Shown here piece by piece: positions 1 through 30,579 of a stretch of DNA of 30,579 nucleotides. The notes beneath the pieces are model-generated. The model was given only the letters and a program-made list of their open reading frames with translations. It was not told where the DNA came from and ran no database searches. The DNA lies in the IMG/VR virus record IMGVR_UViG_3300036980_000246, positions 1 through 30,579 of that record. One strand, written 5' to 3'. Origin of the DNA: a virus. The translations under genes and the position numbers were made by a program. Position 1 is the first letter of the stretch, and the number at the start of each line of letters is the position of its first letter.

Positions 1-501
1 CTCATCAAATGTAGTGTAGCTACTATTTACGTTAATTCTCCTTGGAGGGTTTAAGTTGTCCGTCCAAAATAATAAATCGTCAATCTTATTTATACCATTT
101 ATAAGGTACTCCTTATCGAATTTTAAAATAGGATTTAACGATAGAGATATTAGGTGGTAAAATACAGTATTATTGTTTGTATTATATGAAAGTACAAGGT
201 CAGCGTCCGTAGATGTTACAAACCAGTATATAGTCTCGTTTGAACTATCCTCGTACGCGCCTATACACCTAGCGTCGCTACTTATGTATTGTAAGTTTGT
301 TAATAAAGTATTTCCCTTAGAGTTCTCTATAGCACCAATACTCCCAAGATCGGAGTTATTTGAAGCGCCTAGCTCTGTAGATCCTATTCTTATGTTTAGT
401 GCGTCTATATACTCACCATCCTTTATGAATCTCTCGTCAAGGTCCTTGTTCATTCTTCCAGCGTAGAACAATGCCTCAGCTGTATTTAGTGCCTCTGCCA
501 T
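1..501 (-). CDS. Tail muzzle / stabilisation-like protein (partial, C-terminus off the left edge)
   Basis: The ATG at 501 opens a frame that stays open to the window edge, giving 167 residues of a longer protein. The start reads MAEALNTAEALFYAGRMNKD, followed by YIDALNIRIG and GAIENSKGNT. This combination of an early 'N-xR-xx' strand and 'GAIEN-KGNT' is what I associate with the tail 'muzzle' or stabilisation proteins of crAss-like phages and other podoviruses, which cap the short tail below the ring proteins. It follows the 305-residue connector gene with a 2-base gap, so it is the last visible gene of the head-to-tail series. The family call is from memory; orientation and reading frame are clear. 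A plus-strand frame at 173-466 is a shadow of this gene. Confidence 0.7.
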   Translation of the reverse strand, partial: MAEALNTAEALFYAGRMNKDLDERFIKDGEYIDALNIRIGSTELGASNNSDLGSIGAIENSKGNTLLTNLQYISSDARCIGAYEDSSNETIYWFVTSTDADLVLSYNTNNNTVFYHLISLSLNPILKFDKEYLINGINKIDDLLFWTDNLNPPRRINVNSSYTTFDE

Positions 502-503
502 AA

Positions 504-1421
504 CTATTTAATCCATTTATCTTTGCCTCTCATGTTCATGAGAAGTCTACCTGGGTGAATATTTCCTAGTCTTATTCTAGTGTTCCTTAGTATAGCGGTC
601 TTCTCCTTCTTGGCTCTCTGTACAACGTACTCCTGAACACCAAACTTAGAGTTAAGTATCTGGTACTTAATATATGCGTACATGAACTCCTCTGCCATCT
701 TGTTTACGCTTACGTTAGAGTCGTCACCGTTCTCCATACCATCTGATACGTATTCAAGTATACATAACTCACCAGCCATACCAGACCCGAAGTTAATAAC
801 TCCAGACTGCTTGTCTATTCTATATGTAGGGTTAACGTTAGCTGTCTCTGTGTTAAGGCCAAACCTAGAACCAATAGGGTAGTCGAAGTACCACATACCG
901 TTGTAGTTAAAACCCTCTCTTCCGCTGAACGGTCCAGATCCAGGATACATAGTCTTCTGTTGGTTTGATATCCTGTCGTTGTCTAACAGCGATGTTCCCT
1001 CAAGCACGTTTCCGTCCTGATCAAATAGAACCCTACAGTTGTTGTCCTGTAGGTAACTGTTACTATAGTTTGTCTGTATATTCTCTGTAAGTGGACGAAG
1101 TATTCCGTCCTTATATAGTGATATTCTTACATAGTTAACGTAGTTGTTTGGAAGAACAAACTTAAGGTCATCACATATACTTATCTCAAGGACCTTTATC
1201 TCCTTAAGGGCGTCATAGTTTATCTCTTGGATTCCTCTCTTTGCATGGAACAGTACGTTGTATCTTGACACATTATTTATTAACTTGTCGTTTCCAACAT
1301 ACATCAACATAAAGTTGTTGACAATATCTTCAAGTGATAGGTACTGATAAGAGCCCCAGTTCTCACCCTCTGGATTATCTCCAGAATTTTCATAGTACTG
1401 ATATCCAGTTAAGTATGCCAT
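504..1421 (-). CDS. Head-tail connector / ring-type structural protein, 305 aa
   Basis: A 305-residue soluble protein with no signal peptide or membrane segment. It is mixed alpha/beta: an N-terminal segment (about 1-110) that includes 'LEDIVNNFMLMYVG' and 'AKRGIQEINYDALK', a central Gly/Asn/Tyr-rich region, and a basic C-terminal helix (about 240-305) ending in MNMRGKDKWIK. The N-terminal layout, with a helical region followed by 'VLPNNYVNYVRIS', resembles podoviral ring or tail-tube adaptor proteins (the gp11/gp4-like class), including crAss-like ring proteins. It lies between another connector-like gene (2-base gap) and the muzzle-like gene (2-base gap), which supports a role in the portal-to-tail junction. 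The exact ring position cannot be assigned from sequence alone. Confidence 0.65.
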   Translation of the reverse strand: MAYLTGYQYYENSGDNPEGENWGSYQYLSLEDIVNNFMLMYVGNDKLINNVSRYNVLFHAKRGIQEINYDALKEIKVLEISICDDLKFVLPNNYVNYVRISLYKDGILRPLTENIQTNYSNSYLQDNNCRVLFDQDGNVLEGTSLLDNDRISNQQKTMYPGSGPFSGREGFNYNGMWYFDYPIGSRFGLNTETANVNPTYRIDKQSGVINFGSGMAGELCILEYVSDGMENGDDSNVSVNKMAEEFMYAYIKYQILNSKFGVQEYVVQRAKKEKTAILRNTRIRLGNIHPGRLLMNMRGKDKWIK

Positions 1422-1423
1422 TA

Positions 1424-2107
1424 TTATCCTTGTGTTTGTTTATTATTAGTCTGCTCAATATTTCCAAACTGATAGACATCACCCTCTCTTATGGATAGTC
1501 CAGCGTACTTTAATATCTTTGCCACTAGTAGAGGCTCGTCAGTAAGAGGAAGCTCAAAGTCTTGGTAGTCACTGTTTTGATTAAAAACTGGAGACCCATT
1601 AACCATTATGTATGTCCACTTTGGATCCTTAGGAACCCTTATGTACTGAGTCTTAATATTACTTGTAATTGTACTTGGGTACACTGTAACAGAGTCTCCC
1701 TCCTGGGTGTATGCTGGATAAAGTGTAGACGGTGACGTTAGATTAGATGAAAGTAGATTAAATATCTTATCGTGAGATACCCTATCTATCTCCTTCGATC
1801 CGTATCTTATTGTGTTAACGTAGTAGTAGTCGTTAGGAAGTGGAAACTTTCCTGCATCAATAGCAAGTGTAGATGTTGAAGATAGGCTATCTATAACCTC
1901 CTCAACAAGTTTAACCATGTCCGCATATCCAGTCCCAGACTGTCTATTGTTCATCTTATTTATCCAGGTGTTGTACTGGTAAAAATAATCTTCAAATATA
2001 TCTATCTGTGCCTGCTTAGCAAATAAATTAAAGTCATCTGGTGTTATGTACCCAAAGTTACTCTTGTTCACAGCAGACAGCACAGTACTTCTTACTGAGT
2101 CTATCAT
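1424..2107 (-). CDS. Head-tail connector-like structural protein, 227 aa
   Basis: A soluble 227-residue protein. The N-terminus (about 1-50, 'FNLFAKQAQIDIFEDYFYQYN') is helical, followed by 'FPLPNDYYYVNTIRYG' and, near the C-terminus, 'DFELPLTDEPLLVAKILKYAG' (split here: DFELPLTDEP then LLVAKILKYAG). The 'LPNDYY' strand and the late 'hhhKILKYAG' helix recur in small structural genes placed between capsid and ring genes in phages of Bacteroidota; I infer a connector or ring protein. It starts a fresh transcription unit: a terminator and a TAnnTTTG promoter lie just upstream (2124-2163), so tail-junction genes can be made separately from capsid genes. Function beyond 'structural' is inference. 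Confidence 0.6.
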   Translation of the reverse strand: MIDSVRSTVLSAVNKSNFGYITPDDFNLFAKQAQIDIFEDYFYQYNTWINKMNNRQSGTGYADMVKLVEEVIDSLSSTSTLAIDAGKFPLPNDYYYVNTIRYGSKEIDRVSHDKIFNLLSSNLTSPSTLYPAYTQEGDSVTVYPSTITSNIKTQYIRVPKDPKWTYIMVNGSPVFNQNSDYQDFELPLTDEPLLVAKILKYAGLSIREGDVYQFGNIEQTNNKQTQG

Positions 2108-2123
2108 TATTAAAAACTTTTTA

Positions 2124-2131
2124 CAAAGATA
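2124..2131 (-). promoter_or_regulatory. Bacteroidota-type -7 box TATCTTTG for the connector operon
   Basis: The minus strand reads TATCTTTG, an exact match to the Bacteroidota TAnnTTTG -7 element, ending 16 bases before the ATG at 2107. It lies directly after (and abuts) the U-tract of the terminator at 2131-2163. A clear -33 TTTG is not visible at the usual spacing. Confidence 0.65.
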
Positions 2132-2163
2132 ACAAAAAAAACACCCCTTATTTTGGAGTGTTT
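2131..2163 (-). terminator. Rho-independent terminator after the 246-aa capsid-region gene
   Basis: On the minus strand a 9-bp stem (AAACACTCC at 2163-2155, pairing with GGGGTGTTT at 2147-2139 with one G-U) closes a 7-base loop and runs into an uninterrupted T-tract (to about 2133). It sits 8 bases after the stop of the gene at 2172-2912. Confidence 0.85.
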
Positions 2164-2171
2164 AGTTTGAA

Positions 2172-2912
2172 TTACTTTACGTTATTTTCTAATAACTTAA
2201 GGACCTCAATCCCTTCATCTGTCTGAAGGTATGATGCCAGTATATAATTTTTATCCTCCCCATATGGGACGGTTAGAATCTTCTTTTTATTCTGTGGTAA
2301 GTTAAAGTATATGTCTCTATCCTTATTCTTCATAACGATTACATTATACTCAAAGAACTTAGCGCAGGTATTCTGTAGCTTCAACATAGGATCGTTAAGC
2401 ATACTCAAGAAGTCTGTTGGGTACGACTTAGCGTAAACAAACACGTCTCTCTTAAGCTCTGCTGTTGACATCTTCTCGATGTTTGCTCCTAATAAAACTC
2501 TAGCTACTGCCTCTAACATCTCTACGTTTAAGTCCCTAGCTGCTAACTGAGCGTCTAGTTCTGCATTAAAGTATTCGATATCGCTTGCGGCATTCTTCTC
2601 ATTATTAACCTCCTCGAAGACATCTCCATATCCTGGATGTAAAGATAAGAAGTACTGTAGAACTGGATTTGTTTTAGGAACAACTAGTGCCCCATCAATA
2701 AAAATAATTGGCTCTAGTATAGAGTTTCCGTCCTGTTCTTCCTCGAATGGTGATTTTTGATTTACGGCATATCTTAATGCCCTGTTTGATGTTCCATCGA
2801 AGTGAAGTAGAGGTGCTCTACGTGTGTTTCTTGATGACAACATGTAAGTAAGTGGAGTTGAGTCTCCCTTTAGAATGTAGATCTTATCTACTGGTACTGC
2901 TTGATTTTTCAT
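2172..2912 (-). CDS. Conserved phage structural-region protein of unknown function, 246 aa
   Basis: A soluble 246-residue protein starting at an ATG with the leader CACATCAAATG. It has an N-terminal beta-rich region ('DKIYILKGDSTPLTYML', 'APLLHFDGTS'), a central acidic linker (about 95-120, 'FEEVNNEKNAASDIEYFNAE'), a helical segment with 'LAARDLNVEMLEAVARVLLG', and a C-terminal region with 'PQNKKKILTVPYGED'. No catalytic motif is visible. It has its own boundaries: a terminator follows the capsid gene upstream and another follows this gene. Its position right after the major capsid gene suggests a capsid accessory or head-completion role, but that is contextual inference. Confidence 0.55.
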   Translation of the reverse strand: MKNQAVPVDKIYILKGDSTPLTYMLSSRNTRRAPLLHFDGTSNRALRYAVNQKSPFEEEQDGNSILEPIIFIDGALVVPKTNPVLQYFLSLHPGYGDVFEEVNNEKNAASDIEYFNAELDAQLAARDLNVEMLEAVARVLLGANIEKMSTAELKRDVFVYAKSYPTDFLSMLNDPMLKLQNTCAKFFEYNVIVMKNKDRDIYFNLPQNKKKILTVPYGEDKNYILASYLQTDEGIEVLKLLENNVK

Positions 2913-2929
2913 TTGATGTGATTTAATTT

Positions 2930-2964
2930 ATTAAAATAAGAGAACACGGCGATGATCGCCGTGT
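2930..2964 (-). terminator. Terminator / strong hairpin downstream of the major capsid gene
   Basis: The interval 2944-2964 is a near-perfect palindrome (ACACGGCGAT, one central base, ATCGCCGTGT), forming a GC-rich stem. On the minus strand it is followed by a moderately T-rich stretch (TTCTCTTATTTT). It lies 17 bases after the stop of the capsid gene. The imperfect U-tract suggests partial termination or mRNA 3'-end protection. Confidence 0.7.
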
Positions 2965-2980
2965 CCCCTATTAAGGTATT

Positions 2981-4402
2981 CTAGTTTGTGAACAAGAAGA
3001 AGTTATTTGCTCCTAATGTACATAAAGCTCTTTCAGATAAGAAGTGAACCTCCATTGCATCTAAGCTAGAGTTTTGTGCTCCACCTGCAGAACCTGTGAT
3101 CCAAGTCTTGTAACGTCTGTCTTCTGTTTCAGAAGCTCTGTAACGTACGTGTAAGAATGGACGTTTAGCGTTTTTACCAAGAACTTGATCGTATACTGTA
3201 GTAGATCCAGCTGGAACTAATACACCATTGATAGCTCCACCAACGATACCACCTCTTAATGAAGCGTCGTTCAAGTACTTCCAGTCAGTTTTATAGAAGT
3301 CATAACCTCTACGGAAACCTGTGAACCCTAAGTTCAATGCCATCTCTTTGTCGTTATCAAACAAACCATAAGATGTACCACCTGCTCCGTAAGAGTTTTG
3401 TTGAGCTAACATATCGTCAATGTCGAAAGAGAACTGACGGTTGATGAACAATACGTTCTCTTCGATAGCACCTTGCTTGTCAAGTCTCTTGATGATCTCA
3501 TCAAAGTCAGTCAATGCAGTTGGGTTACCACCGCTGAATACGTTACCTCTGTTTCCAATAACATAGAACATACCCTCAGATCCTTTGTTTCCTACAGAAG
3601 TAGTAGCAATAGCTCCAGAAGCTGCCTCAGCAGGAACTGCCTCGATCATAGACATCTCTAAGTAATCCTCGAAACGTAGACGAGTTTCGTGCTCTGATTT
3701 AATGTACCACAAGAAACCTGTAGCTCCATTCTCAGTTGTAACCTCAACCCATCCAATTTGAGCCATGTCAGATCCAGTAACAGAGTACTTATCTTTGATG
3801 ATGATTGGGTTGTTAGAGAAGATAGAGTCAGATGCTTCAACAGATTGAACCATTCCTTCTGTTCCTTTTCTGAACTCAGAACCATATACGAAACAACTTA
3901 CAGTATCTGTAGCTGCAAATGTTTGTCCTGCTGCTGCGTAGTATGCAACATCAAATGTGTTTGCAGAAGAAGATACAGCTGTAATGATACCCTTGTTAGA
4001 TTTTGAAGAGGCATTGTCAGAGATCAATACTGTTTGACCAACTTTAAACGCAATTCTAGCAGTACCAGAAAGGTTAGAAGATGGGATTAATGTGTCAGAA
4101 ACTGTGATTGTTGCAGTATCAGCTCCAGCTGCTGCTCCAGAGGCACAGTTAACGTACTTAGTGTGTAGACGACCTTGTTCAGCCCATTTGATAAGGTCTG
4201 ATGTAGATGGCATCTCTGCTCCAACAGCTCTTAAGAAAGATGCTACTGAGCGATTTCCGTAACGCTCGAATTCTTTCTCGTACGTGTCTGGAAGGTACTG
4301 ATTCAAGAAGTTGAAGTCAGTGATGTAATTTGTCGCAAGAGTTTGTCTCGTTGCGCTTGGCTGTAATGCGAACCCTGGGGTACTTGCTACTTGTGCTGGC
4401 AT
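2981..4402 (-). CDS. Major capsid protein, 473 aa
   Basis: A 473-residue protein that I recognise as a crAss-like/related HK97-fold major capsid protein. Visible landmarks are the N-terminal region with 'FNFLNQYLPDTYEKEFERYG' (split: FNFLNQYLPD, TYEKEFERYG), an inserted Ala/Thr/Ser-rich beta domain (about 85-175), then 'GSEFRKGTEG', 'KDKYSVTGSD', 'MAQIGWVEV', 'WYIKSEHETRLRFEDYLE' and a late 'RPFLHVRYRASETEDRRYKTW'. Length fits the family. It follows the scaffold-like gene (11-base gap) and is followed by a strong hairpin, as expected of the most abundant late transcript. The start is the only ATG at the front of the frame, with an A-rich leader (CAAAAACATG). Two internal frames at 3658-3885 and 3758-4006 are shadows. 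Confidence 0.88.
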   Translation of the reverse strand: MPAQVASTPGFALQPSATRQTLATNYITDFNFLNQYLPDTYEKEFERYGNRSVASFLRAVGAEMPSTSDLIKWAEQGRLHTKYVNCASGAAAGADTATITVSDTLIPSSNLSGTARIAFKVGQTVLISDNASSKSNKGIITAVSSSANTFDVAYYAAAGQTFAATDTVSCFVYGSEFRKGTEGMVQSVEASDSIFSNNPIIIKDKYSVTGSDMAQIGWVEVTTENGATGFLWYIKSEHETRLRFEDYLEMSMIEAVPAEAASGAIATTSVGNKGSEGMFYVIGNRGNVFSGGNPTALTDFDEIIKRLDKQGAIEENVLFINRQFSFDIDDMLAQQNSYGAGGTSYGLFDNDKEMALNLGFTGFRRGYDFYKTDWKYLNDASLRGGIVGGAINGVLVPAGSTTVYDQVLGKNAKRPFLHVRYRASETEDRRYKTWITGSAGGAQNSSLDAMEVHFLSERALCTLGANNFFLFTN

Positions 4403-4413
4403 GTTTTTGTGTT

Positions 4414-5502
4414 TTAAATGTTTCTATTACTTTTTATTTTTAGTCCTCTTCCGCTATCACTTTCAGTAGCTACAACTTTAAATCCTGATTGGCTGATTGA
4501 CTGTGGTACATTTCTAGTATCCATATCAATATTCTTAATTTTTTTTGCATTATCTAATAACGCTTCAGCCTTGCCTTGTTCGTAAAAGAACGCGGCCATC
4601 TTCTCTGGATTCATAGCAGCTGCTAATGAACGGTGGTAACCAACATGATCAGATATCATTCCATTTGCATCTATATACTTAGATATAAAGTTTGAAACAT
4701 CTGATTGAATTTTCTTAGTCTCTTTAACATCTCCAGGTGAAAACTTAACTGTCTTATCTCCTATAACGAAATCAAAACCTTTGAAATCATCAGAGAAAAG
4801 CTCCTCCGTCTTCTTTTGAAAATACTCAGATTTTCTGTAATTTTCTTCTTGTTGATTCTGCGAATCTTGAACGTATTTCTTGTAGGCGTTGTAAGTCTCC
4901 TTCTCATCTTCAGAGACAAGACCTCCAGCTGACTCAACTGGTATCCTATAAGCCTCCTTTGAATCGTCAAAGTACTTCTTAGCCTTAGCAAGCTCTTTCT
5001 TCTTGGCGAGTTCTTTCTTCTTGATATCCTTTGGATCATCTAAATCCTCGTCGTACGAGAACTTTTCCTCAATCATATAAGCGATATCCTCATCGTCTAG
5101 ATCTTCATCTGTCTGTGAGTAGTACTCTGCCAACAATGAGTCTGAATCCATTGAGCTGTAGTCCCTGTTTAACTTAACAAAGTCTTCAATTCCACGTCCA
5201 GTCTCTTTCTTATATTTGAAGTATGCAGACACGTCACCTGGTAACTCTTCTGCCTCTTCTCTCTTTTGAAATAACTCATCAATTGATGTTACCTCCTTAT
5301 TGTATCTGTTCTTAATGTACGATAGTACATCCTCATCCTTAAGCTCATTTGTCTGTTCAGTCTGTTCATTGGCAATGAACTCTTCTTTTTGTTGAACATC
5401 CTGACTAAACTTTTCCTCGTGTTGATCTAACAACTGTTGTTCTACCTCTTGAATAGACTTTTGCTCAGAGACACCTACATCTCTAACTGTGAAATTTTCC
5501 AT
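4414..5502 (-). CDS. Putative capsid scaffold protein, 362 aa
   Basis: A 362-residue, highly charged protein rich in Glu, Lys, Asp and Gln with long predicted coiled-coil stretches (about 15-60, 160-245), no membrane segment and no catalytic motif. The central run is strongly acidic (EDLDDEDIAYMIEEKFSYDE; about 130-155), and the C-terminus is basic (GRGLKIKSNRNI). A charged helical protein lying immediately upstream of the major capsid gene is the usual place and look of a tailed-phage scaffold; crAss-like phages have a comparable gene here. It starts at ATG 5502 with the leader AAATCAAATG. The role is inferred from composition and position; sequence identity of scaffolds is always low. Confidence 0.65.
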   Translation of the reverse strand: MENFTVRDVGVSEQKSIQEVEQQLLDQHEEKFSQDVQQKEEFIANEQTEQTNELKDEDVLSYIKNRYNKEVTSIDELFQKREEAEELPGDVSAYFKYKKETGRGIEDFVKLNRDYSSMDSDSLLAEYYSQTDEDLDDEDIAYMIEEKFSYDEDLDDPKDIKKKELAKKKELAKAKKYFDDSKEAYRIPVESAGGLVSEDEKETYNAYKKYVQDSQNQQEENYRKSEYFQKKTEELFSDDFKGFDFVIGDKTVKFSPGDVKETKKIQSDVSNFISKYIDANGMISDHVGYHRSLAAAMNPEKMAAFFYEQGKAEALLDNAKKIKNIDMDTRNVPQSISQSGFKVVATESDSGRGLKIKSNRNI

Positions 5503-5526
5503 TTGATTTAATTTTTAATTTAACTA

Positions 5527-6267
5527 TTAATTATATACTTGTATTTTTATTGGTAAGTTATAGAATGATGTTGGAAATGTATTATTAGTTCCGTTTGTAT
5601 TTGTAAGAGCTAATGTAAATGAAGTACCATTATTTCTTGACGCTTGTGTTAAATAACCACCGAACTCAACAAAAGAACTAGCCCATATTATTGTTTTATC
5701 TACTGTTAAAACACTTGATGATAATGTACAATTTAAATTACCACTAGAAACTGAAAAAGTAATTGTAACATTTAACTGATTAATAACATTTGTATATGTA
5801 AAATCTGTCCCATCATAAGACAATAGTATGACTGTTTCTTTATATGTATCTAAAGCACCAGATGCTCCCTGTGCTCCAGTAGGCCCCTGAACTCCTTGAA
5901 TACCTTGCGCTCCTTGAGACGCTAACAGTGCCCAGTTTGTTGTAGCTAAATTTGGAGTTGTAGTTCCTGATGTAGCTAGTATACAAAAGTAAGATGCACC
6001 TCCATATCCTACAGCATCATCTGCAACATAAGATGTACCTGAAACCCATGCCCCTTGCCAGTTTAATCCAGCAGGGCCAACTGGTCCTAATGGTCCAGCA
6101 GGGCCTTGAACACCTTGTGGACCCTGTGCTCCAACACCAACTGTGTCTGCTATATCTTGTATTGTAAATGGCTGTGTCTCTGAATTTAATAATGCTGACT
6201 TTCTTTCTGTAAGGTTAACTCTTTCTGAGATTCCTATAAATCTTGTTCCAGATGGTACTGTACTCAT
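5527..6267 (-). CDS. Collagen-like head fibre protein, 246 aa
   Basis: The first 45 residues (MSTVPSGTRFIGISERVNLT, then ERKSALLNSETQPFTIQDI) look like the capsid-anchoring domain found at the start of head-fibre proteins in crAss-like phages. Two collagen-like Gly-X-Y runs follow (about 47-68, GAQGPQGVQGPAGPLGPVGP; and about 116-137, GAQGIQGVQGPTGAQGASG), separated by a small beta domain with 'WQGAWVSGTSYVADDAVGY', a typical carbohydrate-binding-like 'W-G-W---Y--GD-V' motif. The C-terminal 100 residues form a beta-rich tip. It probably forms a trimeric fibre on the capsid surface that binds host or mucus glycans. It lies between the small basic gene and the scaffold gene, matching the crAss-like gene order. 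Confidence 0.75.
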   Translation of the reverse strand: MSTVPSGTRFIGISERVNLTERKSALLNSETQPFTIQDIADTVGVGAQGPQGVQGPAGPLGPVGPAGLNWQGAWVSGTSYVADDAVGYGGASYFCILATSGTTTPNLATTNWALLASQGAQGIQGVQGPTGAQGASGALDTYKETVILLSYDGTDFTYTNVINQLNVTITFSVSSGNLNCTLSSSVLTVDKTIIWASSFVEFGGYLTQASRNNGTSFTLALTNTNGTNNTFPTSFYNLPIKIQVYN

Positions 6268-6277
6268 TTTTTTTGTT

Positions 6278-6547
6278 TTAACAATTCCACTTGTCTAACG
6301 CAAGTTTTTTTCTTGTTGGTTCTCCGTTTGGTTTCTTCATTGGTCCTGGCATTCCAGACATTCTAGCGCAGAATGATTTTCTACGATTTGCGTCCTTACT
6401 ACCTGGCTTTAATTCTGATGGCTTCTTCGTTACGGCCATCTTTAACTTACTTCCTGGGTTCTCTTTTCTATAGGATGCAACACCCTTAGCGTTTAGTCCT
6501 CCAGTTTCTGACTTACCCTCTTTTCGTGTCCAGGCTGCTGTCTTCAT
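6278..6547 (-). CDS. Small basic phage protein (DUF6321-like), 89 aa
   Basis: An 89-residue basic protein with the signature 'AWTRKEGKSETGGLNAKG', then 'SYRKENPGSKLK', 'RRKSFCARMSGMPGPMKK' and 'GEPTRKKLALDKWNC'. I recognise this family from many phages, cyanophages included, where it is usually left as a domain of unknown function (I believe DUF6321; name not verified). It is found near head genes and is probably a virion or DNA-binding component. The gene has its own TAACTTTG box only 7 bases before the ATG, so the transcript from it would be nearly leaderless. It lies between portal and head-fibre genes. Confidence 0.7.
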   Translation of the reverse strand: MKTAAWTRKEGKSETGGLNAKGVASYRKENPGSKLKMAVTKKPSELKPGSKDANRRKSFCARMSGMPGPMKKPNGEPTRKKLALDKWNC

Positions 6548-6554
6548 TTTTTTG

Positions 6555-6562
6555 CAAAGTTA
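6555..6562 (-). promoter_or_regulatory. TAnnTTTG box (TAACTTTG) just ahead of the 89-aa gene
   Basis: The minus strand reads TAACTTTG, matching the Bacteroidota -7 consensus. The last base is 7 bases from the ATG at 6547, and it overlaps the gap after the portal stop. No convincing -33 partner lies within the portal gene's 3' end. Confidence 0.45.
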
Positions 6563-6567
6563 GTTAT

Positions 6568-9003
6568 TTATCTTGGTTCAAATTCAGCCATATCAAAGCC
6601 ATCTAAACTATCCTCATTCGACTCAAAGTTTACTGGTGGAAGGTTATTCTTACGCTGATCAATTAGCTTTGACTGCTGTGTGTTCTGTATGCTTATTCTT
6701 TTGTCCTTTGCTTTTTCTTTAAGAGTGTCCTTCTGACTCATTTGTTCTGTCTCTATACCCTTTATCTGCATCTGTAGGTCAAACTCCATCTTCATAAGTT
6801 CCATCTTAAGCTGTGCCTCCTGCTTAAGTTTCTCAATATCAAAGCCAACCTCTGCCTGCTTGATCTGCATCTTAGACTGTGTCTCTGCCTGTATGGCCTG
6901 CAACGCACTCTGAGCTGCTGCCTGTTGAGACTGCTGTTGAATCTTACCTTGCATCTCCTGCTGAGCCTGCTGGTTCTTCTGTATTGTATCCTCCTTCTTC
7001 TTTCTCTGAAGTTTAAGGTACTGGTTAGCCAGCTTAAGGTTTCTAATCTCCCTGATGTCTATTGCATCCTCAAGGTATATAGAGTCTCTAGATAAGGCCA
7101 TCTGAATGTTTGCCTCTAGCTGAGCCTTCTCCTCCTCATCTGGTGTAACCTCTATAAATATTCCAAAGTCATATATGTGTAACTCCTTGATGTCCTCAAG
7201 TATGCTCACATTGTACTTACCAATCTGAAGGATGAACTCCTCCTTAAAGTCTGAGTACTCAAGTATGTCTGCAACCCTGCAAGATATTGCTTCAGATAGT
7301 GTCTTAGTAATGTATAAGCTAGACTCAAGTATGTGTCTTGTGGCTGTGTTTGAGTTAAGTGCAGCAAGTTTCTGTACACCAACCAGTGAGTTAGGATCTG
7401 GCATAGAACCATCACGAGCCTCGTTAAGACCTGTAACATCTCTAATCATTCCTAGATAGTGGTTATAACTACCAACAAGGCTAGATATCTTGGCCTGTCC
7501 ACTGTTTGAGTTTAGTTCCTGAATCGGAACCCTTGCGTTATTGAACTCACCATCTCCAGTGTAGCTTCTACCGATTACACTACCAGTCTGGAAGTATAGT
7601 CTAAGTGCATCCTCTGGTGTATATGCAGATCCAGTTCCAAGGTCAACCTCATTAATACCATCGGCATCAATGAATACACCATCTGGAACTACCTTAGATA
7701 TAACCTGTTGTAATTTTAAGTGCACAACCTGTATAAGGTCAGCAAATGGAATCATTCTCTTAACGAGAGACTCTATTGCACCCTTGTACATCCTTGGTGC
7801 AACCGCAATGTAGTTAGGCATAGCATGCTGTGATGCTGACTTAGGTCTAACCATGTTACGAGATAACTCCCACTTTAACATAATATTAGTACCCATAACC
7901 ATCACGCCATCGTACCACACATCTATAGTCTTCTCAACCTTCTCGAAGTTCCCCTCATCCATCATCTCCTGAGGTGGGTTGAAAGTGTCCTCCTTATCTA
8001 TTATCTTGAAGTTCCCGTTCTCAAGGTTCTTCTTCTTGTATACTATCTTCTTGGTCGTCTTATAGTTAAAATATAACAGCGTAGCAGTGTCATTGTTAAA
8101 CAAGCTGTTGCTATAAAACTGGGATGAACTGTAGTAGTTATACCAAGCCTGGCTATACTTAGAAATCTCTTCAAGTTGTTCATTAGTAAGCGTGGTGTCT
8201 ATCTTTACAAGCTCTGTTATAGGTACGGTCTTAATCTCTCCCCAGTAGAAGCAGTCCTTGAAGTTTGGATCCTCTGTGTAGCTGTGAACTATATTTGCTG
8301 GATCTACATACTCAACTCTAACTCCATCTCCTGGGAGGAACATGTGCTTAACAACACCAATTCCTAGTGTGGCTATGTCGTAGTCAACTCTCTTACGTGT
8401 CTCGTTGTAGTTGTTCTGATCTAGTATAGTGTTTATGGCCTCCTCCTCTGCGATCTCTATAGCTGGCTTGTACTTAAGCTCCATATATAGAGCTAGTTCC
8501 TCGTCATTCTCTGGAAGATCGTCAGGGTTTGTGTCGAACGCGTCAACACCTAGATTATTCTTAATGTCAGTTAAAATATCTTTTGAAAGCATGTCCGCCT
8601 GTACCATGTCCTGATACTTAGACTTCTTTTGTAGTGATATAGAGTCCTGTGCGTATGCCTTTACTTTAAATAGTCGGTCATTCATTCCGTTGACAACAAC
8701 GTCAACAAACTTAGGTATGATTGGTACTGGAGTCCAGTCCAAGTTTAGGTGGCTTAGATCTCCGTCTACAGCCATCTCGTTCTTATACTTAGCCACAGAC
8801 TGCTCGCCCCTAGCGTACAACCTTAGCCTATGAAAGTCGCCCCACTGATTATAGAATCTTGAGTTATTATTGTCTTTCCTGAACCACTCGTAAGAGATAG
8901 CGTTCCCAATCTGTAGTCCGTATTCGTAAGATTCTTTTTGTTTATCTGATGCAAACTGATCTGGGAATGCAGTAACAGCTATGTTTATTGTTACGTCTTT
9001 CAT
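6568..9003 (-). CDS. Portal protein, 811 aa
   Basis: An 811-residue portal protein, the dodecameric ring through which DNA is packaged and ejected. The body has portal-like features: 'PIIPKFVDVVVNGMNDRLFK' early, 'VEYVDPANIVHSYTEDPNF' (about 225-245), and 'QVVHLKLQQVISKVVPDG' with 'IRDVTGLNEARDGSMPDPNS' around 420-530. The C-terminal 170 residues are a Gln/Glu/Lys-rich coiled coil (AQQEMQGKIQQQSQQAAAQS and on), a common portal barrel/crown extension, ending in an acidic 'DGFDMAEFEPR'. It lies downstream of TerL but is separated from it by an inserted GIY-YIG gene, whose stop codon touches this ATG. Length fits crAss-like portals. Confidence 0.85.
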   Translation of the reverse strand: MKDVTINIAVTAFPDQFASDKQKESYEYGLQIGNAISYEWFRKDNNNSRFYNQWGDFHRLRLYARGEQSVAKYKNEMAVDGDLSHLNLDWTPVPIIPKFVDVVVNGMNDRLFKVKAYAQDSISLQKKSKYQDMVQADMLSKDILTDIKNNLGVDAFDTNPDDLPENDEELALYMELKYKPAIEIAEEEAINTILDQNNYNETRKRVDYDIATLGIGVVKHMFLPGDGVRVEYVDPANIVHSYTEDPNFKDCFYWGEIKTVPITELVKIDTTLTNEQLEEISKYSQAWYNYYSSSQFYSNSLFNNDTATLLYFNYKTTKKIVYKKKNLENGNFKIIDKEDTFNPPQEMMDEGNFEKVEKTIDVWYDGVMVMGTNIMLKWELSRNMVRPKSASQHAMPNYIAVAPRMYKGAIESLVKRMIPFADLIQVVHLKLQQVISKVVPDGVFIDADGINEVDLGTGSAYTPEDALRLYFQTGSVIGRSYTGDGEFNNARVPIQELNSNSGQAKISSLVGSYNHYLGMIRDVTGLNEARDGSMPDPNSLVGVQKLAALNSNTATRHILESSLYITKTLSEAISCRVADILEYSDFKEEFILQIGKYNVSILEDIKELHIYDFGIFIEVTPDEEEKAQLEANIQMALSRDSIYLEDAIDIREIRNLKLANQYLKLQRKKKEDTIQKNQQAQQEMQGKIQQQSQQAAAQSALQAIQAETQSKMQIKQAEVGFDIEKLKQEAQLKMELMKMEFDLQMQIKGIETEQMSQKDTLKEKAKDKRISIQNTQQSKLIDQRKNNLPPVNFESNEDSLDGFDMAEFEPR

Positions 9004-9678
9004 TTATATATGTTTCCAAGTATTTCTGTTTAATATAGATTTTATATTACTCCTTGAAATTCCGTAAATTTCAGCTAATTTTAAATAAGTATATTCTTTA
9101 GTTTTATACATTTTTCTAATAGATATTACGTCTTCTTCATTTAGTTTTGCAGTAACATTTTCAGATCCTCTTTTTGCAGAACCTATCATTTTATTACGAG
9201 TGTCTTCAGAAATAGTTTTACCGTATCTTGAATTTTTATCTCCTTTACTAGCCTCTGACATTTTTAATCTTGTCTCCTTACTTGTGACCTTTCCTTTGTG
9301 AAATTCAGAAACTTTTCTCTTTTGTTCTTCAGAAATTATTTTTCCTTTATTAGGAATACTCATTTTTAATTTAGCTTCATCTGAATGAATTAATCCTAAA
9401 CAACCATCTCCACCATCGGTCATGTTAACTAACATACCATTATTGGTATCTTTTCTACCATATAGAGATATAAATTCTTTTTCTTTCTCTTTTATAAAAT
9501 TATAATCTTCGTGTTCAAATAGTATCTCTACTTCATAGTCAGTCTTATTAACTATTTTATTCCAGTGATCATTTCTACTTTTTTTTGAATTAGCTCTATA
9601 ATAATTACTATCTATGCCTATTCCTATGTAGAATGGTATGTTTTTGTCTAATCTAATATGTCTATATAAATATGCCAC
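9004..9678 (-). CDS. GIY-YIG homing endonuclease with NUMOD3 repeats, 224 aa
   Basis: The N-terminal domain has the GIY-YIG pattern: 'LYRHIRL' as the first strand and 'FYIGIGID' (16-23) as the second, followed by a Glu-rich helix with 'EKEFISLYG'. Residues about 105-160 hold three NUMOD3-type DNA-binding repeats ('NKGKIISEEQKRK', 'HKGKVTSKETRLKM', 'YGKTISEDTRNKM'), and the C-terminus is a helix-turn-helix ('YLKLAEIYGISRSNIKSIL'). This is a free-standing homing endonuclease that copies itself into related phages by cutting alleles lacking it. It sits between terL and portal without disrupting either. The start is a GTG whose first base is the last base of the terL TAG. The gene is visibly more A/T-rich than its neighbours, a sign of recent arrival. 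Confidence 0.85.
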   Translation of the reverse strand: MAYLYRHIRLDKNIPFYIGIGIDSNYYRANSKKSRNDHWNKIVNKTDYEVEILFEHEDYNFIKEKEKEFISLYGRKDTNNGMLVNMTDGGDGCLGLIHSDEAKLKMSIPNKGKIISEEQKRKVSEFHKGKVTSKETRLKMSEASKGDKNSRYGKTISEDTRNKMIGSAKRGSENVTAKLNEEDVISIRKMYKTKEYTYLKLAEIYGISRSNIKSILNRNTWKHI

Positions 9679-11924
9679 TATTTTATAATTTCACTATATC
9701 TGCCATTGTTATTATATTTCGCAAAGGTAATGCTTAATTTCGATTCTTTTTTTGCCGTAAGATACACATTCTTTTGGTTAGCCATTATAGCTAATCCAGA
9801 GCTAATTGCAGCATCAAACTTTGTTCTATTATTTATATCAAACTTAGCCCACTCCTCTATTGTCCTGGTAAAGTACATGCTACCCATCTCGTCAGAGTCC
9901 CTGTACGTACTCTCCATATCCAGTCCTACGTACTTCTCTATGTACGACTCAATTGCAGCCGCGTGAGACTGCTTAACGTCTTCAGATGAGTTAGGTATAC
10001 CACCTAGCTCCTTCTCTGTCTTAGACAGGTTCGTGATGTGCTTGTCTGGTCTGTTCATAGAGAATCCCCTGTATCCCCTGTTCTTTAGGTGGTAAAGCAG
10101 CCTTGGCTTGTTGTTCTCAACAAGTATCGGCATACCGTAGAACACACACGCCATGAGCACCTCCTCAAAGAATATCTCTGCCGTCTGTGGCCTTGCTATG
10201 TACTCAAGAAAGAAGTGGTTGCTTGGTGCATCGTCCATATTGAACTTAGTCAGTCCGTGAAGTGACCCGTTAGATCCTCCTCCACCAACTGTTCCTGATA
10301 TATCGTAAGGGTCACAACCAAACGCACCGATGTGGTCGTTTCCTGGGTACCTCATCCCGTTCTTATTGATTACATTATTCTGTAGCTGATTGTTTGGTAT
10401 CCAAGATACTAGGAATCTTCCCCTTGTGTCTGGTGTCCACACAACCCTCGTGTCCTTCTCTCCGTTGTGCCAACTGAACGATCCTCTAGTTAGAACTCTG
10501 TCCTTTATAAGTGAGTCGTTGTAGTCTATCTGCTGGTATATCTTTGTAAGGTTAAATATGGATGACTTGCTCTCGTCCCTGAACGCGTGAGACTCTGTCC
10601 TAGAGAACTGTCTGTAGAACTCATTAAGAGCATCAGCGTCACCTTTAAGTGATTCAACCTCGTTCTCCCAGTAGTCAACTGCTCCAGTCTTTATCATAGA
10701 TCCGTCTATACTCTTCATTGGCTTTGAAGGCTCTCTGAAAACTGGCATACCGTAAACATCTATGTAACCCTCAAAGTTCCACTCCATCGGTATATACAGT
10801 GAGTACATGCCAGACTTAGTCTGTCCGTTGTTGTTCCTTGTTTTAATGTTTGAGTCCTCGTACAACTTTTTGAAGTTAGATCCTCCCTTTGCTAGCGCGT
10901 TAGGAGTGGACCCCATTAGACACTTACCAATAATCCTACTACCCAATCGTAGACAGGTCTTGGTAACCCTCCAGTTGTTTAGGATGTTGTCTGGTGCGAG
11001 CCACTTACCGCTCTCGTCGTGTATTAGTAGCTGTAGTTTCTGACCATCATACGAGTTATCTCCCGTGTTCTTCCAGTCAATCGTGGTGTCAAGACCCTGT
11101 ATCTCAACGTCTCCGTCCTCGTACATATTCTTCTTGGTGATCTTGGATGCAGGAACCCTGAACGCCAGCTCTGTCTTTGGCTTGTCCATACCATCCTGTA
11201 TCGGCTTGAAGAAGAATGGGTAGTTGTTCACGATAGGCACAACCTTGTCAGTAAACATTGTCTTGGCATCGTTACCAGTCTTGGAAAGTATCCCAAGTCT
11301 TGCATCCTTTGCAAGGGTTCCTATGTTGGCCAGCTCGCTTGATCCCATGAATGAGAATCCAGAACGTCTGATCTTAAGGTACGTCATACCGAAGCACCTA
11401 TCATCAGCCTTACAAGCCTCCCAGAATATAAAGAATATCCTATTAGCCTCCCTGAAGTCTGGAAGTCCAACGTCAATCTTTGTCCACTGCAGGTACATGT
11501 ACTGAGATCCAGTTATGTACGTGTCGATACCGTTGTTCTTGAAGAAGAACCCGTTCTCCCTACGATCAAACTCTCCCTCTATGTAATCCACCCACTTGGC
11601 CTTGAACTCCTTTGACATCGTGTGCCACTGGAAGATAGACTTAATGTTTGACAGTTCCCTTGGATAGTCTGCTGGTTCCCAGTACTGGTTCTCCTTTTTC
11701 TCGTCCCTTTTATACACGTCTTTTGGGACGGATGGCAGTGCTATATTGAGACCATTTATCTCGTATATGTCACCAATGGTTCCGTCCTTAGATATTACAA
11801 CCAGGTCGTGCTTCTCGTCATAACCATAAGCCCAAGACTTGCTCTTGTTCTTCATGTGTATGGTGTTAGCAGGTAGGAAGTCGCTAAGCCTTGTGTATAA
11901 GTTATTTAGATCTTTTTTCTGCAA
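9678..11924 (-). CDS. terL: Terminase large subunit, 748 aa
   Basis: The ATPase/nuclease motor that packages DNA into the prohead. The N-terminal ATPase shows a Walker A-like 'KIRRSGFSFMG' (184-194, the degenerate R-G-type loop of many terminases), Walker B 'LLIHDE' (299-304) and a coupling motif 'GSTPN' (338-342). The C-terminal RNase H-like nuclease begins with 'GCDPYD' (536-541), carrying the first catalytic Asp; later acidic residues would complete the site. At 748 residues it is long, as in crAss-like TerL proteins. It overlaps the upstream 90-residue gene by 23 bases, a classical small/large terminase arrangement, and is followed by a homing endonuclease, a common insertion neighbourhood. 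Confidence 0.9.
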   Translation of the reverse strand: MQKKDLNNLYTRLSDFLPANTIHMKNKSKSWAYGYDEKHDLVVISKDGTIGDIYEINGLNIALPSVPKDVYKRDEKKENQYWEPADYPRELSNIKSIFQWHTMSKEFKAKWVDYIEGEFDRRENGFFFKNNGIDTYITGSQYMYLQWTKIDVGLPDFREANRIFFIFWEACKADDRCFGMTYLKIRRSGFSFMGSSELANIGTLAKDARLGILSKTGNDAKTMFTDKVVPIVNNYPFFFKPIQDGMDKPKTELAFRVPASKITKKNMYEDGDVEIQGLDTTIDWKNTGDNSYDGQKLQLLIHDESGKWLAPDNILNNWRVTKTCLRLGSRIIGKCLMGSTPNALAKGGSNFKKLYEDSNIKTRNNNGQTKSGMYSLYIPMEWNFEGYIDVYGMPVFREPSKPMKSIDGSMIKTGAVDYWENEVESLKGDADALNEFYRQFSRTESHAFRDESKSSIFNLTKIYQQIDYNDSLIKDRVLTRGSFSWHNGEKDTRVVWTPDTRGRFLVSWIPNNQLQNNVINKNGMRYPGNDHIGAFGCDPYDISGTVGGGGSNGSLHGLTKFNMDDAPSNHFFLEYIARPQTAEIFFEEVLMACVFYGMPILVENNKPRLLYHLKNRGYRGFSMNRPDKHITNLSKTEKELGGIPNSSEDVKQSHAAAIESYIEKYVGLDMESTYRDSDEMGSMYFTRTIEEWAKFDINNRTKFDAAISSGLAIMANQKNVYLTAKKESKLSITFAKYNNNGRYSEIIK

Positions 11925-12174
11925 ATCCCTGTATTTTAGGTTCCGATACCTTAACCTCCTCGGTCAGTTTGTCGTTCTCTTGCTCTATCCTATTAAGTAT
12001 CTGGAAGGCATCTTCGATAGCTAAGCGTTTTGTAGCTGCCGCGTTCTTTAGCTTATCCGCAGACAAGTCTGTCTCCATGCCAGTTATAATCTCGTCCTCT
12101 GCAACCTTTATTAGTTCATTAACTGCCTTATATCCAGCAGCAATGATCTTCTGTTTTATTATGTTGTGGTCCAT
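11902..12174 (-). CDS. Possible small terminase subunit, 90 aa
   Basis: A 90-residue, mostly helical acidic protein beginning with 'MDHNIIKQKIIAAGYKAVNE', with the conserved-looking 'DLSADKLKNAAATKRLAIED' in the middle (50-75) and 'GFAEKRSK' at the end. It overlaps terL by 23 bases and the upstream gene by 16 bases, so the three are translationally coupled. Position and size fit a small terminase subunit (DNA recognition at packaging start), and similar proteins precede terL in phages of Bacteroidota, but no definite helix-turn-helix can be shown by eye. It starts at ATG 12174 with the leader AATCAAATG. Confidence 0.6.
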   Translation of the reverse strand: MDHNIIKQKIIAAGYKAVNELIKVAEDEIITGMETDLSADKLKNAAATKRLAIEDAFQILNRIEQENDKLTEEVKVSEPKIQGFAEKRSK

Positions 12175-12731
12175 TTGATTGTAATGTTTTTGGTGGTCAT
12201 CCTGTACAGCTTCTCGTCGTTTATATAGAATGGGTACTCACTGTCTGGCTCAAACGAGATCTCATCTCCAATGCTTAGACCAAGGTCTAGCAACTCTTGA
12301 TTTATATAGACAATAGTACCCATCAGTGGCTCCTCCTTGCTGTTCTTATTTATGGTAGATTCCATCTGTTTTAGCGGCTTAATAAAGCAGTACTTGGAGT
12401 GTGTGTTCCACTCACCGTTCTGGTTGTACATGAAGTACTGCTCGTCGTCTATAAAGAATAGGTCGTCCTTAAAGAAACTGGCTCCGCTCTTCTCCTTACC
12501 CTTCATGTCGTAGTAGACCTTGAAGACGTTATGGTGAACTAAAAGTATATCGTTAACTTTTACTTTTCCGTCATAAGTTAAAGGTACGCTTACAACTTCT
12601 GCAAGTCTGTTAGACACCGTGTGGTCTTCTTTAGACGTGCTAGTTATAAAGTCAACACCTCCAATATTTTTTATATTATTGTATCGCCTACCATCTAATG
12701 GTCGGACGATAAACATATCTGGGGATCTCAT
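12159..12731 (-). CDS. Conserved phage protein with GroES-like beta-barrel features, 190 aa
   Basis: A 190-residue beta-rich protein. The first half reads 'RLAEVVSVPLTYDGKVKVND' followed by 'ILLVHHNVFKVYYDMKGKEK', which resembles the 'G-V---G----VK-GD-VL' strand pattern of a GroES-type barrel; the second half repeats a similar plan ('MGTIVYINQELLDLGLSIGD', 'EISFEPDSEYPFYINDEKLY'). It may therefore be a duplicated GroES-fold protein; similar genes in flavobacterial phages are annotated as unknown or co-chaperonin-like. It sits in the packaging cluster, overlapping both neighbours by 1 and 16 bases. Function is unknown. A true GroES is separately encoded at 25,499-25,756. Confidence 0.6.
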   Translation of the reverse strand: MRSPDMFIVRPLDGRRYNNIKNIGGVDFITSTSKEDHTVSNRLAEVVSVPLTYDGKVKVNDILLVHHNVFKVYYDMKGKEKSGASFFKDDLFFIDDEQYFMYNQNGEWNTHSKYCFIKPLKQMESTINKNSKEEPLMGTIVYINQELLDLGLSIGDEISFEPDSEYPFYINDEKLYRMTTKNITIKWTTT

Positions 12732-12958
12732 CAGAAGTTTATGTTGTACTCTAGTGAGACTGGCATGTTAATGTTAAACTCCTTCCAGCAGAACACTTCA
12801 GAGTTCTTCTCTATCCATACCTTTATACCTCCAGACTTATCATCTAGCAGTATAGAGTGTATCGTGTAACTCTTATCCAGGACCTCCTGACCGACGATGA
12901 AGTGCATCGCGTCGCTCTTGTAGTTAGGCCCTATAGATATCTTTCTAATATCATTCAT
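12731..12958 (-). CDS. Small conserved phage protein of unknown function, 75 aa
   Basis: A 75-residue protein, 'MNDIRKISIGPNYKSDAMHF' then 'IVGQEVLDKSYTIHSILLD' and a C-terminal 'MPVSLEYNINF'. It appears to be a small all-beta protein. I have the impression of a family widely kept beside the packaging genes in Bacteroidota phages, but no function is known to me. It starts with the leader AATCAAATG at 12958 and its stop shares a base with the next ATG (12731), so it is coupled to the 190-residue gene. Confidence 0.6.
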   Translation of the reverse strand: MNDIRKISIGPNYKSDAMHFIVGQEVLDKSYTIHSILLDDKSGGIKVWIEKNSEVFCWKEFNINMPVSLEYNINF

Positions 12959-12971
12959 TTGATTTGATTTA

Positions 12972-15900
12972 TTATGGTAATATTATGTTTCCACCACTAG
13001 TCCATGCTGCGTTGTATGTACTTCCTTGTAACTCTATAACTGTAGTGTTTACTACTGTAACTGTCCATGTTCCATTTGCATTTGTTGTTCCTCCAACGCC
13101 ATAGATATAAACTGAGTTCCCTGTTACAAATCCATGAGCGCTAGTTGTTGTAACTCTAATTAATCCTCCGTTATTTGATGTTCCAGAAACTGTTAATAGT
13201 CCATCTGCTATTATCCAGTTATTTGGTGCTGATGTTAACACTGCTCTTTTTACGCTTGATGCCGCTGTATACTTAGCTGTTCCAAAACTTATGTTTGTTG
13301 AAAGTGGTGATGTTGTGTTCGGTTTAACACTTGGTAATGATCCCCATCCGTTGTATATTGCATCTAGGTTAGTTGATGAGAATGTGGCAGGTAATTTTCC
13401 ACCCATAAAAATACTAAAGTTAGTTACATTAGATACATTCCAAGAACCAATGTTTTGGTTAAAAGCGGTAGCAGAATTAAACATACTATTCATATTAGTC
13501 ACATTACTGACATTCCAAGAACCAATGTTTTGGTTAAAAGCGGTAGCAGAACTAAACATACTATTCATATTAGTCACATTACTGACATTCCAAGAACCAA
13601 TGTTTTGGTTAAAGGCGGTAACACCCTGAAACATATAACTCATATCAGTCACCTGACTCACATTCCAAGACCCAATAGGTTGGTTGAAAGCGTTATTTGT
13701 TGCAAACATAGAACCCATAGTTACTGATGCGGCAGGTGATGTATTTATGTTCCAACCATTTATGCCTGTTAATCCTGTTACTGGATTTGTATTTGTATTG
13801 CTTCCATTAGTAAAAGCATCCGCATTATAAAACATAGCATCCATGCTAGTAACACTACCAACATTCCATTTACTAAGGTCTTGGTTAAATGAACCATTTG
13901 ATAAAAACATATTACCCATAGCAGTCACTTTACTCACATCCCAATCTCCAATATATCTATTGAAGTTAGTATTCTGGAACATTTGATTTGTAACCACTGA
14001 TGCAGCAGTTGTACCTATGTTCCAACCGTTTATACCAGTTCTTGAAGTAATAGGATTAGTAACTGAATTATCACCATTGTTAAATGCTGTTGCTGCACTA
14101 AACATACCAGTGAATATTGTTACCTTACCAACATTCCATCTACTAAGATCTCGATTAAATTGAGTTGCACCTTGAAACATACTACCCATATTTGTCACAT
14201 TGCCAACATTCCAAGAGCTAATATCTTGATTAAATAAAACGGCATTTTGAAACATTGAAAGCATCCATGTAACACTAGTTGTGTTCCAATTACTCAATGG
14301 CCTATTAAACTTAGAAGCACCCAAAAACACACCGTACATATTTCCTGTTACAACAATATTCCAACCATCTAATCCAGCTCTTAAAGTTACAGGATTTATA
14401 TTTGTGTTTAATCCATTTTCAAAATTAATAGCATTAGAAAATATACCACTAAGTGTATTCACTTTAGATACGTCCCAACCACTAATATCTCTGTTGAAAG
14501 CACTAGCACTAGCAAACATAGATTCTAAAGTAATTGTGCCTGTTACACTTCCTCCTATATTCCAATTATTTATAGGTGCTGAATCATCACCATTTCTAAA
14601 ATTAGATGCACCTTGGAACATACTTTGAAATGTTGTCACCTTACTAACATCCCATGGTGTAGTACCTGTTCCTAGGTTAGAGTTAAATGCAGTAGCACCT
14701 TTGAACATACTGAGCATATTTACTGATGCTGCTGTATTGTTTATATTCCAAGATAATTGATTTCCTATACCATCACCAGATGCAAATCCATTATTAAATG
14801 CCGTTGCACTTTCAAACATATTTTGAAAATCAGTTAATTTACTAACATTCCAATTAGATAAGTTTTGATTAAATGCTATAGCACGTCTAAACATATAACC
14901 AATACTTACTGCTGCTGCAGCAGTATTTAAATTCCAGTTGCCAATAGGTTGATTAAAGGCATTAGCATCAGAAAACATACTACTCATGTTAGTCACCTTA
15001 GACATTGTAGATACGTTACCTGGCGTACTTCTTTCCCAGTTTCCAATTGGTTGATTAAACACTCTTGCATCATAAAGCATCTGTTGCATAGTAGTTACGT
15101 TACTAACATTCCAATTGCTAATATCTGAATTAAATTTATAACAACCTCTAAATAATTGAAATGCATTTATTAATGAAGATGTATTCCATTCATTTATTCT
15201 ACCAATAGTGGTTATTTCAATACAATCATAAAATGCAGATGATAAATCAGTCACTCCAGTTAAATCAGGAATATCAGTTATTCCAGACATAGTTACATAA
15301 GAACAACTATTAAAAGAACCTGCTCCTAATTTTAATTTACCCCAACTAGATATAGACCTTAGTTTTAATCTATCGTTAAAACCCCCATTTCCAAATCCAA
15401 AAGAAAAATTATCTCCAAATACCCTTACTGTATATGTGTCTGGTGCTGCATATGTGTGTATTCTATTTGCAACAATATTACTATTATTCATAGTACTATA
15501 CTGACCATCACCCCAGTCTACCCATATTGATTTTCCAGAAGCAATACTTATTGGTAGTTGTATTTGATTAGTTGCTGATGAACTTTGTTTTATACTTAGC
15601 GATACGGTTCCAACAAAACTAGATGATGGTGTAATTGATAGTGTAGCCGCAGTTTTTGGAGTTAGGGTTACTATAATATTGGTTCCAGGATTTAATGAAG
15701 CACTAGATACACCTCCGAAGTTTATTACAAATGTACCTGTTCCAGTAGCTGTGTACTGCATTCTATAACTCTGTCCTGCAGTAGGAACTAAACCAAACTG
15801 CAGTACAGCTGTACTTCCTGCAGTGTGAGTGTATCCACCATTTAAAAGACTTCCTCCAACAGAGGCAAGTGCCCAATTAGTTAAAGTTCCAGTTGCAGTT

Positions 15901-16010
15901 ATACCAGCTAGCTCTGTTATACTAACTGCCCCAGCTTGATCTGTCTTCCAAACAGATTGGAATAAACTTAATTTTTTTGTTCCGTATGTTTGAAACGCTA
16001 CTCTATTCAT
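12972..16010 (-). CDS. BspA-like (DUF285 repeat) adhesin / tail-fibre protein, 1012 aa
   Basis: A 1012-residue surface protein. Residues about 1-140 form a Thr/Ser/Gly-rich beta region that looks like a carbohydrate-binding domain. Next comes a PKD-like segment ('WVDWGDGQYSTM' about 160, 'HTYAAPDTYTVRVFG'). Residues about 240-900 are BspA/DUF285 leucine-rich repeats, recurring as 'MFxxATAFNQxIGSWNVSxVT'. The last 75 residues ('GLIRVTTTSAHGFVTGNSVY', 'NGTWTVTVVNTTVIELQGST') are a small beta domain common at phage fibre ends. DUF285 repeats are known from Bacteroidota adhesins, so the phage may use it to contact host or mucosal ligands. No signal peptide is present, as expected for a virion protein. 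It follows a fibre gene with one spacer base. Confidence 0.8.
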   Translation of the reverse strand: MNRVAFQTYGTKKLSLFQSVWKTDQAGAVSITELAGITATGTLTNWALASVGGSLLNGGYTHTAGSTAVLQFGLVPTAGQSYRMQYTATGTGTFVINFGGVSSASLNPGTNIIVTLTPKTAATLSITPSSSFVGTVSLSIKQSSSATNQIQLPISIASGKSIWVDWGDGQYSTMNNSNIVANRIHTYAAPDTYTVRVFGDNFSFGFGNGGFNDRLKLRSISSWGKLKLGAGSFNSCSYVTMSGITDIPDLTGVTDLSSAFYDCIEITTIGRINEWNTSSLINAFQLFRGCYKFNSDISNWNVSNVTTMQQMLYDARVFNQPIGNWERSTPGNVSTMSKVTNMSSMFSDANAFNQPIGNWNLNTAAAAVSIGYMFRRAIAFNQNLSNWNVSKLTDFQNMFESATAFNNGFASGDGIGNQLSWNINNTAASVNMLSMFKGATAFNSNLGTGTTPWDVSKVTTFQSMFQGASNFRNGDDSAPINNWNIGGSVTGTITLESMFASASAFNRDISGWDVSKVNTLSGIFSNAINFENGLNTNINPVTLRAGLDGWNIVVTGNMYGVFLGASKFNRPLSNWNTTSVTWMLSMFQNAVLFNQDISSWNVGNVTNMGSMFQGATQFNRDLSRWNVGKVTIFTGMFSAATAFNNGDNSVTNPITSRTGINGWNIGTTAASVVTNQMFQNTNFNRYIGDWDVSKVTAMGNMFLSNGSFNQDLSKWNVGSVTSMDAMFYNADAFTNGSNTNTNPVTGLTGINGWNINTSPAASVTMGSMFATNNAFNQPIGSWNVSQVTDMSYMFQGVTAFNQNIGSWNVSNVTNMNSMFSSATAFNQNIGSWNVSNVTNMNSMFNSATAFNQNIGSWNVSNVTNFSIFMGGKLPATFSSTNLDAIYNGWGSLPSVKPNTTSPLSTNISFGTAKYTAASSVKRAVLTSAPNNWIIADGLLTVSGTSNNGGLIRVTTTSAHGFVTGNSVYIYGVGGTTNANGTWTVTVVNTTVIELQGSTYNAAWTSGGNIILP
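13435..13659. repeat. Three tandem 75-bp near-identical repeats within the BspA-like gene
   Basis: The word ACATTCCAAGAACC recurs at 13435 (minus its first base context), 13510 and 13585 with an exact 75-base period, matching the 25-residue DUF285 unit. The first two units differ at very few positions, while units elsewhere in the gene have diverged. This points to recent tandem duplication and a site prone to unit gain or loss. Confidence 0.85.
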
Positions 16011-16011
16011 A

Positions 16012-17781
16012 TTATAGATTTCCTGAAGTTATAAATTTATTTGGAGCTAGCACTCTCTTTAATGTAAAACTTAACTTAGGAAACATAGTTAAAGCTGAAT
16101 TGTTATATAGTGTTACACCAGATACTGGAGTCACTGTCAATAGTGTTGAATCCATTGTGACAAATGTACACTCAAACCCATCTGGCAATGACAAAGGAAC
16201 CGTTAGTACTAAAGGAGTGGTTGGCACAGGAGCTGTAAATGTAATTACCTTTCCATTGTCTGCTGATGCTAATAAGTAGTCAGCTGTTTTTTCTAAGACA
16301 TTGTATATTAATGGAATATCTCCTGGTCCATCAACTAAAGATAAACCTCCAACTGTTTTTATGTTTACTCCAGATACAAGTGCGTTTTGTTTATTATTAA
16401 ACGTAGTAAAATTTGCAGCGGTTAGCACACCTCTATTTGTAGCAGAAGCGTTTGGTACGTTCAAGGTAATAATTGGTGTTGATGTTTCATTTATTACAGT
16501 GCTTGATAGGTCAGTTTGACTTACACTGGTAAGCGTTAGGGCAGCTACTTCAGTAACAGTTCCTACTCCTCCACCTCCTCCAGATGTAACTGGGATATTT
16601 AATGTATTGCCTATAAGTGTAGCTTCACCAGTTCCAAGTGTTGTAAGTGATATCTTTCCTTGTGTGATTGCAGTATCAATTGCAATAACATTTGGAGAAG
16701 AAGTAAGTAACCCAAAACCAGGTGTAACCGCTTGAGCTACGTTGTACTGTACAAATGTGATCGGTGTGGTACCAACTGTTATTGTACCTGATGTGTTACA
16801 TATGAAGCCCTTTCCTCCATTTGTATCTCCAGACAGTATAAGCGTATAGTCACCATAACGAATTTCTCCTAATGGGTTGTTATCTGAGTCTGCAGATCTA
16901 ATTAATCTATAAGGCGTCACAGAGTCTCCTACAACATCTACAGTGTAAACACCGTTTTGAAGCGCGCTTGTTTGTTTCCAAACTAAAACTCTATCTAGGT
17001 AAGAAGGAAACTCTCCGTCTACCTGTAACGCACCATTTGTTGTTGCCGTAAGTGTGGCTCCAACTCCTGCTGTTCCGTTACTATAGTTAGCTGTTAGGTT
17101 GCCTGTTGTGGCTGTGTATACAGGAGAATTAAATACAACATTTCCTGATATATTATCTACGTACTGCTTTGTTGCAGCACCTAAAGCAGTTCCTGGATCA
17201 CCACTAAGAACTAACAGTCCTGACATTGTGTCTCCAGATCTATTCACTGGTACATAACCTAAATCTGCTTGCTTAGAATTAAAATTAATCCAGTCTGTAT
17301 TACTTAATAGCCCCCTGTTTGAAGCAGAAGAGCTAGGTATATTAAACCTATGAACTGTTCCTGATGAATCTATGTTGAAGTTAGTTCCTGTAGTTCCTAC
17401 CTCTAAAGATTGTGCGGCTGCACTTAGGTTGTTTATAGAGGTTATTCCGCCTCCACCTCCACCACCTGTTGAAGATATAAATCCTCCAGCTATTGTTATA
17501 TTGTCGCCTGCTAGTATAACAGATCCATCAGCTGCTAGTATTTTAGAACTAGTACCACCTGGTATTTTAAATTTATTAGCAGTTATGTCTGTAATAGTTT
17601 CATTTCCTGCAATTGTAACCTGTTGAAGTGTTGGAGTTATTCCAGCAGCTGCACTAACTAAGTCAACTATACTTTGTATACTAAAATTTTTAGTTGAATT
17701 ATCGTTTTCAACATCTGTTCCAATTAATAAATCATCAACATCTGGTAGTGCTATTTCTTGGTACTGGCTAATTTTTGTCAT
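16012..17781 (-). CDS. Tail fibre protein, 589 aa
   Basis: A 589-residue fibre. The N-terminus 'MTKISQYQEIALPDVDDLLI' then 'GTDVENDNSTKNFSIQSI' matches, residue for residue in its key positions, the start of the 1076-residue fibre upstream, so both probably plug into the same tail site. The shaft shows fibre-type repeats ('NIPSSSASNRGLLSNTDWIN', 'NVPNASATNRGVLTAANFTT', each followed by F-N-KQ), a Gly-only run (about 112-118), and 'GDTMSGLLVLSGDPGTALGA' then 'ATKQYVDN', a hallmark of many phage tail fibres. The C-terminal 100 residues would be the receptor-binding or trimerisation tip. It overlaps the upstream coiled-coil gene by 14 bases. Confidence 0.8.
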   Translation of the reverse strand: MTKISQYQEIALPDVDDLLIGTDVENDNSTKNFSIQSIVDLVSAAAGITPTLQQVTIAGNETITDITANKFKIPGGTSSKILAADGSVILAGDNITIAGGFISSTGGGGGGGITSINNLSAAAQSLEVGTTGTNFNIDSSGTVHRFNIPSSSASNRGLLSNTDWINFNSKQADLGYVPVNRSGDTMSGLLVLSGDPGTALGAATKQYVDNISGNVVFNSPVYTATTGNLTANYSNGTAGVGATLTATTNGALQVDGEFPSYLDRVLVWKQTSALQNGVYTVDVVGDSVTPYRLIRSADSDNNPLGEIRYGDYTLILSGDTNGGKGFICNTSGTITVGTTPITFVQYNVAQAVTPGFGLLTSSPNVIAIDTAITQGKISLTTLGTGEATLIGNTLNIPVTSGGGGGVGTVTEVAALTLTSVSQTDLSSTVINETSTPIITLNVPNASATNRGVLTAANFTTFNNKQNALVSGVNIKTVGGLSLVDGPGDIPLIYNVLEKTADYLLASADNGKVITFTAPVPTTPLVLTVPLSLPDGFECTFVTMDSTLLTVTPVSGVTLYNNSALTMFPKLSFTLKRVLAPNKFITSGNL

Positions 17782-18016
17782 CTGTGATCTCTCCTGTTTG
17801 TAGGTTTATGTTTACGTTTCCGTAAACTTCTAATAATTTTTTTTCTTGTTCCTTAAAGTCAATTGAAACCGTCTCTAGTTTAGAGAATACGTCTTCCTTG
17901 AATACATTAAGTTTTTTTATTTCAATTTCTGCGTCTGCGATCTTTCCTTTTAAAGAATTAAACTCTGAATTAACTCTTCTTAGGTCTTGTAATTCTTGCT
18001 CTGTTATTGTTTTCAT
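17768..18016 (-). CDS. Small coiled-coil phage protein, 82 aa
   Basis: An 82-residue protein, almost entirely a coiled coil ('LQDLRRVNSEFNSLKGKIAD' and on), ending in a short conserved-looking tail 'YGNVNINLQTGEITDDKN'. Similar short coiled coils with a 'hNLQTGEI' end occur beside fibre genes in marine and Bacteroidota phages; function unknown, possibly a fibre chaperone or small tail component. It has a TATCTTTG promoter box upstream (18036-18043), the leader AAATCAAATG, and it overlaps the fibre gene start by 14 bases. Confidence 0.65.
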   Translation of the reverse strand: MKTITEQELQDLRRVNSEFNSLKGKIADAEIEIKKLNVFKEDVFSKLETVSIDFKEQEKKLLEVYGNVNINLQTGEITDDKN

Positions 18017-18035
18017 TTGATTTAAATTTTTTTTA

Positions 18036-18043
18036 CAAAGATA
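18036..18043 (-). promoter_or_regulatory. TAnnTTTG box (TATCTTTG) ahead of the 82-aa gene and second fibre
   Basis: Exact Bacteroidota -7 consensus on the minus strand, ending 19 bases before the ATG at 18016 and overlapping no coding base of that gene. It would give the shorter fibre, the BspA-like protein and the packaging genes their own promoter, separate from the long fibre. Confidence 0.6.
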
Positions 18044-18044
18044 C

Positions 18045-18356
18045 TTATTTATTTATTGACTTTATCACGTGATTATCGTCTATCTTATCTAATACCCAAA
18101 CTAATGCCTTTCCAAGACCAGTTAGCGTTCCTGTCAACTTATTCTTACCTAATACACTTGAAATAGTCTCGTTTATATCTCCAAACCTATGCCCAGTTGC
18201 AAGTGTCTTATTAAACAAGGTCCTAAACTCTCTGTTACCAAACTTGTCTAAGTTAACAGCTGAACTCTTAAAGTATCCAGACTTGTCATTAACAAATAAC
18301 CAGTTGATTATAGTTAGTGGAAGATATAGTACGTATGCTATTATAAACAGTATCAT
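18045..18356 (-). CDS. Small protein with N-terminal membrane segment, 103 aa
   Basis: A 103-residue protein with one clear hydrophobic segment at the N-terminus ('MILFIIAYVLYLPLTIINWL', 1-20) and a soluble basic remainder ('DKFGNREFRTLFNKTLATGH', 'GLGKALVWVLDKIDD'). No lipobox is visible. It overlaps the upstream gene by 4 bases. Its role is unknown; a membrane-facing component of entry or lysis is possible. It ends just upstream of a promoter. Confidence 0.55.
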   Translation of the reverse strand: MILFIIAYVLYLPLTIINWLFVNDKSGYFKSSAVNLDKFGNREFRTLFNKTLATGHRFGDINETISSVLGKNKLTGTLTGLGKALVWVLDKIDDNHVIKSINK

Positions 18357-18778
18357 AATAAGATTGCGTCTGCTTGTATGAATAGATCATCTACCTGTTC
18401 GTCTGTCAGTTGTAGTGCAGACTGCAATAATAAAACCGTTTGACTTGCTCTCTCTACAGTTGTTCCAAATTTCCATATGTATGTTGCAGCAGTCTTAGAA
18501 GGTTCTGGCATAGCGTCTATAGCAGACTCTATCTGTGCCTCTAGTTGCATTAATTTTAATACAGTCCTAATTCTCCATAGTTGTACTTCGTAAGGAACAG
18601 CAGGTTCAGAATACATTACGTATTGTATATACGCAGGTAATTCATCTTCTGAAACCTCAAAAGCGTTTGGGAATTGTGTTAGTATTGAATGATTCTCTAA
18701 GTCACCTATATAAGTATCTGTTATAACAACTGTATAAGTATCTGTTCCTACGGTGTTAATTTGTCTTATGTGTTTCAT
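18353..18778 (-). CDS. Tail-fibre-associated protein, 141 aa
   Basis: A 141-residue soluble protein. Residues 1-50 are beta-rich and the rest is helical, with 'PYEVQLWRIRTVLKLMQLEA' (about 62-81) and a C-terminal 'LQLTDEQVDDLFIQADAI'. The 'hWRIRT-LKLMQLE---' plus 'TDEQVDDLF--A' pattern is common in small proteins encoded directly after tail fibres, where they may be assembly partners. It starts at the base where the 1076-residue fibre stops (1-base overlap) and overlaps the next gene by 4 bases, so the three are translated as a unit. Function is inferred only from position. Confidence 0.6.
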   Translation of the reverse strand: MKHIRQINTVGTDTYTVVITDTYIGDLENHSILTQFPNAFEVSEDELPAYIQYVMYSEPAVPYEVQLWRIRTVLKLMQLEAQIESAIDAMPEPSKTAATYIWKFGTTVERASQTVLLLQSALQLTDEQVDDLFIQADAILL

Positions 18779-21700
18779 TATACAAAGTATTGAATTGTTA
18801 CGTATGCGTATCTATAAGCAGCAGCGGTCCTTGTTATTACTATTTCACTAGCTGTATTTGTTGAGTTTCTCCTTAATGCACAGAAAGCAGCATTACTTGT
18901 CGCTACTACTTTAGATCCTATCATCATGCCGCTTCCATAGTTAATAACTTCATTAGCAGCTATGACAGATGTAGGAAGAGCTGGAGTTGGAGCAGTTGAT
19001 GGTAGTTCTAAAGTTACAGATGTTAAAGTAGCCGCTCCCGCAACACCATAAGATAAGTTAATTATTAACGTTACTAAATTACCAACTTGCGAAAGCGAAT
19101 ATGTATGTTGAGGATTTGTACTTGGAGCAGTACCAGGTGACCAAACAATAGCTCCTGAATAAGTTTGATTTGTTAAATTCTCAAATGGTTGTTCAGTTGG
19201 TGTTGCACTTGCATTTGTATTATTTGCTAATATCGTATAAGCGCCTTGGGTACTTACTACATTATCTAAAAAATAAGCTCCGTTGTATACCTTTACAAAT
19301 GATACTCCTCCTGTTGTACTTAAAGATGATATAGATGTAAGATTTGCATTAATCGGTTGCTTGCCATTTAATTGCCCTTGTATTGCACTTGTAACGCCAC
19401 TAACATATTTTAATTCTACTAATGATGGATAACCATCCGCTGTAGTTAAACTTTTAATACTTTTATTTGAATCAAAAGAGGCTATTGTAGAAGTTACTTC
19501 TGAGTTAATTACTAACCCTAAATCATTCATTTTAACTCTTTCAATTGATGAAGAACCATTACTAGTATAAAATATTAAATCAGTTTTGCCAGAACCTCCA
19601 GTGCCAATACCATTTTGTGTTATCGCTTTTATTTGAGCAGTTGAATAAGCAATACTGTTATCATCTTTTGCAGAAAATTGTAATGTTCCTACAGTATTTC
19701 CAGCTACAATATTAGTATTAGTATTTCTTATATCAAATACTCCGCCAGTTGTAGAACCTACTGTAGCTTGCGGTAGTAATCCATAGGTAGGAGTCCCAAC
19801 AACCCCATCTCCAAGAATAGTTTGACTACTGAATGTTTTACTTCCAGCAAAAGTCTGTAATCCGATTGAAACCAATCCCTTTTGAGTTGCGCTTGCATCT
19901 GGAATTAAATCAACAGCTGCCGAATGTTCCCATAGTGAAGCAGCATCATTCCAGTATAATATCTCATTGTTTAATGCTGGAGTTTTCTCAACATCTGCTA
20001 AATCTTTTAAATAAATATTAGGTATTATTGCAGAAGATATCGAAGCCGTTCCTCTTACTGGGTCATCTCCGCCAAATAGAAATTCATACGAAGCTCCAGA
20101 ACCACCCCCTGTTTTAACACCATAAAATTTTAGAACTACCCTGTCTGTACTTAAGAAAATTCCATTGTTCCATAATGCTATTGAGATATACTCAACATAA
20201 ATTCCGCCATTAGCTGGTACAACAACTGGAGAACTATCTGCTATTTTCGTTTCAACTCCTGATATATCTCTCTTATAGATACTGAAGAAGAAGTCTGCCC
20301 CACTAGATGTAGAACCTCCTGTTCTTCTTATCTTACCAATTACTGAAAAATTAAATACTCCAGGATTACCTAATAAGATACTAGGATCACTAATTACTGC
20401 CCCGCAAAATGTAGGTGATGCCAGAGTACCAGTTATCGTTGGTGTTAGAACATCAACTGCTGTAGTGTTATATCTTGTGTCAGTTATATTTCTAACTAAC
20501 GCAGTATAACCAGCTATAACAGGATCAGGTGACGTGGTAGCATATAAATCTAATGTAGATGGTAAGTCAGCAGAAGTTAAGTATGTGTTATTATCAACAG
20601 ATCCGTCAGCCTTTAAAAACTGAAAGTCAAATCCGCCACTTTTAATTAATTTTGTAGCAGTTAATTCCCCCTGTTGGTTTATGGTTAGTTTATTAACTGC
20701 ATCTTTATTTATTTCAATAGTGTTTCCAGTTGATGACCCACCGCTATTTATTACAAGTCCCTTAGAAGTTGATCCTAAATTTAATGATGCGTTAATTCCT
20801 TCGTTACTAGTGACAAATAATGCAGTTCCGATATTAGATTGCAAAAATCCTCCATACGTATTGCCAATTCCAAATATACCAGAATATCCACCTTCACCAT
20901 ATAGACCAATACCACCACCTAATCCGTCTTCTCCAATACCCCAAACACCTGGAGCACCTTGCCCATAAACACCTGTCCCTTGTATGGCTCCACTGTTGGA
21001 ATTAACATTACCATTAACCCCTTTAATGGCATACGTATCTATATTATCACTTACAAAATCCCAATTTATTAACGTACTTTGGATTCCGTTAAACGGAACA
21101 CTATCTCTATATACTGTAATAATATTATCAGTAGTTGCCCCTAGGTCAGTAACTTGTTGAAGGTTTTGGTCACCAGTATTTGTGCCAGTGATTGCTGCTA
21201 ACTTATTCTTTTCAGTAGTTGTGTAATTATTTAAAGTAGCACCAGCCAAAGTTCCGTCTCCTAATGGAACAGTCGCATCATCGCCTGTGCTGGAATTAAT
21301 AGTAAAGTTAGTAGATGTTTGAGATGTAGATAAGTTTGTATTTCCTCCAATTGATGACAACGCAACAGTTGAACCGTTATCTAATAAAATATTAGTTCCT
21401 GTGCCTCCAATTTTTATAAATGAATTAGCAGTTATAGAATTAGTGGTACTTGATCCAATATCTGTAACCTCTTGAAGATCCTGAGATCCTCCTCCGCTAC
21501 TAATATCTATAAGGGATATCATGTAGTCCTCGTCCTCCTCTATAAATCCGTTTCCTTCTATAAACTCTACGTTTACAACAAAGAAGTTAGGATCTTCTAG
21601 ATACTCTTCTACAGAATTTATCTTGTAACTTCCGAACAGGTTTATATTCTTAGCCTTGTATAACAAAACATTTGTACCAACCAAAAAATCAAAGAACTCT

Positions 21701-22008
21701 ACTATGTAGTTTCCCTTTAGTGTTGTGTTGCTAAGTAAGAATGTGCTTATTGCAGAAAAATTAACCGTAGGCCCTATCTCTGTCTCAAATGACAGTGTTC
21801 CAGTAGGTCTTGTCTCTGGAGGTGTTATTGTGAAGTACTTGTACAGTAGATCCACCCCAGTATTAATTACTTGACTACCATTAAAATAATTTGATAGTTT
21901 TCTTGGGGTAAAGTTCTTGGTCTTGTTATAAGTGTTTACGTCTGTACCTATCCACTTATCATCCGCTGTTACGTACTCATCTATCTGATAGATACTTATT
22001 TTTGTCAT
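18778..22008 (-). CDS. Long tail fibre protein, 1076 aa
   Basis: A 1076-residue beta-rich fibre. Its N-terminus 'MTKISIYQIDEYVTADDKWI' then 'GTDVNTYNKTKNF' is paralogous to the 589-residue fibre at 16,012-17,781, suggesting a shared baseplate-binding module. The shaft contains fibre motifs such as 'TTEKNKLAAITGTNTGDQNL' and 'VSGVTSAIQGQLNGKQPIN', plus a Gly-rich region around 345-385 ('GVYGQGAPGVWGIGEDGLGG'). The C-terminal 120 residues ('TYSGAIVWSPGTAPSTNPQH' to the end) are a beta-sandwich-like tip typical of receptor-binding ends. It overlaps the 44-residue gene upstream (ATGA). Frames on the plus strand inside it are shadows. Confidence 0.8.
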   Translation of the reverse strand: MTKISIYQIDEYVTADDKWIGTDVNTYNKTKNFTPRKLSNYFNGSQVINTGVDLLYKYFTITPPETRPTGTLSFETEIGPTVNFSAISTFLLSNTTLKGNYIVEFFDFLVGTNVLLYKAKNINLFGSYKINSVEEYLEDPNFFVVNVEFIEGNGFIEEDEDYMISLIDISSGGGSQDLQEVTDIGSSTTNSITANSFIKIGGTGTNILLDNGSTVALSSIGGNTNLSTSQTSTNFTINSSTGDDATVPLGDGTLAGATLNNYTTTEKNKLAAITGTNTGDQNLQQVTDLGATTDNIITVYRDSVPFNGIQSTLINWDFVSDNIDTYAIKGVNGNVNSNSGAIQGTGVYGQGAPGVWGIGEDGLGGGIGLYGEGGYSGIFGIGNTYGGFLQSNIGTALFVTSNEGINASLNLGSTSKGLVINSGGSSTGNTIEINKDAVNKLTINQQGELTATKLIKSGGFDFQFLKADGSVDNNTYLTSADLPSTLDLYATTSPDPVIAGYTALVRNITDTRYNTTAVDVLTPTITGTLASPTFCGAVISDPSILLGNPGVFNFSVIGKIRRTGGSTSSGADFFFSIYKRDISGVETKIADSSPVVVPANGGIYVEYISIALWNNGIFLSTDRVVLKFYGVKTGGGSGASYEFLFGGDDPVRGTASISSAIIPNIYLKDLADVEKTPALNNEILYWNDAASLWEHSAAVDLIPDASATQKGLVSIGLQTFAGSKTFSSQTILGDGVVGTPTYGLLPQATVGSTTGGVFDIRNTNTNIVAGNTVGTLQFSAKDDNSIAYSTAQIKAITQNGIGTGGSGKTDLIFYTSNGSSSIERVKMNDLGLVINSEVTSTIASFDSNKSIKSLTTADGYPSLVELKYVSGVTSAIQGQLNGKQPINANLTSISSLSTTGGVSFVKVYNGAYFLDNVVSTQGAYTILANNTNASATPTEQPFENLTNQTYSGAIVWSPGTAPSTNPQHTYSLSQVGNLVTLIINLSYGVAGAATLTSVTLELPSTAPTPALPTSVIAANEVINYGSGMMIGSKVVATSNAAFCALRRNSTNTASEIVITRTAAAYRYAYVTIQYFV

Positions 22009-22139
22009 CTTCCTTGTCCTTTATAGGATTTTTTATAGTTCTTGCTCTGTTTTAAGGACGAAGTCTTTGATTTAGAATGAATGCCTGGTCTATTTACATT
22101 ACTCTTAACAACCTTAACAGATACTGTTTGTTTAGCCAT
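22005..22139 (-). CDS. Very small basic phage protein, 44 aa
   Basis: ATG at 22139 gives 'MAKQTVSVKVVKSNVNRPGI' then 'HSKSKTSSLKQSKNYKKSYK' and ends GQGR. The 'NRPGIHSKSKTS-LK-SKNYKK-YKGQG' pattern recurs in Bacteroidota phages and reads like the C-terminal end of a small ribosomal-like, nucleic-acid-binding protein. It overlaps both the spanin gene (46 bases) and the long fibre (ATGA). The overlaps and basic, low-complexity but non-random sequence support real coding. No function is known to me. Confidence 0.7.
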   Translation of the reverse strand: MAKQTVSVKVVKSNVNRPGIHSKSKTSSLKQSKNYKKSYKGQGR

Positions 22140-22576
22140 ATTACTACTATAAGTGAGATTATTATTATCCAGAAAAAGTTAACAGACTTTCTCTCTACTT
22201 GTTTTTTCTTTAATTTCTCAACAGTTTTCGTAGACTGTTGCTTATCTTCGATCTTAGACGCTATCTTTTTCTCGGTATATATAGACTTATCTTTTGTCTT
22301 TTTGTACGTTAAAACTACGTTCTTGTAAACCTTACCGTCTATAACTATGTCCTTGCATGTGTCTAGTGGAGTTATTACAAGTTCGTCGGTTATAATATCA
22401 TTTTTAGTCTCTACATTAGAGACTATATTTGTCGCAATTTTAGTCGATATTTGCGACACAGAATCCTTCTTAACCTCATCTATCACTACCTTTCTAGCAG
22501 AACAAGATGCTAGTAGTACTGCGCATGTTGATAACAACACGCATATCCAGAAGTATATGTAGCTCCTATCTTTCAT
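22094..22576 (-). CDS. Putative unimolecular spanin (u-spanin), 160 aa
   Basis: A 160-residue protein with the two anchors of a unimolecular spanin. An N-terminal signal ends in a lipobox 'LLAS-C' (C25, within 'CAVLLASCSARK'), which would be lipidated and placed in the outer membrane; a C-terminal membrane helix ('NFFWIIIISLIVVIWL', about 133-148) would sit in the inner membrane. The middle is charged and periplasmic, with a Lys/Glu-rich coiled-coil portion (about 95-128). Such proteins fuse the two membranes in the last step of lysis of diderm hosts. It directly follows, with a 4-base overlap, the DUF5675 enzyme and the small membrane proteins, forming a lysis cassette. Topology, not sequence identity, is the basis. 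Confidence 0.72.
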   Translation of the reverse strand: MKDRSYIYFWICVLLSTCAVLLASCSARKVVIDEVKKDSVSQISTKIATNIVSNVETKNDIITDELVITPLDTCKDIVIDGKVYKNVVLTYKKTKDKSIYTEKKIASKIEDKQQSTKTVEKLKKKQVERKSVNFFWIIIISLIVVIWLNKQYLLRLLRVM

Positions 22577-22959
22577 GATATGGTTATAGTTATGTTCTTT
22601 GCCTTCTGCATCTTTTTAAATAATGAGTCGAATGCCTTCCTTGACTTTGTGATGTAGTCAACTGATCTGTTTTGACCAACAAGTATGCACCCCTCTGTGT
22701 CGTGGTTTGAGTTCCCTGCGTGGATACGCACTCCCTCAAAGTTAGGTACACCTATAAGTAACGGAAGTAGTCTCTTGAACCTATTAGACTGGTTGATTAT
22801 AACCTTGTAAGTACCCTTAGGTATTGCAGTCTCTCCCTTTATCTTAACAAACTCTCTCTCGATGTCTTCTAACGTGTAGCACTCAAACTTTCCGTCGATT
22901 GTTAGCTCTCCTATTGTAGAGTTGTCTGTCCTGTGAAGTCTCTTTACCTCTATTTTCAT
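22573..22959 (-). CDS. DUF5675 family, L,D-transpeptidase-like protein (candidate lysis enzyme), 128 aa
   Basis: A 128-residue single-domain protein of the DUF5675 type. It has 'TDNSTIGELTIDGKFECYTL' at the start, 'AIPKGTYKV' (45-53), and the active-site-like block 'GVRIHAGNSNHDTEGCILVG' (76-95), where H80 and C91 match the His and Cys of the YkuD-type L,D-transpeptidase motif (H...S/T-x-GC). Such domains act on peptidoglycan peptides. Lying between small membrane proteins and a u-spanin, with 4-base overlaps on both sides, it is the best candidate for this phage's wall-degrading lysis enzyme. It lacks a signal peptide, so it would need a holin. Biochemical activity of DUF5675 is not established to my knowledge. 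Confidence 0.75.
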   Translation of the reverse strand: MKIEVKRLHRTDNSTIGELTIDGKFECYTLEDIEREFVKIKGETAIPKGTYKVIINQSNRFKRLLPLLIGVPNFEGVRIHAGNSNHDTEGCILVGQNRSVDYITKSRKAFDSLFKKMQKAKNITITIS

Positions 22960-23249
22960 TTAGATAATATTTTAATTATTGTACCAACCAGTCCTGCCGT
23001 TAACAAACCAGCTACAAACTTTAACTGGCCAATGTAAACCGACTTCTTAGCCATGTCAAGCTCGATAAACTCGAGCTTCTCCTTTAGAGCCTCTATGTCG
23101 TGCTTTATACTATCTATGTCTGATATAACTCCCTTGTTTCCGTTCACCTTAGACCCAACTAACGCAGAAGATATATGCTGTAGGTCCTCCTTAATTAGCC
23201 GAAGGTGTTGTTCCATTCTGTCTAACCTTTCTTTTTCTTGAAATTCCAT
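22956..23249 (-). CDS. Coiled-coil protein with C-terminal membrane helix (XhlA-like holin candidate), 97 aa
   Basis: A 97-residue protein with a charged N-terminal coiled coil (about 5-70) and one hydrophobic C-terminal helix ('LKFVAGLLTAGLVGTIIKIL', 75-94). This layout matches XhlA-type holin-associated proteins. It overlaps the lysis enzyme by 4 bases and begins at the last base of the next small membrane gene's stop, so the two membrane proteins, the enzyme and the spanin form one cassette. The holin function is inferred from topology and location. Confidence 0.62.
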   Translation of the reverse strand: MEFQEKERLDRMEQHLRLIKEDLQHISSALVGSKVNGNKGVISDIDSIKHDIEALKEKLEFIELDMAKKSVYIGQLKFVAGLLTAGLVGTIIKILSK

Positions 23250-23431
23250 CAGCCCTTCAATCCTTTAACTATGTCAGTAAATCCTTGAATGCTTATGTAG
23301 GCTGTTGCTATAACAACCCAGTCCTGAGATGTTAAGTCTCCAGCGAATAGTGCCATGCAAGCTATAAGGAAAACAAGTAGTTTCCTGCTTATGAACTTGT
23401 TCAGTATCGAGTCTATCTGCTCCCTGCTCAT
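23249..23431 (-). CDS. Small two-helix membrane protein (holin candidate), 60 aa
   Basis: ATG at 23431 gives 'MSREQIDSILNKFISRKLLV' and two hydrophobic segments ('KLLVFLIACMALFAG' about 17-31, 'WVVIATAYISIQGFTDIV' about 38-55). A longer frame starts at a TTG (23446) inside the upstream gene; I chose the ATG because it lies directly after the upstream stop with no overlap. Two short helices and the position ahead of the XhlA-like gene fit a class II/III small holin. No sequence family is assigned. Confidence 0.65.
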   Translation of the reverse strand: MSREQIDSILNKFISRKLLVFLIACMALFAGDLTSQDWVVIATAYISIQGFTDIVKGLKG

Positions 23432-23432
23432 C

Positions 23433-23699
23433 TTACCATAGTGCAACCATACCAGTTGCGTTTGTTGTTGACGAGAATACTCTAACTATCTGTAAAGGAA
23501 GCACAACTCCTGCTGGAACTGAGTTCAGTGTTACGTCGTCTCCACCTGCCGTAAGAACGCGTATAATTCCTCCAGAACCAGTGTATAGTACACAAGGATC
23601 TACTGATAATCCGTCTTCTGCGCTTGGTGTTGCTATGTCTACTGTGTCAGACTTTACTACTGCCTTTGCTCTTGTCTGCTGTAATTTTTGATATGCCAT
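23433..23699 (-). CDS. Conserved small structural-type phage protein, 88 aa
   Basis: An 88-residue all-beta protein: 'MAYQKLQQTRAKAVVKSDTV' followed by 'DIATPSAEDG', 'VLYTGSGGIIRVLTAGGDDV' and the terminal 'VFSSTTNATGMVALW'. The '-YVG-GG-I-V-T-GG--V---N-P-G--LP--V-RV---T-A--I-ALW' pattern is very widespread in tailed phages, usually as a head- or tail-associated protein of unknown role. It overlaps the stop of the next gene upstream by one base. Good coding evidence; function unknown. Confidence 0.72.
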   Translation of the reverse strand: MAYQKLQQTRAKAVVKSDTVDIATPSAEDGLSVDPCVLYTGSGGIIRVLTAGGDDVTLNSVPAGVVLPLQIVRVFSSTTNATGMVALW

Positions 23700-23857
23700 T
23701 ACTTTAATATTTTGTTTATTAATAAATCTGGGTTATTTAGCGCTTGCTTTCTTTTGGCGCATCCACATTCTTTCTTTGTTACTTTTGCAACCTTATCTAC
23801 AACTGTTTTTATTCCAGTTGCCGTTGTTATCTGTTCTATTCTGTCTCCTAGTAGCAT
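23699..23857 (-). CDS. Conserved small phage protein with CGC motif, 52 aa
   Basis: Started at ATG 23857 ('MLLGDRIEQITTATGIKTVV'), it has 52 residues and ends 'CGCAKRKQALNNPDLLINKI' LK. A longer frame exists to 23917, but it would overlap the upstream gene by 56 bases, and the family as I know it begins with 'GLGD-hE-hT-ATGIK-VV'. The 'CGC-KRK--LN' motif is a Cys-Gly-Cys followed by a basic helix and is common in Bacteroidota phage genomes; function unknown. Confidence 0.7.
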   Translation of the reverse strand: MLLGDRIEQITTATGIKTVVDKVAKVTKKECGCAKRKQALNNPDLLINKILK

Positions 23858-23861
23858 AACA

Positions 23862-24134
23862 TTATTTTTTAGTTCCTCTTGCTCTTTTGTCTCCAGGCAT
23901 CGCGCACTTAGACCCACGGTTCACTGAAGCCTTCTTCATAACTACACCATTCTTTGTGTGACTAGCATCTAGTCCGTCTTGGTTACCGTACGTTCCACGT
24001 TTTCTGTTAATAGCGTTGAGCTCTACACGCTTCTTTACCTGATCAGGGGACTTGTTGTACTCCTTCTGGTAGTCGTTGTGCCTCTTCTTCGCCTCTGGAT
24101 TAGCAGCGTAATATTTAGCTGTTCTTCCTGGCAT
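23862..24134 (-). CDS. Small basic conserved phage protein, 90 aa
   Basis: A 90-residue, strongly basic protein starting 'MPGRTAKYYAANPEAKKRHN' and containing 'GTYGNQDGLDASHTKNGVVM' and a C-terminal 'NRGSKCAMPGDKRARGTKK'. The 'hSHT--G-V-K---NRGSK---PGD-RARG--K' signature recurs among phages of Bacteroidota and cyanophages; role unknown, possibly DNA or RNA binding, or packaged with the virion DNA. It shares the A of its ATG with the preceding TAA (AATAATG), i.e. coupled to the 32-residue gene. Confidence 0.7.
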   Translation of the reverse strand: MPGRTAKYYAANPEAKKRHNDYQKEYNKSPDQVKKRVELNAINRKRGTYGNQDGLDASHTKNGVVMKKASVNRGSKCAMPGDKRARGTKK

Positions 24135-24232
24135 TATTTTTTCTTCTTAGCGATCATCTTCATGAAGTCAAACTTCTCTTTCTTCTCCTTTTTTACCGCC
24201 TCTACCTTTGGTTTTGCTGCTGCTTTTTTCAT
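24134..24232 (-). CDS. Very small Lys/Ala-rich peptide, 32 aa
   Basis: ATG 24232 opens a 32-codon frame, 'MKKAAAKPKVEAVKKEKKEK' then 'FDFMKMIAKKKK'. Its stop overlaps the next ATG by one base (TAATG), and it is preceded by an A-rich leader (CGAAAAAATG). Amphipathic, very basic. Too short for recognition, but the coupling and neighbours of the same size and charge favour real coding. Confidence 0.55.
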   Translation of the reverse strand: MKKAAAKPKVEAVKKEKKEKFDFMKMIAKKKK

Positions 24233-24243
24233 TTTTTCGTTTT

Positions 24244-24741
24244 TTATTTATTATATAATGATATTTTTAAACACAATTCTAAAAACAAATCTAAATTTAA
24301 ATCACTTTTCATTCTATTTACTTCAAATATAACTAATTGTACATTTTCTTTTGTATATCCTTTTTTTGGATCTATTTTATCTATAGAATAATTTTCATTA
24401 ACAAAATCAACTCCACTTAAAGCACATTTATTATTTTGATCTTCTAAAATTTTTAAAATTATTTCTTCATTTATCTCAAAAGAAATGTTTTTTGTTTTAG
24501 AATGTTGTTTTGCATCTTTCAGTTTAAATTTTAATTTATTATTTTCTCTTGTTAGTTTTTGACGTTCATTATTGCAAATTTTACATTGGATGTTATTTCC
24601 TGTATGCAATCTCCAATTTAAATGTTCTCCATGTTTTTTACATAAAATAGGAAGATTACTTTTAAATTTTTGAATCTTATTTAATACTTCTTCTTTTTGT
24701 ATTCCTTTATTATGAGGAATAACTCCTTTTTCAAATTTCAA
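24244..24741 (-). CDS. HNH homing endonuclease, 165 aa
   Basis: A 165-residue HNH nuclease of the free-standing phage type. An N-terminal Zn-ribbon-like region has paired Cys ('LCKKHGEH', 'CKICNNE', about 33-60), a Lys-rich helix follows, then the nuclease core with 'NKCALSGVDF' and 'YSIDKIDPKKGYTKENVQLV', the 'S-D-ID---GY---N-Q-V' pattern of this family, and a last helix 'NRMKSDLNLDLF'. The codon at the start is TTG (24741); no ATG lies nearby, so the start is uncertain, and an upstream start inside the 45-residue gene is not excluded. Its A/T content is much higher than that of its neighbours, pointing to a recently acquired mobile gene inserted among small basic genes. Confidence 0.8.
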   Translation of the reverse strand: MKFEKGVIPHNKGIQKEEVLNKIQKFKSNLPILCKKHGEHLNWRLHTGNNIQCKICNNERQKLTRENNKLKFKLKDAKQHSKTKNISFEINEEIILKILEDQNNKCALSGVDFVNENYSIDKIDPKKGYTKENVQLVIFEVNRMKSDLNLDLFLELCLKISLYNK

Positions 24742-24742
24742 T

Positions 24743-24880
24743 TTATTTTTTCTTTTTATTTGACTTTCCAGCCATACTAAGACTTATTGCTATTGCTTGC
24801 TTCTGTGGTTTTCCACTTTTCATTTCTGTTCTGATATTCGCACTAATAGTCTTAGCGCTGCTTCCTTTTTTTAATGGCAT
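24743..24880 (-). CDS. Very small basic phage protein (KxxKQAIAI-S type), 45 aa
   Basis: ATG 24880 gives '[20 protein letters not shown]' then '[20 protein letters not shown]' and NKKKK. The 'KxGKPQKQA-AI-LS-AGKS' motif is a familiar small-protein motif in many phages, function unknown. Its ATG overlaps the previous TAA (AATAATG). It lies just upstream of the HNH gene, whose TTG start is one base beyond its stop. Confidence 0.72.
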
Positions 24881-24996
24881 TATTTCTTAGTGTTACCCTT
24901 TAGGTAAGACATCTTACCCTTCAAAGATTTTGCTGATTCGTACTGTGTTGCCTTCTTTTTTGTGGCAGCCATAGCTGTTGTGCATTTTTTCTTCAT
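24880..24996 (-). CDS. Very small basic protein, 38 aa, first gene of the minus-strand operon
   Basis: ATG 24996 gives '[20 protein letters not shown]' then '[18 protein letters not shown]'. It is the promoter-proximal gene of the leftward operon driven by the TATCTTTG at 25016-25023 (20 bases upstream). Basic and probably nucleic-acid binding or structural; no family recognised. Confidence 0.6.
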
Positions 24997-25006
24997 GATA
25001 TTTTAT

Positions 25007-25024
25007 TTATCTTTGCAAAGATAA
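25007..25024. promoter_or_regulatory. Palindromic back-to-back promoter: two TATCTTTG boxes in an 18-bp perfect palindrome
   Basis: Bases 25007-25024 read TTATCTTTGCAAAGATAA, a perfect 18-bp palindrome. Each half is a full TAnnTTTG -7 box: plus-strand TATCTTTG at 25008-25015 facing the winged-helix gene (25038), and minus-strand TATCTTTG at 25016-25023 facing the leftward operon. Two polymerases cannot occupy it together, so the two directions should compete. A protein binding the dyad would silence both. Confidence 0.75.
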
Positions 25025-25037
25025 TAATATAAATCAA

Positions 25038-25502
25038 ATGAAATACAAGCCATACGCAGACTACCTCAAGTACTGGAGGGCAATAAAGACGCTCATCCGC
25101 AACAAGTACAACCTAAGCACATCCGATATCGACATACTCCTTTTCGTCTACAGCGAGGGATACTTCCGTCACAGACAGTTCTGGGAGTTCGAGTCTGGAC
25201 TCACATGGGAGAAGGACCGATTCAAGAGAATGATAGCTGACGGCTGGATCAGCCTGTGGAGGCCGAACAAGAACGGTGAGGCTGCCCTGTATGAGGCCTC
25301 TTACAAGACTAAGAAGATGGTCACAGACATATATCACATGATCGAGCTCAAGGTCCACGTCTCAGAGAACCCTGTGTCAAACCCAATGTTCAGGAAGGAC
25401 GCGTCGTACACAGAGAAAGCCTCCAGGCCCATTATTCGTAAGATGAATCGTACACGTAAGGAGCTCAAGAGGCTTAGGGATATCGAGGATCAGAAGATCT
25501 AG
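25038..25502 (+). CDS. Small winged-helix-like protein, candidate regulator, 154 aa
   Basis: The only convincing plus-strand gene among the leftward genes. The first ~90 residues look like a MarR-type winged helix: 'IKTLIRNKYNLSTSDIDILL' (first helices), 'FVYSEGYF', then 'WEKDRFKRMIADGWISLWRP' (recognition helix and wing start) and 'NKNGEAALYEASYKTKKMVT' (wing and following helix). The basic C-terminus ('IIRKMNRTRKELKRLRD') could bind nucleic acid. It has the leader AAATCAAATG, 22 bases after the TATCTTTG at 25008-25015. Its stop overlaps the groES stop on the other strand through CTAG (25499-25502). It is more G/C-rich than most of the window. A role in switching late transcription is inferred. 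Confidence 0.65.
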   Translation: MKYKPYADYLKYWRAIKTLIRNKYNLSTSDIDILLFVYSEGYFRHRQFWEFESGLTWEKDRFKRMIADGWISLWRPNKNGEAALYEASYKTKKMVTDIYHMIELKVHVSENPVSNPMFRKDASYTEKASRPIIRKMNRTRKELKRLRDIEDQKI

Positions 25503-25756
25503 AGGACCACGACTATGTCCCTCTCCATAATAACTGTGTACTTGATGTCGTTTACCAGCATCGTGTATCCAGCGTTCTTGTCGTAGTAGATTATGTCTCC
25601 CTCCTTCACGCAGTCCACGTTAGTTCCAGGCTTCACAACCTCTCCCTTCTTGTACCTGAACTGTTCTGTCTCGTTTCCAGTGAGCAGCAGACCCGACTGG
25701 GTCCTGATCTGCTCTTCTATTGTGTTGATTACTAGGTATTTATTGATTGGTTGCAT
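25499..25756 (-). CDS. groES: Co-chaperonin GroES, 85 aa
   Basis: An 85-residue GroES: 'INKYLVINTIEEQIRTQSGL' then 'LLTGNETEQFRYKKGEVVKP' and 'GDIIYYDKNAGYTMLVNDIK'. The mobile-loop block 'SGLLLTG' corresponds to the 'GGIVLTG' of bacterial GroES and contacts GroEL; 'KGEVVKPG' and 'KEGDIIYY' are the barrel strands. Slightly shorter than the usual ~95 residues. It is the third gene of a leftward unit, groEL - unknown - groES, the reverse of the normal host order. Phage-borne co-chaperonins usually help fold the capsid protein. Confidence 0.85.
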   Translation of the reverse strand: MQPINKYLVINTIEEQIRTQSGLLLTGNETEQFRYKKGEVVKPGTNVDCVKEGDIIYYDKNAGYTMLVNDIKYTVIMERDIVVVL

Positions 25757-25757
25757 A

Positions 25758-26027
25758 CTATAGTGTTACTGATAATATTTCTTTTATGACTTCCTTGTCT
25801 GGATCTATTACAAATCCTAGCTGCTTCATCGTTGCTACCTCTAGTGATACGCTATTCTTTTTACATACCCATAGCTCCTGAGCAAACGTAGAGTCTATTA
25901 TCTCGTAATTCTCATCCCTTGTCACGTTAAATATCGCAACCTTTACCTGTTTCATTTTTTTCTCTGGTGTTGGCCAACTAATTGTTCCTGAACAAAGTGT
26001 TGATCCGTTACTAAGTGTTGTTCCCAT
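25758..26027 (-). CDS. Unknown protein between groEL and groES, 89 aa
   Basis: An 89-residue protein with 'VKVAIFNVTRDENYEIIDST' and a helical C-terminus ('DPDKEVIKEILSVTL'). The ATG at 26027 overlaps the groEL stop (TAATG), favouring coupled translation. A second ATG at 25955, with the A-rich leader AGAAAAAAATG, would give a 65-residue protein starting MKQVKVAIFN; the first 24 residues ('MGTTLSNGSTLCSGTISWPT') look less conserved in style. I do not recognise a family. Its place inside a chaperonin operon suggests a linked role. Confidence 0.55.
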   Translation of the reverse strand: MGTTLSNGSTLCSGTISWPTPEKKMKQVKVAIFNVTRDENYEIIDSTFAQELWVCKKNSVSLEVATMKQLGFVIDPDKEVIKEILSVTL

Positions 26028-27634
26028 TATGCTCGTGTCATTGTTATTATTGCGTTAGTACTAAGTATTGTTGTGGCCACACTGACCGCGTTCTTAAGCG
26101 CGTTCTTCGTCACCTTCAGCGGGTCGATGATCCCCATCTCGTACATGTCACCGTACACGTCGTTCTTCACGTCGTACCCAGTGTTAGCATCCGATGCGCA
26201 CTGCTCCATAATGTCGTAACCGTCGTTACCTGCGTTCTCGTGGATCTGCAACAGTGGAGCCTGAATAGCCCTGGCCATGATCTGCATCGCCACGTACTTC
26301 TCTGGGCTGATATCCTCTATCATGTCGTCAGCGTCTGCGATGATCCTGTAGGACTCGTTGAACAAAGCTAATCCTCCTCCTGGAAGGATTCCCTCCTCTA
26401 GTGCCGATCTTACTGCGCAGACTGCGTCGTCTACCCTGTCCTTTCTCTCCTTCTGCTCCAGGTCCGAGTTTCCTCCAACGTATATAACAGCGATTCCACC
26501 TGTCAGGCTGGCGATCCTGTGCTTTATGAACTCCTTGTCCTGCTTCTTCTGTGCAGCATCGTGAGCTATCCACAACTGATCTACCCTATCCGTTACCTCC
26601 TTGTCCTTACTTGCTGGCTTGATGATAGACGACGTGTCTCTACCTATAATGATCCTGTCTGCCTTTCCAAGGTCCTCTATTGTTATCAGACTCAGGTCGT
26701 CACCCGTGCTCTCCGAGAAGTACTTGGCTCCAAGTGATATAGCGATGTCGCTCATCAGCTCGTTCATCTTGTACCCGAACTCTGGCGGTGCGATGTTACA
26801 GAACTTCAGCTTGTTCTTAACCACGTTCACTGCCAACGTGTTGATCACGTTCTGGTTGCATGGCCCAATGATGAGCAGCTTCTTGTTCTCCTGTATAACC
26901 GTCTTAAGTACGCCCTCTATAGACAGGATATTGGAGATCTCCTGGTCTGTAACCAGTACCAAGACATCGTCCATTATGCACTCGTCGTTCTTGAAGTCGT
27001 TCACGAACATGTTAGATGTGTAACCCCTTCCAATCTTGATACCGTTTGTGAACTCTGAGTACGTCTCTGCCGTCTGTGAGTTCTCGATTGTCACGATCCC
27101 GTTCTTACCAACCTTGGTGTAGGCACTCGATATGATCTTACCAATCTCGTTGTCGTTATTGGCTGATATAGATGCCACGTTGTGCAGCGTCTTTCCACTC
27201 ACCTTCTTGGAGGATCTCTCCAGGCTGTGTATGATGCCGTTGGCAACACTGTTTATGTTCTTGATCACCTCTGTCACGTTGTGCCTCTCGTTCAACAGGT
27301 CCTGTCCCTGTCTCACGATGGCCTCCGTAAGCACGATGGCCGTAGTGGTTCCGTCACCAGCACTTGTAGCTGTACGGTCTGCCGCCTCTTTCATCATCTT
27401 TACCGCCAGGTTCTCCACTGGGTCTAGTAAGAATATTGATTTAGCTACCGTTACACCATCTTTAGTAACCGTGATTCCGTGCGTGTGGTTTGGTGACTCG
27501 ATCAGAACCGTGCGACCCCTTGGTCCTAGCGTGCTCTTTACCGCCTTGGCAATTGTAGTTATGCCATTAATTAGTTTCTCTCTTCCTTCCTCGTCGAACA
27601 GTAGTTCCTTGGGACTGTATCCAAATTCTTCCAT
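26027..27634 (-). CDS. groEL: Chaperonin GroEL, 535 aa
   Basis: A full-length 535-residue GroEL. Conserved sites are intact: 'TLGPRGRTVLIESP' (35-48), 'TKDGVTVAKSI' (57-67), the ATP-binding 'AGDGTTTA' (92-99), 'KDRVDDAVCAVRSALEEG' with the catalytic Asp region, then 'ILPGGGLALFN', and the equatorial 'IIDPLKVTKNALKNAVSVAT'. The C-terminal GGM tail of bacterial GroEL is missing; the protein ends 'NAIITMTRA'. It is more G/C-rich than most of the window, so acquisition from a host is plausible. A TATATTTG box lies 18 bases upstream. GroEL is rare in phages; in this position it would help fold capsid or tail proteins. Several plus-strand frames inside it are shadows. Confidence 0.93.
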   Translation of the reverse strand: MEEFGYSPKELLFDEEGREKLINGITTIAKAVKSTLGPRGRTVLIESPNHTHGITVTKDGVTVAKSIFLLDPVENLAVKMMKEAADRTATSAGDGTTTAIVLTEAIVRQGQDLLNERHNVTEVIKNINSVANGIIHSLERSSKKVSGKTLHNVASISANNDNEIGKIISSAYTKVGKNGIVTIENSQTAETYSEFTNGIKIGRGYTSNMFVNDFKNDECIMDDVLVLVTDQEISNILSIEGVLKTVIQENKKLLIIGPCNQNVINTLAVNVVKNKLKFCNIAPPEFGYKMNELMSDIAISLGAKYFSESTGDDLSLITIEDLGKADRIIIGRDTSSIIKPASKDKEVTDRVDQLWIAHDAAQKKQDKEFIKHRIASLTGGIAVIYVGGNSDLEQKERKDRVDDAVCAVRSALEEGILPGGGLALFNESYRIIADADDMIEDISPEKYVAMQIMARAIQAPLLQIHENAGNDGYDIMEQCASDANTGYDVKNDVYGDMYEMGIIDPLKVTKNALKNAVSVATTILSTNAIITMTRA

Positions 27635-27652
27635 GATTTAATTAAATTTTGA

Positions 27653-27660
27653 CAAATATA
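27653..27660 (-). promoter_or_regulatory. TAnnTTTG box (TATATTTG) for the groEL operon
   Basis: The minus strand reads TATATTTG, an exact -7 consensus, ending 18 bases before the groEL ATG. It follows the terminator at 27724-27755, so the chaperonin unit is separately controlled. No clear -33 TTTG is seen. Confidence 0.65.
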
Positions 27661-27723
27661 CAACATTTATATTAATATTTATACCTAGCCATATCTATAT
27701 GTTAAAGTACACTTTTGGCCAAC

Positions 27724-27755
27724 AAAAAAACGCATAACATTTAAGCTATGCGTTT
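27724..27755 (-). terminator. Rho-independent terminator after the 60-aa gene
   Basis: On the minus strand a 9-bp stem, AAACGCATA (27755-27747) with TATGCGTTT (27736-27728), closes a 10-base loop and is followed by four more Ts. It lies 31 bases after the stop at 27787 and insulates groEL from the upstream two-gene unit. Confidence 0.85.
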
Positions 27756-27786
27756 CTCGATTTCTTCTACTCGAATGAGCAGTGAA

Positions 27787-27969
27787 CTACTTCTTCTTCT
27801 TAAATATGATGTTGTGCATAGGTGCTGTCATCTCTTTTGACATCCTCATTGCGCTTGCCATGGTCATAGCTTCTTCGACCATTTCTTTTTTCTCGTGTAA
27901 GGCTTTGGCTTCCTTGGCCATCCTGTACAAACCAATCTCTTGGACTGGCATCTTCTTGTTTATACCCAT
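27787..27969 (-). CDS. Small helical protein, 60 aa
   Basis: A 60-residue Met- and Lys-rich helical protein: 'MGINKKMPVQEIGLYRMAKE' then 'AKALHEKKEMVEEAMTMASA' and 'MRMSKEMTAPMHNIIFKKKK'. Its ATG overlaps the stop of the 45-residue gene upstream (GGGTATAA region), so it is coupled to it. No family recognised; the highly basic end suggests contact with nucleic acid. The unit ends with a clear terminator. Confidence 0.6.
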   Translation of the reverse strand: MGINKKMPVQEIGLYRMAKEAKALHEKKEMVEEAMTMASAMRMSKEMTAPMHNIIFKKKK

Positions 27970-28097
27970 CTGAAGTGTATGCTAATAAATGTTAAATATA
28001 TGATCAACTCGTTGTCGTCATAGTCCTCGTCTATCGGATAGAATCCCCACCCTATAGATGGACCGATGTTAAATCTGTTTTGAATTTCTATTTCCAT
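27960..28097 (-). CDS. Small unknown protein, 45 aa, apparently near-leaderless
   Basis: ATG 28097 gives 'MEIEIQNRFNIGPSIGWGFY' then 'PIDEDYDDNELIIYLTFISI' and HFRWV. The last codons overlap the ATG of the next gene by 10 bases. The TATCTTTG box ends only 4 bases before the ATG, so the transcript would begin at or very near the start codon. No family recognised; the acidic middle and beta-like C-terminus give no function. Confidence 0.6.
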   Translation of the reverse strand: MEIEIQNRFNIGPSIGWGFYPIDEDYDDNELIIYLTFISIHFRWV

Positions 28098-28101
28098 GGT
28101 A

Positions 28102-28109
28102 CAAAGATA
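28102..28109 (-). promoter_or_regulatory. TAnnTTTG box (TATCTTTG) at the left edge of the divergence zone
   Basis: Exact -7 consensus on the minus strand, ending 4 bases before the ATG at 28097. Transcription from it would give a leaderless or nearly leaderless mRNA. It faces away from the rightward promoter near 28922-28953. Confidence 0.6.
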
Positions 28110-28242
28110 TAAAAAAATATTAGAAATTTTTAGGTGTTGGGTTATATATTGGGTATGCGTGAGCCGTCCAAAATGGAAAACGATCTTTTTTCGAGGGGTG
28201 GGGTACCAAAAGTAGGATTTCCCTCCAGATTTTTAGGCTTTT

Positions 28243-28306
28243 CCTGGGGCACCTGGTGGGTACCTCTCCAGGCCATACGTGTACCTGGTATGCCTCTCTC
28301 CAGGTA
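28243..28306. repeat. Cluster of CCWGG words and a 7-bp inverted repeat
   Basis: CCTGG/CCAGG occurs at 28243, 28252, 28268, 28284 and 28300. TACCTGG (28282-28288) and CCAGGTA (28300-28306) form a hairpin with an 11-base loop, and CCTCTCCAGG / CCTCTCTCCAGG make a direct repeat (28263-28272, 28293-28304). The block is G/C-rich in an otherwise A/T-rich zone. Confidence 0.6.
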
Positions 28307-28342
28307 GGTATATGCCATCGGTCAGCCATTTATTCCGATATA

Positions 28343-28657
28343 ATGTAAGGAATGTATAAATAATGTAAAGCATATGTAATGAATTCAGAACCGTTACATC
28401 GTGTGAACCATTGATATCACTAGGATTACCTAGTAAAATGTAAAGATGCGCGTTTGGTACCTATATACCTAGCCTATATACGTTTATATATTATATGTTT
28501 TTTTTTCGCTACGAAGAAGGGGAGTAAGTTTACATTCTTACATTTTTGAGGCTCAAGTCAATGATATCAAGGGCTACGGCGATGTAAGACTTTTTTAAAC
28601 TTTACATTTTTTTACATAGTTTTACATTCTAGGGGCTTCCCGAGGTTTTCGTTACAT
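28343..28657. repeat. Iteron-like array of ATGTAA / TTACAT words
   Basis: Exact ATGTAA starts at 28343, 28363, 28374, 28438 and 28582; exact TTACAT starts at 28394, 28530, 28538, 28602, 28612, 28622 and 28652. A near-copy (ATGTAT) lies at 28352. The left cluster steps by 9, 11 and 11 bases and the right cluster by 10 and 10, so the words fall on one face of the helix. Orientation flips from mostly ATGTAA on the left to mostly TTACAT on the right. Confidence 0.8.
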
Positions 28658-28671
28658 TTTGGACTGAATTG

Positions 28672-28703
28672 ATGCTTTCCTGGAAAGCATGTTACCAGGT
28701 AAC
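28672..28703. promoter_or_regulatory. Two adjacent operator-like perfect dyads
   Basis: ATGCTTTCC-T-GGAAAGCAT (28672-28690) is immediately followed by GTTACC-A-GGTAAC (28691-28703). Each is perfectly symmetric about a single base, the form of a protein dimer site rather than an RNA hairpin. A third inverted repeat (AACAC..GTGTT) follows at about 28701-28715. Confidence 0.6.
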
Positions 28704-28921
28704 ACTTACTGTGTTATGCATAGTACTATTTTGTGCTCAGAGACCCTCACACGGGCAACAACAAACCATCCCTCACGCGCGTGTACTTATTATTAAAAAA
28801 TAGAAGAATCTCATAACTCGCACGTTATCAATTACTTAGTATAAATACAAAAAAACTTTGCCTTGGGAAGTCCCGTAAACACTAGGAAAATGAAAATAAT
28901 TTAAAAAAAGTTGCATTTTTA

Positions 28922-28953
28922 TTTGGTGGTTTAAAAACTTATTATAATATTTG
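28922..28953 (+). promoter_or_regulatory. Rightward Bacteroidota-type promoter (TTTG-N19-TAATATTTG)
   Basis: TTTG at 28922-28925 is followed after 19 bases by TAATATTTG (28945-28953), a near-consensus -33/-7 pair with one extra base in the -7 box (TAnnnTTTG rather than TAnnTTTG). A start near 28958-28960 would precede the leader RNA and the three hammerhead ribozymes. It is the only good rightward promoter seen ahead of that operon. Confidence 0.65.
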
Positions 28954-28957
28954 CAGT

Positions 28958-29144
28958 GTTCAAATGAACGAGTGGAGTTAACCACTGATTAAATCGGGCT
29001 ACATCTTCCCTACTAGATGTTATCGAGACCACAGAGAATAAGTGGCGGAGGTGTAAGTGTCACCATAACCACTCTACTGCTGTCGCAGGAGGTTAATTAC
29101 CGAACGACCATGAGCTCCTCAAATAGAGACAGACATGAAACGTA
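28958..29144 (+). ncRNA. Structured 5' leader RNA released by hammerhead cleavage (candidate ncRNA)
   Basis: From the inferred start to the predicted cleavage site (29144/29145) lie about 185 bases that do not look coding. Several hairpins are visible: AGTGG..CCACT (28971-28986), ACATCT..AGATGT (29001-29020), GGTG..CACC (about 29050-29064), and a longer one whose tip is CTGC-TGTC-GCAG (about 29076-29087) with the flanks CTC/GAG and TAAC/GTTA. The ribozyme would give it a precise 3' end with a 2',3'-cyclic phosphate. I could not match it to any known RNA class. Function is unknown. Confidence 0.5.
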
Positions 29145-29192
29145 CATGGATGTGTTATCCATGCTGATGAGCCACAGAATGGCGAAACGTTT
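29138..29192 (+). ncRNA. Hammerhead ribozyme HHR-1 (type III)
   Basis: All parts of a type III hammerhead are present. Stem III: AAACGT (29138-29143) pairs with ACGTTT (29187-29192), 6 bp including the A15.1-U16.1 pair. Cleavage triplet GTA, with cleavage predicted after A29144. Stem I: CATGGAT (29145-29151) pairs with ATCCATG (29157-29163), 7 bp, loop GTGTT. Core CTGATGA (29164-29170). Stem II: GCCA (29171-29174) with TGGC (29180-29183), loop CAGAA. Core GAAA (29184-29187). Every helix is perfectly paired and every core base fits the consensus. It precedes the ATG at 29206. Confidence 0.92.
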
Positions 29193-29205
29193 AAAACTAT
29201 TTATC

Positions 29206-29400
29206 ATGACATCAATTATCAACAAGGTTAACGAAATTACAAACGATAACTTCACTAAGCTAGTTAAAGCTAGAAAAAATGCGGGAGCCTGCTTCTTAAT
29301 AGTAGCACTAGCAAATGGAGGCGCTATTTATGGAAGCTACACATCAAGTGCAGTGTATTACATAAACGAAATAGGCGATGCATTCGGATTTAGAAGGTAG
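29206..29400 (+). CDS. Small protein with one hydrophobic segment, 64 aa
   Basis: The frame is open from 29017, but I start it at ATG 29206 ('MTSIINKVNEITNDNFTKLV') because the upstream 63 codons overlay the hammerhead HHR-1 and structured leader, and because the bases before this ATG (AAAACTATTTATC) resemble the leaders before the next two post-ribozyme genes. The 64-residue protein has a basic helix (KARKNAG), one hydrophobic stretch ('ACFLIVALANGGAIYG', about 28-43) and ends 'YYINEIGDAFGFRR'. Likely a small membrane-associated early protein; no family recognised. Its TAG stop shares its G with stem I of HHR-2. Confidence 0.65.
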   Translation: MTSIINKVNEITNDNFTKLVKARKNAGACFLIVALANGGAIYGSYTSSAVYYINEIGDAFGFRR

Positions 29401-29449
29401 GTTAACTGATGAGTCCTAAATGGACGAAATGCCGTGAGGCATCTTAACC
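29400..29449 (+). ncRNA. Hammerhead ribozyme HHR-2 (type I)
   Basis: A complete type I hammerhead. Stem I: GGTTAA (29400-29405) with TTAACC (29444-29449), 6 bp. Core CTGATGA (29406-29412). Stem II: GTCC (29413-29416) with GGAC (29422-29425), loop TAAAT. GAAA (29426-29429). Stem III: ATGCC (29429-29433) with GGCAT (29438-29442), loop GTGA (a GNRA tetraloop). Cleavage base C29443, so cleavage falls between 29443 and 29444, 22 bases before the next ATG. The first G of stem I is the G of the preceding gene's TAG. All helices are perfect. Confidence 0.95.
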
Positions 29450-29465
29450 AATAAACATATTTAAC

Positions 29466-29591
29466 ATGAACATTTTTGAAAAAGTTTTAGTAGCATCGCT
29501 TACCACGTTATTCGTGGCAGGATTTGTAAGAGTAGTAATCGGAGTATTAACGGGAGAGTGCTCCAACATAACGTTTGGAATTTATGGGTAG
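29466..29591 (+). CDS. Small membrane peptide, 41 aa
   Basis: ATG 29466 gives 'MNIFEKVLVASLTTLFVAGF' then 'VRVVIGVLTGECSNITFGIY' G. Residues 7-29 form one hydrophobic helix. The start lies 22 bases after the predicted HHR-2 cleavage site, preceded by ATATTTAAC. It overlaps the next gene (29584) by 8 bases. Too short for family recognition; single-pass membrane peptides are common among early phage genes. Confidence 0.6.
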   Translation: MNIFEKVLVASLTTLFVAGFVRVVIGVLTGECSNITFGIYG

Positions 29592-29661
29592 TAACTTAAA
29601 AGACATCGGGCTTTGCCTATTACTATGGGCAGTATTTATAACTTTAATATCTATAATATGA
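29584..29661 (+). CDS. Tiny membrane peptide, 25 aa
   Basis: ATG 29584, inside the end of the 41-residue gene, gives 'MGSNLKDIGLCLLLWAVFIT' then LISII: a single hydrophobic helix (about 9-25). The ATGA at 29658-29661 links it to the next start. Overlaps on both sides, in the style of translational coupling, and the hydrophobic character support it; its size makes it uncertain. Confidence 0.45.
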   Translation: MGSNLKDIGLCLLLWAVFITLISII

Positions 29662-29795
29662 ACAAAGAAATCTTATATAGTCTAGAAGGCTATCCAATTA
29701 ACCCTAAACTATACGGTCATTGGAACAAGTTAACACAGAGCGAAAAGAATAACTTGTATGCAAGGTACGTATTTCTATGCGAACAAGAGAGGTAG
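29658..29795 (+). CDS. Small unknown protein, 45 aa
   Basis: Started at ATG 29658, the first base of an ATGA overlap with the previous stop ('MNKEILYSLEGYPINPKLYG' then 'HWNKLTQSEKNNLYARYVFL' and CEQER). The frame is open from 29613, but the coupled ATG is preferred. Soluble, helical second half. The stop is TAG at 29793-29795, whose G is the first base of HHR-3 stem I. No family recognised. Confidence 0.6.
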   Translation: MNKEILYSLEGYPINPKLYGHWNKLTQSEKNNLYARYVFLCEQER

Positions 29796-29844
29796 GTTAA
29801 CTGACGAGATCTAAATGATCGAAACTCCTTCGGGAGTCTTAACC
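29795..29844 (+). ncRNA. Hammerhead ribozyme HHR-3 (type I)
   Basis: A complete type I hammerhead. Stem I: GGTTAA (29795-29800) with TTAACC (29839-29844). Core CTGACGA (29801-29807, N7 = C as allowed). Stem II: GATC (29808-29811) with GATC (29817-29820), loop TAAAT. GAAA (29821-29824). Stem III: ACTCC (29824-29828) with GGAGT (29833-29837), loop TTCG (a stable UUCG tetraloop). Cleavage base C29838, cut before 29839, 22 bases ahead of ATG 29861. Stem I and the stem II loop are identical to HHR-2 while stems II and III differ with base-pair-preserving changes. Confidence 0.95.
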
Positions 29845-29860
29845 ATTAAATATATTTAAG

Positions 29861-30067
29861 ATGAAAGATTCATTGGCTTTATTATCCACCATAGACGTGG
29901 AAAGATTTTATGTGTGCTCGGTTTGGGAGCGCGAGGTGACCTTGCAAGGGATTGTAAGTACAGACCTGATACAATACTGCAAGGGATTGGGTGTTGAGGA
30001 ATTTACAGTGAGTGACCTTGGTCATTTAAAGGCAGAGATTGGTAAACTTAAAATAGTACTAACATAA
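29861..30067 (+). CDS. Small unknown protein, 68 aa
   Basis: First gene after HHR-3. ATG 29861 gives 'MKDSLALLSTIDVERFYVCS' then 'VWEREVTLQGIVSTDLIQYC', a mixed alpha/beta soluble protein ending 'AEIGKLKIVLT'. The 22-base leader, starting at the predicted cleavage site and ending ATATTTAAG, matches that of the gene after HHR-2 at 19 of 22 positions. Its stop TAA shares the A with the next ATG (TAATG). No family recognised; the 'W-REVTLQG----LI-Y' pattern suggests a small phage accessory protein. Confidence 0.65.
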   Translation: MKDSLALLSTIDVERFYVCSVWEREVTLQGIVSTDLIQYCKGLGVEEFTVSDLGHLKAEIGKLKIVLT

Positions 30068-30252
30068 TGAAAAAGTCAATCTATCAGCACATCAACGAGG
30101 CGTACAAGGACGAGGTTCCTACATTAGAGCAAGTGACCGCAATTATTAAGGAGAATGCTCCTAGCATATCGTCTCCCGATCAATCGTTTGATGAGACCGT
30201 ACTATCAATTTACAATAACTATAAAAACTTTATCGCATCATGGACAAAATAG
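30067..30252 (+). CDS. Small unknown protein, 61 aa
   Basis: ATG 30067, overlapping the previous stop (TAATG), gives 'MKKSIYQHINEAYKDEVPTL' then 'EQVTAIIKENAPSISSPDQS' and a helical end 'YNNYKNFIASWTK'. Soluble, helical and acidic in part. It overlaps the next gene by 13 bases. No family recognised. Confidence 0.6.
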   Translation: MKKSIYQHINEAYKDEVPTLEQVTAIIKENAPSISSPDQSFDETVLSIYNNYKNFIASWTK

Positions 30253-30437
30253 AACAAGCGAAGGCTATACTTAGAGAGGCAGGTTACTTTGTAGATAACC
30301 TATGGCACATCGACGATGTAAAAAATAATCACGAGTGCACAGACGATGAGGCTTATGACATACTAGAACAAGCCCTGACTAGTGATTGGATTACAGAACA
30401 AATATTCAGCGAGATAGATGATACTACAAAAATATAG
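30240..30437 (+). CDS. Small acidic protein, 65 aa
   Basis: ATG 30240 gives 'MDKIEQAKAILREAGYFVDN' then 'LWHIDDVKNNHECTDDEAYD' and 'ILEQALTSDWITEQIFSEID'. The 'AK-IL-EAGYFVDNLWHIDDV----CTD-EAYDIL--AL' pattern is typical of small proteins widely seen in phages of Bacteroidota; function unknown. It overlaps the upstream gene by 13 bases and the next gene by 20 bases. Confidence 0.68.
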   Translation: MDKIEQAKAILREAGYFVDNLWHIDDVKNNHECTDDEAYDILEQALTSDWITEQIFSEIDDTTKI

Positions 30438-30579
30438 ACGGCAGTTAAGCGACAAGACAGTAACGGTTGACCACGGTGGTCAGCCGTTCTTTATACCTAA
30501 CACATTCGAGCACTACATACTAGAGAATGACCTAGTGGAGATAGACATACCGAATTGGTTCTTAGATAAGCACAGAGAT
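30418..30579 (+). CDS. Partial unknown protein running off the right edge (54 aa visible)
   Basis: ATG 30418, inside the end of the preceding gene, opens a frame to the window end: 'MILQKYRRQLSDKTVTVDHG' then 'GQPFFIPNTFEHYILENDLV' and so on. The reading frame stays open for 54 codons with no stop. A 12-bp inverted repeat (30462-30488) lies inside its early codons. No family recognised. Confidence 0.55.
   Translation, partial: MILQKYRRQLSDKTVTVDHGGQPFFIPNTFEHYILENDLVEIDIPNWFLDKHRD
30462..30488 (+). repeat. Near-perfect 12-bp hairpin inside the last visible gene
   Basis: AACGGTTGACCA (30462-30473) pairs with TGGTCAGCCGTT (30477-30488), with a single G-U pair and a CGG loop, followed by a short U-rich stretch. 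It sits within codons of the partial gene at 30418-30579 and may slow transcription or shield RNA. Confidence 0.6.

Follow-up and report, generated by a model that had tools for sequence, protein, structure and literature searches.

Near the right-hand end of the window, by which is meant the whole stretch of DNA analysed here (30,579 nucleotides, positions 1 to 30,579 of IMG/VR virus record IMGVR_UViG_3300036980_000246), three coding-strand hammerhead ribozymes lie within ~700 bases at the borders of small genes, an arrangement that corresponds to the definition of clustered phage arrays (at least two hammerheads close together). The best explanation, and one that we regard as probable, is that the region forms an early transcription unit, punctuated by ribozymes, in a lytic podovirus of Bacteroidota type. 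As the best reading of the sequence, such a self-punctuating transcript would account for the order of the elements, their spacing and their covarying stems, cleavage being predicted. The features of the region are as follows.

28922-28953, plus strand: promoter-like element recognised from sequence, with TTTG at 28922-28925 and the AATATTTGC region (TTTG at 28950-28953).
28960-29144, plus strand: putative structured noncoding leader RNA, a module common to relatives, with a 3′ end that type III cleavage would generate.
29138-29192, plus strand: type III hammerhead, predicted cut 29144/29145 (GUA^C), body predicted to be kept on the downstream RNA (descriptor scan, local model, fold, covariation in alignment).
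29206-29400, plus strand: small ORF A, 64 aa, no family match.
29400-29449, plus strand: type I hammerhead, predicted cut 29443/29444 (AUC^U), body predicted to be kept on the upstream RNA (descriptor scan, local model, fold).
29466-29591, plus strand: small ORF B, 41 aa, membrane-like, ATG 22 nt past the cut.
29584-29661, plus strand: small ORF C, 25 aa, hydrophobic, overlapping B and D.
29658-29795, plus strand: small ORF D, 45 aa, TAG stop ending on the first base of the next hammerhead.
29795-29844, plus strand: type I hammerhead, predicted cut 29838/29839 (GUC^U) (descriptor scan, local model, fold).
29861-30067, plus strand: small ORF E, 68 aa, ATG 22 nt past the cut.
Beyond ORF E, plus strand: overlapping ORFs at 30067-30252 and 30240-30437, then one running off the contig end.

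The first-pass annotation had claimed three complete hammerheads on the plus strand, one of type III and two of type I, and this was confirmed by an independent descriptor scan of both strands (core CTGANGA, GAAA, A15.1-U16.1, H17 and three stems of at least 3 bp), which found no other hammerhead in the 30,579 bases and reproduced the annotated cut positions at the coordinates given above. The invariant core (C3 U4 G5 A6 N7 G8 A9 / G12 A13 A14 / A15.1-U16.1 / H17) is present at all three sites, and, when each of the three sequences was folded in isolation, the hammerhead was both the minimum free energy and the centroid fold. When the window was dinucleotide-shuffled 1500 times and both strands were scanned, one hammerhead appeared in seven shuffles and two in none; no shuffle yielded stems that were all of at least 4 bp. 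Conserved loops (GTGTT and CAGAA in type III, and a loop II pattern in type I) fit, at the sequence level, a candidate tertiary contact between stem I and stem II.

Nowhere in the window does any Rfam family, the hammerhead models included, attain its gathering score; the best hammerhead scores were 22.4 bits against a gathering threshold of 48.5 for Hammerhead_3 and 16.8 against 34 for Hammerhead_1, with a weak match of RAGATH-1-hammerhead at the third site (18.6 against 56.3 bits). At the gathering thresholds Rfam likewise calls no hammerhead in 13 array loci, and some type III relatives come near the Hammerhead_3 cut-off (43.9 against 48.5 bits in L173). The annotation had named low covariance-model scores at all three sites as refutation of its own reading, and by that measure the reading would fall, since the Rfam scores were low at all three. 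However, Rfam gathering scores were rejected as the arbiter of presence, for they miss the whole family, yet local models and covariation support hammerheads. A local type I model, seeded with metagenomic relatives and without the window, gave 65.0 and 63.0 bits at the two type I sites, and a local type III model, whose seed included the window, gave 85.4 bits. Because the local models score high and the relatives covary, the low Rfam scores represent the wrong test.

The conservation of the fold was assessed with a type I DNA pattern in which only stem I and the core are fixed, so that the unselected stems II and III provide a fair test. Among the 133 unique type I pattern matches listed, stem II reached at least 4 bp in 78% and stem III in 96%, against 7% and 3% in shuffled sequences, and many of the matches that failed this test still pair once a single extra base before stem II is allowed for. 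An extra base at this place, usually T, following CTGANGA (CTGANGA-T-GG..CC-GAAA) was observed as a recurring variant of the type I core (L021, L039, L053, L059, L089, L096, L109, L124 and others). An alignment of 23 type I copies gave a covariation score of 0.539 against 0.115 when shuffled, with both sides changed in 10 of 16 pairs; the percentage of paired positions in this alignment is not independent evidence, because the copies were chosen by the descriptor. Both sides were changed in 9 of 17 pairs in an alignment of 15 type III sequences. These alignments, together with the pattern matches and folds, indicate that the three helices round the core are conserved by compensatory changes. 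It was also observed that, in some type I copies (L033:1565, L036:8505, L038:4155, L043:5826 and L046:5524), stem III forms a long G+C hairpin with TTTTATC behind it, the whole resembling an intrinsic terminator built into the ribozyme.

The position of the ribozymes relative to the genes was consistent among relatives. In 129 of 164 type I copies, compared with 8.8% at random, the upstream stop codon falls between -12 and +15 nt relative to the ribozyme 5′ end; 65 of these 129 stops lie inside the ribozyme, mostly formed by the TAA in stem I or by the TGA in the CTGANGA core. In the window, the first G of the hammerhead at 29400-29449 is the last base of the TAG stop of ORF A. The distance from the type I cut to the next ATG has a median of 22 nt (interquartile range 20-25; 164 copies), whereas for type III the median is 61 nt and an upstream stop is nearby in only 1 of 42 copies; the window spacings are 61 nt (type III) and 22 and 22 nt (type I). 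Judged from this sequence context, the type I copies are gene-boundary elements and the type III copy is a leader element. Thus, regarding the placement first proposed, the two type I hammerheads do lie at gene boundaries, but the type III does not lie between genes and instead separates a noncoding leader from the first gene. The interpretation proposed at that stage is partly supported: for processing of a polycistronic transcript at gene boundaries, with cleavage predicted, the comparative anatomy gives good support through the stop at the ribozyme, the constant 22-nt distance from cut to ATG and the covarying stems. The sequence that follows type I stem I contains 54% A and 7% G, with a Shine-Dalgarno-like word in only 24 of 156 sequences. 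An A-rich leader lacking a Shine-Dalgarno sequence fits translation initiation in Bacteroidota. With the ribozyme body removed, folding of the 5′ region weakened from -20.3 to -3.8 kcal/mol, a change that partly reflects the shorter sequence folded.

The initial reading had missed both a structured leader RNA before the type III hammerhead and the polarity of the array, in which type III precedes type I. Bacteroidota promoters follow the pattern TTTG / TAnnTTTG, and the promoter-like element of the window has one mismatch to TAnnTTTG; the early transcript probably starts a few bases 3′ of it. Many relatives have a TATnnTTTGCAGTGTT-like motif 116-236 nt upstream of their type III cut; in them, a leader of 116-236 nt follows a TTTGCAGTGTT-like promoter motif and precedes the type III hammerhead. 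In the window, the leader can form the hairpins CCAC 29029-29032 / GTGG 29042-29045 and GGTG 29050-29053 / CACC 29061-29064, and the loop AGTG (29056-29059) can pair with CACT (29070-29073), a candidate loop pairing that reads GATG/CATC at the same place in L189. The P1 stem covaries among relatives (CCAC/GTGG, CTAC/GTAG, CAAC/GTTG, TCAC/GTGA). The window leader has an architecture sister to a class with a covarying pseudoknot: in the hairpin GGGT-N6-ACTC of that class, the loop pairs with the downstream strand in 9 of 9 distinct combinations, while a permutation control gave a mean of 2.5 and none of 5000 permutations reached the observed value.

A scan with the leader motif only returned 12 stretches, two of which were chance hits that had no hammerhead; in each of the ten genuine matches a type III hammerhead lies ~80-115 nt further downstream, that of L252 having a changed core. 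The first genes behind type III are, for the most part, unrelated from one phage to another. Since the leader has several architectures, a simple multiple alignment of all leaders fails, and the comparison was made by module only. Besides that of the window, unannotated leaders of this structured kind lie at L172:7102-7217, L194:4396-4512, L212:19132-19275 and elsewhere, and a GAATGGCTGTG class was noted in L173, L181 and L191. Neither the window leader nor those of its relatives match any Rfam family. The claim of a structured leader rests on covariation, because the energy of the leader folded by itself does not stand out (z -1.48). A 127-aa ORF running from 29017 through the type III hammerhead was considered and rejected as coding, given that the relatives start at the methionine of MTSII/MKSII and that their leaders vary by structure-preserving changes.

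A search with the ORF A protein led to two 64-kb phages (G001 and G002) that have the same arrangement and an ORF A 80-88% identical. In G001, the boundary after ORF A (L001:6196-6240) begins hammerhead-like (AGATAGGTTAAC) and its remainder has been replaced, an apparent loss of one boundary ribozyme. The type I DNA pattern occurs in at least 119 stretches in IMG/VR and in 9 stretches in 84,980 bacterial and archaeal genomes. The type III DNA pattern occurs in 75 stretches, but more than half of these are not canonical folds under the descriptor and were left uncounted. The mixed arrays have the order III I (16), III I I (9) or I III I I (1), so that type III comes first in 25 of 26, a polarity that leans largely on one nucleotide-level cluster of related phages, the 54 arrays forming 17 such clusters and the mixed arrays falling into three. 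The largest array comprises seven type I copies on one contig. The genes downstream of hammerheads are small (median 68 aa), and 208 of them form 144 clusters, including 111 singletons. Searches against Pfam and PHROGs returned little for 77 representative relatives of array genes, one of the 77 being ArdC-like, and nothing convincing for the six small ORFs of the window other than the 25-aa ORF C.

The terminase has kin in the Flavobacterium elemo phages (45% identity), in Cellulophaga, Tenacibaculum and Maribacter phages and in the uncultured genome MW202828 (72%). In these kin the early genes point rightward, opposite to the leftward structural genes, which places the array at the head of a presumed early operon. 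A type III element stands in the same place in elemoA, elemoB and elemoD (79.3 bits with the local model), with a type I copy ~1.8 kb downstream of it; in elemoA (NC_055852.1, minus strand) the type III cut is predicted at 19132. Sequence similar to the elemo type III was found in 68 records, and those listed carry no annotation of it. In Cellulophaga phage phi18:3, a type I copy separates gp050 from gp049, and an ardA gene lies a few genes downstream. The descriptor scan and the local models detected no hammerhead in MW202828, the nearest deposited genome; hence the array is not essential to this phage type. For two other arrays, no annotated kin were found in the phage collection searched. 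Elsewhere in the window, an ORF on the minus strand (9004-9678) that by eye resembles a GIY-YIG homing endonuclease is wedged between the terminase and portal genes, and a large DUF285-repeat protein, likely a tail or adhesion protein, is encoded at 12972-16010 on the same strand (Pfam E 2e-154).

From the computed ribozyme folds, covariation, positions, spacing, polarity and co-occurrence with the leader, we infer cleavage, promoter activity and effects on RNA stability and translation. In the proposed mechanism, transcription from a promoter near 28950 would yield a single long RNA running rightward, from which the type III cut would detach a pseudoknotted leader RNA of ~185 nt, while the type I cuts at gene borders would produce short monocistronic or oligocistronic mRNAs. 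Hammerhead chemistry yields 5′-OH and 2′,3′-cyclic-phosphate ends, and the mRNAs would end in these fixed termini. The type III body, nearly all of which lies 3′ of its cut, would remain as hairpins at the 5′ end of the first mRNA, and the type I body, nearly all 5′ of its cut, would remain as hairpins at the 3′ end of the upstream RNA; with type III first and type I after it, the first mRNA would thus carry ribozyme hairpins at both ends. Each later gene would be preceded by ~22 nt of unstructured, A-rich leader, a short stretch suited to translation independent of a Shine-Dalgarno sequence. Ribosomes terminating at a stop inside a ribozyme would hinder its folding, and cleavage in translated mRNA may be partial; through this competition between ribosome and folding, the fraction cut may depend on translation.

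Other explanations read the same evidence differently. That the elements are inactive relics or chance motifs is scarcely credible: the scores below Rfam gathering and the boundary hammerhead lost in G001 would fit, but the perfect cores, the covariation in many phages, the fixed spacing and the shuffle statistics speak against it. It is also quite unlikely that the main role of the hammerheads is to serve as homologous landmarks for the shuffling of small-gene cassettes, RNA cutting being a by-product. The diversity of the downstream genes (144 clusters among 208, 111 of them singletons) and the mostly unrelated first genes after type III agree with such a role, as does the first gene behind type III in L174, by eye a relative of the seventh small ORF of the window (30240-30437), which suggests that small genes move between slots. 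However, stems II and III change in sequence yet keep pairing, which points to selection on RNA folding over DNA homology; a landmark role is in any case not exclusive of the punctuated transcription unit.

A regulated switch, in which the pseudoknotted leader would be an aptamer or protein-binding domain controlling type III cleavage and operon expression and the type I copies would be secondary, appears unlikely. The leader abuts stem III, is structured and covarying, and is conserved together with type III while the first gene is not; against this, the leaders in front of one and the same type III element come in several different architectures, which would be odd for one aptamer, and many arrays have type I copies with neither leader nor type III. 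Very unlikely is the joining of the ends by a host RtcB-like ligase into circular mRNAs of the gene between III and I, or into spliced RNAs. The pair of type III and type I would leave exactly the ends that RtcB-like ligases use, but Perreault et al. found no spliced or circular products of phage hammerheads when they looked for them (PMC3088659), and nothing in the present analysis supports ligation. The ribozyme-punctuated early transcription unit is preferred.

The idea that clusters of hammerheads process transcripts is already known, having been proposed for phages in 2011 by Perreault et al. (PMC3088659), who described clustered prophage examples (among them the A. tumefaciens ardA triple, C. 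scindens and A. caulinodans) and demonstrated the cleavage of three arrays in vitro, that of the A. tumefaciens triple also in E. coli, while noting that some clustered hammerheads may be inactive (PMC3088659). The statement that phage hammerheads usually occur singly, on which the annotation had based novelty, therefore does not hold as an argument for novelty. The present arrays resemble those of Perreault et al. (PMC3088659) in that several close hammerheads flank small phage genes, with the same proposed processing role, and in that some lie near anti-restriction genes, here represented by the ArdC-like protein and the ardA near the phi18:3 hammerhead. They differ from them in occurring mostly in viral contigs rather than prophages, in sharing a GGTTAA/TTAACC stem I, the III-then-I order and the 22-nt rule from cut to ATG, and in having a structured leader before type III and up to seven ribozymes per contig. 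With Rfam Hammerhead_1 (RF00163) and Hammerhead_3 (RF00008) they share the core, the three-helix fold, the cleavage triplet and the permutations, but all copies in the window and in the 13 array loci score below gathering. The RAGATH-1 hammerhead model (RF03152) matches weakly in the window, at the third site (18.6 bits), and also matches in L170 (32.7 bits), although stem II, largely missing from the printed RAGATH-1 consensus, has a normal 4 bp in the window copies. The cultivated kin, Elemovirus (Flavobacterium phages elemoA-F), have the same kind of leader and type III heading the early operon; unlike the window, their array is spaced, with several genes per segment, and their type I stem I is GGCAAA-like, not GGTTAA. 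No report of the present family was found in the open-access literature, and what is new is the Rfam-invisible family itself, its III-then-I polarity, its fixed spacing and its leader RNA.

A broader reading, which we hold only tentatively, is that of a phage module for making a small RNA and finishing mRNAs. Type III would free an undescribed, pseudoknotted functional RNA of ~110-235 nt, the same cut and the type I cuts would leave the ribozyme bodies as structured 5′ and 3′ ends of the first early mRNA, and leader and type III together would form a fixed launch pad before interchangeable small genes across many flavobacterial-type phages.

The role of bacterial and phage hammerheads was still called an open question in a 2017 review (PMC6155905). 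The family provides comparative evidence for a gene-boundary role, in the 22-nt distance, the stops at or inside the ribozyme and the set order of permutations; being missed at the Rfam gathering thresholds, its members probably go under-annotated. The leader RNA may represent a new class of noncoding RNA in phages, and Elemovirus on Flavobacterium sp. BAL314 offers cultivable phages in which the role can be tested directly.
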